Below are positions 1 through 64,000 of a DNA stretch of 64,000 nt, piece after piece (within the stretch, counting starts at the first letter, position 1; every line of letters begins with the position of its first letter). The DNA comes from Sterolibacterium sp. (GTDB taxonomy: Bacteria > Pseudomonadota > Gammaproteobacteria > Burkholderiales > Rhodocyclaceae), in assembly GCA_028713555.1 (NCBI GenBank), contig JAQTOA010000002.1, positions 124,001 to 188,000 of the forward strand, read 5' to 3'. The translations under genes were made by a program, and so were the position numbers. The notes under the pieces were generated by a model, which was not told the origin of the DNA, searched no databases, and worked only from the letters and a program-made list of their open reading frames with translations.

Positions 1-296
1 GCAGAGCGAGGAGTACGGCCGACATATCCCTGGCGCCGCAATGTGTCCAGCCCTTGCGCCAGTTGCAGGTGCCGCGGCAGGGGAACCATGAAATTGGCGA
101 GTTGCGCCACCATCTGTAGGCGTTCGTGAACCGGCCACTCGCGTTGCCCGGCATCAAAATTTGGCAGGCACATGAGGGCCTCCACCAGAGCATCGTCGTC
201 CAGCGCAGGCGGCAGGGCTTCGATGAACGGGTTGCCCTGATACTGAGGTATGCGCTGCTCGGAATATACGGCTTCGACGATGTGATTATTTTCCAT
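1..296 (-). CDS. TniB/TnsC-like transposition ATPase, N-terminal part (runs off window start)
   Basis: Manual minus-strand translation from ATG at 296: MENNHIVEAVYSEQRIPQYQGNPFIEALPPALDDDALVEAL...WPVHERLQMVAQLANFMVPLPRHLQLAQGLDTLRRQGYVGRTP; NP(L/F)IEALPP..., PLPRH...L and GYVGR.P pattern is typical of TniB/TnsC N-termini. Overlaps the preceding transposase ORF end by ~11 nt. Confidence 0.7.
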   Translation of the reverse strand, partial: MENNHIVEAVYSEQRIPQYQGNPFIEALPPALDDDALVEALMCLPNFDAGQREWPVHERLQMVAQLANFMVPLPRHLQLAQGLDTLRRQGYVGRTPRS

Positions 297-1227
297 TCAG
301 GATCTCCAGGTATTTTTGCCGACGACGGTCATCCTTTGCTGCTGCAGGAGGAGTGGCGGCGACGGATTCGTCTTCTGGCTGGGGCACCGACGCCTTGTTG
401 GGAATTAGCGGAATGACCTCAGCCGACTGCGCGCTCTTTGGCACTGGCCCGGGAATGCGGGCCTCACGTTGGCGCTGAAGACGCCGCTCCTCCAGCCGGT
501 CATCAGCGATGTCCTTCTTTCGTCCCTTACGCGACAAACCCTTCGACTGTTCTTTCGTCTGAGTACGCGCTTGTTTGGCGATAGGGTCGATAATCTTGTG
601 AAATTCAAACTTCTGTTGATAATCCAAGGAGCGACCTTCCTGCCGCAGCATCTCCCGTTGGTACTCGATGGCTTCAACCTCCTGGAAGGATAGGCCGCGA
701 TAGTCGGAGCACCGGTCCAGAAGACTGGCCACGAAGAATAAGGTTGGGTTTCGGTCGTCATGGATATAGATGGTGTCCACCAGACGTCTATCGTAAGAAA
801 CCGTTACCTTGAAGCTACCGCGGCCTGCGGCTACCATCCATCCGCGCTCCATGGCTTCCGCACAAGAGTAGAAGCAGTGATCCAGCCGGATACCTTCTCG
901 GGTTACCGTCGCTTTGTCCCTCGGAAGTAACGAGAAACGAACCCGCTCCTCCGAAATACGCGACAGGGTTCCGGCCCGTTCCCGAATCTCCAGGTTCCAG
1001 ATATCACGCGGAATCGGCTGAAGACCGCTCAAGCCATATTTCGCTGGCCAGATATAACCATCCCGGGGTGTCCGGTTGAAACGAATGATTGCGGCGAGCA
1101 TCATCATTCGCTCGATCTTGTCTTCCGACCATTGCCGTTTCCCTCGCATATACTGTCCCCAGGTAGCTATACACTTTCTACCGCGCCGAAACTTAGACGC
1201 GTGGGACAACTTAGGTAACATGAACAC
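286..1227 (-). pseudogene. TniA/TnsB/Mu-type transposase, C-terminal portion only (beta-barrel plus C-terminal tail; DDE core absent)
   Basis: 313 aa ORF; WSEDKIERMMMLAAIIRFNRTPRDGY...ERVRFSLLPRDKATVTREGIRLDHCFYS...VTVSYDRRLVDTIYIHDDRN resembles the Mu transposase C-terminal domain; no upstream catalytic domain in frame (TAG just upstream). Confidence 0.65.
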
Positions 1228-1278
1228 TGTCCTGGCGCTGTCCTGTATCTATAGTCTCACAAATAGGATGCATGTGTC

Positions 1279-1304
1279 AAATATGCGACCTCTGTCGCAT
1301 ATTT
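1279..1304. promoter_or_regulatory. Perfect 11-bp inverted repeat AAATATGCGAC-CTCT-GTCGCATATTT between divergent genes (candidate operator or transposon-end element)
   Basis: Read directly: aaatatgcgac (1279-1289) ctct gtcgcatattt (1294-1304), 11 bp upstream of the GTG/ATG starts of the DUF6471-like ORF. Confidence 0.6.
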
Positions 1305-1314
1305 ATCCAACGTC

Positions 1315-1542
1315 GTGTACAGTGCCGAGATGGATTGGAACCTCGAAGCCCGTCGTGTGCTGCGTGCTGAACTTGCGCGCCGTGACATAACCTACAAGCG
1401 CTTGGTGCAGCTGCTGGAGACCCAGGACGTCATCGAGACTGACCGCGCGATCGCAAACAAGCTGTCGAGGGGTACGTTTTCCTTCGCTTTCTTCCTGCAA
1501 TGCATGAAAGCTATTGGTGCCAGTACCATTAGTCTGGAGTAA
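1315..1542 (+). CDS. Small DUF6471-like protein
   Basis: 75 aa (GTG start; alternative ATG at 1330): WNLEARRVLRAELARRDITYKRLVQLLETQDVIETDRAIANKLSRGTFSFAFFLQCMKAIGASTISLE; recalls DUF6471 small proteins. Confidence 0.65.
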   Translation: MYSAEMDWNLEARRVLRAELARRDITYKRLVQLLETQDVIETDRAIANKLSRGTFSFAFFLQCMKAIGASTISLE

Positions 1543-1774
1543 ATGCGGCGGCAGGAGGAACCTGGACGATTCAGTTTCTACCCAGCACGGGTGTTACTAC
1601 GCAGTTGACCCAATCCGGTTGTAATCAGTGAGATACACCTATGTTTTGGCGTGCCAACGAATAAGTTTGGTCGCGCGGCTCGCAGCGGGGTTGCAAATCC
1701 AAAAAACAACAAGCCAATACCCTGAGACGGTGGCTGGCCACCACCTACATGACATGCGGGAATGCCGATGAACG

Positions 1775-2653
1775 TTAGGTGATACGTTTGGCAGCCCGCA
1801 GGACCGCTTCTATCACGATAGCCACGTCAGCCGCGGCCTTGCCTTTCACAGAGATACCCATTTCCATTGAATGCTCCAGTGAGGCGCTGGTCAGATTCGA
1901 AGATCCCACGTACGCGACATCAACATCACACAAGACTACCTTTGCATGAAACGTCTCTCGTCCATAGCCTTCAGGGCGGGGAATCGAGTAGTTATATACA
2001 TCCACGCGCTCACTCACCAACCAAGAGGCTACAGCGTCGTACCCAATTGGGTAGTCTGCGCGACTAGGATCCTCCAGACTACGGAGTATTAGTAACCTGG
2101 AAACTCCTTTGCCCACTTGGCTAAAAAGCTCCTTGAGCCATACTGCCCCTTTAACATCAAAGAAAGGTGTCATAACCACAACCCTGTGCCGAGCTGACTG
2201 AACCATGCTGTGAAAGGCGTGTTCGGTAGGTTCAACATCCGCAGTACGCCAACCGAGCTGAGCCAACTCATCTTCAAGAACACTGGGGCGTGGTGGCTTC
2301 GTTAAGACAATCTGTGCCGTTGTCGCGTCCTGGTGCGCATTGGTCAGGTAGTGGTCGATGGCTCGCAAGGCGAAGGATAGCCGACGGAAAACGGCGTGGC
2401 CGTGCCGCCGCGCCACATACCCTGCTTTTTCACTGTCCAGCAGCCCAAGCTGAGCCGCCTTGTCCAGCACATCCTTGGCGCCTCGTTCCTCGGTGACTCC
2501 GAGTTGGGCCATTGCTGTAATTGACTGAGCTGTTTGGTGAGAGCCTTCGGGTAGCTCCGGCCAAATAGCCAGTAGCGCCGCGGCCAGCCCTGCCTTACTG
2601 CTGAGGCCAGCTACGGCCGCTTTCTCAAAGGCAGTCAGCTCGCTGATGGGCAT
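1775..2653 (-). CDS. drmC: DISARM-associated phospholipase D-like protein DrmC
   Basis: 292 aa; HKD motif FHAKVVLCDVDVAYVGSSNLTSASLEHSMEMGI; overlaps drmB end by 19 nt. Confidence 0.75.
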   Translation of the reverse strand: MPISELTAFEKAAVAGLSSKAGLAAALLAIWPELPEGSHQTAQSITAMAQLGVTEERGAKDVLDKAAQLGLLDSEKAGYVARRHGHAVFRRLSFALRAIDHYLTNAHQDATTAQIVLTKPPRPSVLEDELAQLGWRTADVEPTEHAFHSMVQSARHRVVVMTPFFDVKGAVWLKELFSQVGKGVSRLLILRSLEDPSRADYPIGYDAVASWLVSERVDVYNYSIPRPEGYGRETFHAKVVLCDVDVAYVGSSNLTSASLEHSMEMGISVKGKAAADVAIVIEAVLRAAKRIT

Positions 2654-4866
2654 AGCGCATCCTGTGCGACATCAATATATCCTGCAATCGTAATCTCCCG
2701 TGTATCGAACCGTGGGTGTCCGCCGACGCTGCGCAAGACTGCGCGCGACAAAAGCTTGTTGCCCGCAATACAGGAGGTCTCCGGCACCATGAGACAATCC
2801 GGGCAAGCGCCACCTCTGTGGGTGCAGAGGGACCCGGTGCCGCATTGCGTAGCCTTGGGTGTGAGCATGGCCGTCAGCATCGAGATGCCGGCATTCCGCC
2901 ACATCGCAGAGAGGTTACCCAGGTCCATGGTTGTACCGCTGCGATAGACCACGAAGGCTAGGTCGGCCGGAAAGATATACTCCCCGAGCGAACCCAAGTC
3001 GAGGCCTGAGTATTCGGAAACGTGTTTCATAAGCAAATGCGAATAGCTGTGCAGCAAGGTGTACAAGTACAAATAGACGGGCGGTGTCGGACTCTCAGGA
3101 AGCTTATCAAGAAAGGGTCCCATGGGCGTCGCGCAAGTGAGCAATCCCGCTCCGAGCTTTTCGTCAGCGTTCAAGCTGAACATATATGAGCATCCCAGGC
3201 TCTGAAGCCACTTGAGCACGACCTCGGGCTTAAGTTTGACATAGAGTGCCTCGTTGCCTTGCTGGACAACGTAGATGGGATTCTTTGATGCGCCGTTGTG
3301 CTGAACCGGAGGGAAGAGGTTCAAGCGGACGGGCATATTTTGGCCGCGTTTGTCTCGCAGCACGGGGCCTGACTCCATGCGCGAATATCCGAAACTGAAC
3401 TTGCACAGGTCGAACTCCCGGATAAGCCCAAGGTCCGCCAGGCCCAGCCGGCCTAGCAAGCCACGCGCCTCGGCTTCCAAGGCTTCTGCGTCTGACTTCT
3501 TTTCCGGGCCCAGGTCCTCGTCGAGGCGCATCACGGAGACGTAGGGCTTCTTTCCATTGACGCGCGTCTCCACACCCAGTCGGGTAGTTTCCAGCGTCGC
3601 ATGCTCAATTGCCAACCGAAATGGGTCGAACTTGGAGGCGAACATGGATTGTCGGTATTGGAGACGATCTGTCAGCCCTGGGGGCAAGGATACCTTTGGC
3701 ACCAGAATAGCCCGGCGACGCAGGTCATCCAGGATGAGCTGCCGTTTGTCATATGCCTGGCCCAAAAGACCTTGCACCATCTCGCGCATTGCTGCGGAAA
3801 GGCCAGGCAGAGCCGTCTCGGTTGCCGCAATTTGTTCGACAGCCGCTTGGTAGGATGCCAAATCCTTTACGCAATCTTCGCGGCCCTTGCAGGCGGCAGC
3901 CACGTCCTCATCGCTAATTGCAGTAATGCCAAAACCATATCGGGTGGCAATGAAGTCCTTCAGTTCCTCCTCCCGGCCAGGGCGAAGCCTTGCCAGCAGG
4001 TCACGGCCACCATCCTTGAAATCAATGAACAGGTCCGAGCGCACGTAGTAGGCGTTGGACGCACGATAGGGCGTCACCTGCATGCGCGCGTGGGTGTACA
4101 AATCCGGCAAGCTCCTAGGGCCAAGCATCCGAAGAGTTTCTGGGTCGTTCTGCAGCCACTTTGCCGACAACGGCTTGCCACATTCAGCGCACTCGAAGAA
4201 CCAGTCGCCGATGGCAGCCTGTTTTCGGTTGAGCCGAAGGTCGTGGCTACCACAAACGCAGTTATCCTCTCGTTTCACAACCTTCAGGTCTGTGTCGCTC
4301 CAGTGCCACTGCCCAGGAAACGCAGGTTCCCAATGGCCAGACCAATGCACAAAAATCACATCGAGCTGTTCCCAGTCGCAAGTATCCTCGTGCTTTGAGT
4401 TCTTGCAACTGGTTGAACTCAAGGTAGGCAGGGCAGCATCCAATTCCTTGAGCGTGTCGTAGCCACGGAAAAGTCCACAGTTGCGGCACACAAACGTAAG
4501 CGGCGCCGGCGTGTACTCCATGTGCGACGGCCTGCAGAGGTACACTCGGTCCTGCCCGGGTGGCTGAAACCCTGAAAGAGTGCTATCCAGCAACTTCCTG
4601 TCGACACATTGGATGGGCAGAACCTGTGCCTTCGTAGCATCGTCATCCCGTGCCGTTACGGCGGCATCGTACCAGGCTCGGCCTAGTTCGTTAATGCGCT
4701 CGAATATCTGGTCTAGCGTTGGATCGGCCAAGTTCACCTGCTCGCCTACTGCTGATCGTGAAATGCAGGCTCCTACACCCCCTTCAAAGGTGAAGAAGCT
4801 CTCTGGCGCATACGAGGTCGCGAGCTGGTTACGCGAGCGGCTCATTGTTTTTGCTTTGGACATCAA
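2635..4866 (-). CDS. drmB: DISARM protein DrmB (DUF1998, zinc-binding)
   Basis: 743 aa; C-terminal CGTGSLCTHRGGACPDCLMVPETSC and internal zinc ribbons (CRNCG; CVCGSHDL...CAECG); HSYSHLLMKHVSEYSGLDLGSLGEYIF; immediately follows drmA. Confidence 0.8.
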   Translation of the reverse strand: MMSKAKTMSRSRNQLATSYAPESFFTFEGGVGACISRSAVGEQVNLADPTLDQIFERINELGRAWYDAAVTARDDDATKAQVLPIQCVDRKLLDSTLSGFQPPGQDRVYLCRPSHMEYTPAPLTFVCRNCGLFRGYDTLKELDAALPTLSSTSCKNSKHEDTCDWEQLDVIFVHWSGHWEPAFPGQWHWSDTDLKVVKREDNCVCGSHDLRLNRKQAAIGDWFFECAECGKPLSAKWLQNDPETLRMLGPRSLPDLYTHARMQVTPYRASNAYYVRSDLFIDFKDGGRDLLARLRPGREEELKDFIATRYGFGITAISDEDVAAACKGREDCVKDLASYQAAVEQIAATETALPGLSAAMREMVQGLLGQAYDKRQLILDDLRRRAILVPKVSLPPGLTDRLQYRQSMFASKFDPFRLAIEHATLETTRLGVETRVNGKKPYVSVMRLDEDLGPEKKSDAEALEAEARGLLGRLGLADLGLIREFDLCKFSFGYSRMESGPVLRDKRGQNMPVRLNLFPPVQHNGASKNPIYVVQQGNEALYVKLKPEVVLKWLQSLGCSYMFSLNADEKLGAGLLTCATPMGPFLDKLPESPTPPVYLYLYTLLHSYSHLLMKHVSEYSGLDLGSLGEYIFPADLAFVVYRSGTTMDLGNLSAMWRNAGISMLTAMLTPKATQCGTGSLCTHRGGACPDCLMVPETSCIAGNKLLSRAVLRSVGGHPRFDTREITIAGYIDVAQDALCPSAS

Positions 4867-4878
4867 ATTCCCCCAGGA

Positions 4879-7800
4879 CTATTCTTCGCTGGTGACGCTA
4901 GCGTCATCCACGTCGGCACCTGAACCGCGCCGGATAAACTGCATAACTCGGGCCGTGGCCTCAGGAGGCGAGCGCCGGTAGGCAGCATCGAATGCCGATT
5001 CGTAAATGACTCCTGGCTGGTCTACGTCGCGCAAGGACGTCATTGGCCGCAGGCTTGAATTGCGCGCTTCGAAGAACTTGGACAACCGAGTTCCATTTAC
5101 ATACCTGGGCATCGCCAGGTCCTGCTGGTAGTAGCCCAGTTCGCGTTTGAGCAATGCTCGGTAATACGCTGCACCTTCGGGCGCCGGCGAGATATTGAGA
5201 CCAAGCGCATTGGCCATAAATTGCTCCGTTTCATGCAAGGCGGCAGGCTTGGCGAGGAAATCGCGCACATCAGCTGCGTAGTCAAATGGCTGGCAGCCAC
5301 TTTTTTTGTCGTCATCAGCAGCGCAAAGAGTCTTAACCGCATTGACCCCGCAAACAAATTCCTGGAAGAAGCTCGGCATGACTCGAACAAGTGCTTTCTC
5401 TGCCCAGCGATCCACGGCAGCCGGCAAAATCATCCGTTCCAGGAACCGATGAAAGATGTCATGGACCTCCAAGATGAATCGGTCACGGTAACGCTGGGGG
5501 ATAGGCACCAGCAAAGAGAAGCCAACGTGGGAGCGACCAACACGCGATGATGCCTGGATGTATTCGGAGATTTCGGAAGGCATACCAGCAAAAAACATGG
5601 CATTGAACTCTTCCACGTCAACCCCGTGGGAGATGGCAGATGTGGCAATGACTGAGCGCAACGTTTCGTTTAGTTCCGGGAAGGGCTGCTCCGGCTGTAC
5701 CCGCGTCTCAGCGCGCCGCACGATGGCCTGAATCTCGGCGGCCGACACCGCCCCGGAGATGAGCTGGGAGAGCAGAGCCTGCTCGCCAAATCCATTAGCT
5801 CGGTGCAACCTGTCGAATTGCACTTTCTCCGTATCGATGACCTGGTCGCCACCCTTCTTATTGGTAACGTAGGTCAGGGAAATGCGATGCAGGTCCACCA
5901 AGGTGAGCAAGCTCGGGTAGTCAGCCTCTTGCAGCACCCGGACATGCTGCCCATTCAAAGGTCCAGCCGCGATCCAACGCACCAGTTCTGCCCGGGCCGT
6001 TTCCTGCTGTACCGGGTCCCCACTGCGCAACCGCTCGTAGAGGCCGGTAATCAACAGGTGATAATGCCCCAGCACTGCCGCCATGGCAACCGTATGTCGA
6101 TGACCATTCGTGAGGATTGCTCCGTACACTCGAGCCCAGTGACTACGCAGTTCGACATTCTCTTCGGGAATGGCTTTGCGCTCTACGTCTTCAGTCCCAC
6201 CGTCTGGCTGCAGGGGTCCCGCATAGAAAGATTGATAGAGGTCGGGTCCTGGGTACGGGAACTGCACGGTATGCCCACGCTGGTAAAGATTGCGCATCTG
6301 TCGCTGCGGTTCGCTCACGGTGGCGGATGCCGCAATGACCTTGATTTTTCGCCTGGTCGTGGAGTCGGGTTCGTACGCGAGCTGCCCGGCAAACTGTGGC
6401 GCTAGGTGGTCGAAGCTTGCCTCCAGGGCAGACTCAAAGAGGCCCGCGAACGTACCCAGCGACTCATCGAGCAGGTGCGCCTCATCCTGAATTAGGAGGG
6501 AGGGGAATGGGTCGAAGAAGCGCTTTTCGCCGGATGCAAAGCTGGGGAACAGGGCTCGGCGGCATTGACCATCAGGTTCGTCGTCCCAATCCTTGCGCTT
6601 TTGCGGGACAAACAGGCGATTTGTTGCTTTCTCAATGAGCGGCGCGAAGCCAAACATCCCGAAGAATTTGCGAATGGTGCCTTGCGACTGGCCAAGCGCT
6701 GCGAGCTTATCGACAGTGCCCAGCAGGACTGATGGAGCCAGGTCATAAATGTCCTCGTCGACCACGTAGAATGGTAGCGGCGTCGGCTCGGCAAATCGCG
6801 CATTCCAAGAGCACTTCCCCTTGGGTGCTGTGCAGTAGTGCCCCAGTGCGTTACCACCCGGCCCAGAAGACCTACGCATTGCCAGTTGCCCCTGGGTGTT
6901 GCAGAACGGACAGCCGTCCAGCTTAAGCCACCGTTCCTTATAGAGTTTGTACGGAGCTTTGTCCTGGTAGGTCGGCTCATTTGCGGGCGGCACATCCTTT
7001 TCGGTAGGGACGGAGGAGTAGCCTTCTTCCGTATGCCAGTTTGGCGTATTGGTACCGCCCACCCAGAAGCCCAACGAGAACGGCTCCCCGGGATGGCCTC
7101 GTTTATGCCGGATTTCTTCCGCGGCACCCAAGGCTGCGAACGTTCTTCTGGCTTGCTGGAGGGTCAGCAGACGCAGGGGATAGCGCATGAGCGCACTCAC
7201 CCCGTGATGCTTTCCACGTAGACGATCGAGGAATAGCACGAACACAAGCAAACCAAGGAATGCCTCGGACTTTCCGCCGCCAGTGGCGAAATACAGAAGT
7301 GTGACCGCATTGGCGTATTGGCCCGTTTCCGTCGTATAAAAATCATGAAATGCCGGAATACGTGTTGCAAATGCCGGGATGGATGCCAGGATGAACGCCA
7401 ACTGGAACATGTGCCACTCGTGATAGCCTTTCCGCTCGGCAACCTTGGCCATCGCGCTATTCAGGCAGGTCCATGCTTCGAAGGGAATACCAAGTTCCGA
7501 TTTCTGGGGGCCTGGCCCACTCCAGTGGGCGCGCGACTTATTTAGGATTTCAATGCCACGGCGAATGGCGCCCAGTTCGGCACGCCAAGCTGCCATGTCG
7601 AGCTGAAGCTTCTCGCGCTCCTTCACCTCCAGCTCTTTCGCATGGGGTCCTTCCAGCCCCTGACTGACCGGATAGCTGGCCACCTCGGTAAGCCAATCTT
7701 CATAGGCGGTAACCAGGGGGGCCAAACCGGGGAGGGAGTCTTCCTTTGCAAGCTTTGCGATATTTCGCTCCACACCACGGTCTATCGGCTTAATTCGGGG

Positions 7801-9087
7801 CAGCACGTAGCGTGGGGACCAGGTAGTGCTTAGCACGCGCGTCCCACTGGACTCTGTCATGACAACACCGCCATTGAAACCTAGTGCCGGGTAGGTCAGG
7901 TACTTGTTATAGCGATAGGAAGGCTTGACACGGTCCAGTCGCAGGAAGCAATGTGCATTTGCGGCCAGTGTGGCTGTCATCGCTACTTGGAAGAGAGAAG
8001 GCTCCATTTCCTTCCGGTTCTGTGCGGTCAGTGGCGGACTCCAGTTTTCCAGAGCGAGGTGGGCTGAAAGCCTACTCGGGTCCAGCGAATCAGGCACCGC
8101 TTGTACAACCCATCGCAAATCGATGGCAGGGACTACCACCGCCAGGCCGGAAGCGCGCACATCCGCGAGGTACTTGGCCCAGTTACGTATGTCCGACGGA
8201 CGAATCGGTCGCCCGTGCCGGTATCCCCACAGTTGCCCTCCGTAGGGCTCGTCGGCGCTTTTTGCCCACTTGTCCAGCTGCGCCTGTATGGCGGCGTTCA
8301 GCGCAAGGGTCGCCACAGCGGCATCTTTTTCAGCTGTTGCCGGCGTGAACGTGAAGCCAGGCATGTCCAACTCGAGCCGCAGCCACTTTGGAGGCGGCGC
8401 TATCGGGGCGGCCAGCGCGTCGGGCAAGTCGTCGCTGACGGGAATCTCGATAACCGGTGGTGCTTCACTATCGCTATCATCCTCTGGCACAACCTCGGCT
8501 TCGGCAGCTGCTTCGGCACCTACCTCCAGCTTGTCTCGATCCATGGTGTTGTCGAAGGGCAGCCCCAGGGCTCCATGCGATGCCTGACGCGCGGCCAGGC
8601 TACGTGCGGGCCAATCCGGGTGCATTTTGGAACCCCGGCCGGTCATTCCTAGCTCTGCTCTCAATGCTACAAGGGCAGCCCGTATGCGTTGCTTCAGATC
8701 CCGACGCGCATCACTTGTCAGGGGAAATTTCGGTTCCAGGAGGCCACCGCGTTTTATCTCGTCGGCGGTAGGCAGAATCCGGACATAGACTGCGCCACGA
8801 AGTTGCACAGCAATGGAATCTGCTTCCCGCTCCTTGACGATTTGGAAATCGAGGCCGTGTGCACTGATTTGGATGGGGTTGGACTCTTCGTCACCATTAC
8901 GCTCGCTGGCAGGCATGGGCACGATAAACTCGGTCATCAGTTCTGCACTGGGCTTTCCCCCATAGATGACCTTGTAGAACTCTTCTCGCCCGGCCAATCG
9001 TGCCGACAAGTTGTTAAGCAGGCTATCGACCACGGCCTCTTTGCACGCATCGTGAATTTTTCGCGGATTCTTGCTAAGAACAGCCAT
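4879..9087 (-). CDS. drmA: DISARM SF2 helicase DrmA
   Basis: 1402 aa; Walker A LYFATGGGKSEAFLG, DEAH box LLIQDEAHLLDE, motif III ASATVSEP, motif VI QASSRVGR; DUF1998-associated helicase architecture. Confidence 0.82.
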   Translation of the reverse strand: MAVLSKNPRKIHDACKEAVVDSLLNNLSARLAGREEFYKVIYGGKPSAELMTEFIVPMPASERNGDEESNPIQISAHGLDFQIVKEREADSIAVQLRGAVYVRILPTADEIKRGGLLEPKFPLTSDARRDLKQRIRAALVALRAELGMTGRGSKMHPDWPARSLAARQASHGALGLPFDNTMDRDKLEVGAEAAAEAEVVPEDDSDSEAPPVIEIPVSDDLPDALAAPIAPPPKWLRLELDMPGFTFTPATAEKDAAVATLALNAAIQAQLDKWAKSADEPYGGQLWGYRHGRPIRPSDIRNWAKYLADVRASGLAVVVPAIDLRWVVQAVPDSLDPSRLSAHLALENWSPPLTAQNRKEMEPSLFQVAMTATLAANAHCFLRLDRVKPSYRYNKYLTYPALGFNGGVVMTESSGTRVLSTTWSPRYVLPRIKPIDRGVERNIAKLAKEDSLPGLAPLVTAYEDWLTEVASYPVSQGLEGPHAKELEVKEREKLQLDMAAWRAELGAIRRGIEILNKSRAHWSGPGPQKSELGIPFEAWTCLNSAMAKVAERKGYHEWHMFQLAFILASIPAFATRIPAFHDFYTTETGQYANAVTLLYFATGGGKSEAFLGLLVFVLFLDRLRGKHHGVSALMRYPLRLLTLQQARRTFAALGAAEEIRHKRGHPGEPFSLGFWVGGTNTPNWHTEEGYSSVPTEKDVPPANEPTYQDKAPYKLYKERWLKLDGCPFCNTQGQLAMRRSSGPGGNALGHYCTAPKGKCSWNARFAEPTPLPFYVVDEDIYDLAPSVLLGTVDKLAALGQSQGTIRKFFGMFGFAPLIEKATNRLFVPQKRKDWDDEPDGQCRRALFPSFASGEKRFFDPFPSLLIQDEAHLLDESLGTFAGLFESALEASFDHLAPQFAGQLAYEPDSTTRRKIKVIAASATVSEPQRQMRNLYQRGHTVQFPYPGPDLYQSFYAGPLQPDGGTEDVERKAIPEENVELRSHWARVYGAILTNGHRHTVAMAAVLGHYHLLITGLYERLRSGDPVQQETARAELVRWIAAGPLNGQHVRVLQEADYPSLLTLVDLHRISLTYVTNKKGGDQVIDTEKVQFDRLHRANGFGEQALLSQLISGAVSAAEIQAIVRRAETRVQPEQPFPELNETLRSVIATSAISHGVDVEEFNAMFFAGMPSEISEYIQASSRVGRSHVGFSLLVPIPQRYRDRFILEVHDIFHRFLERMILPAAVDRWAEKALVRVMPSFFQEFVCGVNAVKTLCAADDDKKSGCQPFDYAADVRDFLAKPAALHETEQFMANALGLNISPAPEGAAYYRALLKRELGYYQQDLAMPRYVNGTRLSKFFEARNSSLRPMTSLRDVDQPGVIYESAFDAAYRRSPPEATARVMQFIRRGSGADVDDASVTSEE

Positions 9088-11869
9088 GCTTGGCTCCCTT
9101 CACTGCAGTGGTAGTTTGAGGAGGAATCACCTGTTCAACACGGAAAACACAATTCAAGGCTTCCTGCTGAAGATGGTGAATCGTTTCAAGTGGAATCTTG
9201 CGGTACGTGGCGGCGCTTTCCGGCTGAAACAGGATTTCGGCGTACTGTGCTGCCAACACACGCCCTAGATAATGGTTCAAACGCCGTGCATCCTTGATAA
9301 AGTTCCAGTAAGTCAGCGTGTCCTGCTCACTGATTTCCAAGGCAGTACAAAACAGTTTAAAAAACTTGGCATCTCGTGGCGCGTGTGGCGCGGTCTCGCC
9401 ATCCTTGAGCTGTATCCAGTAATAGATACGACCGAGGCGGCAGTTGTTGGCATCACTATCGATGGCCACCATCTTTGTGCGTATTGCCCTGGCGAGAGTA
9501 GTTCGCCTTGTCGCAACAAACAGAGCAGCACACCGGCGCTGCACATCATGGTGATACAGCTTCAGGAAAGTGCGTTGGGGCAGTGCGCTAGAGGCTACCC
9601 CGTTACTGTTAATTTGGAGCGCGTCTTCCACCTTGCCGTGAAGGGCATCGGACATCTCAAACACGTAATCGCCGGGTGCAATTTGACTAGCGGCTGCCCG
9701 TTTGAAAAATGGGTCTTCATCCGCTTCGTACCGATAGACCCAACCGGAAGCATAGGCGAACCCGCCGCCCTCAAGCTCGTACTTGTAGTAGTGCTGCTCG
9801 GTCGTGGGGTCTATGCCGGCTGTTTCATCAAGGTTGAACGTGAGCGACATTTCGCCGAGACGCTCTATCCGCAAGGGATTGGGGACTTCGGCTAACCGAG
9901 CTTCCAGCTCCTGCATCAAGAGCCCGATGCGACCACGATAGGGCTTAAAGGCGGCGATCCCTTTCATCCCAGTAAGCGTTTTTAGTGCGGTCTCCGCCTG
10001 CTTGTAGGCGATAAGCACCGCAGTGCCGTGAGGAATCGCCGGATGCGCCAGCAGAATTCGGAGCACATCAGGATTAATCCCGACAAACACATAGTGATGG
10101 TTGGCGTTGCGAGTACCCAGACTATTACGAAGTGCGCCTTGTACCTGAAAGTCGACGTGAGTCTCCGCTGCCGGCCAGGCTGCCCCAAGCTTGCGGCTCA
10201 AGTAACGATGAGCAAGCTGGATGTAGCGTTGCCCTGGCAATATGATGGAGAGTCCTACGGTGGAAGTTACTGCATACTTGCGAACTTCCGCCAGCATCCG
10301 AGCTGCCATTGGCGTTCCATCCGTCCAGTCGTCTATCAGCTTGCGGGCACGTATCACGGCAGAATCCACGTCGGCGCGTTCAGCGCCGAATGCCCCACTC
10401 GCCATTGCCGCCGCAATATCGAGTTCGACGGTCGTCCAGGTATTGCGCTGACTTGAAAAGTCCACAGCCCCCGCTTCAGCGGTCACCTCTGTCAGGTCAG
10501 TGTACCCTGCAGGCATATTCGATAAACGGAGGATGTAAAAGCAAGCCGCCATCAGTTCCCGATTGCCAGGCGAATCTTCATTCCCAAGTTTTTGCGCCAG
10601 CCGATAGAAGACGAGCGCAGCGGAAGAGGCGTCGCGGTCGACGATACTCACGCTGAATCGCGTATTGCTCTTTTGCTCCGGGCTCCAGTCTGCCGGTAGC
10701 GCATTGGACGATAGCAGGGGTTGCTCAGCTTCGGCGGCCCAGACTCTTGATTCAGCGGTTAGTCCAGCTTCGGATAGGCGGGCTCTCAAAACAAAGTACG
10801 TCCGTGGGTCATCCGTGACGATTACGCCACCCGTTTTTTCGTAGCCATGTTCCTGTGCATATTTCAGGAATTCAGGGATGCGGCTAATGGCTTTTTGTCG
10901 AACAACATCCGGCGTCGTGGTGGCATCGAGCAAGAACAGTTCAGGCTTTCCCTGCCCGCGCAACGCTTTATCGCCCAGTGCGCGGTTCCAGTTTTCCTTT
11001 CGTGACCCAGGGCGAACCACCATTAAGGAACCCGGCGCCTCACGCAGCGAATTCCATTCTGCGCTGACTTTTTTCCTCAAGTCGCGGCGGTGCGAAAGGT
11101 TGGTAACTTTGCGCATGGATCGTTCAAGTGGTGCCTCAACAACTGTCTTCCAAGCTTTTTCCTCATTGTCAAAAATGAAGGTTGGTATGATTTCAGAGAA
11201 AGAGGGATTTGGTAGTTGCGGATGGCGTATACGGATATCGTTCAAAGCAGCCAGCATAGCGAGGAACGAGTCTGATTTCGTATAGCTGCATACTTTTGAT
11301 GACAGGGAAGTGGCATCCCACAGCTGGCGATAGAGCTCGCTGTACTGCTCGCGGTTAACCAGAACCCCATTGAGAATACTTCTGGAGGAGTTTGTTCCAG
11401 GGAACAGTATAGCCCGCAGGCCCCGCAGGTCTGTGACGAAGTTTCTCTCGGCGCTGGCCAGTGCATGAAGCATGACCAGGGAAGGCATCCGCGCGGGCCA
11501 TACAAGGCAGAGAAAGAGCTTGGCCTTGTCCGCCGCCTCAAGCAGGGTATCAACAAGCGATAGTGCCCATGGTTGGGGAGAAACCAATTCATCCGGGTTG
11601 GCACGCGCAAAATACTCAAGTTGAGCCGCTCCAGCTCTTAGGCCACTCCAGGGTTTCTCTGGTGCCGCCGGCGTGCTAGAACTCGTTGTGGCCTGCGTGA
11701 CGGTCGAGGGGGTAACGGCGGACTTTACGGAGCGCTGCGGCCGATTTCCCACAGGTTTGGACAAATATTTCTTGACCAGTTCAGCTGCTTTATCTTTGGC
11801 CCTGTCCCGGTCAGCGACACTATTGGCGTCTCTGTCAAACCTGTTCTTCTTTTTTATGAATGTTGGCAT
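9074..11869 (-). CDS. Large DISARM-locus protein of unknown function, possibly DrmE-like by position
   Basis: 931 aa, immediately upstream of drmA with 14-nt overlap; no Walker A or other clear catalytic motif seen by eye; C-terminus ...TYWNFIKDARRLNHYLGRVLAAQYAEILFQPESAATYRKIPLETIHHLQQEALNCVFRVEQVIPPQ. Confidence 0.55.
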   Translation of the reverse strand: MPTFIKKKNRFDRDANSVADRDRAKDKAAELVKKYLSKPVGNRPQRSVKSAVTPSTVTQATTSSSTPAAPEKPWSGLRAGAAQLEYFARANPDELVSPQPWALSLVDTLLEAADKAKLFLCLVWPARMPSLVMLHALASAERNFVTDLRGLRAILFPGTNSSRSILNGVLVNREQYSELYRQLWDATSLSSKVCSYTKSDSFLAMLAALNDIRIRHPQLPNPSFSEIIPTFIFDNEEKAWKTVVEAPLERSMRKVTNLSHRRDLRKKVSAEWNSLREAPGSLMVVRPGSRKENWNRALGDKALRGQGKPELFLLDATTTPDVVRQKAISRIPEFLKYAQEHGYEKTGGVIVTDDPRTYFVLRARLSEAGLTAESRVWAAEAEQPLLSSNALPADWSPEQKSNTRFSVSIVDRDASSAALVFYRLAQKLGNEDSPGNRELMAACFYILRLSNMPAGYTDLTEVTAEAGAVDFSSQRNTWTTVELDIAAAMASGAFGAERADVDSAVIRARKLIDDWTDGTPMAARMLAEVRKYAVTSTVGLSIILPGQRYIQLAHRYLSRKLGAAWPAAETHVDFQVQGALRNSLGTRNANHHYVFVGINPDVLRILLAHPAIPHGTAVLIAYKQAETALKTLTGMKGIAAFKPYRGRIGLLMQELEARLAEVPNPLRIERLGEMSLTFNLDETAGIDPTTEQHYYKYELEGGGFAYASGWVYRYEADEDPFFKRAAASQIAPGDYVFEMSDALHGKVEDALQINSNGVASSALPQRTFLKLYHHDVQRRCAALFVATRRTTLARAIRTKMVAIDSDANNCRLGRIYYWIQLKDGETAPHAPRDAKFFKLFCTALEISEQDTLTYWNFIKDARRLNHYLGRVLAAQYAEILFQPESAATYRKIPLETIHHLQQEALNCVFRVEQVIPPQTTTAVKGAKHGCS

Positions 11870-11948
11870 TGTCGAATTTGGCTTTTCTACGCAAGGAACC
11901 GTTTAAATACTGGCTGATGGCTGCTATGTCGCTAGCTGATATAGCCAC
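11835..11948 (-). CDS. Possible 37-aa small ORF upstream of/overlapping the 931-aa gene
   Basis: Manual translation from GTG at 11948: MAISASDIAAISQYLNGSLRRKAKFDNANIHKKEEQV*; overlaps the 931-aa start in another frame. Confidence 0.25.
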   Translation of the reverse strand: MAISASDIAAISQYLNGSLRRKAKFDNANIHKKEEQV

Positions 11949-11960
11949 GGTTCTGCCTGA

Positions 11961-13679
11961 TTAGAGGGAAAACGCCTTTCTGACGGCTTCGTCAATAGAT
12001 TGACATCGCGGCATCTCTTCCATCAAACGAACTGGGTCAGGCAGCAGTAAGTGGTCGAGTTCGAAGATGGAAACGTTGACGGCCCCACAAACACATCGGA
12101 ACAACCGGTCTATGGTTTCGGATTGAAGTACTTGAGCAAGCTGGGTGGGAGTGAACCTCACGGTATCTCCAACTTGCTCAAGAAAGACAACATGGTTCTC
12201 CCCCACCACTCCGCCAAACTCCCGAATAAGTTCTGCTGGAACGGCAGCGCCAATAAGCCGCCGCTGCTGGTCCGTGGAGGTGACGCGTTGTAGAGCAACG
12301 CATGGCTTACGAATCACCGAGGCGTGGTTTGTTCTCCCTATGTTGACATATTTCCCTAAACCCCCGGGAGGTCGTTGTCGCCCCAACTGGAAATCCCCCT
12401 CTTGTCCAATATCGCTTGACCACACCAAGGGAAAAACAGAACCAGCTTCAAGCTTTGGAAGCTTTGCGTAAGTTTTACGGTCGTCTCTATTCCAAACGAA
12501 TGCTCCGACCCTGGCCACATAGCCATAATCGGCTAACCGAAATACTGACCCATTAACTGCGCGGAGGATCGCAGCGTCACCAGAATCGCGGGGAACAGGC
12601 CACGCTACCCCTGTTTTTGGCAGACGACATTTACCAATGCTAGAGAACTCGGCGTCCTTCGTCGAAGCAAAGACCAGTGTTTCCGTTGGTTGCCTTCTCT
12701 TCATCTGACGACGAAAAACCGCAATAGCTGTTTCTTGGTCTACGCCTACAAAGGCTCCCAGAGCCCCAATAATGTCAAGCTGGGAGACTTCGGCATGTGC
12801 CCTCAGGTACCCTCGTAATAGCGAGTAATACTGACCTGAAAGGTAACTGGTAGGTGTCAGGAGGCCCGCAGTTCCACCCGGTTTGAGCAAGTCAAGCGCC
12901 AGCTTGAAGAACAAGGTATATAAATTTGGTTGGCGGGTAATAACCTCTTGGTATTTTTTTCGATATTTGGTTACTTCTTCGCTGGGCATCTTCCGGTAAG
13001 GCGGGTTGCAAATTACAACATCGACCGCTCCCTTATGCTGCCGCATGCTCGCTAGGGCATTGCTGGTTGTTACTTCAAATTCCGGTTCAAATCCTGCGCT
13101 GGTAATTTCCTTGTAGAGAACCATACGCAAAAATTCCTTGGACATGCGCGCCAGGCAGGAATCGATATCGTTCCCCACTAGATGTCCTGCAATGTGCCTC
13201 AGAATTTCTTCCGAGGTCAGGTTCTTTTCCCGAAGGGCAGCGGCCATACGGGATGCAACTGGTGCAAGAAAAGCGGCCCCGCCACTCGCTGGGTCCGCCC
13301 AAGTGTGCTTGGTGAGGCTTGCCCCGTGGGCAATGAGGTTGTCAATGAGTCGCGCAGAAAGTGCAGGTGGTGTAAAAAATAATGCCTGCTCTTTTTGTAA
13401 ATCCTTGCCAACCCAATGAGCGTAGGCAGATGAAAGCCAAAAGGCGGCAGTGAGGATGTCTAGCCCTGATAGCCAGGCAGAAAATTCGACAACCAGAGAA
13501 TTCTTGAGTAAGGCTTTTGTGGACCGTGGACTACGTCTAACGAGTGCCGGGTAGGCTTGTTGCTGCCAAAGATGCAATACAGCATTTGCGAGATGTCTCG
13601 CTTCTTCAGCTTTACCGTGGCTCAACGGCTGCAGCTTGCGAATGTATTGCTGTATTTCTTGTCTTCCCTTGGGTAGCAC
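11961..13679 (-). CDS. N6-adenine-type DNA methyltransferase (Eco57I-like) of DISARM-like operon
   Basis: 572 aa; motif IV VVICNPPYRK (NPPY codons at 12997-13008), motif I-like WADPASGGAAFLAPV; GTG start; first gene of the leftward operon. Confidence 0.75.
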   Translation of the reverse strand: MLPKGRQEIQQYIRKLQPLSHGKAEEARHLANAVLHLWQQQAYPALVRRSPRSTKALLKNSLVVEFSAWLSGLDILTAAFWLSSAYAHWVGKDLQKEQALFFTPPALSARLIDNLIAHGASLTKHTWADPASGGAAFLAPVASRMAAALREKNLTSEEILRHIAGHLVGNDIDSCLARMSKEFLRMVLYKEITSAGFEPEFEVTTSNALASMRQHKGAVDVVICNPPYRKMPSEEVTKYRKKYQEVITRQPNLYTLFFKLALDLLKPGGTAGLLTPTSYLSGQYYSLLRGYLRAHAEVSQLDIIGALGAFVGVDQETAIAVFRRQMKRRQPTETLVFASTKDAEFSSIGKCRLPKTGVAWPVPRDSGDAAILRAVNGSVFRLADYGYVARVGAFVWNRDDRKTYAKLPKLEAGSVFPLVWSSDIGQEGDFQLGRQRPPGGLGKYVNIGRTNHASVIRKPCVALQRVTSTDQQRRLIGAAVPAELIREFGGVVGENHVVFLEQVGDTVRFTPTQLAQVLQSETIDRLFRCVCGAVNVSIFELDHLLLPDPVRLMEEMPRCQSIDEAVRKAFSL

Positions 13680-14036
13680 CTAGTATCCTTTTGATGACAA
13701 TATCTTGATTCTAGCCGTGATTGGAGTTACTTGACATGCCTTGGCATCTCGAAGAGCCTTGTGTAGGTACAAGATAAGATACCCTCCACGTGGCTCATAG
13801 GGTGAGCCACTGGTGACTATTGCTGATTTGTTGATGGGGCAGCATGCGGGCTATTAACGCCGCCGGCGTGGCCTATTTTTTGGGGACGATAATCCCGGTC
13901 ACTACAATCTCTTTATGCCGAATAGGTGTTCAGGGCAAAACTCGGGATTCACTGATAAGGCCAAACTGTAGGCCAAACTCGTGATATCTGTGCCAAGAAA
14001 GACAGGCATTCGTTATGGATGTGACAGATGTAACTG

Positions 14037-14222
14037 TCAATTTCCCTGAATAGCCAGAGTGTGGTACCCACCACCCGCCGCCTGTTTCCAGTTGGTCAGT
14101 GTTCGCACCTGCACGGGGGATGAACGGCTCGTGGTGTCCCCCAGGCCCAGTTGCCCATAGTAGTTAGCGACCGCATTGCCGTACTGCCTTCGAAAGAGCA
14201 CAAGCTTTGGCGCCAAACGCAC
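14037..14222 (-). pseudogene. RCC1-repeat protein C-terminal fragment
   Basis: YGQLGLGDTTSRSSPVQVRTLTNWKQAAGGGYHTLAIQGN* matches one RCC1-type repeat; ORF only 61 aa with no upstream repeats in frame. Confidence 0.6.
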
Positions 14223-14363
14223 GACCTAGGCACTGGCGACCTCGAGCAGCGCAGCACGCCTGCCTGACCCCTGTCGCAACCGGGGCTGCTGTTCCCGCTT
14301 GAAGTCGTTATATCCTTGCTCATGTAGTTTTTGCATGATCAGCGAAAAGGAATGACCGCGGGA

Positions 14364-14681
14364 CCCAGGTCAGATTTATTTTTATGTCCACGATGTCAGG
14401 TCAGATTTATTTATCATTTGGGCTGATTTTGGCCCAATAAACCTGTATTTCAGACTTCTGGCCCGGGCAGAATGGAGGGCGGCAGTATTCCTGGTGTCGG
14501 CCTGTACATGCCATACGAGTTGTAAATGAAATCTGACCTGGGCGCTAAGCCCCATGGTTGAGCCAATTGCCAGCCGCTACTTATCTCAAACGCATTAGTC
14601 GACTGGGGCTGAGTTGGTCAGTCAGGTCAGGTTTATTATTCAGGTCAGATTTTATTTTAACGGGTCAGGTTTCATTTATCA
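14364..14681. repeat. Cluster of six GGTCAG(A/G)TTTATT-type repeats; outer 14-bp inverted repeat CCCAGGTCAGATTT (14364-14377) / AAATCTGACCTGGG (14529-14542)
   Basis: Copies read at 14367-14383, 14398-14412, 14524-14541 (inverted), 14623-14640, 14641-14659 and 14662-14681. Confidence 0.75.
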
Positions 14682-14716
14682 GTCACCACAGCGGTTCGCA
14701 GAACTTTTCCTACCGG

Positions 14717-14743
14717 TTAGCACTCTCAGTCGAAGAGTGCTAA
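14717..14743. promoter_or_regulatory. CIRCE operator (HrcA-binding), TTAGCACTC-N9-GAGTGCTAA
   Basis: Exact match to the CIRCE consensus at 14717-14725 / 14735-14743, 41 bp upstream of the rpoH ATG. Confidence 0.93.
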
Positions 14744-14784
14744 AATTATCCATATCGGTAGTAAATCATGAAGGGAGGTTAATC

Positions 14785-15654
14785 ATGAGCAATGCGCTAT
14801 CAATGCAGCCTTTTGTCTTGCCGACTACGGCTGGCAGCATAGAGACCTACATTCAAGCCGCGAACCGCATGCCGATGCTTTCGGAAGCGGAGGAGCAGGA
14901 TTTGTCCCGTCGCTTCTATCGCGAGAATGACCTTGAAGCGGCGCGCCAGTTGGTGTTGTCCCATCTGCGCCTGGTGGTTTCGATTGCCCGCGGTTATTTG
15001 GGCTATGGCCTGCCGCATGCCGACCTGATCCAGGAAGGCAATATTGGCCTGATGAAGGCGGTCAAACGTTTCGATCCGGAGCGCGGGGTTCGTCTGGCAT
15101 CGTTCGCCATGCATTGGATCAAGGCCGAGATTCACGAGTATGTTCTGAAGAACTGGCGCCTGGTGAAGATCGCCACAACCAAGGCGCAGCGCAAGCTTTT
15201 TTTCAATCTGCGCAGCCTCAAAAAGGGCTTTACCACGCTGAGTCCTGACGAGGTCAGGACGGTGGCGAAACAGCTCGGAGTCAAGCCGGAAGAAGTTGTC
15301 GAAATGGAAACGCGCCTGTCGGGGCAGGATATTTCCCTGGAACCCATTAACGAAGACGAAGACGACCGTTATTCGCCGATCGCCTATCTCCCGGCGGACG
15401 CCAGCAGCGAGCCAACAACGGTAATAGAACGCAAGGAATATGATCGCCTGCAAAGCGATGGCTTGCGCGACGCTTTGGCCGGACTGGACGAACGCAGCCG
15501 CAACATCGTCATGCGGCGCTGGCTGGCAGAGGAAGGTGAGGCGCAGACGCTGCATGAACTGGCTACGGAGTACGGTGTTTCGGCAGAACGTATTCGCCAG
15601 ATCGAAGTCAAGGCGCTGCAGAAAATGCGCGGCACGCTCACCGCAACCGCATAG
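14785..15654 (+). CDS. rpoH: RNA polymerase sigma factor RpoH (sigma-32)
   Basis: Translated MSNALSMQPF...DLIQEGNIGLMKAVKRFDPERGVRLASFAMHWIKAEIHEYVLKNWRLVKIATTKAQRKLFFNLR (RpoH box); preceded by GGGAGG RBS. ORF track start at 14614 is a longer in-frame alternative. Confidence 0.95.
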   Translation: MSNALSMQPFVLPTTAGSIETYIQAANRMPMLSEAEEQDLSRRFYRENDLEAARQLVLSHLRLVVSIARGYLGYGLPHADLIQEGNIGLMKAVKRFDPERGVRLASFAMHWIKAEIHEYVLKNWRLVKIATTKAQRKLFFNLRSLKKGFTTLSPDEVRTVAKQLGVKPEEVVEMETRLSGQDISLEPINEDEDDRYSPIAYLPADASSEPTTVIERKEYDRLQSDGLRDALAGLDERSRNIVMRRWLAEEGEAQTLHELATEYGVSAERIRQIEVKALQKMRGTLTATA

Positions 15655-15670
15655 TTTTCCGCATCATCAT

Positions 15671-15712
15671 ACGGGCGCCCAGTTTAAGAAGAACTGGGCG
15701 CCCGTTATTTTT
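15671..15712. terminator. Rho-independent terminator downstream of rpoH (14-bp stem, T-rich tail)
   Basis: acgggcgcccagtt taagaag aactgggcgcccgt tattttt; overlaps the 3' end of the convergent SCO gene. Confidence 0.85.
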
Positions 15713-16295
15713 CGTCTAGTAGACGTTTGATGTCAGCCGCAATCTGCTCCGGCGGCGCGTTAAGCATGACGTACAGCCGCAACCGCCCTTGAGGATCGTA
15801 TACATAGCTGTTGGCGCTATGATCGACGCTGTAAGTCGTCGGGGTGCTGCCCGGCTGTTTCTGGTAAAACACTTTGAATTCCCGGGTAGTTGAGGCCGTT
15901 GTGCCAGCATCGGCATACAGCCCGACGAATGTAGGGTAGAACTGCGGCACGTAGGCGGCGAGCAATTCTTGGGTATCGCGCTCCGGATCCACAGTAATGA
16001 ATAGGACTTGCACATGCTTGGCGTCGTTACCGAGCAGTTTCATCACCTCGGCCAAGCCAGCCAGCATAGTCGGGCAAACATCCGGGCATTGGGTGTAGCC
16101 AAAGAAGATGACCACGACCTTCCCCTTGTAATCGGCCAGCCGGCGTGGTTGGCCGGTGTGGTCGGTCAGGGCGGCAGGAAACTCCCGGCCGAATTTCGCA
16201 CCAGTGATATCGGCGCTGGCAAATCGCGGCGCTTCGCTACAAGCGAACAGCGATACGACTAGACAAGTGATCAGCCAGCGCAACGTAAGATTCAT
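15705..16295 (-). CDS. SCO1/SenC family copper chaperone-like protein
   Basis: FFGYTQCPDVCPTML CxxxC motif, lipoprotein-like N-terminus, VDHSANSYVYDPQGRLRL. Confidence 0.9.
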   Translation of the reverse strand: MNLTLRWLITCLVVSLFACSEAPRFASADITGAKFGREFPAALTDHTGQPRRLADYKGKVVVIFFGYTQCPDVCPTMLAGLAEVMKLLGNDAKHVQVLFITVDPERDTQELLAAYVPQFYPTFVGLYADAGTTASTTREFKVFYQKQPGSTPTTYSVDHSANSYVYDPQGRLRLYVMLNAPPEQIAADIKRLLDEK

Positions 16296-17075
16296 CTAAG
16301 ATAACTTGAGCAAGTGCGTAGCGGTAACAAGAATCCCCAGTAACAAAGGCTGATGGAGAAGGTAGATTGCCAGGCTATTCCGACCCAACCATACCAAGGC
16401 CGCAGGGAGTTGCCTGATTTCCGCCAGATGCCTTATTAGGCCACGCCTAACCAGAACTTTCGCAATAGCGTAGCCAATCAGACAGACGCCGAACCAGGGC
16501 AACACTGGCACGTAATCCTCAGTCTGTGGCTTGTGCGTCATTAACCCCAGCCAAGCCAAGCCGGGGTAATCGAAAACTGCATTGGTGTAGCCATTACCCA
16601 ACCCAAGAGCGACTAATCCCAGAATATTGGCCAAGTAGGCCGGTAAAGGAATTAACAGCAACAGCAGGCTCATCAGGGCAATTGCATGCAGAGTGCCAAA
16701 ATAGATCGTCGATTCGGGGGAAAAAACCCAGCTGCCGGCTGTGACCAATACCGCTGCGGCACCGATTTTCCCGATTCGCGCCAACTGATGCTTCAGGTTT
16801 TTCTGCTGGTTTTCCGCAAGAGCAAGGCTGATGCCGACAGTGAACAAGAACGTTCCCAGAATCAGTGCACGTGCACCCAGCCAGCGCGGATCATAATTGA
16901 TGTCGTAATGAATCCAGCCCAAGTAGTTAAGATCGAATCCGAAATGATAAAGAATCATCGTCAGAATCGCACTCCCGCGAATCACATCGATTACAGCAAG
17001 ACGCTGCGTGATTTGTGCTTCTGACTTGATTTCGGACGGCTTTATTGATGGCTTCGCTTGGCGTGACTTCCCCAT
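16296..17075 (-). CDS. DUF1624/heparan-alpha-glucosaminide N-acetyltransferase-like membrane protein
   Basis: RLAVIDVIRGSAILTMILYHFGFDLNYLG; multiple TM segments; LGRNSLAIYLLHQPLLLG. Confidence 0.8.
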   Translation of the reverse strand: MGKSRQAKPSIKPSEIKSEAQITQRLAVIDVIRGSAILTMILYHFGFDLNYLGWIHYDINYDPRWLGARALILGTFLFTVGISLALAENQQKNLKHQLARIGKIGAAAVLVTAGSWVFSPESTIYFGTLHAIALMSLLLLLIPLPAYLANILGLVALGLGNGYTNAVFDYPGLAWLGLMTHKPQTEDYVPVLPWFGVCLIGYAIAKVLVRRGLIRHLAEIRQLPAALVWLGRNSLAIYLLHQPLLLGILVTATHLLKLS

Positions 17076-17124
17076 GAGTCCCGATCCGTCGCTATAACCA
17101 GCCGTTAGCCATTAGCGATCAACA

Positions 17125-18072
17125 TTAGTTGGCCGAGTCGCCGCCGTTAATGCTGAGTGCCCGCTGCTGCCGATTGAGAAACTCCTGCATGCTGTCAATT
17201 CCACGGTAATGAAGAATTGTTGAACGCACAGCAGCTTCAAGCAGCACTGCGAGGTTGCGGCCGGCGGTGACCGGGATCGCCACCTTGCGCACCGGCATGC
17301 CGAGGATGGTCTCGGTTTGCGCGTCGAGGGGCAGACGCGCCGCCTCAGGCACGCCAACCTGTGTCTTCTGGAGATAAACGATGAGCTTGAGTTTCATCTT
17401 GCGGCGGCAGGCGGTCTCGCCGAATATCGTACGGATGTTGAGCAAGCCCAGGCCACGCACCTCAAGAAAATCCTTGAGCAGTTCGGGACAACGACCTTCG
17501 AGAGTGTCGGGAGAAATACGCGATATTTCGACCACGTCGTCCGCCACCAAGCCATGGCCGCGCGAGATCAGGTCGAGGCCAAGTTCGCTTTTGCCGACAC
17601 CCGAGTCACCGGTAATCAGTACGCCCATGCCCAGCACGTCCATGAATACCCCATGCAAAGACACGCTTTCGGCCAGTTGCCGTGACAAGTAGAGACGAAA
17701 AGAATCGATGACCGCCGCGGAAGAAAATGGCGAGGTGAATAGCGGCGTGTTGCCGCGCTCGCAAGAACTGCGAACAAACTCGGGCACGGCGCAACCATCG
17801 GCCACGATGATCGCCGGGGGACGAGCAGCGATGATCTCGGCGATGTGGTGATTGGCTTTCTCTTCTGGCAGTTTGTTGGCCCAACTGATCTCCGGCGAGC
17901 CGAGTACCTGGATACGATCCGGATGAATTAAATTCAGATGGCCGACCAAATCGGCGGGCGAGATATCAAGATGGGTTACTGCAATAGTCGCATTGAGCGA
18001 GCCACATACCCACTCCAAATGAAGTTTGTCGCGGTTACGCTCAAACAGCTGTGCGACGATGAGATGTGGCAT
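17125..18072 (-). CDS. hprK: HPr kinase/phosphorylase
   Basis: [17 protein letters not shown]...[30 protein letters not shown]. Confidence 0.93.
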
Positions 18073-18526
18073 CGCTTTGCCAGTTTGTAAACAAGGAATG
18101 AATCGTCGCGGCATCAGCTGCGACGGTGAGTTGTTCGCGGAAACCCGAATCCGAAAACATTTGCGCCAGTTCGGAAAGAATCTGCAGATGGCGTTCAGTC
18201 GCGGCTTCCGGAACCAGCAAAACGAAAACCAGGGTAACCGGTTTGCCGTCGGGTGAGTCGAACTGTACCGGAGTTGCCAGTCTTAGAAAACCGCCGACGG
18301 CTTCTTTGATGCCCTTGATGCGGCCATGTGGAATTGCGATGCCTTGGCCCAAGCCGGTCGTACCGAGTTTTTCGCGAGCGAATAGGGCATCATAAACCTT
18401 GCCGCGGGCTATGCCATGCTGATTTTCAAACAACAGCCCCGCTTGTTCGAAAACACGCTTCTTGCTGCTGGCTTCCAAGCTAAGGAGGATATTAGCTGGC
18501 GGCAGGAGTCTTGCGATCTGGTTCAT
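18041..18526 (-). CDS. ptsN: PTS IIA-like nitrogen regulatory protein
   Basis: [30 protein letters not shown]...GIAIPHGRI; neighbours hprK, hpf, rpoN. Confidence 0.92.
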
Positions 18527-18606
18527 CGGTAACGAGAGAGGAAGAATTCCTTCGCCGTTGGGGGGGCGAAGTATACCGCGAAAGGCGGTAAAGTTTTCTG
18601 TCCGCA

Positions 18607-18927
18607 TTACTCGGGGGTCTGCCGTTTATGTCCTTCATGGGCGTGATTTGATGTTTTCTCCTTATATTTCAATACCTGACGGTCAAGTTTGTCGGCCAGA
18701 GTATCAATTGCGGCATATAGATCGGCTTCGGTGCTATCGGCGAAGATGTCCTTGCCTTTGACATGTAGCGTGACTTCCGCCTTCTGGTTGAGTTTATCCA
18801 CGGACAAGATCACATGAGCGCTGGTAACATTGTCAAAGTGACGGATCACTCGGCCGAGTTTGGCATTGACATAGTCATGGATGGCTGTGGTGACTTCTAC
18901 ATGATGACCGGTAATGTTCAGATTCAT
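18607..18927 (-). CDS. hpf: Ribosome hibernation promoting factor (HPF/RaiA family)
   Basis: MNLNITGHHVEVTTAIHDYVNAKLGRVIRHFDNVTSAHVILSVDK. Confidence 0.92.
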   Translation of the reverse strand: MNLNITGHHVEVTTAIHDYVNAKLGRVIRHFDNVTSAHVILSVDKLNQKAEVTLHVKGKDIFADSTEADLYAAIDTLADKLDRQVLKYKEKTSNHAHEGHKRQTPE

Positions 18928-18956
18928 GATGGCTCCTGATTAGGGGTGCTGAGATA

Positions 18957-20420
18957 TCAAAGGGACTTGCGTAAATTGACCGGGGGAATGCTGAGGCCTT
19001 CGCGATACTTGGCTATGGTCCGGCGTGCAACGACGATGCCTTGCTGGCCGAGGATATCGGCAATTTTTGCGTCGGAGAGCGGCTTGTGACCGTCCTCGGC
19101 GCTCACAAGTTGTTTAATGAGTGCTCTTATCGCGGTGGATGAGGCCGCACCGCCGGCCTCTGTCGCGACGTGACTACCGAAAAAATATTTGAGTTCGAAT
19201 ATGCCGCGTGGACTTGCCATGAATTTCTGGGTCGTCACGCGTGAGATGGTTGATTCGTGCAAGCCGAGGGTTTCGGCAATTTCGCGTAGCGTCAGTGGCC
19301 GCATCGCCACTTCGCCGTGCTCAAAAAATTGCCGCTGACGGTCAACAATCGCCTGCGATACTCTCAGTATGGTATCAAAGCGTTGCTGAACGTTCTTGAT
19401 CAACCACTTGGCTTCCTGCAACTGACTGTTGAGGCCCGCGCCGCTGCCATTCCCGCCGCTGCCACGGCTGCGCTGCAAAATATCCGCATACAGGCGGTTG
19501 ATGCGCAAACGCGGCATGGCGTCCTGGTTCAGATTGACGGTCCAGCCGCTGCGCAGCTTGCGCACCACCACATCGGGGATGATGTAGCGCGTGTCGCTCG
19601 GCGAATACTGGGCGCCGGGGCGCGGATTGAGCGAGCAAATCAGCGCGTGCGCGCTGCGCAAGGCAACGTCATCGCAGAGCAATACTTTTTTCAGTTTGAC
19701 AAAGTCGTGGGCGGCAAGCAGATCCAGGTGCTGCCGGACCAGGATCAGGGCCAGATCGCGGATCGGTGACGCCTCCTGGTTCTCCAGTTGCAGCGCCAGG
19801 CATTCCTGCGGGCTGCGCGCGCCGATTCCAAGGGGGTCAAAGTTCTGCAAATGACGCAAGGCGATGTGCAACTCTTCAAGCAACTCTTCTCGATCGCTGT
19901 CCGGGTTCTCGTGCATCAACAGGTCGAGCAGTTCTTCCAGGTCCTGCGCTAGGTAGCCATCGTCATCGAGCGCCTCGATGAGGAAATTGACCATACTCCG
20001 GTCACGTTCGGAGAGTTGAGTGAACCCGAGTTGTGTCCCCAGATGGTCGCGTAGCGAAGTGGCCGCCGCCTGAATATCCGCGTAATCCGAATCCTCGCCG
20101 TCGTTACTGTCGCGAGGGGTATGGTTGCTTGGTGCGTCGCCACTCCAGTTCGAGTCACTGGGGACATTGTAGTCATCGTCGTAAGAGGATGTCGGCGGTT
20201 CTTCGGCAACCGGTTTGGGGGTGGCCAGCGCATCATTGCCAACAGGAAAACCTGCGCTCTCGTTTGGCTCTTCGCGCTCGAGCAATGGGTTGTCACTCAG
20301 AAATTGCTCGATCTCCTGGTTAAGTTCCAGTGTCGACAATTGCAGCAGCCGAATCGACTGCTGCAATTGCGGCGTCAGCGCAAGGTGCTGGGAGAGTTTG
20401 AGTTGCAGCGTCTGTTTCAT
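18957..20420 (-). CDS. rpoN: RNA polymerase sigma-54 factor
   Basis: [37 protein letters not shown] and RpoN box [16 protein letters not shown]. Confidence 0.96.
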
Positions 20421-20444
20421 AATTCCGAATCGTCTTCAGCGAAT

Positions 20445-21215
20445 TCACATGCGGAAATTCTCGCCAAGATAGACCTTACGGACACTTTCATTGTAGACAA
20501 TTTCGTCGGGACGACCGGAAGCCAGTACCTCGCCGGCGTTGATAATGGTGGCGCGATCGCAGATGCCCAGAGTTTCGCGCACATTATGGTCGGTGATCAG
20601 CACGCCGATGCCCCGTTCCTTAAGAAAACCGATAATTTTCTGGATGTCGATGACGGCGATTGGGTCCACCCCGGCGAAGGGCTCGTCGAGCAGGATGAAG
20701 CGGGGAGTCGTCGCCAAAGCCCGGGCGATTTCGACACGCCGCCGCTCGCCGCCGGAAAGTGAGATCGAGGGATTGTCGCGCAGATGGGTAATATGCAGTT
20801 CTTGCAATAACGCGTCAAGGCGGTCCTCGATCTCTTCGGCTGAGAGTTCCTGCAACTCAAGCACGGCACGGATATTATCGGCGACGCTGAGTTTTCGGAA
20901 CACCGAGTTTTCCTGAGGCAAGTAGGAAAGGCCAAGATGTGCACGGCGATGGATTGGCATGTGGGTAAGGTTTGCGCTGTCATCGCCATGGTCGAGATGA
21001 ATATCGCCACCATCGGCGGCCACCAAGCCGACAATCATATAAAAACAGGTGGTCTTGCCGGCGCCGTTGGGACCCAGCAAGCCAATGACTTCACCGCTGC
21101 CCACATCGAAGGAGACGTCCTTGACGACGGTGCGGGTCTTGTATTTTTTACTCAGGCCGCTGACGATAAGCCGGCTGCCTGAGCCGTTCGGCGCCCTTGT
21201 TTGTGGTTCACTCAT
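20445..21215 (-). CDS. lptB: LPS export ABC transporter ATP-binding protein LptB
   Basis: [48 protein letters not shown]; adjacent to rpoN. Confidence 0.94.
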
Positions 21216-21675
21216 CTTCAGGCGCAGTCAGCAGTTTGCGGATGATCTCGCTCGAGAAGCCATGGCTTTTCAGGTAGCGCGCACGTCGTGCCACCTCACG
21301 AACATCAAGCACAGCGCCAGGTTGGCTGCCGTATTTGTGGCGCAAAAGTGCTCTGGCGCGTTGCAATTCGTCGTCCAACCCCTCCTGTGCCAGGCTGGCT
21401 TCGATCAATTCGCCATTGATGCCTTTGCTGCGCAAGGACTGCCTGAGCTTGGCGGCACCGAAGCGCGCGGCATGCCCGCGCACGTAGGCGTCTGCCATGC
21501 GGGCATCGGAGAGCAGCCCGGTTTGTTCCAACTGATCAAGCACGGCGTTGATTTCCTCCAAGGAGCCAAATAATGAAAGTTTTTGGCAAAGTTCGTTGCG
21601 GCTATGTTCGCGCCTGGCCAGGAGCTTGACTGCCCGCCCCCTTATTGAGGGCTGGCCTGCCGGGGCTCTTGTCAC
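21208..21675 (-). CDS. recX: Regulatory protein RecX
   Basis: [20 protein letters not shown]...[18 protein letters not shown] pattern; next to recA. Confidence 0.9.
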
Positions 21676-22694
21676 TCGCTTGGCGCCGCCACAGGAACCA
21701 ACGCACTGATGCCGACTGCCACGCGCACTTTGTTCTCGATTTCGCGAGCAGTTTCGGGATGCTCGCGCAGATACTCGCGCGAATTATCCCTGCCCTGACC
21801 GATTTTCTCTCCCTTGTACGCATACCAGGCGCCAGACTTCTCAATGATTTTGTGCTCGACGCCGAGATCGATAATTTCGCCCTCCAGCGAAATACCCTCG
21901 CCATAGAGAATGTCGAAACGCGCTTCGCGGAATGGCGGCGCCACCTTGTTCTTGACGACCTTGACCTTGGTCTCGTTGCCGATCACTTCTTCGCCCTTCT
22001 TGATCGCGCCGACGCGCCGGATGTCGAGGCGCACCGAAGCGTAGAACTTGAGGGCATTGCCGCCGGTGGTGGTCTCCGGACTGCCGAACATCACGCCGAT
22101 CTTCATGCGGATCTGGTTGATGAAAATGACCAGCGTATTGGTGCGCTTGATGTTGCTGGTGAGTTTGCGCAATGCCTGGCTCATCAGGCGCGCTTGCAAG
22201 CCAGGCAACTGGTCACCCATTTCGCCCTCGATTTCCGCGCGCGGCACCAGGGCCGCTACTGAGTCGATAACGACGATGTCGACGCCGCCCGAGCGCACCA
22301 GCATGTCGGCGATTTCCAGGCCCTGTTCGCCGGTATCCGGCTGAGAGATCAACATGTCGCCGACATTCACGCCGAGTTTGCCGGCGTACACCGGGTCGAG
22401 GGCGTTCTCGGCATCGATGTAGGCGGCGACTCCGCCGGCTTTCTGGATTTCAGCCACCACATGCAGACACAGCGTGGTCTTGCCGGAGGATTCCGGACCG
22501 TAGATTTCGACCACCCGGCCGCGCGGCAGGCCGCCGATGCCCAGCGCGATATCCAGGCCGAGCGAACCGGTAGAAATGACCTGCAGATCGTTTTCGATCT
22601 GGGCCGCACCCATTTTCATGATCGAACCCTTGCCAAACTGCTTCTCGATCTGCGCCAGGGCGGCTTGCAATGCCTTGCTCTTGTTGTCGTCCAT
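21672..22694 (-). CDS. recA: Recombinase RecA
   Basis: [69 protein letters not shown]. Confidence 0.98.
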
Positions 22695-22721
22695 GCTTGT
22701 TCCTTTAGAAGTCTTGGTGAA

Positions 22722-23225
22722 TTATGGCACAGTTTTTGCGCCGTTCAGCAGAGCCAGCAGGCCATTGAGTGAGTGGATGACCGCTTGCCGTCGGATTGCC
22801 TCGCGTTCGCCAGCAAAGTGCTGGGTTTCGCTGATAATCGACTGGCTCCCTCTGCACCAGGCAAAGCATACGGTACCCACTGGCTTACCAGGTGAGCCAC
22901 CCCCCGGACCGGCGATGCCGGTGATCGCCAAGGCGACCTGGGCCGCGGAATTGGCCAGCGCTCCAAGCGCCATTGCGCGCGCGGTCTCCTCGCTGACCGC
23001 CCCATGGTTTGCCAGGGTTTCGGCGCTGACCCCGAGCATTTCCTGCTTGGCCATGTTGGAATACGTGACGAAGCCGCGTTCGAACCAATCCGAGCTGCCC
23101 GCTGTAGCCGTGACGACCTCGCAGACCCAGCCGCCGGTACAGGATTCCGCGCAAGCAAGCATTAACTTCCAATTGGCCAGGGCGGCGCCAACGGCAAGCG
23201 ACAAGGCATTCAGTTCGGCGTCCAT
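22722..23225 (-). CDS. pncC: CinA C-terminal-type nicotinamide-nucleotide amidase
   Basis: LACAESCTGGWVCEVVTATAGSSDWFERGFVTYSN...GIAGPGGGSPGKPVGTVCFA. Confidence 0.92.
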   Translation of the reverse strand: MDAELNALSLAVGAALANWKLMLACAESCTGGWVCEVVTATAGSSDWFERGFVTYSNMAKQEMLGVSAETLANHGAVSEETARAMALGALANSAAQVALAITGIAGPGGGSPGKPVGTVCFAWCRGSQSIISETQHFAGEREAIRRQAVIHSLNGLLALLNGAKTVP

Positions 23226-23227
23226 GA

Positions 23228-23722
23228 TCAGGCCAGCAAGACCTTGGCGACCGCCAACGCCAGCAAGGTGTAGCCGGCCGCAACCAGGTCGTCCATCATT
23301 ACCCCCAAGCCGTTTTTGACTTTCTCGTCAAACCAGTCGGCAGGCGACGGCTTGACGATGTCGAAACAGCGGAACAGCAGGAAGGCGGCCAACTGCCAGG
23401 GCAAGCCAGCCGGGGTCAGGAGCAATACCAACCAGAAAGGCACAATCTCATCCCAGACGATGGCGCCATGATCGACCATGCCCAAGTCGCGGCCGGTACG
23501 CTGGCATGCCTCCACGCCGAAAACGAAGGCGAGCAGCAGGAATACGGCGAAACTGCCATCGTCGATGCCCAGTGCCGACCGCAACAGCGGATAGACGGCC
23601 CAAGCGAACAGCGTGCCGGCGGTTCCCGGGGCGACCGGCGACAGGCCGCTGCCCAGGCCGCAGGCAATCAAATGGGTGGGGTGGCTGAACAGGAAGCGCC
23701 AGGATGGCGGAGCGGGTTTCAT
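23228..23722 (-). CDS. pgpA: Phosphatidylglycerophosphatase A
   Basis: MKPAPPSWRFLFSHPTHLIACGLGSGLSPVAPGTAGTLFAW; start overlaps the thiL stop (ATGA). Confidence 0.92.
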   Translation of the reverse strand: MKPAPPSWRFLFSHPTHLIACGLGSGLSPVAPGTAGTLFAWAVYPLLRSALGIDDGSFAVFLLLAFVFGVEACQRTGRDLGMVDHGAIVWDEIVPFWLVLLLTPAGLPWQLAAFLLFRCFDIVKPSPADWFDEKVKNGLGVMMDDLVAAGYTLLALAVAKVLLA

Positions 23723-24678
23723 GCGAAATGGTCGAAGCCGTGGTGGTGGGCGGCGATCGGCTTCTGTTCGCGATCCAGCAGCACCAGTTTGCCTGGAGCA
23801 CCATCGGCGATCTGGCCGATGCAAGTGAGCGCCAACCCTAGAGATTGCGCCAGCGTAGCAACCCGGGCATGGGCGCCGACTGGTGCGGTAAATACCAGTT
23901 CGTAATCGTCGCCGCCGGCAAGCAGGCAGTCCTGCGCCAAGGCCTGGTCGGGGCAGTATCTCCAGGCCGTGTCGGGCAGGCGCTCGAACTGCAGCGCGGC
24001 GGAAACTTTGGAGCTTCCGAGAATGTGGCCAAGATCCGCGAGCAGGCCGTCGGAAACATCGATGGCGGCGCTCGCCAGACCGCGCAGGCCCAAGCCGAGG
24101 GCGAGACGCGGCTGAGGCCGGGCCAGTGCCGTCAGGCAGTCGGCCAGCGCCGCTTCGCCGAGTTGGCAGCGTCCTTGCAGATGCGCCAGCCCCAAGGCGG
24201 CCCGGCCCGGGGTGCCGGACACCCAGATCTCGTCGCCGGGTCTGGCGCCGGAACGCAGCAGCGCTTGGCCGGGTGGCACTTCGCCGAAAATGGTGACGCA
24301 AAAGTTCATCGGGCCGCGCGTGGTGTCGCCACCGATGACGTCGATGCCAAATGTTTGCGCGCAGGCGAAAAAGCCTTCGGCGAAGGCAGCGATCCAAAGC
24401 TCGTCGGCATCCGGCAAAGCCGCTGCCAACAGCGCCCAACGCGGTTGCGCGCCCATCGCCGCCAGGTCGGAAACATTCACCGCCAGCGATTTCCAGCCGA
24501 CTGCCTCAGCATCGGCGTCAGGAAGAAAATGCGTTCCGGCAACCAGCATGTCGGTGGAAACCACTAGTTCCATGGCGGGCGTGGGACTGACCAGGGCGCC
24601 GTCGTCGCCCACGCCGAGTCGCGTGTGTTGCGTGGGTCTGGTGAAGTAACGAGCGATCAGCTCAAATTCTGAGGGCAA
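23719..24678 (-). CDS. thiL: Thiamine-monophosphate kinase
   Basis: MPSEFELIARYFTRP...GVGDDGALV...VNVSDLAAMGAQPRW. Confidence 0.94.
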   Translation of the reverse strand: MPSEFELIARYFTRPTQHTRLGVGDDGALVSPTPAMELVVSTDMLVAGTHFLPDADAEAVGWKSLAVNVSDLAAMGAQPRWALLAAALPDADELWIAAFAEGFFACAQTFGIDVIGGDTTRGPMNFCVTIFGEVPPGQALLRSGARPGDEIWVSGTPGRAALGLAHLQGRCQLGEAALADCLTALARPQPRLALGLGLRGLASAAIDVSDGLLADLGHILGSSKVSAALQFERLPDTAWRYCPDQALAQDCLLAGGDDYELVFTAPVGAHARVATLAQSLGLALTCIGQIADGAPGKLVLLDREQKPIAAHHHGFDHFA

Positions 24679-24714
24679 CTTTCACCTGCGGCTTTTCTGA
24701 GTAATCCTGAAAGT

Positions 24715-25143
24715 TTATCTGCTTCCAGCTTCCGCAGGTCGAAGTACGACAGCCAGCTTGTCGAGAACGCCATTGACGAATTTATAGCCATCGGTACCGC
24801 CGAAATCCTTGGCCAGTTCGATGGCCTCATTCAGCACAACGCGGTAAGGCGTTTCGGGGAAATGGCGGTATTCACAGGCTGCGAGCAACAGGATACTGCG
24901 CTCGATCGGCGATATTTCCGCCCAGGGGCGGTCGATGTGCGGCTTGAGGGATTCTTGCAGGGCGGGGGCATCGTCCAGGGTTTGCTGCAACAGGGTGCGG
25001 TAGAGCGCGCTATCGATCCTGTTGAAACCCGCGACATCGGCGGCCTGGGCCTCGATGGCCGCCAAATCCTGGCCGCCGACCTGCCATTGGTAGAGGCCTT
25101 GCAGGGCGAATTCGCGAGCGCGCCGACGCGCGGATTTGCTCAT
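24715..25143 (-). CDS. nusB: Transcription antitermination factor NusB
   Basis: [20 protein letters not shown]...[32 protein letters not shown]. Confidence 0.94.
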
Positions 25144-25616
25144 TTGGCCTTGACCGCGGTCAGCAGGTTGACCATTTCCACGGCGGCCTGGGCGGCTTCC
25201 GTTCCTTTCTGGGTCATGCGCGCGACCGCCTGGTCATCGTCCTCGGTGGTCAGAACGGCGTTGGCGATCGGGATGCCGGTATTTAACTGGACATCGGTGA
25301 TGCCGCGTGCCGATTCATTGGAAACGATTTCGAAATGGTAAGTGTCGCCGCGAATCACACAACCGACGGCAACCAGCGCGTCGAACTTGCCGCTCTGCGC
25401 CATGGTTTGCAATACCAGCGGAATCTCCAGGGCGCCCGGAACAGTGGCAATCGCCATATCGGTCGGGGCGACGCCAAGACGTTTGAGTTCGTTGGCGCAG
25501 GCCGACAGCAAGCCTTCGCCGATATCCGGATTGAATCGGCTGAGGACGATGCCGATGCGCAGCCCTTTGCCGGCGAGTTTGGGTTCCAGTTCAAGTATGT
25601 CGTTGAAGCGTGCCAT
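25140..25616 (-). CDS. ribH: 6,7-dimethyl-8-ribityllumazine synthase
   Basis: [19 protein letters not shown]...[15 protein letters not shown]...[17 protein letters not shown]. Confidence 0.95.
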
Positions 25617-25625
25617 GGAAATTCC

Positions 25626-26732
25626 TTAGTTCTTTGTGCCATCGGGCGACATGTAGCCGCAGACTTCAAGGCCGAAGCCGTTCATGCTGGGCATCTTGCG
25701 GGGTTTGGCCAGCAGACGCATCTTGCCGACGCCGAGATGTCGCAGTATCTGTGCGCCGATGCCGTAAAGGCGCGGATCCCATTTCGCGCCGAGGCGTGAG
25801 GAAGCCGGTTCGTCCTTGAGTGCGGCAAGCAAGTCTGACCCGGTTTCGGCACGGCGCAACAACACCAGGACACCCCCACCGACGGCGGCAATGGTTTGCA
25901 AGGCCTGATCGACGCTGAAGGTGTGGCGAGGATTCTGGCAGTCGAGAAAATCGAGCACCGAAATCGGTTCATGCACTCGCACCAGGGTTTCATTTTCGGG
26001 ACTGATGTTCCCCAGGTAGATCGCCAAATGCATTTCCCCAGTTGTCTTGTCCTCGAAGGCAGAGAGGTGGAATTGGCCGTGATGGCAGACGATCTCCTTG
26101 TCGGCGACGCGCTCGACCAGCGTTTCGTTCTCACTGCGGTAATGGATCAGGTTGGCAATGGTGCCAATTTTCAAGCCATGCTCGGCGGCGAACTCCAGCA
26201 GGTCGGGCAGTCGCGCCATGGTGCCGTCGTCCTTGAGGATTTCGCAAATTACCGCTGCCGGTTCGCAACCGGCGATCTGGGCCAGGTCGCAACCGGCCTC
26301 GGTGTGGCCGGCGCGCACCAGCACGCCGCCGGGTTTGGCCATGATCGGGAAGATGTGGCCGGGCTGGACGATATCGGTCGTCCGGGCGTTCTTTGCGACC
26401 GCCGCCTGTACTGTGCGGGCGCGATCCTGCGCCGAAATGCCGGTGGTAACCCCCTCGGCTGCCTCGATCGAAACGGTGAAGGCGGTGCTGAACTGGCTAT
26501 TGTTGTCGCGCGTCATCTGCGTCAGGCCGAGCTGGCGGCAACGTCCTTCGGTCAGCGTCAGGCAGACCAGGCCGCGGCCATGTTTGGCCATGAAGTTGAT
26601 CGCCTCGGGGGTGATATGTTCTGCGGCGATGACGAGGTCGCCTTCGTTCTCGCGGTCTTCCTCATCGACGAGGATGACCATCTTGCCGGCGCGGATGTCG
26701 GTGATGATGTCTTGGATCGGGCTGACGCTCAT
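25626..26732 (-). CDS. ribBA: Bifunctional DHBP synthase / GTP cyclohydrolase II-like protein
   Basis: MVILVDEEDRENEGDLVIAAEHITPEAINFMAKHGRGLVCLTLT; C-terminal RibA-like domain lacks obvious conserved GCH-II zinc cysteines. Confidence 0.88.
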   Translation of the reverse strand: MSVSPIQDIITDIRAGKMVILVDEEDRENEGDLVIAAEHITPEAINFMAKHGRGLVCLTLTEGRCRQLGLTQMTRDNNSQFSTAFTVSIEAAEGVTTGISAQDRARTVQAAVAKNARTTDIVQPGHIFPIMAKPGGVLVRAGHTEAGCDLAQIAGCEPAAVICEILKDDGTMARLPDLLEFAAEHGLKIGTIANLIHYRSENETLVERVADKEIVCHHGQFHLSAFEDKTTGEMHLAIYLGNISPENETLVRVHEPISVLDFLDCQNPRHTFSVDQALQTIAAVGGGVLVLLRRAETGSDLLAALKDEPASSRLGAKWDPRLYGIGAQILRHLGVGKMRLLAKPRKMPSMNGFGLEVCGYMSPDGTKN

Positions 26733-26806
26733 AAGCTGCTGTTATCCTGGAAAAATGTCATTGAAGCCGGCATGGCCGGGAATTCTTGATGTTCGTTACG
26801 GGGCGC

Positions 26807-27403
26807 TTACATGTTGCTTTCGGCCGTCAGCATGCGCTCGACATAGCGGGCGATCAGATCGACTTCGAGGTTCACGCGGCTGCCGGGTTTGAGACGCTTG
26901 AAGGTGGTCGCTTCCACGGTATGCGGGATCAGGTTGATGGAAAACTCGGCACCCTTGACCGTGTTGGTGGTCAGGCTCACGCCGTCCACGCAGATCGAAC
27001 CCTTGCGCGCGATGTATTTAGCCAGCGCTTGGGGGGCGCGGATCACCAGCTCATGCGATTCGCCGATCGGCTCGAACTTGAGCACCTCACCGACGCCGTC
27101 GACGTGACCCGAAACCAGGTGGCCGCCCAGTCGGTCGGACAAGCACAGAGCCTTTTCCAGGTTGAGTTCGGATTGACCATCCAGACCAACAGTGCAATCG
27201 AGAGTTTCGCGCGAGACATCCACGCTGAAGCAGTTCTTGTCGCGCGCGATGACCGTCAGGCAGACACCGCTACAGGCAATCGAGTCGCCCAGAGAGACGT
27301 CGCCGAGATCCAGAGTGCCTGCGTCGATGACCAGGCTGACGCCCTTTTCGCGTTGCTCGACGCGGACTATTTTGCCGGTGGCTGCGATGATGCCAGAGAA
27401 CAT
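26807..27403 (-). CDS. ribE: Riboflavin synthase subunit alpha
   Basis: MFSGIIAATGKIVRVEQREKGVSLVIDAG...GDSIACSGVCLTV...GGHLVSGHVDGVG. Confidence 0.94.
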   Translation of the reverse strand: MFSGIIAATGKIVRVEQREKGVSLVIDAGTLDLGDVSLGDSIACSGVCLTVIARDKNCFSVDVSRETLDCTVGLDGQSELNLEKALCLSDRLGGHLVSGHVDGVGEVLKFEPIGESHELVIRAPQALAKYIARKGSICVDGVSLTTNTVKGAEFSINLIPHTVEATTFKRLKPGSRVNLEVDLIARYVERMLTAESNM

Positions 27404-27440
27404 GATGGGTTTATCCGTGAAAATCCGTAATTGTAGGCGA

Positions 27441-29276
27441 TCAGCGGCGGGCCAGGGCCTTGTCCAGCACGTTGCCGAAGCTTGCCGCTTCCTGGAAGCC
27501 GACGACGCGCAAGTCCTGGGCTTCCGTCCCGGCGGTGTCAAAGAAAATGATCCCGGGCGGGCCGAACAGCCCGAAACGCTTGAGCAGGGCCTGGTCGTCG
27601 GCGCTGTTGGCGGTGACGTCGGCCTTGAGCAGCAGCATCTTGTCCAGGCGTGCGACAACCGCCGGATCGCTGAAAGTCAAACGTTCCATCTCCTTGCAGG
27701 AGACGCACCAGTCGGCGTAGAAATCCAGCATCACCGGCTTGGCTGGATTTTTCAGCCGGGCATCCAGTTCCGCCAGCGTCTTGACCGCTTCGAATCTCGG
27801 GCCGCGCACTTCGCTGCCGGCAATCGCGCCACGCAAGAAGCCGAGCGGTTGCAAGGGGTCGCGGCTGCCGCCGAGCGCGCCGAGCAACAGCGCGGCGCCT
27901 AGCAGCAGCGCCACTACGCCGAGTCCCTTGCCGAACTTGTGCCAGCCGTGGGCATGCGGCGGCAGCGGATCGAGGGCATGCAGGTAGATCGAGGAAAAAA
28001 TCAGCAAAGCCGCCCAGGCCAGCATTTGCGCCAGCACCGGAATGACCGGGGAAACCAGCCAGATGGCCAGGGCCAGCAGCAGCACACCGAAGAATTGTCT
28101 GATCGCTTCCATCCATGGCCCAGGCTTGGGAAGCAGGTGGCGTGCCGAAGTGCCAATCAAGATCAGGGGCAGGCCCATGCCCAGCGCCATGACAAACAGC
28201 GCACCGCCGCCCAGTGCCGCATCCCCGGTTTTGGCGATGTACAACAGGGCGCCGGCCAGCGGCGCGGCGACGCAGGGGCCGACGATGACGGCCGACAGCG
28301 CCCCCATCGCCGCCACGCCATGCAGGCTTCCGCCCTGCTGACGATTGGCCTCGTCGGAAAGCTTGGATTGCAGGGCGGTGGGCAGTTGCAATTCGTAGAA
28401 GCCGAACATCGACAAGGACAGCGCCACAAAGATCAGGGCAAAGCCGCCCAATACCCAGGCGTTTTGCAGGGCGCTGGAGAGCAAGGTGCCGGACAGGCCG
28501 GCGGCGACGCCGAAGGCGGCATAGGTCAGCGCCATGCCGAGGACATAGGTCAGCGAAAGTACGAATGCCCGCGCCTTGCTGATGTCATGGCCATGGCCGA
28601 CGATGATGCCGGACAGGATCGGCACCATCGGCAGCATGCAGGGTGTGAAGGCCAGTGCCAGGCCCGAGCCGAAGAAGAACAGCAGAATGGTCAACATCCC
28701 GGCGTTCTTCAGCAGAAGGGCGATTCTTGACGTCTCATCGCTCCCTCTCGTCTCGGCCGAAGACGCTGAAAAAGCCGAAGGAAATATCATCGGTAAAGTG
28801 GAACTCGGCGGCGTTAGGGCGCTGCTTGCAGGCAGCATCATGACCACCGCCTGTTGCGGAAGCGGCGGATAGCAGATACCCAAATCGGCACAACCCTGCG
28901 AACTAACTTTCAAGGTGAGCGAAGTTCCGGCAGTATCGATCCTGCCCGGAGCTTCAAGGGGGATCAGTATGCTTACCTCCTTGCGGTAGGTCTCGACCTT
29001 GCCGAAAATCTCATCCTCCTTGATCTTGCCTGACGGATACTGCGGAGCACCGAGCTTGACTTCGTTGGCGCCGGCGGCAGCAGCGAACTTGAACTTGTCG
29101 CGATAAAGGTAATAGCCGTCGGCGATCTGCCAGTGAGCCTCGATGGTCTTGCTGTCGATCGCCCTGGCGGAAAACTTGAATGCCAGTTCTGGGTTGAGCG
29201 GTTCCTCGGCGCCACTAGCAAGGTTGGCGGCGAAGAACAGCAGGAGTAGCAGCAGGCGTGTCAGCATGAGGGACAA
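27441..29276 (-). CDS. dsbD: Thiol:disulfide interchange protein DsbD
   Basis: Signal peptide, multiple TM, C-terminal thioredoxin DFYADWCVSCKEMERLTF. Confidence 0.94.
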   Translation of the reverse strand: MSLMLTRLLLLLLFFAANLASGAEEPLNPELAFKFSARAIDSKTIEAHWQIADGYYLYRDKFKFAAAAGANEVKLGAPQYPSGKIKEDEIFGKVETYRKEVSILIPLEAPGRIDTAGTSLTLKVSSQGCADLGICYPPLPQQAVVMMLPASSALTPPSSTLPMIFPSAFSASSAETRGSDETSRIALLLKNAGMLTILLFFFGSGLALAFTPCMLPMVPILSGIIVGHGHDISKARAFVLSLTYVLGMALTYAAFGVAAGLSGTLLSSALQNAWVLGGFALIFVALSLSMFGFYELQLPTALQSKLSDEANRQQGGSLHGVAAMGALSAVIVGPCVAAPLAGALLYIAKTGDAALGGGALFVMALGMGLPLILIGTSARHLLPKPGPWMEAIRQFFGVLLLALAIWLVSPVIPVLAQMLAWAALLIFSSIYLHALDPLPPHAHGWHKFGKGLGVVALLLGAALLLGALGGSRDPLQPLGFLRGAIAGSEVRGPRFEAVKTLAELDARLKNPAKPVMLDFYADWCVSCKEMERLTFSDPAVVARLDKMLLLKADVTANSADDQALLKRFGLFGPPGIIFFDTAGTEAQDLRVVGFQEAASFGNVLDKALARR

Positions 29277-29288
29277 AAGGTAGGAGAG

Positions 29289-29603
29289 TCAGGACGTTTG
29301 CGCAACCACCCAGGCGAGATAGTCGGGCAAGCCGCGTTCGATTGGGACAGCGACGATTTCAGGAAGTTCGTAGGGGTGATGGGCAACGATTGCCGCCTCG
29401 AGCTCGGCGTAGCGCTCGCCCCGGGTTTTGATCAACAGGGGAACTTCGGGCGTATCCTCGATCTTGCCTTGCCAGCGATACACCGAGCGGCAGGGCGCCA
29501 GGATATTCACGCAGGCCGCCAATTCCTGTTCGACCAGCAGGGTGGCAAGTTTGTGGGCGCTTTCGGCGTCGGGCAGGTTGGTGATGACAAGCAATAGTGA
29601 CAT
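29289..29603 (-). CDS. cutA: Divalent-cation tolerance protein CutA
   Basis: VITNLPDAESAHKLATLLVEQELAACVNILAPCRSVYRWQGKIE...HPYELPEIVAVPI. Confidence 0.93.
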   Translation of the reverse strand: MSLLLVITNLPDAESAHKLATLLVEQELAACVNILAPCRSVYRWQGKIEDTPEVPLLIKTRGERYAELEAAIVAHHPYELPEIVAVPIERGLPDYLAWVVAQTS

Positions 29604-29720
29604 GCCGCCAATTTTACCCCGCTTGGGGGCGCAGCCCGCCTTGTTTGAGTGATAAGGGGGTTTCACCCCGGTTTTCCACACAGTTGCACAGATCGAAACG
29701 GTCGATAATGGGAGAAAATC

Positions 29721-31019
29721 GTGAGTGCGCCCGTCTGGAGTGAATCTTTGGCTCAACCGCAACAGGATTCCGAACAAAACCGGTTATCCCAGTCGCTAAC
29801 GGCAACGGGCGGAACCAGCACGGCTGCAGATGCGCGGGCGATTGCCGAGGCACAATCGGAAATTCAGGCTGAGCAGGCCGCCCTGGCACAAGCCCAGCAG
29901 CGGGAAGGGGCGGAACGCAATCTTACCTTGCAGTTTGCCAGCCGGGCCGAAGCGGAACGCGCGGCGGAAGCCGCGATCATCGAACGCATTGCCGCCGAGG
30001 GACGGCTTGCCATCGAAGCGCGGCGGCGTGGCAAAGCCGAGGCAGAGGCAAGACTGGCCGCGGAAGCGCGCCTGGAGACCGAGCGCCGCCTGGAGCAGAC
30101 GGCACGGGAGCGGCAAGCCAGCGAAAGCGAGGCGGCGACGCAGGCGGAAGCCCGCGAGCAGGCCGAGACGGAGAGCGTCGTCAGTGCCCGGCGCCGCGCC
30201 CAAGCCGATGCTTCCGCCATTGAGGCCGCCCAGCGGCGCACCGAGGCTGATCAGCGCAGGCAGCAACAAGCCGCGGCCCGGGTCATCGCCGAAGCCGAGG
30301 CGGAGCGTCTCGCCCGCGAGCGCATCGAGGCGGACGCTGTCGCTCTGGAAGCCTTCCGTTTGCGCGAGCAGAGTGAGAACGAAGCCAAGGCATTGGCGGA
30401 CATCCGCACGCGAGCCGACCAGATTCTGGAAACCCAGGCACATAATCTGGTTGCTGCCGAGCGGGCGGCCACGGCAGCAGCAGCGGCAAGAATCGATGCC
30501 GACAACCAGGCAACGAAAAAGGCACGCGACAAGCAGACGGCCGAGACTGAAGCACACCGCTGCAGCAAGGAAAGGCTAGAGGCAGAGCAACAGGCGGAAA
30601 CAGCCGCACAGGACCGCCAGACAGCCGTGGCGGAACTACAAGTGGAAACCACGGCGAGTCGCGCAGCGGCGAAACAGCTGGCTGCCACGCGCCGGGCGCG
30701 GCTCAAGCTGGAGTGGTCGGTACTGCGCGGCAGTCTGCGTCTCATGGGCTGGCGCCTGGTTGGGGGACTCAGCCTTGCCTTGCTATTGATTGGAATCGTT
30801 ATCGGCGTATGGGGGCGTAGTGCCGTCGGGAATTCCGCAAATTATTCGGTCGGATTAAATGGCAAGGGGGCGCTGGACAGCCTGTCTACCATGATCGGTT
30901 TCGTCCCGAATAGCGGTGAAAGTCCACGCTTGTCGCGAATCTCGTTGCGGCTGCGCCTGGACAGGGACATCGAGACTTTCGGCCGCAGAGTTGACCGTCT
31001 GCCGGGCAAACACGACTGA
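29721..31019 (+). CDS. Ala/Glu/Arg-rich long coiled-coil protein with one C-terminal TM helix
   Basis: 432 aa, GTG start with GGGAGA upstream; ~300 aa of AEAEARLAAEARLETERRLEQ-type heptads then LVGGLSLALLLIGIVIGVWG; directly abuts the flippase gene. Confidence 0.75.
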   Translation: MSAPVWSESLAQPQQDSEQNRLSQSLTATGGTSTAADARAIAEAQSEIQAEQAALAQAQQREGAERNLTLQFASRAEAERAAEAAIIERIAAEGRLAIEARRRGKAEAEARLAAEARLETERRLEQTARERQASESEAATQAEAREQAETESVVSARRRAQADASAIEAAQRRTEADQRRQQQAAARVIAEAEAERLARERIEADAVALEAFRLREQSENEAKALADIRTRADQILETQAHNLVAAERAATAAAAARIDADNQATKKARDKQTAETEAHRCSKERLEAEQQAETAAQDRQTAVAELQVETTASRAAAKQLAATRRARLKLEWSVLRGSLRLMGWRLVGGLSLALLLIGIVIGVWGRSAVGNSANYSVGLNGKGALDSLSTMIGFVPNSGESPRLSRISLRLRLDRDIETFGRRVDRLPGKHD

Positions 31020-32354
31020 ATGAATGCCTCTTGGCTAAAGTACTTACCCGGTTTTCTCCGCGAGAAACTCCAAGGGCGCCATCAACTGCAAGCCGTCCTC
31101 GGCAACAGCGGCTGGTTGTTCGCCGACAAGGCCGTGCGCATGGGCGGTGGTCTTCTGCTTACCATCTGGATTGCGCGCTACCTTGGCCCCGTCAGCTTCG
31201 GCCAGCTCAGTTACGCCATCGCCTTTGTCGCCCTGTTCGGCGCCATCGCCACCTTGGGGATGGATGGCCTAGTCGTGCGGGAACTGGTGCGCGAACCCGA
31301 AAATACGGATGAAATTCTCGGTTCAGCCTTCGGCCTCAGGCTGATCGGCAGTTGCCTCGCCGTACTGGTCGCGGTGCTTGGCGTCTGCCTGGTACGTCCG
31401 GGCGAAGCCGCGGCGCAGGCCTTGGTAGCTATCGTCGCGGTCGGTACGCTGTTTCAGGCAGTCGACATCGTCGATCTCTGGTTCCAGTCGCGCGTTCAAT
31501 CGCGATTCACGGTCATAGCGCGCAATTTGGCTTTTATCGCCATGCTGCTGATCCGGGTGGCGCTGATCCTGACCCAGGCCAGCGTGGCGGCTTTTGCCTG
31601 GGCCGCCAGCGCCGAGCTGGCCTTAGCGGCGCTGGCACTGGCGGTAAGCTTCCATTTTCAGGGCAGGGCATGGGCGGCTCTGCGGCCGCGCCTGGCGCGC
31701 ATGCGCGCCCTGTTCTCGGAAGCCTGGCCGCTGCTGGTGGCGAGCCTGGCGGTATTGGTCTATATGCGTATCGACCAGGTGATGCTGGCGGCCATGCTGG
31801 GCGAACGCGAAGTCGGACTGTATGCCGCCGCAGTGCGACTGTCAGAGATGTGGTATGTGATTCCCACTGTCCTCGTCAGTTCGGTGATGCCCTCCCTGAC
31901 CGAAGCCCGTGCCCGCTCAGAAGAACTGTACTACCAACGACTTCAGAGGCTATTCAACCTGCTTGCGCGCGCCGCTTACCTGGTGGCGATTCCTGTCTCG
32001 CTCTGCGCCGGTCCGCTGATGCGCCTGCTCTATGGCGAATCTTATGCTGCCGCCGGCACCGTGCTGGCCGTGCACGTGTGGACGGTAGTTTTCGTTTTCG
32101 TCGGTGTCGCCTATTCGCCCTGGATCATCAACGAACGCCGCTCGCATTACTTGATGCTGCAGACTTCGTCAGGCGCTTGCTTCAACGTGCTGCTCAACCT
32201 GTGGCTGATCCCCAGCCATGGCGCCGTCGGCTGCGCCATCGCCGCGGTCCTGGCGCAGGCGCTGGCGGTATGGCTGGCGAACAGCCTGTTCGCGCCAACA
32301 CGGCGCATCTTTCGCATGCAGGCCAAGGCCCTGCTTGGGGGATTGACGACATGA
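31020..32354 (+). CDS. Polysaccharide flippase (Wzx-like)
   Basis: 444 aa multi-TM; GWLFADKAVRMGGGLLLTIWIARYLGPVSFGQLSYA. Confidence 0.88.
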   Translation: MNASWLKYLPGFLREKLQGRHQLQAVLGNSGWLFADKAVRMGGGLLLTIWIARYLGPVSFGQLSYAIAFVALFGAIATLGMDGLVVRELVREPENTDEILGSAFGLRLIGSCLAVLVAVLGVCLVRPGEAAAQALVAIVAVGTLFQAVDIVDLWFQSRVQSRFTVIARNLAFIAMLLIRVALILTQASVAAFAWAASAELALAALALAVSFHFQGRAWAALRPRLARMRALFSEAWPLLVASLAVLVYMRIDQVMLAAMLGEREVGLYAAAVRLSEMWYVIPTVLVSSVMPSLTEARARSEELYYQRLQRLFNLLARAAYLVAIPVSLCAGPLMRLLYGESYAAAGTVLAVHVWTVVFVFVGVAYSPWIINERRSHYLMLQTSSGACFNVLLNLWLIPSHGAVGCAIAAVLAQALAVWLANSLFAPTRRIFRMQAKALLGGLTT

Positions 32355-33139
32355 AATCTTGTCCGATCTGCACGTCGAGGATGACAGAGGCTTTTAAGGC
32401 CACGGTCCTGCGTAAGTATGACGTCGTCTACTTTCGTTGTTCCGAATGCGGCTTGTTGCAGACGGAAGATGCCTACTGGCTTGACGAAGCCTATGCGGAT
32501 CCCATCGCCGCCGCCGACACCGGCCTGATCCAAAGAAACCTGAGCATAGCGGCCAAACTCTCGGCATTGCTCTATTTCTGTTGCGAACCGAAAGGCGCTT
32601 ATCTCGATGTGGCTGGCGGATACGGAATGCTGGTACGCCTGATGCGCGATATCGGTTTCGACTTCTATTGGGAAGACAAGCACTGCGAGAACCTTCTGGC
32701 CCGCGGTTTCGAGTCGGACAAGGCCGGCCGGAAATATTCGGCCCTGAGTGCTTTCGAAGTGCTGGAGCATGTCCATGATCCAGCCGCTTTTGTTTCCGAA
32801 CTGATGGCATACCATGGGGTTCGCACCCTGATCTTTTCCACCCAGACCTACGCTGACGATGTGCCTCCCAAAGATTGGTGGTATTACGCCTTCGAAACCG
32901 GTCAGCACATTTCCTTCTACCAGCCGGGGACTTTGGCGAGGGTGGCAACGCGGCTTGGGCTGGGCTTTCTTTCGGCTAACGGTTTGCATATTTTTACCGA
33001 TCGGACCGAGCGTTTCCACCATCTCAGGCTTCTGACCGGAAGCCTGGCGTACCCTGCCGCCGTTTACGCACGGTTCAGGCTGGGGTCCAGGATCATGACG
33101 GATCACACCATGCTGATGCGCACGGCAGGGCGAAAATAG
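32351..33139 (+). CDS. Class I SAM-dependent methyltransferase with N-terminal zinc ribbon
   Basis: MKSCPICTSRM...YFRCSECGLLQ; AYLDVAGGYGMLVRLMRDIG; FEVLEHVHDP; ATGA overlap with flippase. Confidence 0.85.
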   Translation: MKSCPICTSRMTEAFKATVLRKYDVVYFRCSECGLLQTEDAYWLDEAYADPIAAADTGLIQRNLSIAAKLSALLYFCCEPKGAYLDVAGGYGMLVRLMRDIGFDFYWEDKHCENLLARGFESDKAGRKYSALSAFEVLEHVHDPAAFVSELMAYHGVRTLIFSTQTYADDVPPKDWWYYAFETGQHISFYQPGTLARVATRLGLGFLSANGLHIFTDRTERFHHLRLLTGSLAYPAAVYARFRLGSRIMTDHTMLMRTAGRK

Positions 33140-33141
33140 GC

Positions 33142-34248
33142 ATGCGCATCGCCTTCGATCATCAGATATTCGGCTGGCAGAAGTATGGCGGCATTTCACG
33201 CTATTTCTATGAACTCGCCAGAGAGCTGGCGACGACCTGCGGGCAGGAGGTCGCGGTGTTTGCGCCGCTTTACGTCAATCGCTATCTGGCCGGAGCGCCA
33301 GACGAACTTCGCGTACTCGGCATACCGGTCCCCTGCTTGCCGAAATCGGGTCGCTTCTATCGTTTTGCCAATTCGTTGCTCGTCGCTCCGTTGCTGAAGC
33401 GCTTTCGGCCCGATATCGTGCATGAAAGCTACTATGCCTCGAAGGGTTTGGCGCCCAAGGACGCCAAGGTCGTCTTGACGGTATTCGACATGATCCACGA
33501 GCGTTTCAAGGAAAGCTTCTCCGCCTTCGATCCGGTCAGCCGTGAGAAGACTTTAGCGGTTCAACGCGCCGACCATGTAATCTGCATTTCGGAGCAGACG
33601 CGGAGCGATCTCGTCGAATTGCTCGACGTCGACCCCGCCAGGACTTCAGTGGTACATCTCGGTTTTTCCCTGACCAACCCGGCGGGTTGCCGGGAGACCA
33701 AGATCGAACTACGGCGACCCTTCCTGCTTTATGTCGGCAAACGGGGAGGGTACAAGAATTTCGAAGCGCTATTGCATGCCATTGCGGCATCGCCTCAGTT
33801 AAGTGCGGAATTTAGCTTGGTCTGTTTCGGTGGCGGCAAACTGACGGCCAAGGAGATGGAACTGATGCGTCGCCTCGGAATCCCCCCGGACCGAATAGTC
33901 CAGATTCCCGGCGGCGACGCCGTTCTGGCAGGTTTGTATCGATCCGCCAATGCCCTGGTTTTCCCTTCCCTCTATGAAGGCTTTGGAATACCGCCACTCG
34001 AGGCCATGAGCTTCGATTGCCCGGTGATTTGCAGTGGGGTCAGTTCCATTCCGGAAGTAGTGGGAGATGCCGCGGAAATGTTCGATCCCCACGAGCCGGA
34101 CGCCATGCGCATGGCCATCGAACATGTCGTCGGCGATGAGTCCTTGCGCCAGTCACTGGTGGCGCGCGGACGAAAACGAATCGAAACTTTCTCCTGGCAA
34201 CGTTGCGCCCAAGAAACCCTGGCGGTCTACAGCCATCTTCTGGGATAA
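33142..34248 (+). CDS. Glycosyltransferase family 4 (GT-B)
   Basis: MRIAFDHQIFGWQKYGGISRYFYELARELA; ALVFPSLYEGFGIPPLEAMSFDCPVICSG. Confidence 0.92.
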   Translation: MRIAFDHQIFGWQKYGGISRYFYELARELATTCGQEVAVFAPLYVNRYLAGAPDELRVLGIPVPCLPKSGRFYRFANSLLVAPLLKRFRPDIVHESYYASKGLAPKDAKVVLTVFDMIHERFKESFSAFDPVSREKTLAVQRADHVICISEQTRSDLVELLDVDPARTSVVHLGFSLTNPAGCRETKIELRRPFLLYVGKRGGYKNFEALLHAIAASPQLSAEFSLVCFGGGKLTAKEMELMRRLGIPPDRIVQIPGGDAVLAGLYRSANALVFPSLYEGFGIPPLEAMSFDCPVICSGVSSIPEVVGDAAEMFDPHEPDAMRMAIEHVVGDESLRQSLVARGRKRIETFSWQRCAQETLAVYSHLLG

Positions 34249-34365
34249 AGATGGTTGGTGGCGGTCGTTTGGGATGGCGCGATGGCCGTTCGAGATTAGA
34301 ATGGCGACGGGTTATCACCGATCCGATCTGCATGGCAGGGTACGTCGATTCAAGGGAGCGAAAGC

Positions 34366-35157
34366 ATAAAGATTTCAGTGATTACAGTCTGCTTCAATAG
34401 CCAAGCAACCATCGAAGACACCCTCAAATCCGTGGCCACTCAGACCTATGCGGATGTCGAGCATATCATCGTCGACGGTGGATCATCGGACGACACGATG
34501 GCCATCGTTAACAGCCACCGTGGGCATCTCGCCAGCGTTATCTCCGAACCCGACCGTGGCGTCTACGACGCCATGAACAAGGGTATCGCGCTGTCATCGG
34601 GCGATGTGGTCGGGTTTTTAAATGCCGACGACATCTATGCCGATCCAACTTCGCTGGAGTCTGTCGCACAAGCGTTCGAGGCGCCCGGGGTTGAGGCCTG
34701 TTATGCCGATCTGGTGTATGTCGATAAACAGGATATGAGCAAGATCGTGCGATATTGGCAGTCAAAGGAATATCGCTATGGAATGTGCAGAACAGGCTGG
34801 ATGCCGGCGCACCCGACTTTCTTTGTGCGGCGGCATGTTTACGAAAAATTCGGAACGTTCGACTTGCAATACAGATTGCAGTCCGACTTCGAGCTGACCA
34901 TGCGCTTGCTTGAAGTGCATAGAATCAAGTCGGTTTATATTCCGCGCATCCTGGTGAAAATGCGTACGGGAGGCATGTCCAACAATAGTTATTCGAACGT
35001 TCTCGAAGGCAACCTTGAAGCCTATCGGGCGTGCCAGAAACACGGCATGGGAGTTACACCGCTGTTTATTCTCCGCAAGATATGTTCTCGTCTGCCGCAG
35101 TTTTTCGCCAGACCGCCGATTTCGCAGAAGAAGGATCTGGAGCAGAAGGATGTCTGA
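34366..35157 (+). CDS. Glycosyltransferase family 2; likely ATA start at 34366 (first canonical start is GTG 34378)
   Basis: (M)KISVITVCFNSQATIEDTLKSVATQTYADVEHIIVDGGSSDDTM...GFLNADD; RBS-like AAGGGAG before ATA. Confidence 0.88.
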   Translation: MKISVITVCFNSQATIEDTLKSVATQTYADVEHIIVDGGSSDDTMAIVNSHRGHLASVISEPDRGVYDAMNKGIALSSGDVVGFLNADDIYADPTSLESVAQAFEAPGVEACYADLVYVDKQDMSKIVRYWQSKEYRYGMCRTGWMPAHPTFFVRRHVYEKFGTFDLQYRLQSDFELTMRLLEVHRIKSVYIPRILVKMRTGGMSNNSYSNVLEGNLEAYRACQKHGMGVTPLFILRKICSRLPQFFARPPISQKKDLEQKDV

Positions 35158-35187
35158 GAAATTAATCGGCTATCGGTCCGCATCCTG

Positions 35188-36189
35188 ATGATGCCGGTCA
35201 TGAGCTTGACCACCGAAGCCTTATCAACCTTGCCGTTTTGGACGACGGCACTCGGCCTCTATGCGCTGTTGCGCTCTGGCGGCGCTTGGCGTTTGGCGAT
35301 CGATAAGCCAAACCAACGTTCACTTCATGTCCGGCCAACCCCAAGGGTGGGTGGCGTAGTGCTGGTACCGGCATTTCTGACGGTGTGGATCGTGGCTTCC
35401 CTAGCCGATACCCTGTTGGTATTGCTGGTAGCAGGCCTTTGCGCAATGTCCTTCTTCGATGACCGGGCGGGCATCAGCATCATTCTGCGTTTTGGCGGCC
35501 ACCTCGCCGTGGCGGTCATGTTTGTGCTCTTTGGACTCGACATGGGTCATTTATTCTGGAGCGCGATAGCGATCCTGGCGCTAGTCTGGCTGACCAACCT
35601 TTATAATTTCATGGACGGATCAGATGGATTAGCCGGGGGTATGGCTCTGTTAGGCTTCTCTGCTTATGCCTGGGTTGCCGCTTCGCTTGACATGGAGTTG
35701 TCCTGCGCTTGCTGGTCCGTGGCTGCCGCTGCGGGCGGCTTCCTGCTGTTCAATTTCCCTCCTGCGAAAGTGTTTATGGGTGACGCCGGTTCGATTCCGC
35801 TTGGCTTTCTTGCTGCTGCATTCGGAATGCTCGGCTGGCAGAGAGGAATCTGGCCGGCGTGGTTTCCAGTCTTGGTCTTTTCACCTTTCGTGGTAGATGC
35901 CAGCGTTACCCTGCTGCGCCGAATCCTGCGCCAGGAACGTTTCTGGCAAGCCCATCGCGAGCATTATTACCAACGCTTGATCAGGATGGGGTGGGGGCAT
36001 CGGCGCACCGCCTGGTCGGAATATATGCTGATGGCGGGAGTAACAGCGAGTGCAGTGGCAGGACTGCGCCTGGGGACGCAGGCGCAGATGTCGATTTTGA
36101 TCGGCTGGACGATGATTTATGCAGGCATGATGTTGGCCATAGATGTCCTTTGGAGGCGTTTCATGCATTCCCCGGGTGAGGGTGCCTGA
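35188..36189 (+). CDS. WecA/WbpL/MraY-family undecaprenyl-phosphate glycosyl-1-phosphate transferase
   Basis: TPRVGGVVLVPAFL; LTNLYNFMDGSDGLAGGMA; FLLFNFPPAKVFMGDAGSIPLGF. Confidence 0.92.
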   Translation: MMPVMSLTTEALSTLPFWTTALGLYALLRSGGAWRLAIDKPNQRSLHVRPTPRVGGVVLVPAFLTVWIVASLADTLLVLLVAGLCAMSFFDDRAGISIILRFGGHLAVAVMFVLFGLDMGHLFWSAIAILALVWLTNLYNFMDGSDGLAGGMALLGFSAYAWVAASLDMELSCACWSVAAAAGGFLLFNFPPAKVFMGDAGSIPLGFLAAAFGMLGWQRGIWPAWFPVLVFSPFVVDASVTLLRRILRQERFWQAHREHYYQRLIRMGWGHRRTAWSEYMLMAGVTASAVAGLRLGTQAQMSILIGWTMIYAGMMLAIDVLWRRFMHSPGEGA

Positions 36190-38030
36190 TGTTGCGTACC
36201 TTGCTCGTCGTCATTCATGACTTGGTTGCCACTGCCTTGGCCTGGGCACTGGGATACTGGCTCCGCTTCAATTTGGACATTCCGCCTGTTTGGCAACATG
36301 GCATGCTGTTAACCCTGGTTTTCGTCGTCCCTCTGCAAGGCGTGATTGCTTGGAGTTTAGGTCTTTATCGCGGTATTTGGCGCTTTGCCAGCCTGCCTGA
36401 TCTCAAGCGCATCATCGCGGCAGTGGGGGCGAGCGCCCTGGCTGTGCCGATGTTGCTGTACATGCTGCAGATGTTGTCCGATGTGCCCCGTTCGGTATTG
36501 CTGCTGTATCCGGTTCTGCTGATAATATTCATGGGCGGTAGTCGCTTCATCTATCGTTCGTGGAAGGATGGGCATCTGCTCGGTTTTCGCGATGTTACAG
36601 GCGAACCGGTGTTGGTGTTGGGAGCAGGGGAAGCGGCGCTGTCCCTGTTGCGAGAGCTTGCCCGCAGTCGGCAGTGGCATGTGGTCGGATTGCTGGACGA
36701 TGATCCTGACAAATACAAACGCCTGCTTCACGGCGTACCCGTGCTCGGACCTCTCTCCGGAATTGCCGAACAGGCTCTCGCTCACGGCGTGCAGCAAGCG
36801 ATCATGGCCATGCCTTCAGCCACGCCCGCCGCCCGTCGGCGGGCCGCGAAACTGGCCACTGAAGCTGGCCTGACCTTGCTGACCGTGCCGGCATTCGAGG
36901 ACCTTCTTTCCGGGCGAGTTGCCATTTCGCAAATGCGCAAGGTAGAGCTTGAAGATCTTCTTGGGCGCGATCGGGTGCAACTGGATGAAGCGGGTTTGCA
37001 TGGTCTGCTTACCGACCGGGTGGTGCTGGTCACCGGCGCCGGGGGTTCGATCGGTTCCGAGCTATGCCGCCAGATCGCCCGTTACTCGCCGCGCTTGCTG
37101 ATATTTTTTGATATTTCGGAATACGCGATATATCGCATCGAGCAGGAGTTCAGCAAACAGTTTCCTCTGGTTTCAATTGCCTGCCTGGTAGGCGATGTAC
37201 GTGACGAAACCCGCCTGGATGAGGTTTTTGGCGCGTATCGACCCAACATCGTGTTCCATGCCGCCGCCTACAAGCATGTACCGCTGATGGAGAACGAGAA
37301 TGCTTGGCAGGCACTGTGCAACAATGTCCTCGGTACTTGGCGCGTGGCACGCACGGCGATAGAGCATGGTGTCAGTCGATTCGTGTTGATTTCCACGGAC
37401 AAGGCAGTGAATCCGACCAATGTCATGGGCGCCAGCAAGCGTTTGGCGGAAATGGTCTGCCAGGCTTTGAGCAGAAACGTGCAGGGAACTGCGTCCGCGA
37501 CCTGCTTTGTGATGGTACGCTTCGGTAACGTGCTTGGCAGCAGCGGCAGCGTTATCCCGAAGTTCCGCGAACAAATTGCCTGGGGTGGCCCTGTCACGGT
37601 GACCCACCCGGATATCGTGCGCTATTTCATGCTCATTCCCGAGGCAGCGCAACTGGTCTTGCAAGCCGGATTGATGGGGCAAAACGGCGAGATTTTCGTA
37701 CTCGATATGGGCGAGCCCATCAGGATAGTCGATCTAGCGCGCGACATGATCCGGCTCTCGGGCTTTACCGAAGAAGACATTCGCATAGAGTTTACCGGCT
37801 TGCGGCCGGGCGAGAAACTCTACGAGGAACTGCTGGCCAACGGAGAAACGACGCAGCCGACGCCGCATCCCAAGTTGCGTGTGGCACGGGCGGATCCCTT
37901 TGGCGATAATGCTTGGCTGGCGGAACTGCATGACTGGCTGATTCAGCCGGTTCTGGATACGGCGTCAGTCAAGGCGGGATTGGCAGCGCGAATTCCAGAG
38001 TACCACCCTTCACCATCCGCTAGCGAGTAG
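36189..38030 (+). CDS. Membrane NDP-sugar epimerase/dehydratase (WbpM/CapD/PglF family)
   Basis: N-terminal TM helices; VLVTGAGGSIGSELCRQI; RFVLISTDKAVNPTNVMGASKRLAEM. Confidence 0.93.
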   Translation: MLRTLLVVIHDLVATALAWALGYWLRFNLDIPPVWQHGMLLTLVFVVPLQGVIAWSLGLYRGIWRFASLPDLKRIIAAVGASALAVPMLLYMLQMLSDVPRSVLLLYPVLLIIFMGGSRFIYRSWKDGHLLGFRDVTGEPVLVLGAGEAALSLLRELARSRQWHVVGLLDDDPDKYKRLLHGVPVLGPLSGIAEQALAHGVQQAIMAMPSATPAARRRAAKLATEAGLTLLTVPAFEDLLSGRVAISQMRKVELEDLLGRDRVQLDEAGLHGLLTDRVVLVTGAGGSIGSELCRQIARYSPRLLIFFDISEYAIYRIEQEFSKQFPLVSIACLVGDVRDETRLDEVFGAYRPNIVFHAAAYKHVPLMENENAWQALCNNVLGTWRVARTAIEHGVSRFVLISTDKAVNPTNVMGASKRLAEMVCQALSRNVQGTASATCFVMVRFGNVLGSSGSVIPKFREQIAWGGPVTVTHPDIVRYFMLIPEAAQLVLQAGLMGQNGEIFVLDMGEPIRIVDLARDMIRLSGFTEEDIRIEFTGLRPGEKLYEELLANGETTQPTPHPKLRVARADPFGDNAWLAELHDWLIQPVLDTASVKAGLAARIPEYHPSPSASE

Positions 38031-38033
38031 GGG

Positions 38034-38840
38034 ATGGCGACTTACGCTATAGGCGATATCCAGGGCTGTTTTGATGCGCTGCAACGGCTGCTGGACAGAT
38101 TTGAATTTGACCGGCGCCGTGACCGGCTTTGGCTGGTCGGTGATTTGGTCAATCGCGGTCCCCAATCCCTGGAAGTGCTGCGTTTTGTCCGCAACCTTGA
38201 CGATTCGGCGGTCATCGTACTGGGTAACCACGATCTGCACCTGATTATGCTGGCGGAGGGCAACTCGCGCTCACGCGAGGAAGATACGCTTGAGGCAATA
38301 TTAAACGCTCCTGACCGAGACGAACTGGTCGCTTGGCTACGCCGGCAGCCACTGCTGCATGTTGAAAACGGCTTCGCCATGGTGCATGCCGGCCTGTTGC
38401 CGCAATGGAGCGTAAAGCAAGCCCAGGCTCTATCTGGCGAAGTCGAGTCCGCATTACGCGCCAGAAATTATCGCGATTTCCTGATTCATATGCGGGGCAG
38501 CGAACCGCCAGCCTGGCATGACAATCTGGCGGGATGGGCGCGGCTTCGAGTGATCGTCAATGCAATGACCAGAATGCGTTTCTGCACCCCTAACGGCAGA
38601 ATGGAGTTTCGTAGCAAGGGCAAGGTGAATAGTGCGCCACCCGGCTATCTGCCTTGGTTCGATGCACCGCAGCGCCAGAGTGCCGACCATGTGTTGGTTA
38701 CCGGCCACTGGTCGGCGCTTGGCTTAAAGCTGACCGACAGATTGTTGGCGCTTGACTCCGGCTGTTTCTGGGGCGGCCATCTGACTGCCGTGCGCCTGGA
38801 AGATCAAGCCATATTCCAGGTCGACTGCCGCGCTACGTGA
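38034..38840 (+). CDS. apaH: Symmetrical bis(5'-nucleosyl)-tetraphosphatase
   Basis: MATYAIGDIQGCFDALQRLLDRFEFD...LVGDLVNRGPQSLEVLR...VLGNHDLHLI. Confidence 0.95.
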   Translation: MATYAIGDIQGCFDALQRLLDRFEFDRRRDRLWLVGDLVNRGPQSLEVLRFVRNLDDSAVIVLGNHDLHLIMLAEGNSRSREEDTLEAILNAPDRDELVAWLRRQPLLHVENGFAMVHAGLLPQWSVKQAQALSGEVESALRARNYRDFLIHMRGSEPPAWHDNLAGWARLRVIVNAMTRMRFCTPNGRMEFRSKGKVNSAPPGYLPWFDAPQRQSADHVLVTGHWSALGLKLTDRLLALDSGCFWGGHLTAVRLEDQAIFQVDCRAT

Positions 38841-38875
38841 TCTCAAGTCACTCAGGCCGGCTCTAGTGCCCGTTT

Positions 38876-39337
38876 TCAATGGCTAACGCGCGTCTTTCCT
38901 CCGCCGGAAAGTACGCGCACCCGGTCCCCGATGCGGAACTGTTCATCAGCTTCCTGGGTAATGGCGCTCATCGAACCATTGTCAAACTTGATGGTGATTT
39001 CGAAACCGGCTTTTTTAGTCATGCCTTCTTCGATAGCATGGCCCGCGACTGCGCCACCTACCAAGCCAAGGATGGTACCGACCGCCGAACCACGCTCGCC
39101 GCCGCCGACGTTGCTGCCGGCAATGCCGCCGATCACCCCGCCCACAGTCGAACCCGCACCGGATTTAGTACCTTCGATAGTGACTGACCTGACGCTTTCC
39201 ACTACCCCCATGCGCACGTTCATTTCACGCTGTGCCTGGCCCTGCGAATAACTGCTGCCGGACTGGCTGGTGGCACAACCAGAGAGCATCAGTGCGCATG
39301 CGGCAAGCGTGATCAAAGTAAAAATAGTTTTGTTCAT
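38876..39337 (-). CDS. Glycine-zipper outer-membrane lipoprotein (SlyB-like)
   Basis: MNKTIFTLITLAACALMLSGCATS lipobox; GGVIGGIAGSNVGGGERGSAVGTILGLVGGAVAG. Confidence 0.88.
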   Translation of the reverse strand: MNKTIFTLITLAACALMLSGCATSQSGSSYSQGQAQREMNVRMGVVESVRSVTIEGTKSGAGSTVGGVIGGIAGSNVGGGERGSAVGTILGLVGGAVAGHAIEEGMTKKAGFEITIKFDNGSMSAITQEADEQFRIGDRVRVLSGGGKTRVSH

Positions 39338-39347
39338 TTCGGTTTCC

Positions 39348-40283
39348 TTACCAGAGTGGATGGCCAAAGGCCTCGTGATAGCGTGCAGCAATTTCCTCAC
39401 GCGGCAGCTTGTGGTTCTGGCCACCGCGCTTGGCAATTTTTATCGCGCCCATCAACGAGGCCAACCGGCCGGTTTTTTCCAATGACCAACCCTCAGCGAT
39501 GCCATACAGCAGACCAGCGCGATAGGCATCGCCGCAACCGGTTGGATCGACCACTACCCCTGGTTTAACGCTGGGAATGCTAATGCGTTGACCTGAGCTG
39601 TAAATTTCCGAACCGTTACTGCCTAGTGTAACGATCAATGCCTTGACCTCGCGCGCGAGCTCCTCAAGCGTTTTTCCGGTTCGTTCGCAAAATAGCTTGG
39701 CTTCGTAGTCATTGAGGGTGCAATAGTCGGCGAGCTTCAGAAACTGCATTAGCTCTTCGCCATTGAACATCGGCAGACCTTGCCCCGGATCGAATATGAA
39801 GGGGATGCCGGCTGCGTGGAATTCGCGGGAGTGCTGGAGCATGCCGTCGCGGCCATCGGGCGAGACGATACCGAGCGAAACGGTCGGCGCATCGGCAACA
39901 TGGTTGTGATGGGAAAAACCCATTGCGCCGGGATGGAAGGCGGTGATCTGGTTGTCGTCCAGGTCGGTGGTGATGAAAGCCTGTGCGGTATAGCTGTCGG
40001 AAATCTCTTTGACATGGCTGACGTCGAGTTTCAACTGTTTCAAACGCCGCTCATAAAGCGCGTAATCATCGCCTACCGTGGCCATGATCAGCGGTTTTCC
40101 CCCAAGCAGTTGGAGATTGAAGGCGATGTTGCCGGCGCACCCCCCGAACTCCCGGCGCATGTCGGGAACCAGAAATGAAACGTTGAGGATATGGATCTGC
40201 TCAGGCAGGATGTGGTGCTTGAAACGATCATGAAAAACCATGATCGTGTCATAGGCAAGGGAACCGCAAATCAATGTTTGCAT
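39348..40283 (-). CDS. PfkB-family carbohydrate/nucleoside kinase (adenosine kinase-like)
   Basis: MQTLICGSLAYDTIMVFHDRF; FGGCAGNIAFNLQLLGG; VDPTGCGDAYRAGLLYG. Confidence 0.9.
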   Translation of the reverse strand: MQTLICGSLAYDTIMVFHDRFKHHILPEQIHILNVSFLVPDMRREFGGCAGNIAFNLQLLGGKPLIMATVGDDYALYERRLKQLKLDVSHVKEISDSYTAQAFITTDLDDNQITAFHPGAMGFSHHNHVADAPTVSLGIVSPDGRDGMLQHSREFHAAGIPFIFDPGQGLPMFNGEELMQFLKLADYCTLNDYEAKLFCERTGKTLEELAREVKALIVTLGSNGSEIYSSGQRISIPSVKPGVVVDPTGCGDAYRAGLLYGIAEGWSLEKTGRLASLMGAIKIAKRGGQNHKLPREEIAARYHEAFGHPLW

Positions 40284-40360
40284 GCTTGGGCCGGATGCTG
40301 GAGGATACGCGGATTATAGCATTCGGGCATCCTGGCCCGATTTTCGGCCTGCGCCTTGGC

Positions 40361-40861
40361 TCAGCCAAGTGCCGCCAGAGCCGCGTCGTAGTTGGGTTCG
40401 CTCTTGATCTCCGGGACCAGTTCGGCGTAGATTACCTTGTCATTCTCGTTGAGCACCACCACGGCGCGCGCGGCAACACCGGCGAGTGGCCCATCCAAGA
40501 TCTCGACGCCGTAATTGCTCATGAATTCACGGCCGCGCATCAGGGATAACGGGATGACGTTCTTCAAGCCTTCGATAGTGCAGAAACGATTCATGGCGAA
40601 CGGCAGATCGGCGGAGATCACCAGTACCACGGTGTTGGGCAAATTGCTGGCGCGTTCGTTGAATTTGCGCGTGGAGGTGGCGCAGACTGGCGTGTCCAGG
40701 CTGGGAACGATGTTGAGTACCTTGCGTTTGCCGGCAAAATCCTTGAGCGACTTGTTAGACAGGTCGGCGGTAACCAGTGAGAAGGCGGCCGCATTCTGTC
40801 CGGGCTGAGGAAACTGACCGGCGAGGTGGATCGGATTGCCGCCAAGAGTCACGGTAGTCAT
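40361..40861 (-). CDS. tpx: Thiol peroxidase
   Basis: [32 protein letters not shown]...[18 protein letters not shown]. Confidence 0.94.
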
Positions 40862-40900
40862 GGCTATTCTCCTTTAGATATCGACTTCTTGATGGTACGC

Positions 40901-41731
40901 TCACGGATAGAAAAGATAAAGCCGGTACCCGCTTGCCACGGCACTGCCGGTGTTGTCATAGGTTAGAGCCAGGTTAACAGCGAGTTCGCCCTGTGCGACA
41001 AAACCTGTCGCGACATCGGTGCTGATCGGCAGGTAATCAGCCGGCGCCAGTATTTTTCGCAACAGCGGCTGATCGTTGATGTCGGTCAGAGTCAGTTCAA
41101 TATCGGGATAAGTTTGAGCGAAGGGCGCACGATTCTTTAGCGTGGCTATCAGTACCAGTTGTCCGCTGGTGCCCGGGTGAAGATCGGATGATTCGATGCT
41201 GATCAGGTCACCCTTGCGTGGCAAGGGGACGTCGCAACTAAGAGGCTTGCACAGGTCTTGCAGCAAGGGTTTCATGGCCGGCGACAGTACGCTCAGCTCG
41301 ACACGGAAATACACGATAACTTGCAGCAACAGCAACAACAAGACCAGCGCTGCGGCCAGCACCCAAGCCCAAGTATGACGCTTGGGCGCTGTTTCGACTT
41401 TTCGATGCAACAGCGGCTCGATCCGCTCGTCTTGCCAACCGTGATCGTCCAATGGCTCGCCAGACAGGCTGGGGGTTGTCGGGAGTTCTTCGAGTATTTC
41501 CGAGACCGGCTCATCTGTATGAGCTGATGCCTGCAAAGAAGCCTCTTGATCGAAAAGGTCAGGCAATGCTGCAATCGATGCAACAGGTTCCTTCACCATG
41601 TCGAGAAGCGTATCGATGGCATTAAAGACTAGCTGGCATTGGCCGCAACGCACCTTGCCATGCATCGCTTTGAGTTGTTCGGGGGTAACACGGAAAGCGG
41701 TAGTGCAACCCGGGCAGCGGGTGATCATCAT
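40901..41731 (-). CDS. MJ0042-type zinc-ribbon / DUF3426 membrane protein
   Basis: MITRCPGCTTAFRVTPEQLKAMHGKVRCGQCQLVFNA; TM and DUF3426-like C-terminus. Confidence 0.88.
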   Translation of the reverse strand: MMITRCPGCTTAFRVTPEQLKAMHGKVRCGQCQLVFNAIDTLLDMVKEPVASIAALPDLFDQEASLQASAHTDEPVSEILEELPTTPSLSGEPLDDHGWQDERIEPLLHRKVETAPKRHTWAWVLAAALVLLLLLLQVIVYFRVELSVLSPAMKPLLQDLCKPLSCDVPLPRKGDLISIESSDLHPGTSGQLVLIATLKNRAPFAQTYPDIELTLTDINDQPLLRKILAPADYLPISTDVATGFVAQGELAVNLALTYDNTGSAVASGYRLYLFYP

Positions 41732-42654
41732 GCTTGCATGCCCTCCAGTAGTACCCAACCATCCAGTGTTGCAGCAACGCGCAGCGCCATGAATGGGGCA
41801 TAAGCCGCGATAACTTGCTCACCCTGACTTGCCAATATGCCGGATAGCGCCAGACGTCCCGCAGATTTGTCCTGTTGCCCGCTCACTGCAACGCGAGCAG
41901 AGAGCAGAGGCGCCAGCAGGCAGATCGGGTTGGTGAGGATGTTGGCTATGACACGATCGAAGGTCTCATCCAGCGTTGAAGACGAGTGGCGTAGTTCGAG
42001 CGTGATGTGGTTAGCGGTGGCGTTGTCGCGCGCTACGTTCAATGCGATAGCGTCAATGTCAACGCCGAGCACGTGGCTAGCGCCGAGCTTGGCTGCGGCA
42101 ATAGCCAAAATGCCTGAGCCGCAACCGTAATCCAGTAGCGTCTCGCCACCCCGCACGTTTTGGCACAGCCACTCCAGGCAGAGTCGCGTACTGGGGTGCG
42201 AACCGGTGCCGAAGGCCAAACCAGGATCGAGCATCAGGTTAATCGCTGTCGGGTCGGGCACGGCATGCCAAGAAGGAACAATCCACAGGCGCTGATTGAT
42301 TTGGATCGGCGTGAACTGCGATTGAGTCAGCTGCACCCAATTCTGCTCCGCGATTTCATCCACGGTGAAAACAGGCGGGCTGTCGATACCGACAGCATGG
42401 CAGGCGGCGGCGATGCGCTTGCTTAGATCCCCAGCGTCAGCGCAGGGCTCAAACAAGGCAATAATTCGGCTTTGCAGCCACAAACTCGGGGAGTCGCAAG
42501 CCGGGTTGCCCGGTTCGTCAAACTGGGGCGTTTCGTCTGGCGTACCGGCCAGCGCGTCCTCGACACTGACAGTGATCGCCCCCTGTTCGAGCAACGCATC
42601 CGACAACGCCTCGGCATGATCAGCATCGGCGGCAAGCGCGACACTTAACCACAT
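41728..42654 (-). CDS. prmA: Ribosomal protein L11 methyltransferase
   Basis: DPGLAFGTGSHPSTRLCLEWL; LLDYGCGSGILAIAAAKLGA; NILTNPICLLAP. Confidence 0.95.
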   Translation of the reverse strand: MWLSVALAADADHAEALSDALLEQGAITVSVEDALAGTPDETPQFDEPGNPACDSPSLWLQSRIIALFEPCADAGDLSKRIAAACHAVGIDSPPVFTVDEIAEQNWVQLTQSQFTPIQINQRLWIVPSWHAVPDPTAINLMLDPGLAFGTGSHPSTRLCLEWLCQNVRGGETLLDYGCGSGILAIAAAKLGASHVLGVDIDAIALNVARDNATANHITLELRHSSSTLDETFDRVIANILTNPICLLAPLLSARVAVSGQQDKSAGRLALSGILASQGEQVIAAYAPFMALRVAATLDGWVLLEGMQA

Positions 42655-42702
42655 CTCAGGGCGTGTCCCGCTTGCACACGTCGCTCAATTGAGAACACGA
42701 CC

Positions 42703-44067
<1,365 letters not shown>

Positions 44068-44074
44068 TGCGATT

Positions 44075-44524
44075 TCAACCGATCAAGAACATCGGCTGTC
44101 CAAATTCGACTGGCTGACCATTCTCGACGAGGATCGCCTTGATGACGCCATTGGCGTCGGATTCGATCTCGTTCATCAGTTTCATCGCTTCGATGACACA
44201 CAGTGTGTCGCCTTCCTTGACCGGCTGGCCAACTTCAACGAAAGGCGTCGAATTAGGCGAACCCGCGCGATAGAAAGTTCCAACCATCGGTGCTTTGACG
44301 ATATGTCCCTCGAGTTCACTCGGGACAATCGGTGTTGCCTCACTCGGGCTTGGTGCCGGAACAAACTGGGCAGCTGGCGCGTTACTCATCATATACGCGG
44401 TAGCCTGCGGGGCTGGTGCATGCTTGACGATACGCACCTTCTCCTCCCCCTCGGTTACTTCCAGTTCTGTAATGCCCGACTCCTGCACAAGGTCGATCAG
44501 TTTCTTGAGCTTTCTCAGATCCAT
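44075..44524 (-). CDS. accB: Biotin carboxyl carrier protein
   Basis: [45 protein letters not shown]. Confidence 0.95.
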
Positions 44525-44581
44525 GGGTACTCCCGGCAAGTCAGTAGGCAGCTAAGCGCCATAAATGCGCCGCTGTTGGGT

Positions 44582-45070
44582 TCAGGTTGGGTTAATGCGC
44601 GCTAGCGCGGCAGCCAGAGCAAGTTCATAACCTTCGCTGCCTAAGCCGCAGATGACGCCGACGGCTATGTCGGAAAAGTACGAATGTTTGCGGAAGGATT
44701 CCCGCGAATGGATGTTCGACAAGTGAACCTCAATAAAGGGGATGGCAACCGCCGCCAAGGCATCGCGTAGCGCGATGCTGGTATGGGTATACGCAGCAGG
44801 ATTGATGATAATGAACTGGACACCCTCGCTGGCAGCGGACTGAACACGGTCCACCAACTCACCCTCGCTGTTGCTCTGGTAACTTTCAACCTGTACGCCG
44901 ACTGCACGTCCCTGCGCTTCCATCGCCCGATGGATGCTTTCCAGCGTGTTGCGGCCATAAATTTCAGGCTCGCGTGCTCCCAACAGGTTCAGGTTGGGGC
45001 CATGCAATACCAGGATGCGTGGCTTAGAGTTTTGAGGATCAGGTTTTTTAGTACGAGTTTGCTTGGACAT
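44582..45070 (-). CDS. aroQ: Type II 3-dehydroquinate dehydratase
   Basis: [39 protein letters not shown]. Confidence 0.95.
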
Positions 45071-45201
45071 AGTCGCAAGTTTGCCGCAAATCGATGCATT
45101 TTGTCTAGTCCCCTGTTGAGAACTGTTGCGAGCTCCTGAGTTGTCCGGTTCTGTAGCACGACATCTGTCCGGTCGTCATACTGCCCCGAAGGGGGTAGCA
45201 A

Positions 45202-45246
45202 ATGCGACAGACAGAGCTGCTACAGGAGATTCGAAAGATGAGATTC
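45202..45246 (+). mobile_element. Possible N-terminal fragment of an ISNCY/IS481-like transposase
   Basis: MRQTELLQEIRKMRF matches the recalled N-terminus of a common transposase family (M..ELLQEIRKMRFEEAY...); reads in frame into the ABC ATPase gene. Confidence 0.4.
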
Positions 45247-45366
45247 GGAATTGCTGGTAGCATTCACGTTAAGCAGATATTGGCTACCCCCCAGGGTTTG
45301 TGCCCATTCAAGATAGACACGGAAATAATCAGTCGGGACTATCAAGTTCACCAGGAGATAAAGAGC

Positions 45367-46173
45367 GTGTCAGAATCACCCGAAAATCTGGTCAAGATCA
45401 GCGATCTTCATTTTGCCTACGGCGAACGGAAAGTGCTCAATGGCATCAACCTGAAAATTCAAAAAGGCAAGGTGGTGGCCATTCTGGGTGTCAGTGGCAG
45501 CGGCAAGACTACCCTGCTGCGTCTCATGGGCGGGCAAGTGAAGCCGCAGCACGGCAGCGTCATGGTAGCTGATCGGGTTGTGCACGAACTCGACGACGAC
45601 GGCCTGTACCTATTAAGGCGCGACATGGGCATGATGTTCCAGATGGGTGGTTTGTATAGTGATTTGTCTGTGTTCGATAACGTCGCTTTCCCGATGCGCG
45701 AACTGACCAATCTTCCCGAGGAACTGATCCGCGACCTGGTGTTGATGAAGCTGCATGCGGTGGGCTTGCGTGGCGCCTCGACGATGATGACCGGAGAACT
45801 GTCGGGTGGCATGGCGCGGCGTGTAGCACTGGCTCGGGCGATTGCCCTCGATCCGATGCTGATCATGTACGACGAACCGTTTGCCGGTCTCGACCCGATA
45901 TCGCTGAACGTCATCGCCAATCTGATCCGGCGTCTTAATGATGCGCTGGGCGTGACTTCGATCGTTGTGACTTACGATATGTCCGAGTCGCTAAAGGTTG
46001 TCGATTACGCCTATTTTGTCCATGACGGCGTGGTTGTTGCCGAAGGGCCGGCGGCCGAAATGTTTTCTTCCGACAACCCGTTTGTGCATCAGTTTGTTCA
46101 TGCCCAACCGGACGGACCGGTGGCATTTCATTATCCGAGCAATCCCTATCCAGTCGAACTGGGCATGAGTTAA
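45367..46173 (+). CDS. MlaF-like ABC transporter ATP-binding protein (orphan)
   Basis: GTG start candidate; ILGVSGSGKTTLLRLMGGQ, GELSGGMARRVALARAIALDPMLIMYDEPFAGLDPIS; H-loop position reads VVTYDMSESLKVVDYAYF. Confidence 0.85.
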   Translation: MSESPENLVKISDLHFAYGERKVLNGINLKIQKGKVVAILGVSGSGKTTLLRLMGGQVKPQHGSVMVADRVVHELDDDGLYLLRRDMGMMFQMGGLYSDLSVFDNVAFPMRELTNLPEELIRDLVLMKLHAVGLRGASTMMTGELSGGMARRVALARAIALDPMLIMYDEPFAGLDPISLNVIANLIRRLNDALGVTSIVVTYDMSESLKVVDYAYFVHDGVVVAEGPAAEMFSSDNPFVHQFVHAQPDGPVAFHYPSNPYPVELGMS

Positions 46174-46736
46174 CCGCCCAGGTTGGCGATTCTTTGTTCC
46201 AGTCGCGTCAGGTCGTCGTGGAGTTGCGTCACGTTTTCGGAGAATGTCGCAACTATCGATGACTTGACCAGCATTAGCTGTTCTTCAGTCAGATATTCGG
46301 CGAAATTTTCCGCCAGATTGTGCGCCGCTTGTTGATGCCAGGCGCCGAAGGCGGTGAGTATCCCGGCGATGCGGTGTGCGGCAATGTCGCCGATGATCTT
46401 GCTGAGGTCTTCCTCGAAATCCCAGCGCAAATTACTCAGTACGAATCCCAGCGCATCGGCAAATTCGGCCGAACCGGAAATGCATGCCGCCTTCGTTATC
46501 GCCTCTATACCTCTCAATGCCAGTAGCGGTGCATCGGGAGGCAGGGCGATTTCCACATCCCGGACTTCTGTGCCAACAAGCGCGAGCATACCTTCGGCCG
46601 TCACGGCCATGTCGAGCCGGAACGGCGGCAGAGAAAGGCGCGCTGCCCGACCGGCAAAGGGCATCAGCCGCGCTCGCGCCCAGGCGGCGTCCTGGAGCAT
46701 ATGGTTGAGCGCACCCAGCACGGCGTTGGTGAGCAC
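46170..46736 (-). CDS. ubiJ: UbiJ-like SCP2-domain ubiquinone biosynthesis accessory protein
   Basis: SCP2-like N-terminus and helical C-terminus EYLTEEQLMLVKSSIVATFSENVTQLHDDLTRLEQRI; two genes from ubiE. Confidence 0.78.
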   Translation of the reverse strand: MLTNAVLGALNHMLQDAAWARARLMPFAGRAARLSLPPFRLDMAVTAEGMLALVGTEVRDVEIALPPDAPLLALRGIEAITKAACISGSAEFADALGFVLSNLRWDFEEDLSKIIGDIAAHRIAGILTAFGAWHQQAAHNLAENFAEYLTEEQLMLVKSSIVATFSENVTQLHDDLTRLEQRIANLGG

Positions 46737-46751
46737 GGATGATCCTATCGA

Positions 46752-47624
46752 CTAGTTGGTTTGCTGAATGCCGGCAATCACCCAGCCGCTGCTGGCATCA
46801 ACGGGACGAGTCAGGTGCCAGACTTCGTCGAAGGCTTCCGGCGCGGTATTGGCGGTTTCGCGGATGCTGCCATAGAAGCGCACGCTAGCGATTTGTCGGG
46901 TGCCTTCGGTGCTCATATCGAGCAGGCCGGCGTTGAGTTGCACTACATCGGTTTGCTGTGCCGCCTTGCCGCGCTCCTGATATTCCAGTTGCACCTCGGC
47001 ATACATTTCAGGCGTGGTGAAAGCGCGGATGTCGTCCATATTACCGGCGTCGTTGGCGGCCTGCAAACGGACGAAATTGAGTTTGGCCTGGCGCAGAAAG
47101 CCTTCGACATCGAAGCCGGCGGGGATGTTGGCGGCATTGGCCGACGTCGACGCGGAGCCGATGGGGGTCACCGATTCAAATTGAGTCGGTTCCAGACGAA
47201 CCGGCGCACGTCCTGCTCCAGCGTACTGCATCGGTTCCGTTGGGGTTGCATTGCGCCGCATCAGCATGCGGATCAAGAAGAATACTGCGCCACCTATCAG
47301 CAGCATCATGAAAAATGAGGACATGCCTTCGCCCATGCCGAAGTGCGAAAACAGTGAGGCGATGCCGATGCCGGCGGCAAGCCCGGCCAGCGGGCCAAGC
47401 CAGCGGCTCATGCCGGAGGGTGCCGGAGCAGGTGTCGGTGCGCCTGGCCGGGGAGTTGCTGCTTGGCTAGGAGCAGGAGCCGCCTGACGCTGCATGACGC
47501 CGCTGTCGCGCTTCATGCCTGACGACATGCCGCCGCCGAAGCGCTTGGCCTCGGCATCAAAGGAAGAGAGGAAGAAGCCAAGCGACATGGCGAGTGTGAT
47601 CAGCGTGATAAATATTCGTTTCAT
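46752..47624 (-). CDS. Tim44-like domain protein
   Basis: Signal peptide, RFGGGMSSGMKR, TM region, Tim44-like C-terminus FLRQAKLNFVRLQAANDAGNMDDIRAFTTPEMYAEV. Confidence 0.88.
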   Translation of the reverse strand: MKRIFITLITLAMSLGFFLSSFDAEAKRFGGGMSSGMKRDSGVMQRQAAPAPSQAATPRPGAPTPAPAPSGMSRWLGPLAGLAAGIGIASLFSHFGMGEGMSSFFMMLLIGGAVFFLIRMLMRRNATPTEPMQYAGAGRAPVRLEPTQFESVTPIGSASTSANAANIPAGFDVEGFLRQAKLNFVRLQAANDAGNMDDIRAFTTPEMYAEVQLEYQERGKAAQQTDVVQLNAGLLDMSTEGTRQIASVRFYGSIRETANTAPEAFDEVWHLTRPVDASSGWVIAGIQQTN

Positions 47625-47649
47625 GGGTGCCTCCGAAAGAAAGGTAAGT

Positions 47650-48399
47650 TTAAAGCTTGTAACCGCGGTGCAGGGCGACCACGCCAGCGGTTAAGTTGAA
47701 GTATTCAACACGCGCCAGCCCGGCTTGTTCCATCATGTTCTTGAGGGAATCCTGGTCGGGATGCATGCGGATCGATTCGGCCAGATAGCGATAGCTATCG
47801 GCGTCATTGGTCACCTTGTCGCCCAGCCATGGCAAAAGCTTGAAGGAATAAACATCATAAGCGCCTGCCAGCGGTTGCCAGATCTTCGAAAACTCCAGCA
47901 CCAGCAGGCGCCCACCCGGCTTGAGTACACGCCGCATCTCGGCCAGCGCCCTTTCCTTGTGGGTCATATTGCGCAGCCCAAAGGCGACCGACACGCAATC
48001 GAAGTAATCGCTGGGGAAAGGCAGTTTTTCGGCGTCACACTGCGCCACCGGCATCAGTATGCCTTCATCGAGCAGCCGGTCGCGCCCAACCGTAAGCATG
48101 GCGTTATTGATGTCCGTCAGCCACACCTGTCCACCGGTTTGGTTATATGCCCCCACGCGTTTGGCAAAGGCACGCGACAAGTCGGCGGTGCCGCCGGCCA
48201 CATCGAGCACGCGCTCACCGGTCCTGACGCCGGAAATTTGAATGGCAAAGTGTTTCCATAGCCGGTGCAGGCCCAGCGACATCAGGTCGTTCATTACATC
48301 GTATTTCTGCGCAACCGACGAGAACACGCCCGCGACATGCCGCGCTTTTTCATCTTCCGCGACTTGCTTGAAACCGAAGTGAGTTTGCTTGTCGCTCAT
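47650..48399 (-). CDS. ubiE: Demethylmenaquinone/ubiquinone methyltransferase
   Basis: [44 protein letters not shown]. Confidence 0.96.
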
Positions 48400-48401
48400 G
48401 T

Positions 48402-48830
48402 TCAGTGGCGTCCGCAGCCACCGCCTGTTTTCGTAGCGGGTGGTAAGGTGGAACTGTCTACATCCCGGCTAGCGCCGACGGCTTCGATACGCGCCAGGTA
48501 AGCCTGCCAAAGTTTGTCCTGGTTTTCGCCCAGATTGTAGAGCAGATCCCAAGAATACAGACCGGTGTCGTGGCCGTCGGAAAAGTTCAGTTTCACAGCG
48601 TAATTGCCGACCGGTTCGATATTGACGATCTCAACATTGCGTTTGCCTGTTTGCAGGGTCTCCTGACCCGGTCCGTGGCCGCGTACTTCCGCCGATGGAC
48701 TGAAAACGCGCAACAGTTCATGGCTAAGCGTGAAACTCTTGCCGTCAGCGAAAGTAATTTCGATCTGATGCGATTTCTGGTGTAACTTAATTTCGGTGGG
48801 AGTTGGGGTATGTTTGTCGAGACCTGCCAT
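48402..48830 (-). CDS. DUF971 domain protein
   Basis: [56 protein letters not shown]. Confidence 0.9.
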
Positions 48831-48967
48831 TTTGGCTACCTGATTCTATAGAGCGGATTATCATAACGCAGAACCCATAGCAGGGCGATATTATCTGGTG
48901 CCCGCTGTAATCAAACTGTCACTATGGTGAAATACACTGCGATTATTGAAATAAACAAATTCGGACT

Positions 48968-49669
48968 ATGGCAGCCAATATTCTGGTAGTGGAAGACGAA
49001 CCGGCAATCCAGGCGCTTATCAGCACCAATCTGAAGCGCGCCGGTCACATTGTCTTGATGGCGGTCGATGCCGAAAGCGCGCTGCAACAAGTGAAACAGA
49101 CGCTGCCCGATTTGATTCTGCTCGACTGGATGTTGCCGGGCATGAGCGGCATCGAGTTGGCATGTCGGTTGCGCGCCGAGGAAAGAACACGGCTGGTGCC
49201 GATCATCATTCTCACCGCACGAAGCGACGAGCACGATAAGCTGCTCGGCCTGGAGACCGGCGCGGATGACTATATCACCAAACCTTTTTCGCCGCGCGAA
49301 CTGGTCGCCCGCATCAAGGCCGTGCTGCGCCGGCGCACCCCCCAGATTACGGAGGATGTCGCCGAGATCGGTGGCTTGCGCCTCGATCCTGCGACTCACT
49401 GTGTTACCGTTGGCGACCAACCGGTCAAGATTGGTCCCACCGAATTTCGCTTGCTGCATTTCTTGCTTACCCATACGGAACGCGTGCATAGCCGCACCCA
49501 GTTACTCGATCAAGTCTGGGGCGATCACGTATTTGTCGAGGAGCGGACTGTCGATGTACATATTCGCCGCCTGCGCGCCGCCTTGGAAGCCAGCGGCCGG
49601 GATACGCTGATCCAGACTGTGCGGGGGACTGGCTACCGTCTTTCGGCAGCCCTGACCGCCACAGACTGA
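48968..49669 (+). CDS. phoB: Phosphate regulon response regulator PhoB
   Basis: MAANILVVEDEPAIQALISTNLKRAGH; OmpR-type DNA-binding domain; followed by phoR. Confidence 0.93.
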   Translation: MAANILVVEDEPAIQALISTNLKRAGHIVLMAVDAESALQQVKQTLPDLILLDWMLPGMSGIELACRLRAEERTRLVPIIILTARSDEHDKLLGLETGADDYITKPFSPRELVARIKAVLRRRTPQITEDVAEIGGLRLDPATHCVTVGDQPVKIGPTEFRLLHFLLTHTERVHSRTQLLDQVWGDHVFVEERTVDVHIRRLRAALEASGRDTLIQTVRGTGYRLSAALTATD

Positions 49670-49681
49670 AGGGAACTTGTC

Positions 49682-51046
49682 GTGAACCAGTTCTGGCTGG
49701 AAGTGATCGGCGTCACGGTAATCGCCGGGGTCGCTGCACTGCTGGCGGGATTGCTCCTAGAACCCATTTGGGCTCTTGGCATCGTGGCGGCAGTGTATTT
49801 ATTATTTGCAATGCATCACTTGAGGCAGTTGTCGCGGCTGATGAACTGGTTGGCGCAGCCGCTTGGTACCCTGCTGCCCGCTGGCGGCGGTGCCTGGGAA
49901 GTGGTGTTTGCCGCTTTGCATCGCCGTGCCCGGGTGGCGGCCGAAGAACGCAGGCAGTTGAGTCTTGCTCTGAACCGCTTGCTGCGCGCAGGTCAGGCAT
50001 TACCTGACGGTGTCGTTATCCTCGATACGAACTTTATCATCGAGTGGCTTAACCCCATGGCAGAGGGACATCTTGGACTCAGTTCAGCCATGGACATTGG
50101 CAGTCCCATCACCAATTTGCTGCGTGAACCAGGCTTCATCGAATATATTGCTGCCGCCCAGTTTGCCGAGCCGCTGGCACTGCATCCGCTGCGCAACCCG
50201 GGACACACCCTGGCGTTGCAGATCGTGCCTTATGGCGCGCAAAAGTTGTTGCTGACGCGCGATATCACTCATCAAATCAAGCTCGAAACCATGCGCCGCG
50301 ATTTTGTCGCCAACGTCTCGCATGAACTGAAAACGCCATTGACCGTAGTCAGCGGTTTTCTTGAAACCTCGCTGGATAGCCTGCGAGAATCGTCCGTCGA
50401 GGAGGTGGCGCGTTTCCTGACGCTGGCGAGCGAGCAGGCTCTGCGCATGCAGCGACTGGTTGAGGATCTGCTGGCCTTGTCGGCGCTGGAGACGGGAAGT
50501 CCACCGCCCTCGGAGGAACGGGTCGGACTGGACGAACTGCTTGCCGAAGTCGCCGCAGAAGCGCGTGCGCTGTCGAATGGACATCACCAGATCGAGGTGG
50601 CATCGACGACAGGAATCAGCCTGCTCGGCAGCCGCAGCGAACTGCGCAGTGCCTTGAGTAATCTGGTCAGCAACGCCGTGCGCTATACGCCCGAGGGCGG
50701 CAAGGTACGCATTGCCTGGGAACCAACAGCGGATGGGGGCGGCAAAATCAGCGTCAGCGACAATGGCATTGGCATCGAAAGCCAGCATATCCCCCGCCTT
50801 ACAGAGCGTTTTTACCGCATCGATCGCGGCCGCTCAAGAGAATCCGGTGGCACCGGTCTCGGGCTGGCTATCGTCAAACATGTCCTGACGCGACACCAGG
50901 CGGTGCTGGAAATTTCCAGTCAGCTAGGCGGCGGAAGTACTTTCAGCGCCTGCTTCCCGTCACACCGCATAGTAGAAACGCAGGGGCAGAGATTGGGTGG
51001 CAATCGTCAAGTTGATCAAGGCATGACTCATGAATTTCCGGCTTGA
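49682..51046 (+). CDS. phoR: Phosphate regulon sensor kinase PhoR
   Basis: RDFVANVSHELKTPLTVVSGFLETSLDS; HATPase GTGLGLAIVKHVLTRH; GTG start. Confidence 0.93.
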   Translation: MNQFWLEVIGVTVIAGVAALLAGLLLEPIWALGIVAAVYLLFAMHHLRQLSRLMNWLAQPLGTLLPAGGGAWEVVFAALHRRARVAAEERRQLSLALNRLLRAGQALPDGVVILDTNFIIEWLNPMAEGHLGLSSAMDIGSPITNLLREPGFIEYIAAAQFAEPLALHPLRNPGHTLALQIVPYGAQKLLLTRDITHQIKLETMRRDFVANVSHELKTPLTVVSGFLETSLDSLRESSVEEVARFLTLASEQALRMQRLVEDLLALSALETGSPPPSEERVGLDELLAEVAAEARALSNGHHQIEVASTTGISLLGSRSELRSALSNLVSNAVRYTPEGGKVRIAWEPTADGGGKISVSDNGIGIESQHIPRLTERFYRIDRGRSRESGGTGLGLAIVKHVLTRHQAVLEISSQLGGGSTFSACFPSHRIVETQGQRLGGNRQVDQGMTHEFPA

Positions 51047-51483
51047 TCAGCAGAAAACGCCGAGTTGATCGCCTCATGCAGTGCCAAGTCATCAAAGATG
51101 GGTTGAGCGCTCGCCGGACCGCGACGGCGTTTTTTCCCTGCCCAGATCGGCGCAGGAAAGTGGGGGTCGTCGTCGAAACGCGGAATCACGTGCCAATGCA
51201 AATGGGGCACGACGTTGCCGAGACTGGCAAGATTGATTTTTTCCGGTTTGTATAGCGCACGCAGCGCGGATTCAGTAGCGAATACCACAGCCATCAAGTG
51301 CCGCCGGTCGGCACTCGTGAGATCGCTCATTTCGCGCACATGCTCACGCCAAATGACCCGGCAAAAGCCCGGGTAATCCGTGCCCTCCGCGCCACCCACA
51401 CGGACGACGCGACACCGCGCATCCTTCCAGAGGATATCGCCGCCCGCTGGCTGACACAGTCCGCATTTTTGGTCAGAACTGAT
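51028..51483 (-). CDS. HIT family hydrolase; N-terminus appears to begin at a non-canonical ATC (51481-51483)
   Basis: Manual extension upstream of the GTG ORF: SSDQKCGLCQPAGGDILWKDARCRVVRVGGAEGTDYPGFCRVIWREHVREMSDL; HLHWHVIPRF HIT motif. Confidence 0.82.
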   Translation of the reverse strand: MSSDQKCGLCQPAGGDILWKDARCRVVRVGGAEGTDYPGFCRVIWREHVREMSDLTSADRRHLMAVVFATESALRALYKPEKINLASLGNVVPHLHWHVIPRFDDDPHFPAPIWAGKKRRRGPASAQPIFDDLALHEAINSAFSADQAGNS

Positions 51484-51558
51484 GAGTTATCTCCAAAAGT
51501 CATTCAAGGCACTATAGCTGAAATACACACGGCCGATGGTATGGCGGTATTCTGAATT

Positions 51559-52509
51559 CTAGGGGGAGGTACGGCGTTCGCCCAGCAGTGCCGCGCGCGT
51601 AACCGGGCTTTGGAGCTGGGACAGCCACCATTGCAGCGCGCGCCCCAAGCCGGACTTGCCGCTCCTGCGACAGGCGTAACTGACCTGAATCAGCTGCTCC
51701 ACCCGTTCCACTCGCTTGACTACCAGCCTTCCAGTATTGATATAGGGCTGTGCCAGGCAGGTCGGCAAAAAGCCGGCACCCAGCCCTCTGATCTGAGCAT
51801 CTAGTTTGGTAGGCATGTCGGTCACGGTTAGCACGTCTTGCCCTGGCAACAGACCGACGGAGATTCCGCTGCCGCGCTGCGCAGAATCGGCGACCGCCAC
51901 TGCCCGATGACCGCGGATGAGCTCATCGCTCAATGGCTCGGGCATCTGCGCCAGCGGATGGTGGGGCGCCACCGCAAAAACAAAGCGCACGCTGCCCAAC
52001 GGCTCCCGCTGCAGGCCAGACGTGGTGGTGTTGGCCACCACCACGCCAAGCGCCAGATCTGCCTGGCCGGAGGTCAGCGCTTCAAGCGTGCCAGACAAGG
52101 TTTCGGCGCGCAACTTAAGTCGTGTGGGCGGATTCAGCGCGAAAAAGTCCCCGCACAGCTCCATTACGGTGGTGCGGTCGATTATGCTGTCCACCGCAAT
52201 CGTCAGTTGTGGCTCCCAGCCAGTGGCCACGCGTTTGACACGGTTAGCCACAGCATCAATGTCGGCGAGCAGGCGCACGCCCTCACGCAGGAGTTCGGCC
52301 CCGGCCTCAGTCAGGCGTGCTTGGCGCGAGCTGCGGTCGAACAACAAAACGTCCAGCGCATCCTCCATCTGACGCACACGATAGGTAAGAGCACTGGGCA
52401 CCATGTTGCTGGCGCGAGCTGCCGCAGCAAAACTGCCGGTACTGGCGATGGTCTGCAACATGGCCAGGGCGTCGGGGGTCAAGACATCGCGCGGGGTATT
52501 CATAAGCAT
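51559..52509 (-). CDS. LysR-family transcriptional regulator
   Basis: LTPDALAMLQTIASTGSFAAAARASNMVPSALTYRVRQMEDAL. Confidence 0.92.
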   Translation of the reverse strand: MLMNTPRDVLTPDALAMLQTIASTGSFAAAARASNMVPSALTYRVRQMEDALDVLLFDRSSRQARLTEAGAELLREGVRLLADIDAVANRVKRVATGWEPQLTIAVDSIIDRTTVMELCGDFFALNPPTRLKLRAETLSGTLEALTSGQADLALGVVVANTTTSGLQREPLGSVRFVFAVAPHHPLAQMPEPLSDELIRGHRAVAVADSAQRGSGISVGLLPGQDVLTVTDMPTKLDAQIRGLGAGFLPTCLAQPYINTGRLVVKRVERVEQLIQVSYACRRSGKSGLGRALQWWLSQLQSPVTRAALLGERRTSP

Positions 52510-52609
52510 CCTACAAGTTCAATTATTTTGAATGATGCCATCAAATTGCCAGTTCCTGGAAGGAAAAGGAAAGGCCCACACTTCACTCCATCGAAAAGGA
52601 GTTCCATTC

Positions 52610-53311
52610 ATGTTCAATGTTCGCAAATCTCAAGACCGCGGCTACGCCGACCACGGCTGGCTCAAGAGTTACCACTCATTCTCATTCGCTGGCTATTACG
52701 ACCCGGCCCACATGGGCTGGGGCAACCTGCGGGTGATCAACGAAGACCTGATCGCCCCGGATACCGGCTTTGGCAAGCACAGTCACCGCGATATGGAAAT
52801 CATCAGCTATGTGCTGTCGGGTGAACTGGCGCACCAGGACAGCATAGGCAACGTCAAGGGCATTCCGCCGGGCGAGGTGCAGCGCATGAGCGCCGGCAGC
52901 GGCGTGGCGCACAGTGAGTTCAATTATGCCAAGGATCAGACCACACACCTTCTGCAGATCTGGATAAAGCCGAATGCGACTGGAATCGCACCGAGCTATG
53001 AGCAAAAAACCATTCCCGCCGAACGGAAACGAGGCACCCTGTGCTTGGTCGCCTCGCCCAATGGGGCGCAGGATTCAGTCACCATCCATGCGGATGCGAC
53101 GCTATACGCCGGCCTGTTCGACGCAGACGAGAGCGCAGAGCTGGCGCTTGACCCGAAGCGCAAGGCTTACGTGCATCTGGTACGTGGCGCTCTGGAAGTC
53201 AATGGCCAACACATCAGCACGGGTGACGCCGTGTTGCTGAAAGACGAAAATCGAATCACTTTAGCCAACGGCCGCGATGCCGAGGTGCTGGTGTTTGATC
53301 TGGTAGCATGA
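52610..53311 (+). CDS. Pirin family protein
   Basis: MFNVRKSQDRGYADHGWLKSYHSFSFAGYYDPAHMGWGNLRVINEDLIAP; HSHRDMEIISYVL. Confidence 0.93.
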   Translation: MFNVRKSQDRGYADHGWLKSYHSFSFAGYYDPAHMGWGNLRVINEDLIAPDTGFGKHSHRDMEIISYVLSGELAHQDSIGNVKGIPPGEVQRMSAGSGVAHSEFNYAKDQTTHLLQIWIKPNATGIAPSYEQKTIPAERKRGTLCLVASPNGAQDSVTIHADATLYAGLFDADESAELALDPKRKAYVHLVRGALEVNGQHISTGDAVLLKDENRITLANGRDAEVLVFDLVA

Positions 53312-53330
53312 TTTTTTCAAGGAGAAAGAA

Positions 53331-53885
53331 ATGGCAAAAGTAGCAGTGGTTTATCACTCTGGTTATGGTCATACCCAGCGCATGGCTCAAGCAGTCGCCG
53401 AAGACGCGAACGCTACGCTCATCGCCATCGACGCCGAAGGCAATCTGCCTGAAGGCGGCTGGGATGCGTTGAATGCGGCCGATGCCATTATCATGGGCAG
53501 TCCGACCTATATGGGTACCGTGAGCTGGCAGTTCAAGAAGTTTGCCGATGCGTCTTCCAAGCCTTGGTCGACGCAGCAATGGAAAGACAAGGTATTCGCC
53601 GGTTTCACCAATAGCGCCACGATGAATGGGGACAAACTATCTACGCTGCACTACCTGTTCACACTGGCTATGCAGCATGGCGGCATTTGGGTGGGAACCG
53701 GCCTGATGCCCAGCAACGCCAAGGCGGCGCAGCGTAATGACATTAATTACGTGGGTTCCTTCGCTGGCGCCATGGCGCAATCCCCGTCTGACAGCAGCCC
53801 AGCCGAGATGCTGCCCGGCGACCTTGAAACTGCCAGGCTGTTCGGTAAGCGCGTAGCGGAAGTGGCCGCCAAATTCAAGGGCTGA
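53331..53885 (+). CDS. WrbA-like flavodoxin/NAD(P)H-quinone oxidoreductase
   Basis: MAKVAVVYHSGYGHTQRMAQAVAE; MGSPTYMGTVSWQFKKFADAS. Confidence 0.9.
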   Translation: MAKVAVVYHSGYGHTQRMAQAVAEDANATLIAIDAEGNLPEGGWDALNAADAIIMGSPTYMGTVSWQFKKFADASSKPWSTQQWKDKVFAGFTNSATMNGDKLSTLHYLFTLAMQHGGIWVGTGLMPSNAKAAQRNDINYVGSFAGAMAQSPSDSSPAEMLPGDLETARLFGKRVAEVAAKFKG

Positions 53886-53914
53886 CTTAGGGTGTATGGC
53901 ACGAAGCAATGCGC

Positions 53915-55717
53915 CTAAGACTTGCCCACCTCAACCTGGGTATCAACTTTTTGGCGCAGGCGGATATGCAGTTCGCGTAGCTGCTTCTCGTCGACCTCTG
54001 AAGGCGCGTCGGTCAGCAGACACTGAGCACGCTGGGTCTTGGGGAAGGCGATGACATCGCGGATCGACTCGGCGCCGGTCATCATGGTGACAATCCGATC
54101 GAGGCCGAACGCCAAGCCGCCGTGGGGAGGGGCGCCGTACTTGAGGGCATCGAGCAGAAAGCCGAACTTCAGCTGGGCTTCCTCCGCACCGATGCCGAGA
54201 GCACGGAAAACCTTGCTCTGCACTTCCTCGCGGTGTATCCGCACTGAGCCACCGCCGATCTCCCAACCATTCAGCGCCAGGTCATAGGCCTTGGCCAGGC
54301 AGGCCCCCGGGGCGGACTCGAGCAAGTCCTCGTGACCGTCCTTTGGGCTGGTAAAGGGATGGTGACAGGCCGACCAGCGATGATTTTCCTCGTCGAATTC
54401 GAACATCGGGAAATCGACTACCCACAACGGACGCCAGGCTTCGCCGGTAAGGAATTTCTTTTCATGGCCGATTTTCACGCGCAACGCGCCAAGCGCATCG
54501 TTAACCACTTTGGCTGTGCCGGCGCCGAAGAAAATCAGGTCACCGGACTGGGCGCCGGTGTCCTTGATGATGGCTTTCAACGCAGCTTCGTGCAGGTTCT
54601 TGACAATCGGCGACTGCAGGCCGCTTTCGTTCGGCTGGCTGGCGTCATTCACCTTGATGTAGGCCAAGCCTTTGGCGCCGTAAATTTTGGCGAACTCGGA
54701 ATAGCCGTCGATTTCCCCCCGGGTCAGAGTTGCACCACCGGGAATGCGCAGGCCAGCGACGCGACCGCCGGCTTCGTTGGCCGGGCCACTAAATACCTTG
54801 AAAGCGACGTCCTTGACGGCGTCGGTGAGTTCGGTCAGTTCGAGGGTCACGCGCAAGTCGGGCTTGTCGGAGCCGAAACGTCGCATGGCTTCGGCATAAG
54901 TCATGCGCGGAAACGGATCGGGCAGATCGACGGCCAGCGTTTCCTTGAATACGCTACGGATCATGCCTTCCATCAAGCCGGTAATCTGCGTCTCGTCGAG
55001 GAAGGAAGTCTCCACATCAATCTGGGTGAATTCCGGCTGCCGGTCGGCGCGCAAATCCTCGTCGCGGAAGCATTTGACGATCTGGTAATACCGGTCGAAG
55101 CCGGCCACCATCAGCAGCTGCTTGAACAATTGCGGCGATTGCGGCAGGGCGAAAAAATGGCCGGGGTGGACGCGTGAAGGCACCAGGTAGTCGCGCGCAC
55201 CTTCGGGCGTGCTCTTGCCCAGCATCGGCGTTTCGATGTCGATGAAGCCGTTGGCATCGAGGTAACGGCGGGTGGCCATGGTGGTCTTGTAGCGCAGCAT
55301 CAGGTTCTTCTGCATCTGCGGACGGCGCAGGTCGATCACCCGATTGGTCAGGCGCACGGTCTCGGAGAGGTTTTCCTCATCGAGCTGGAAGGGCGGCGTT
55401 ACCGCCGTGTTAAGCACTTCGAGGTCGTGGCAGAGGATTTCTATTTCGCCGGAGGCGAGGTTGGGATTCACGGTGCCGGCGGGACGCCGACGCACCTTAC
55501 CGGTGATTTTCAGGACGAATTCGTTGCGGACATTCTCGGCGCGGGAAAACATTTCGGCGCGGTCCGGGTCGCAAACGATTTGAGCCAGCCCTTCGCGGTC
55601 GCGAAGGTCGATGAAAATGACACCGCCATGATCGCGGCGGCGATGATTCCAGCCACAGAGAGTGACGATCTGGTCGACATGGCTGGCATTGACCTGGCCG
55701 CAGTAATGAGTTCGCAT
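53915..55717 (-). CDS. aspS: Aspartyl-tRNA synthetase
   Basis: [48 protein letters not shown]. Confidence 0.97.
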
Positions 55718-55776
55718 GTTTCCTGTTTCCGATTATATGTAGGGGTGCCGCCTGGAAGGCGAGGTGAGTTTAAGAC

Positions 55777-56409
55777 CTAAGGATTCTGGGCATGATTCAC
55801 CAGCTTGGCAGAAGAATGCCGCATGGGTGGCGCGACCACGCCCATCGAAATGATGTATTTGAGGGCTTCGTCGACGCTCATATCCAGTTCGATAACGTCC
55901 TCGCGCGGCATCATCAGGAAAAAGCCAGATGTCGGGTTGGGCGTGGTGGGCACATACACGCTGACATAATCCCCCCTGAGATGCTGCATGACATCGCCGC
56001 CAGGCAGGCCGGTCATGAAGGCGATGGTCCAACTGCCGGGCCGTGGATACTCCACCAGCAATGCCTTACGAAAAGCGTCTCCAGAGGACGAGAAAAGCGT
56101 ATCGGAAACTTGTTTGACGCTGTAATACACCGACTTCACCACCGGAATGCGCGACAGCACGCCTTCCCAGAAGCGCACCAAGCGTTGGCCGATGATGTTG
56201 GCGGTAATGAGGCCGGTAACAAACACCACCAGCAAGGTCAGAATCGCGCCTATCCCAGGGAGATAGAAACCCAGCAAGGTTTCTGGACGAATCGACGTCG
56301 GCAACAACAGCAGTGACTGATCCATGGTACGAACAATTAAAGCCAGTACCCAAGCGGTGATCGCCAACGGGACCCAGATCAGTAAGCCGGTGATGAAGTA
56401 TTTTTTCAT
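55777..56409 (-). CDS. DUF502 membrane protein
   Basis: MKKYFITGLLIWVPLAITAWVLALIVRTMDQ; PVVKSVYYSVKQVSDTLF. Confidence 0.92.
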   Translation of the reverse strand: MKKYFITGLLIWVPLAITAWVLALIVRTMDQSLLLLPTSIRPETLLGFYLPGIGAILTLLVVFVTGLITANIIGQRLVRFWEGVLSRIPVVKSVYYSVKQVSDTLFSSSGDAFRKALLVEYPRPGSWTIAFMTGLPGGDVMQHLRGDYVSVYVPTTPNPTSGFFLMMPREDVIELDMSVDEALKYIISMGVVAPPMRHSSAKLVNHAQNP

Positions 56410-56453
56410 CAGTTACCCTGGCAGACAGGGGGGGGGCCTCGCACCTTGGACTC

Positions 56454-56717
56454 TCAATGACAAGCGCAAGAGCCGTTGCCGCCCTGGCAAGGCGGGGGTT
56501 CCGCTTTATTCTCGGATTTTGCTTTGGAGCCAGCACCACCCTTGAAATCAGTTGCATACCAGCCACTGCCCTTAAGTTGGAAGCCGGGGGCGGTCAATTG
56601 CTTGGTATAAGTTTCCTGATTGCATGCAGGGCAGACGGTGAGCTGAGCGTCGCTCATCTTCTGTAGTACCTCGTTCTCGTAATTGCAACTGCTGCAACGG
56701 TAGGCATAAATTGGCAT
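56454..56717 (-). CDS. FmdB-type zinc-ribbon protein
   Basis: MPIYAYRCSSCNYENEVLQKMSDAQLTVCPAC; AGGAGG RBS and TATAAT upstream on the minus strand. Confidence 0.93.
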   Translation of the reverse strand: MPIYAYRCSSCNYENEVLQKMSDAQLTVCPACNQETYTKQLTAPGFQLKGSGWYATDFKGGAGSKAKSENKAEPPPCQGGNGSCACH

Positions 56718-57065
56718 GGCTGCCTCCTGAAAAGGATGATTATAACTTAAGCGCCTAACCCGAAAGGGTTTTGGCGATACGGCCGGATACGTATATGGGA
56801 GCGAAACACTCCATTTTCAAGCCGTCGGGATAACTGCAGGCAAGCCCAAGACGATGGTATTCCAGCACAATGCGCTTACACCTGTGTTAGCGTGACAGGA
56901 AGATGTGGATCGGAGCCCTGCGACTGCCGTTTGTTTAGCAGAGCGAAGCTTTGCTGGCCCCGGGAGCTTAGATAAACTCATCAAAATTAGTGGGATACAG
57001 GTTTCTGTTGGAGGTTCCGAAGTACTCGACGCAGAACCTGCAAATTATTGCAATAGGAAACGACC

Positions 57066-58103
57066 ATGATCGAATTCAGAAAAGAAACCAAGGTTGCGCG
57101 CCTGCACGATCCACGCCGCAGTTTCGAGTTGGTCGAAATTGAAAGCGAGGTGCGCTACGATCCGTTGACCTCGGCTTCCGCACGCATCTGCCACTTTACC
57201 CTTGGCGGACTGCCACCTGCTGACCTGCAGCCGATCGTGCAAATGTCGCGCGAGCCTTGCCCGTTCTGCCCGGAACGGATCGAGAAGGTGACACCGCGCT
57301 TTCCTGCGGACGTACTCAACAACCTTTGCCGGCGTTGTGGCGATGCCACGTTGCTTCCTAACCTGTTTCCTTATGACGATTATTCGGCGGTAGCCGTGCT
57401 GTGCGCGGAACATTTCCTGCCGATGCGGGAAATGCCGCAGCAGCCTATCATCGATGGCCTGAAGTTGGCGCGCGACTTTACCGAGCACGCGGGAAAACAC
57501 ATGCAGGGCAAGACAAACTACGGCCTTGTGGGCTGGAACTACATGCCGCCATCCGGCGCAAGCCAGGTGCATCCTCACATGCAGGTGGTAGTCAGCACCA
57601 ACCCTGGCAACGCGCTGGCACGCAGACTCGACGCCGAGGACACCTATCGGCAGCGTACCGGACGGATTTATGCACGCGATCAGCTTGAGGCCGAAGCCGC
57701 AGCGGGACGCTCAATCGGCACTCTTGGCGCTGCGAGTTGGTTCGTGCCGTTTGCACCGAGCGGCCTGCTCGGCGATTGCGCCGCAGTGTTTCCTGAACGA
57801 GCTACGCTCGCCGACTTGAGCGACACAGACATCGCCGACTTTGCTGCAGGATTGGTGCGTATCCTCAATGGATTTGCCACACGCGGCTTGTGGAGTTTCA
57901 ATCTGAGTTTTTTTCCGGCTGCTCGCGGAACGGGATACCAGAGTCACTGGTTGAGCGCCAACCTGCTGCCGCGCTTTTATCCTCATCCTCAACTGCATAA
58001 TTCCGATGTCTCGTATTTGCATCTGCATATGGAGGAGCGCGTCAGCATGCTCTACCCGGAAGAGGTCGCAGCCATGCTGAGAGAATCATTCAAACTGCGT
58101 TGA
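57066..58103 (+). CDS. Galactose-1-phosphate uridylyltransferase-like HIT-superfamily protein
   Basis: 345 aa; CPFCPERIEKVTPRF zinc-type motif, PNLFPYDDYSAVAV, GASQVHPHMQVVVS. Confidence 0.75.
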   Translation: MIEFRKETKVARLHDPRRSFELVEIESEVRYDPLTSASARICHFTLGGLPPADLQPIVQMSREPCPFCPERIEKVTPRFPADVLNNLCRRCGDATLLPNLFPYDDYSAVAVLCAEHFLPMREMPQQPIIDGLKLARDFTEHAGKHMQGKTNYGLVGWNYMPPSGASQVHPHMQVVVSTNPGNALARRLDAEDTYRQRTGRIYARDQLEAEAAAGRSIGTLGAASWFVPFAPSGLLGDCAAVFPERATLADLSDTDIADFAAGLVRILNGFATRGLWSFNLSFFPAARGTGYQSHWLSANLLPRFYPHPQLHNSDVSYLHLHMEERVSMLYPEEVAAMLRESFKLR

Positions 58104-58123
58104 TAAAGTCTGGTTGAGCGCCT

Positions 58124-58990
58124 TCAAATCAGGCGCAGGTAAGCCTGGGTCAAGGGCTTGCCCCAAAATAGCCCGATCACTCCAGCAGCGGCCAGATAGG
58201 GACCAAAGGGAATTGGCATATCGCGACCGTGTCGGTTGAATAGGATCAGACCGATGCCGACCACGGCGCCGACCAGTGACGAGAGCAAAATCGTCAGCGG
58301 CAGTATTTGCCAGCCAAGCCAGGCGCCGATGGCGGCAAGCAGCTTGAAATCCCCGTACCCCATGCCCTCCTTGCCAGTGGTCAGCTTAAAGCCCCAATAC
58401 ACGCTCCACAAGGCGAGGTAGCCGGCAATGGCGCCTAGCACTGCGCTGTGCAGGTCGGTAAAGCCGTTACCCAGATTGAGCAGCAGACCGCCCCAGAGTA
58501 ATGGCAGGGTAATATCGTCGGGCAGAAGCTGGGTGTCGAAATCGATGAAAGTCAGCGCGATCATGCTCCAGATGAAAAACAGCGCGCCGGCCGCTGCCAG
58601 GCCCAAGCCAAAATGCCAGCCGGCATAAGCCGAGAGGATGCCGGTGGCGGCTTCGACCAGCGGATAGCGCATGGAGATGGCTGCTTTGCAGCTTCGGCAG
58701 CGGCCGCGCAGAAACATCCAGCTGATCAGGGGAATATTCTCCCAGGCGGAAATCCAATGTCCGCATTTCGGACACCGCGAACGCGGGGTCGCCAGCGAGA
58801 ATTTTTCTTGCTGGGGAGGCGCCGTACCTTGAAATTCCGCACACTGTACCGCCCAGTCGCGCTGCATCATCTGTGGCAGGCGATGAATCACCACATTCAA
58901 AAAACTGCCGACCATGAGACCGAGCAGAAGGCAGGCAAAGGCCAGATAGTCGGGTTGGGAGAGGAGTGCCGCGAGAGTGGCGAGAGTCAT
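58124..58990 (-). CDS. pilD: Prepilin peptidase/N-methyltransferase
   Basis: GLMVGSFLNVVIHRLP; CPKCGHWISAWENIPLISW...CRSCKAAISMRYPLVE; GMGYGDFKLLAAIGAWLG. Confidence 0.95.
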   Translation of the reverse strand: MTLATLAALLSQPDYLAFACLLLGLMVGSFLNVVIHRLPQMMQRDWAVQCAEFQGTAPPQQEKFSLATPRSRCPKCGHWISAWENIPLISWMFLRGRCRSCKAAISMRYPLVEAATGILSAYAGWHFGLGLAAAGALFFIWSMIALTFIDFDTQLLPDDITLPLLWGGLLLNLGNGFTDLHSAVLGAIAGYLALWSVYWGFKLTTGKEGMGYGDFKLLAAIGAWLGWQILPLTILLSSLVGAVVGIGLILFNRHGRDMPIPFGPYLAAAGVIGLFWGKPLTQAYLRLI

Positions 58991-59007
58991 CAGAGCGTTG
59001 CGCTTAA

Positions 59008-60237
59008 CTAGCCGGCGATCGCGCCGAGTTTGAAGATCGGCAGGTACATGGCTACCACCATGCCGCCGATGAGCGAACCCAGCACCACCATGATTATCGG
59101 CTCCATCAAGCTGGAGAGCGCTTCCACGGCATCATCCACTTCTGCCTCGAAAAAGTCGGCGACTTTGCTCAGCATGCCGTCGAGCTGGCCGGATTCCTCG
59201 CCGATCGACACCATCTGAATCACCATGCTGGGGAAAAGGTTGGTGTTCTGCATCGACACAGTCAGATTCTGGCCGGTGCTGACCTCGTTCTTGATCTGCC
59301 GGGTGGCAAGCATATACACGTGATTGCCGGCGGCGCCGGCCACCGAGTCGAGCGCCTCCACCAAGGGCACGCCGGCCGCAAACATGGTGGAGAGAGTGCG
59401 TGTCCAGCGTGCGATGGTAGCTTTGCGCACCAGCTCGCCGAATACCGGAAGTTTCAGCATGACCCGATCCATCATGATCTGCATCGCCAGCGAACGTTTC
59501 CAGGTATAGAGAAAAGCGTAAACCGCGCCGCCGATACCGCCGAAGATGAGGTACCAATTAGCGACAAAAGCATCGGAAATGGTAATTAGAACCACGGTTG
59601 GCGTAGGTAGATCGGCGCCAAAAGTAGAAAAAATGGCCTTGAACTGCGGGATCACGAAAATCATGATCACTGCAACGATAATGAAGGCCACCACGATAAT
59701 GGCGATCGGATAGAACAACGCCGATTTTATCTTGCTCTTGATAGACTGGATTTTTTCTTTGTAGGTGGCCAGACGATCGAGCAGCGAGTCGAGAATGCCC
59801 GCCTGTTCTCCAGCCCCGACCAGGTTGCAGAACAGGGCGTCGAAATACAGCGGGTATTTGCGAAATGCCAGGGTAAGGCTGGAGCCGCTTTCAACATCGG
59901 TCTTGATATCAGTGAGCAGCTTGCCGACAGCCGCATTGCTGGCGCCCTTGCCGACAATGTCAAATGCCTGCAGCAGGGGCACGCCGGCTTTCATCATGGT
60001 GGCGAGCTGGCGCGTGAACAAGGTGATGTCCTTTTCGGTGACCTTGCCGCCACCGCCCATGCTCTGCTTCTTGATCTTGGTCACCAGGATGCCTTGGCGA
60101 CGGAGTGTCGCCTGTACCATGGTCTTGCTGCCGGCGCGAATCTCGCCACGCACAAGCTTGCCGGTCTTGTCCTTGCCTTCCCAGGCGAAGCTGGATTCCG
60201 TGGCTTTCTCTTTGCTTGCCTTGCCGGCGGTACTCAT
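59008..60237 (-). CDS. pilC: Type IV pilus inner-membrane protein PilC
   Basis: FAWEGKDKTGKLVRGEI; FTRQLATMMKAGVPLLQAFDIV; SLMEPIIMVVLGSLIGGMVVAMYLPIF. Confidence 0.95.
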   Translation of the reverse strand: MSTAGKASKEKATESSFAWEGKDKTGKLVRGEIRAGSKTMVQATLRRQGILVTKIKKQSMGGGGKVTEKDITLFTRQLATMMKAGVPLLQAFDIVGKGASNAAVGKLLTDIKTDVESGSSLTLAFRKYPLYFDALFCNLVGAGEQAGILDSLLDRLATYKEKIQSIKSKIKSALFYPIAIIVVAFIIVAVIMIFVIPQFKAIFSTFGADLPTPTVVLITISDAFVANWYLIFGGIGGAVYAFLYTWKRSLAMQIMMDRVMLKLPVFGELVRKATIARWTRTLSTMFAAGVPLVEALDSVAGAAGNHVYMLATRQIKNEVSTGQNLTVSMQNTNLFPSMVIQMVSIGEESGQLDGMLSKVADFFEAEVDDAVEALSSLMEPIIMVVLGSLIGGMVVAMYLPIFKLGAIAG

Positions 60238-60355
60238 TCCTCTTGCCTCCCCTTGAACGCGGATAGCGCGTTAAACAGTGTGAAGTAATGATGATCAGAT
60301 TGAAGAACCCGCATTGATCATGCCTCGACCCCGGATAATTGTAAAGCCGATATGT

Positions 60356-61642
60356 TCAGATGTTGGGTGGCATGGGCCTGAAGATACGCACCCCGCGGAT
60401 GCGGCGATGCTGGGTCTGGACAATTTCCATGGGCACGCCGTTGATCTTCACACTCAGGCCGGACTCGGGAATATCCTGCAAATGCTCAAGGATCAGCCCG
60501 TTGAGGGTTTTCGGTCCGTCCAGCGGGAAATTCAGTTCGAGAGCGCGGTTCAACTCGCGCAGATTGCGACTGCCATCGACCAGCAAGCTCTCGACACCAT
60601 CCGTTCTTCCCCAGGCCAGTTCGGTGCTGCTGACCGGCATGCTAGTCGTAAACTTGCCGATGATTTCCTCAATGATGTCTTCGAGCGTCACCAGCCCCTC
60701 GATCTCGCCGTATTCGTCCACCACCAAACCGAAGTGCTGGCGGTTCTCCCGGAAGAACTGGAGTTGGGCGTAAACCGTTGTAGCTGCCGGTATGAAATAA
60801 GGTTCGACGAGATGTTCGCGCAGAATGTCGGTCGTCAATTCTTCGGCAAGCGCGCTGGCCAGCAGCCGGCGTTGCAGCAAGATGCCGATGACATTGCCGG
60901 GGTCGGCATCATAAACGGGTAGCCGCCGATGAAAACTGGTGGCAAGCTGCTCGCGAACCTGCTCGATCGGCGCGCGGATATCGATCGCCTCAATCTCGCC
61001 GCGCGGCGTCATGATGTCCTCGACGCAAATCTGTTCGAGGTCGAACAGGTTGAGCAGCATGGTCTGGTGCTGGTGCGGAATGAAATGACTGGCTTCCAGC
61101 ACCAGCCCGCGCAACTCTTCGGGTGACAGGCGTTGCGTTTCGTGGCCCGGTTTGGGTTGCAAGTGCAGCAGCTTCAAGAGCGCTACGACGAACAGGTTGA
61201 CGAACCAGATCACCGGGTAGGCGATCCGCAGCAGCGGCGCCAGCAGATAGCTGATGCGCGGCGCCAGCCAGTCGGGATAAGTGGCGCCGATCACTTTCGG
61301 CGTGATTTCGGAAAACACCAGCAGACAGAAAGTGACGAACAGCGTACCGGCTTCGAGCGTCCATTTTTCCTGGCCGAACAGGCTCAGCGCAATATGTCCG
61401 GTGAGCATGGCGGCAGCGGCATTGATCAAGGTATTGCCGAGCAGGATGACGCCCAGCAGCTTGTCGGTTTTGCCCAGCAGCGCCAGCGCCAGCGCTGCAC
61501 CGCGCCGGCTCTTTCCGGCCATATGACGCAGCCGATGGCGATTAGTGGCCATCATGGCCGTCTCGGCCATGGAAAAGAATCCGGAGAAAACGAGCAGGAT
61601 GGCCAGCGCTGCGAACTGCAGCGAGAGCGGAACCTCGTCCAT
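60356..61642 (-). CDS. CNNM/CorC-type transporter (DUF21 + CBS domains)
   Basis: FSGFFSMAETAMMATNRHRLRH; VEDIMTPRGEIEAID; VDEYGEIEGLVTLEDIIEEI. Confidence 0.93.
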   Translation of the reverse strand: MDEVPLSLQFAALAILLVFSGFFSMAETAMMATNRHRLRHMAGKSRRGAALALALLGKTDKLLGVILLGNTLINAAAAMLTGHIALSLFGQEKWTLEAGTLFVTFCLLVFSEITPKVIGATYPDWLAPRISYLLAPLLRIAYPVIWFVNLFVVALLKLLHLQPKPGHETQRLSPEELRGLVLEASHFIPHQHQTMLLNLFDLEQICVEDIMTPRGEIEAIDIRAPIEQVREQLATSFHRRLPVYDADPGNVIGILLQRRLLASALAEELTTDILREHLVEPYFIPAATTVYAQLQFFRENRQHFGLVVDEYGEIEGLVTLEDIIEEIIGKFTTSMPVSSTELAWGRTDGVESLLVDGSRNLRELNRALELNFPLDGPKTLNGLILEHLQDIPESGLSVKINGVPMEIVQTQHRRIRGVRIFRPMPPNI

Positions 61643-62472
61643 CAGGCGAGTCGACCGAGGATTACTTCCAATACGAAGCGGTAGCCGACATAAGTCAGCA
61701 TCAGGGCGGCGAAACCGGCCAGCGTCCAGCGCAGCGCCTGGCGCCCGCGCCAGCCGCGCAGGTGACGGCCGGTCAAGAGTGCGGCGAAGATCAGCCAGGA
61801 AAGAATTGCAAAAATGGTCTTGTGATTGAAGGAGAGCACCTTACCGAACAGTGTCTCGGAAAAGAAAATGCCGGATAGCAGCGTCAGCGACAACAACAGG
61901 AAGGCAATATGGATCAGACGGAACAGCAATGTCTCCATGGTCAATAGCGGCGGCAAACCCGCCAGCAGCGGCGACAAACGACCTTTATGCAAGTGTTTTT
62001 CCGCCACCGCCATCAACAGGGCATGCATTGCGGCCAAGGTGAACAAGCTGTAGGCCAGCATCGCCATCGTGAAGTGGGCACGAAAAGCCATCGAATCAGC
62101 ATTGATCAGCACGTGCTGGCCTGGAAACAGCGCGGGCAGCAACACGCCGACGCTGGCCAACGGCAAGCCAAGCATTTGCAGACCTTCCATGCGGGCGTAG
62201 AAACTCTCTATCCAGTAAAGCATGATCGCCAGCCAGAGGATCAGCGATAAGGCCAGGGAGAAACCGAAGCGCATGGCGCCAGCGGTGAAAATTTCCTGAA
62301 CCAGGGTGACGCCGTGCAGCGCCAGTGCGGCCAACAGCAGTGCGCGTTCCCACGCCTGCAGTCCAGCCAGCGGCTGTGCCAACATCGCACCGCGCCAGCG
62401 GGTGCGCCAGAATTGGGCAGCCAGGCCAGCGTACAGGGTAGCCGCAAGCAGATGCAGTAGAATCTCAGGCAT
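61642..62472 (-). CDS. Cytochrome c assembly (CcsA/YpjD-like) membrane protein
   Basis: 276 aa; AHFTMAMLAYSLFTLAAMHALLM; FNHKTIFAILSWLIFAALLTGRHLRGWRG. Confidence 0.88.
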   Translation of the reverse strand: MPEILLHLLAATLYAGLAAQFWRTRWRGAMLAQPLAGLQAWERALLLAALALHGVTLVQEIFTAGAMRFGFSLALSLILWLAIMLYWIESFYARMEGLQMLGLPLASVGVLLPALFPGQHVLINADSMAFRAHFTMAMLAYSLFTLAAMHALLMAVAEKHLHKGRLSPLLAGLPPLLTMETLLFRLIHIAFLLLSLTLLSGIFFSETLFGKVLSFNHKTIFAILSWLIFAALLTGRHLRGWRGRQALRWTLAGFAALMLTYVGYRFVLEVILGRLA

Positions 62473-62503
62473 CTCCGCAGTTTACCTCATTCACACCCCA
62501 GCC

Positions 62504-63859
62504 ATGCTCGATAATCTCTCGCAAAGACTCGCTAAAGTCGTCAAAACGCTACGCGGACAGGCACGCCTGACCGATGAAAATATTGCCGACATGCTGCGTG
62601 AAGTGCGCATGGCCTTGCTTGAGGCCGACGTCGCCCTGCCGGTGGTCAAGGAATTCATCGCCCGCGTCAAGGAAAAGGCGATCGGCCAGGAAGTAGTCGG
62701 TTCGCTCTCTCCGGGACAAGCCCTGGTCGGCGTGGTACATCGCGAATTGACCGAACTGATGGGTGGCGCCAGCGTCGGGCTGAATCTGGCAACGCAACCG
62801 CCGGCAGTGATTCTGATGGCCGGTCTGCAAGGCGCGGGAAAGACCACCACCACCGCCAAGCTCGGCAAGTGGCTCAAGGAACGGCAGAAGAAGAAGGTGC
62901 TGGCGGTCAGTTGCGACGTCTATCGCCCGGCCGCCATCGAACAACTGAAGGCGGTTTCCGCCCAGGCCGGGATCGACTTCTTTCCTTCCGAAATTGGCCA
63001 GAAGCCGCTGGAGATTGCTCTGGCGGCGCTCGACTACGCCAGGAAGCATTACCATGACGTGCTCTTCGTCGATACCGCCGGCCGGCTTGCCATCGATACG
63101 GCGATGATGGCCGAGATCAGCGAACTGAATGCCGCGCTGCAGCCGATCGAGACCTTGTTCGTCGTGGACGCCATGCTGGGACAGGACGCGGTGAACACCG
63201 CCAAGGCCTTCAACGAGGCATTGCCATTGACTGGCGTGATCCTCACCAAACTCGACGGCGACTCGCGCGGCGGAGCGGCATTGTCGGTACGCCATGTGAC
63301 CGGCAAACCGATCAAGTTTGCCGGCGTCGGCGAAAAGCTGACCGGGCTGGAGGAGTTCCATCCGGAGCGGATGGCGTCGCGGATTCTCGGCATGGGCGAC
63401 ATTCTCGGCCTGGTCGAAGAGGCGCAGCGCGGTGTCGATCAGGACAAGGCGCAGGCTTTCGCGCTGAAGATGAAGTCGGGCAAGGGTTTCGACTTGAACG
63501 ACTTCAAGGAACAGATTAGCCAGATGCGCAAGATGGGCGGCATGACCTCGATGCTGGAGAAATTGCCGGCGCAGTTTGCCCAAGCGGCGCAACAGGCCAG
63601 TGGCGCGGTGGAGGACAAGTCGATACGGCGCATTGAAGGCATCATCAGCTCAATGACGGCGCAAGAGCGCAGCAAGCCGGAAATCCTCAAGGCCAGCCGC
63701 AAACGCCGTATCGCTACGGGCGCCGGGGTGTCGGTGCAGGAAGTCAATCGCCTCTTGAAGCAGTTCGAGCAGACACAAAAGGTCATGAAGCAGTTCGCCA
63801 AAGGCGGCATGCAGAAAATGCTGCGCGGCATGCAGAGCATGATGCCGGGGATGAGGTGA
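62504..63859 (+). CDS. ffh: Signal recognition particle protein Ffh
   Basis: MLDNLSQRLAKVVKTLRGQARLTDENIADMLREVRMALLEADVALPVVKEF; GLQGAGKTTTTAKLGKWL; Met-rich C-terminus. Confidence 0.97.
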   Translation: MLDNLSQRLAKVVKTLRGQARLTDENIADMLREVRMALLEADVALPVVKEFIARVKEKAIGQEVVGSLSPGQALVGVVHRELTELMGGASVGLNLATQPPAVILMAGLQGAGKTTTTAKLGKWLKERQKKKVLAVSCDVYRPAAIEQLKAVSAQAGIDFFPSEIGQKPLEIALAALDYARKHYHDVLFVDTAGRLAIDTAMMAEISELNAALQPIETLFVVDAMLGQDAVNTAKAFNEALPLTGVILTKLDGDSRGGAALSVRHVTGKPIKFAGVGEKLTGLEEFHPERMASRILGMGDILGLVEEAQRGVDQDKAQAFALKMKSGKGFDLNDFKEQISQMRKMGGMTSMLEKLPAQFAQAAQQASGAVEDKSIRRIEGIISSMTAQERSKPEILKASRKRRIATGAGVSVQEVNRLLKQFEQTQKVMKQFAKGGMQKMLRGMQSMMPGMR

Positions 63860-63870
63860 GATAGGTTGCT

Positions 63871-64000
63871 ATGTCCACGATCAATTTCAGCGTGCCCGAC
63901 GATGTCAAGAAACTGTTCAATACCACGTTCGCCGGGCAGAACAAGAACGCCATCATCGCCGATTTAATGCTTGAGGCGGTGGAGCGAGCCAAGCGCAAGC
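63871..64000 (+). CDS. Ribbon-helix-helix antitoxin-like protein (partial at window end)
   Basis: Manual translation MSTINFSVPDDVKKLFNTTFAGQNKNAIIADLMLEAVERAKRK...; resembles RHH antitoxins. Confidence 0.65.
   Translation, partial: MSTINFSVPDDVKKLFNTTFAGQNKNAIIADLMLEAVERAKRK

What the first reader, a model, noticed from the sequence alone, without database searches (positions are those of the whole stretch)
1775..13679. DISARM-like anti-phage operon that mixes hallmarks of both DISARM classes
Seen: five minus-strand genes in tight order: NPPY-type MTase (572 aa), 931-aa unknown, DrmA-like DEAH helicase, DrmB-like DUF1998 protein, DrmC-like PLD. Three of the four junctions are overlapping or nearly so. 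Established: class 1 DISARM has an adenine MTase (DrmMI) plus the SNF2 helicase DrmD; class 2 has a cytosine MTase (DrmMII) plus DrmE. Here a short adenine-type MTase occurs with no SNF2 helicase, and a large unknown protein sits next to drmA where DrmE would be expected. Inference: a hybrid or third DISARM architecture.
Basis: partly seen in the sequence, partly recalled or inferred. Interest (0 to 1): 0.85.

Follow-up and report, generated by a model that had tools for sequence, protein, structure and literature searches.

The report
DISARM-like operon with adenine methylase
Five neighbouring genes form a probable anti-phage defence system: a previously unnamed, deep branch of the known DISARM family that pairs an adenine DNA methylase with a very divergent, probably inactive helicase-like protein related to DISARM's DrmE.

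Summary
The five minus-strand genes are real, and the same gene set (MTase, 931-aa protein "X", DrmA, DrmB, usually DrmC) recurs in about 80 genomes and 7 plasmids across four phyla. DrmA, DrmB and DrmC match DISARM models, but far below curated cut-offs. X matches no Pfam, NCBIfam or PADLOC model. Profile-profile comparison nevertheless shows that X is a remote DrmE homologue: 98% probability, score 126 against 11-24 for controls, collinear over about 690 columns. AlphaFold (pLDDT 87) with Foldseek gives X an SF2-helicase-like core; no copy has a Walker A motif, and there is a short intein/Hint-like beta-domain. DrmA forms its own fully supported clade, on the same side as most DrmE-linked DrmAs and away from class 1. 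X and DrmA distances correlate at r=0.97. So this is not a random hybrid: it is a DrmE-type (class-2-like) DISARM lineage in which a short N6-adenine MTase stands where class 2 has a C5-cytosine MTase. It meets neither published class definition; a 2025 survey mentions only "uncharacterized DISARM-like" classes. Best reading: a new variant of a known kind. Antiphage function is inferred, not shown.

The parts
11961..13679 (-). M: N6-adenine-type DNA methyltransferase, 572 aa, NPPY motif; probable self-marking enzyme
   Evidence: Pfam Eco57I 3.3e-15 and N6_Mtase 3.3e-10; PADLOC MTase_II PDLC03338 2.4e-141; solved relative annotated as adenine-specific MTase 7lni, E 5.9e-11; NPPY/NPPF/NPPW-type motif in 77 of 77 homologues
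9074..11869 (-). X: 931-aa remote DrmE homologue; SF2-helicase-like fold without Walker A, Hint-like beta-domain about residues 695-740, helical C-terminus
   Evidence: No family model hit; hhalign to DrmE family 98.1%, E 6.4e-14 with controls at background; AlphaFold2 pLDDT 87.4; Foldseek SF2 helicases, intein/hedgehog matches of the C-terminal part
4879..9087 (-). DrmA-like SF2 (YprA-family) helicase, 1402 aa, GGGKSE and DEAH
   Evidence: NCBIfam DISARM_DrmAS 337 bits, cut-off 950; PADLOC DrmA 6.9e-85; solved DrmA 7s9v 3.2e-47; Walker A in 88 of 88 homologues
2635..4866 (-). DrmB-like protein (separate DUF1998-type module), 743 aa, four-cysteine cluster CGTGSLCTHRGGACPDC
   Evidence: PADLOC DrmB 6.8e-16; NCBIfam DrmB_fam 41.8 bits, cut-off 240; cysteines read in the translation
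1775..2653 (-). DrmC-like phospholipase-D-fold nuclease, 292 aa, one HxK(x4)D motif (HAKVVLCD) followed by GSSN
   Evidence: Pfam PLDc_2 8.5e-12; NCBIfam DISARM_DrmC_I 66.8 bits, cut-off 133; motif in the translation

Best explanation
A DISARM-family antiphage operon of an undescribed DrmE-type clade. Proposed mechanism: (1) the NPPY methyltransferase puts N6-methyladenine on a host motif as the self mark; (2) DrmA and DrmB form a helicase complex that loads on ends or single-stranded parts of incoming unmarked DNA and translocates, blocking its use; (3) X, a remote DrmE with a dead SF2-helicase fold plus a Hint-like beta-domain, is a non-catalytic DNA-binding platform that gates or loads DrmAB; (4) the PLD nuclease DrmC, when present, cuts the trapped DNA. 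Shown here: the gene set, the homologies, the predicted fold of X, the loss of its P-loop, and co-inheritance. Inferred from known DISARM: steps 1, 2 and 4. Inferred from fold and co-evolution alone: step 3.
For: Conserved gene set in 88 loci; DISARM homology of DrmA, DrmB, DrmC; X-DrmE homology with controls; fold of X and missing Walker A in 78 of 78; adenine-type MTase; DrmA clade joined with DrmE-linked DrmAs, apart from class 1; X-DrmA r=0.97, X-DrmB r=0.96; operon often on plasmids near other defence-type genes. DrmAB biochemistry from PMC9142583.
Against: No experiment. All DISARM matches lie below curated cut-offs. Trees are quick, unrooted and have long branches. Hint-like match is weak (no E<0.001). 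DrmC is absent from about a quarter of operons, so a nuclease step cannot be essential everywhere. Methylated base and motif are not known.
Confidence: 0.72

Rival explanations
1. An ordinary class 2 DISARM whose cytosine methylase was merely swapped for a passing type II adenine methylase; nothing mechanistically distinct.
For: X is a DrmE homologue; MTase co-divergence is lower (r 0.75) and its place varies: upstream in 71 loci, downstream of the core in 8; a Streptomyces DrmE-linked locus has an N6/N4-type MTase beside it.
Against: The same MTase family accompanies this clade in every locus with complete flanks except a degraded copy; the DrmA stem is long (1.9-2.2 changes per column) and no catalogued DrmE model sees X.
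Confidence: 0.35
2. X is not DrmE but an independent pseudo-helicase that happens to sit in the same place.
For: Almost no pairwise identity; best PDB structure matches are generic SF2 helicases with low TM-scores; DrmE_fam HMM does not see X.
Against: Collinear profile match over about 690 columns including the non-helicase C-terminal region, well above all controls; no match to the DrmA helicases (scores 22.6-24.2).
Confidence: 0.08
3. The operon is a remnant or a non-defence modification/repair system.
For: It sits beside a Tn7-like transposition module whose TnsB-like gene is shortened; no activity has been measured.
Against: All five frames are open, catalytic motifs are kept across 77-88 homologues, and the set persists in many unrelated hosts and plasmids.
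Confidence: 0.07

Closest known systems
Class 2 (type II) DISARM: DrmA, DrmB, DrmC, DrmE, DrmMII
   Same: Same backbone order E-A-B-C; X is a DrmE homologue; helicase and DUF1998-type module in separate genes; PLD nuclease
   Different: N6-adenine-type MTase instead of C5 DrmMII; X invisible to DrmE models; DrmA forms a separate deep clade
Class 1 (type I) DISARM: DrmA, DrmB, DrmC, DrmD, DrmMI
   Same: DrmA, DrmB and DrmC homologues and an adenine-type MTase
   Different: No DrmD SNF2 helicase; short 572-aa MTase that is not DrmMI; class 1 systems lack DrmE
ARMADA, BRIGADE, TALON, Druantia, Dpd (YprA-family systems, PMC12458937)
   Same: YprA-family helicase at the core
   Different: Those helicases carry the DUF1998 module in the same chain and lie in other branches or gene settings; no BrxHII-like helicase, no 7-deazaguanine genes here
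PADLOC MTase_II PDLC03338 and the adenine-specific MTase of 7lni/8cxz (CamA, name from own knowledge)
   Same: PDLC03338 covers residues 61-570 of the MTase; 7lni is a solved 578-aa adenine-specific relative of the core
   Different: CamA is an orphan methylase (own knowledge), not part of a DISARM operon

Membership tests
DISARM (core) | DrmA-type YprA-family helicase | tested here: met
   PADLOC DrmA 6.9e-85, DISARM_DrmAS 337 bits (below equivalog cut-off 950), solved DrmA 3.2e-47
DISARM (core) | Separate DrmB gene with DUF1998-type zinc module next to drmA | tested here: met
   PADLOC DrmB 6.8e-16 and DrmB_fam 42 bits (below cut-off 240); four-cysteine cluster; adjacent gene
DISARM (core) | DrmC PLD nuclease | tested here: met
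   DISARM_DrmC_I 67 bits (below cut-off 133), PLDc_2, HxK(x4)D; absent from 22 of 79 complete-order loci, some of them cut by contig ends
DISARM (core) | Methylation-linked restriction of phage | not testable with these tools
   Needs plaque assays and methylome data
Class 1 (type I) DISARM | DrmD SNF2-like helicase | tested here: not met
   No such gene in the operon or the flanks read
Class 1 (type I) DISARM | DrmMI methyltransferase | tested here: not met
   Best hit MTase_II PDLC03338; no DrmMI model in the best 25; positive control L009 MTase hits DrmMI at 1103 bits
Class 1 (type I) DISARM | DrmE absent (prohibited) | tested here: not met
   X is a remote DrmE homologue; definition in PMC9252829
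Class 2 (type II) DISARM | DrmE | tested here: inconclusive
   Homology by profile-profile comparison is strong (98.1%, E 6.4e-14) but NCBIfam and PADLOC scans of X give no DrmE hit
Class 2 (type II) DISARM | DrmMII cytosine methyltransferase | tested here: not met
   MTase is Eco57I/N6_Mtase with NPPY; positive control L090 hits DrmMII at 459 bits
ARMADA | BrxHII-like helicase plus PglX-like MTase, and DUF1998 module in the helicase chain | tested here: not met
   No such helicase in the operon; the DUF1998-type module is a separate gene (definition in PMC12458937)

The most novel reading that the evidence does not exclude
A mechanistically distinct third class of DISARM: self-marking by N6-adenine methylation, with a pseudo-helicase bearing a non-splicing Hint-like domain as the sensor that reads DNA state and licenses DrmAB. 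This would also give a fold and a role for DrmE, for which I found none described.
Probability: 0.3. Interest if true: 0.72.

Novelty: new variant of a known kind. Interest (0 to 1): 0.52.

Why it matters
It adds a widespread, uncatalogued clade to DISARM that the published two-class definition would miss or misfile, and it gives a first structural hypothesis for DrmE: a P-loop-less SF2 helicase fold with a Hint-like domain that co-evolves tightly with DrmAB. Because the same DrmE-DrmA-DrmB backbone occurs with C5 and with N6 methylases, comparing the two would test whether DISARM reads a specific methyl mark or DNA ends.

Tried and rejected
A single-sequence scan of genome contigs with X found nothing, and viral contigs with the DrmA alignment found nothing; genome contigs with the DrmA alignment worked. 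No match of DrmA in the phage collection. NCBIfam DrmE_fam found no member in 274 genomes of the window's class, so DrmE sequences were taken from plasmids. Idea that X is a dead copy of DrmA: rejected, hhalign to DrmA at control level. Idea that another effector regularly replaces DrmC: no recurrent downstream gene seen. The Halarchaeum protein upstream of drmA (L092, 910 aa) was first taken for DrmE, reads as GHKL-ATPase-like, and was used only as a negative control. The proteins of L090 and L099 in the same position are not convincingly related to X (2% and 0.3%) and were left out of the key DrmE profile (A7); they are in A5, which still gave 94%.

Full report
OBSERVATION. MTase and X are 91 bp apart, X and DrmA overlap by 14 bp, DrmA and DrmB are 12 bp apart, DrmB and DrmC overlap by 19 bp. 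HMM scans: DrmA hits DISARM_DrmAS at 337 bits (cut-off 950) and PADLOC DrmA at 6.9e-85; DrmB hits DrmB_fam at 42 bits (cut-off 240) and PADLOC DrmB at 6.8e-16; DrmC hits DISARM_DrmC_I at 67 bits (cut-off 133); the MTase hits Eco57I, N6_Mtase and PADLOC MTase_II PDLC03338 (2.4e-141); X hits nothing. So DrmA, DrmB and DrmC are DISARM homologues, but all lie below the curated cut-offs.

CONSERVATION. Plasmid pPNAP03 of Polaromonas naphthalenivorans has the same five genes in the same order, with identities of 42% (MTase), 24% (X), 44% (DrmA), 41% (DrmB) and 35% (DrmC, 196 aligned residues). Plasmids of Rhizobium, Afipia, Sphingomonas, Mesorhizobium and Sinorhizobium repeat the set, some with the MTase moved. 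A scan of one genome per GTDB species with the DrmA alignment gave 80 loci. An ORF and HMM walk over these, the plasmid loci and the window gave, for 88 loci (L002 and L080 are the same plasmid): MXABC 50, MXAB 21, XABCM 7, XABM 1, and 9 partial; eight of the partial ones are cut by contig ends, and one, L043 on a Cupriavidus plasmid, looks degraded. Hosts are mostly Pseudomonadota, with Acidobacteriota, Thermodesulfobacteriota and Ignavibacteriota members. It is rare: besides the window's own genome, 1 of 368 sampled genomes of the same class has X.

WHAT X IS. Eleven X proteins (the window's and ten diverse homologues) hit no family model above chance in Pfam, PADLOC or NCBIfam, and the 66-sequence profile has no credible PDB sequence match. 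DrmE-type DISARM loci on plasmids (Halobacterium, Halorhabdus, Haloplanus, Streptomyces, Allocoleopsis, Rubrobacter) carry a protein of 826-872 aa upstream of drmA, in most cases directly; two are named DrmE family protein by the annotators, and three others hit DrmE_fam at 24-67 bits. hhalign of X against these six gives 98.1%, E 6.4e-14, score 126.5; with a relaxed alignment setting it is collinear over 693 columns (X profile 80-924 to DrmE 19-833). Against the two named DrmE alone it gives 97.0%, E 1.2e-10, score 94. Controls: reversed DrmE profile 24.1, 20 column shuffles 11-16, DrmA of this clade 22.6, class 1 DrmA 24.2, DrmD 22.4, DrmMI 19.1, DrmB 18.0, GHKL-like protein 13.9. These are single-comparison E-values. 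X is therefore a very divergent member of the DrmE superfamily; the C-terminal half (profile positions 527-887) aligns most surely.

FOLD OF X. AlphaFold2 with 66 sequences gives pLDDT 87.4 and pTM 0.83. Foldseek against the PDB returns SF2-type helicases at the top (RIG-I, Hef, Chd1, RecQL5; probability near 1 but low TM-scores). A Walker A pattern is absent in 78 of 78 X proteins; where the first core strand ends, a Trp-Pro pair is almost invariant (W in 65, P in 66 of 66). The C-terminal part (residues 665-931), folded apart (pLDDT 82.8), has no match at E<0.001, but its best match is an intein (5bkh, probability 0.99, rmsd 2.1 over 52 columns), and other inteins and the hedgehog autoprocessing domain follow. 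Sequence profiles of X and of DrmE each weakly hit inteins over the corresponding region (E 0.036 and 0.021). The Hint-like assignment is suggestive, not proven, and splicing residues were not tested.

PHYLOGENY AND CO-EVOLUTION. DrmA of this clade is monophyletic (100%) on a long stem, and lies with the haloarchaeal, Streptomyces and Rubrobacter DrmE-linked DrmAs on one side of a 100% split, with class 1 DISARM on the other. These are quick IQ-TREE runs, unrooted and with long branches, so the grouping is provisional. Over 44 complete operons the pairwise distances of X and DrmA correlate at 0.97, X and DrmB at 0.96, DrmC and DrmA at 0.79, MTase and DrmA at 0.75; no permutation reached these. 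X, DrmA and DrmB look inherited as a unit; MTase and DrmC are looser. X is among the fastest evolving (median identity 19%, against 39% for DrmA).

CLASSIFICATION. The definitions used by PADLOC are: type I = DrmA, B, C, D and DrmMI, with DrmE prohibited; type II = DrmA, B, C, E and DrmMII (PMC9252829). This system has A, B, C, a DrmE homologue, no DrmD, and an MTase that is neither DrmMI nor DrmMII (controls: a class 1 MTase hits DrmMI at 1103 bits, a class 2 MTase hits DrmMII at 459 bits). Bell et al. 2025 (PMC12458937) mention uncharacterized DISARM-like classes but their main text does not mention DrmE or describe this set; their supplements were not read. No paper found names it; the library lacks most subscription papers, including the original DISARM paper.

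MECHANISM. In studied DISARM, DrmAB is a helicase complex stimulated by unmethylated DNA with 5' overhangs, and DrmC is dispensable (PMC9142583). By analogy the adenine MTase marks self, DrmAB attacks unmarked ends, and DrmC cuts when present. X lacks an ATP-site motif but keeps the helicase shape and tracks DrmAB, which fits a DNA-binding gate or loader; this step rests on fold and co-evolution only.

Noticed in passing
window 286-1227 (-) and L116:12352-16296 (-): The operon lies beside a Tn7/Tn5053-like module: a shortened Mu-transposase-C (TnsB-like) gene, a TniB/TnsC-like AAA protein, a TniQ protein and a 344-aa protein with a weak DUF4096 match. The operon may have been transposon cargo.
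   Followed up: partly
window 1330-1542 (+): Small 70-aa DUF6471 protein between the operon and the transposon genes.
   Followed up: partly
window 13790-13810: Inverted repeat GTGGCTCA-CCCTA-TGAGCCAC about 110 bp upstream of the MTase start; possible operator. Conservation not tested.
   Followed up: no
window about 14380-14660: Several near-copies of an AAATCTGACCTG-like word upstream of the operon, before the sigma-factor gene at 14614.
   Followed up: no
L005 and L009: One Sphingomonas parapaucimobilis strain (YK209) carries this system on one plasmid and a class 1 DISARM on another, the latter lying within a type I-E CRISPR-Cas locus.
   Followed up: partly
L092 6465-15933: Haloarchaeal DISARM-like locus with a GHKL-ATPase-like 910-aa protein in the DrmE position, plus cytosine and Eco57I/TaqI-type methylases.
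   Followed up: partly
L100 3916-10977 and L097 4032-10737: DrmA-DrmB pairs preceded by a NERD-domain protein (Rhodococcus) or by a UvrD helicase (Tsukamurella): further unnamed DISARM-like layouts.
   Followed up: no
L094 3991-19597: Streptomyces DrmE-linked locus with an N6/N4-type methylase and, next to it, TnsA-like and transposase genes, as beside the window operon.
   Followed up: no
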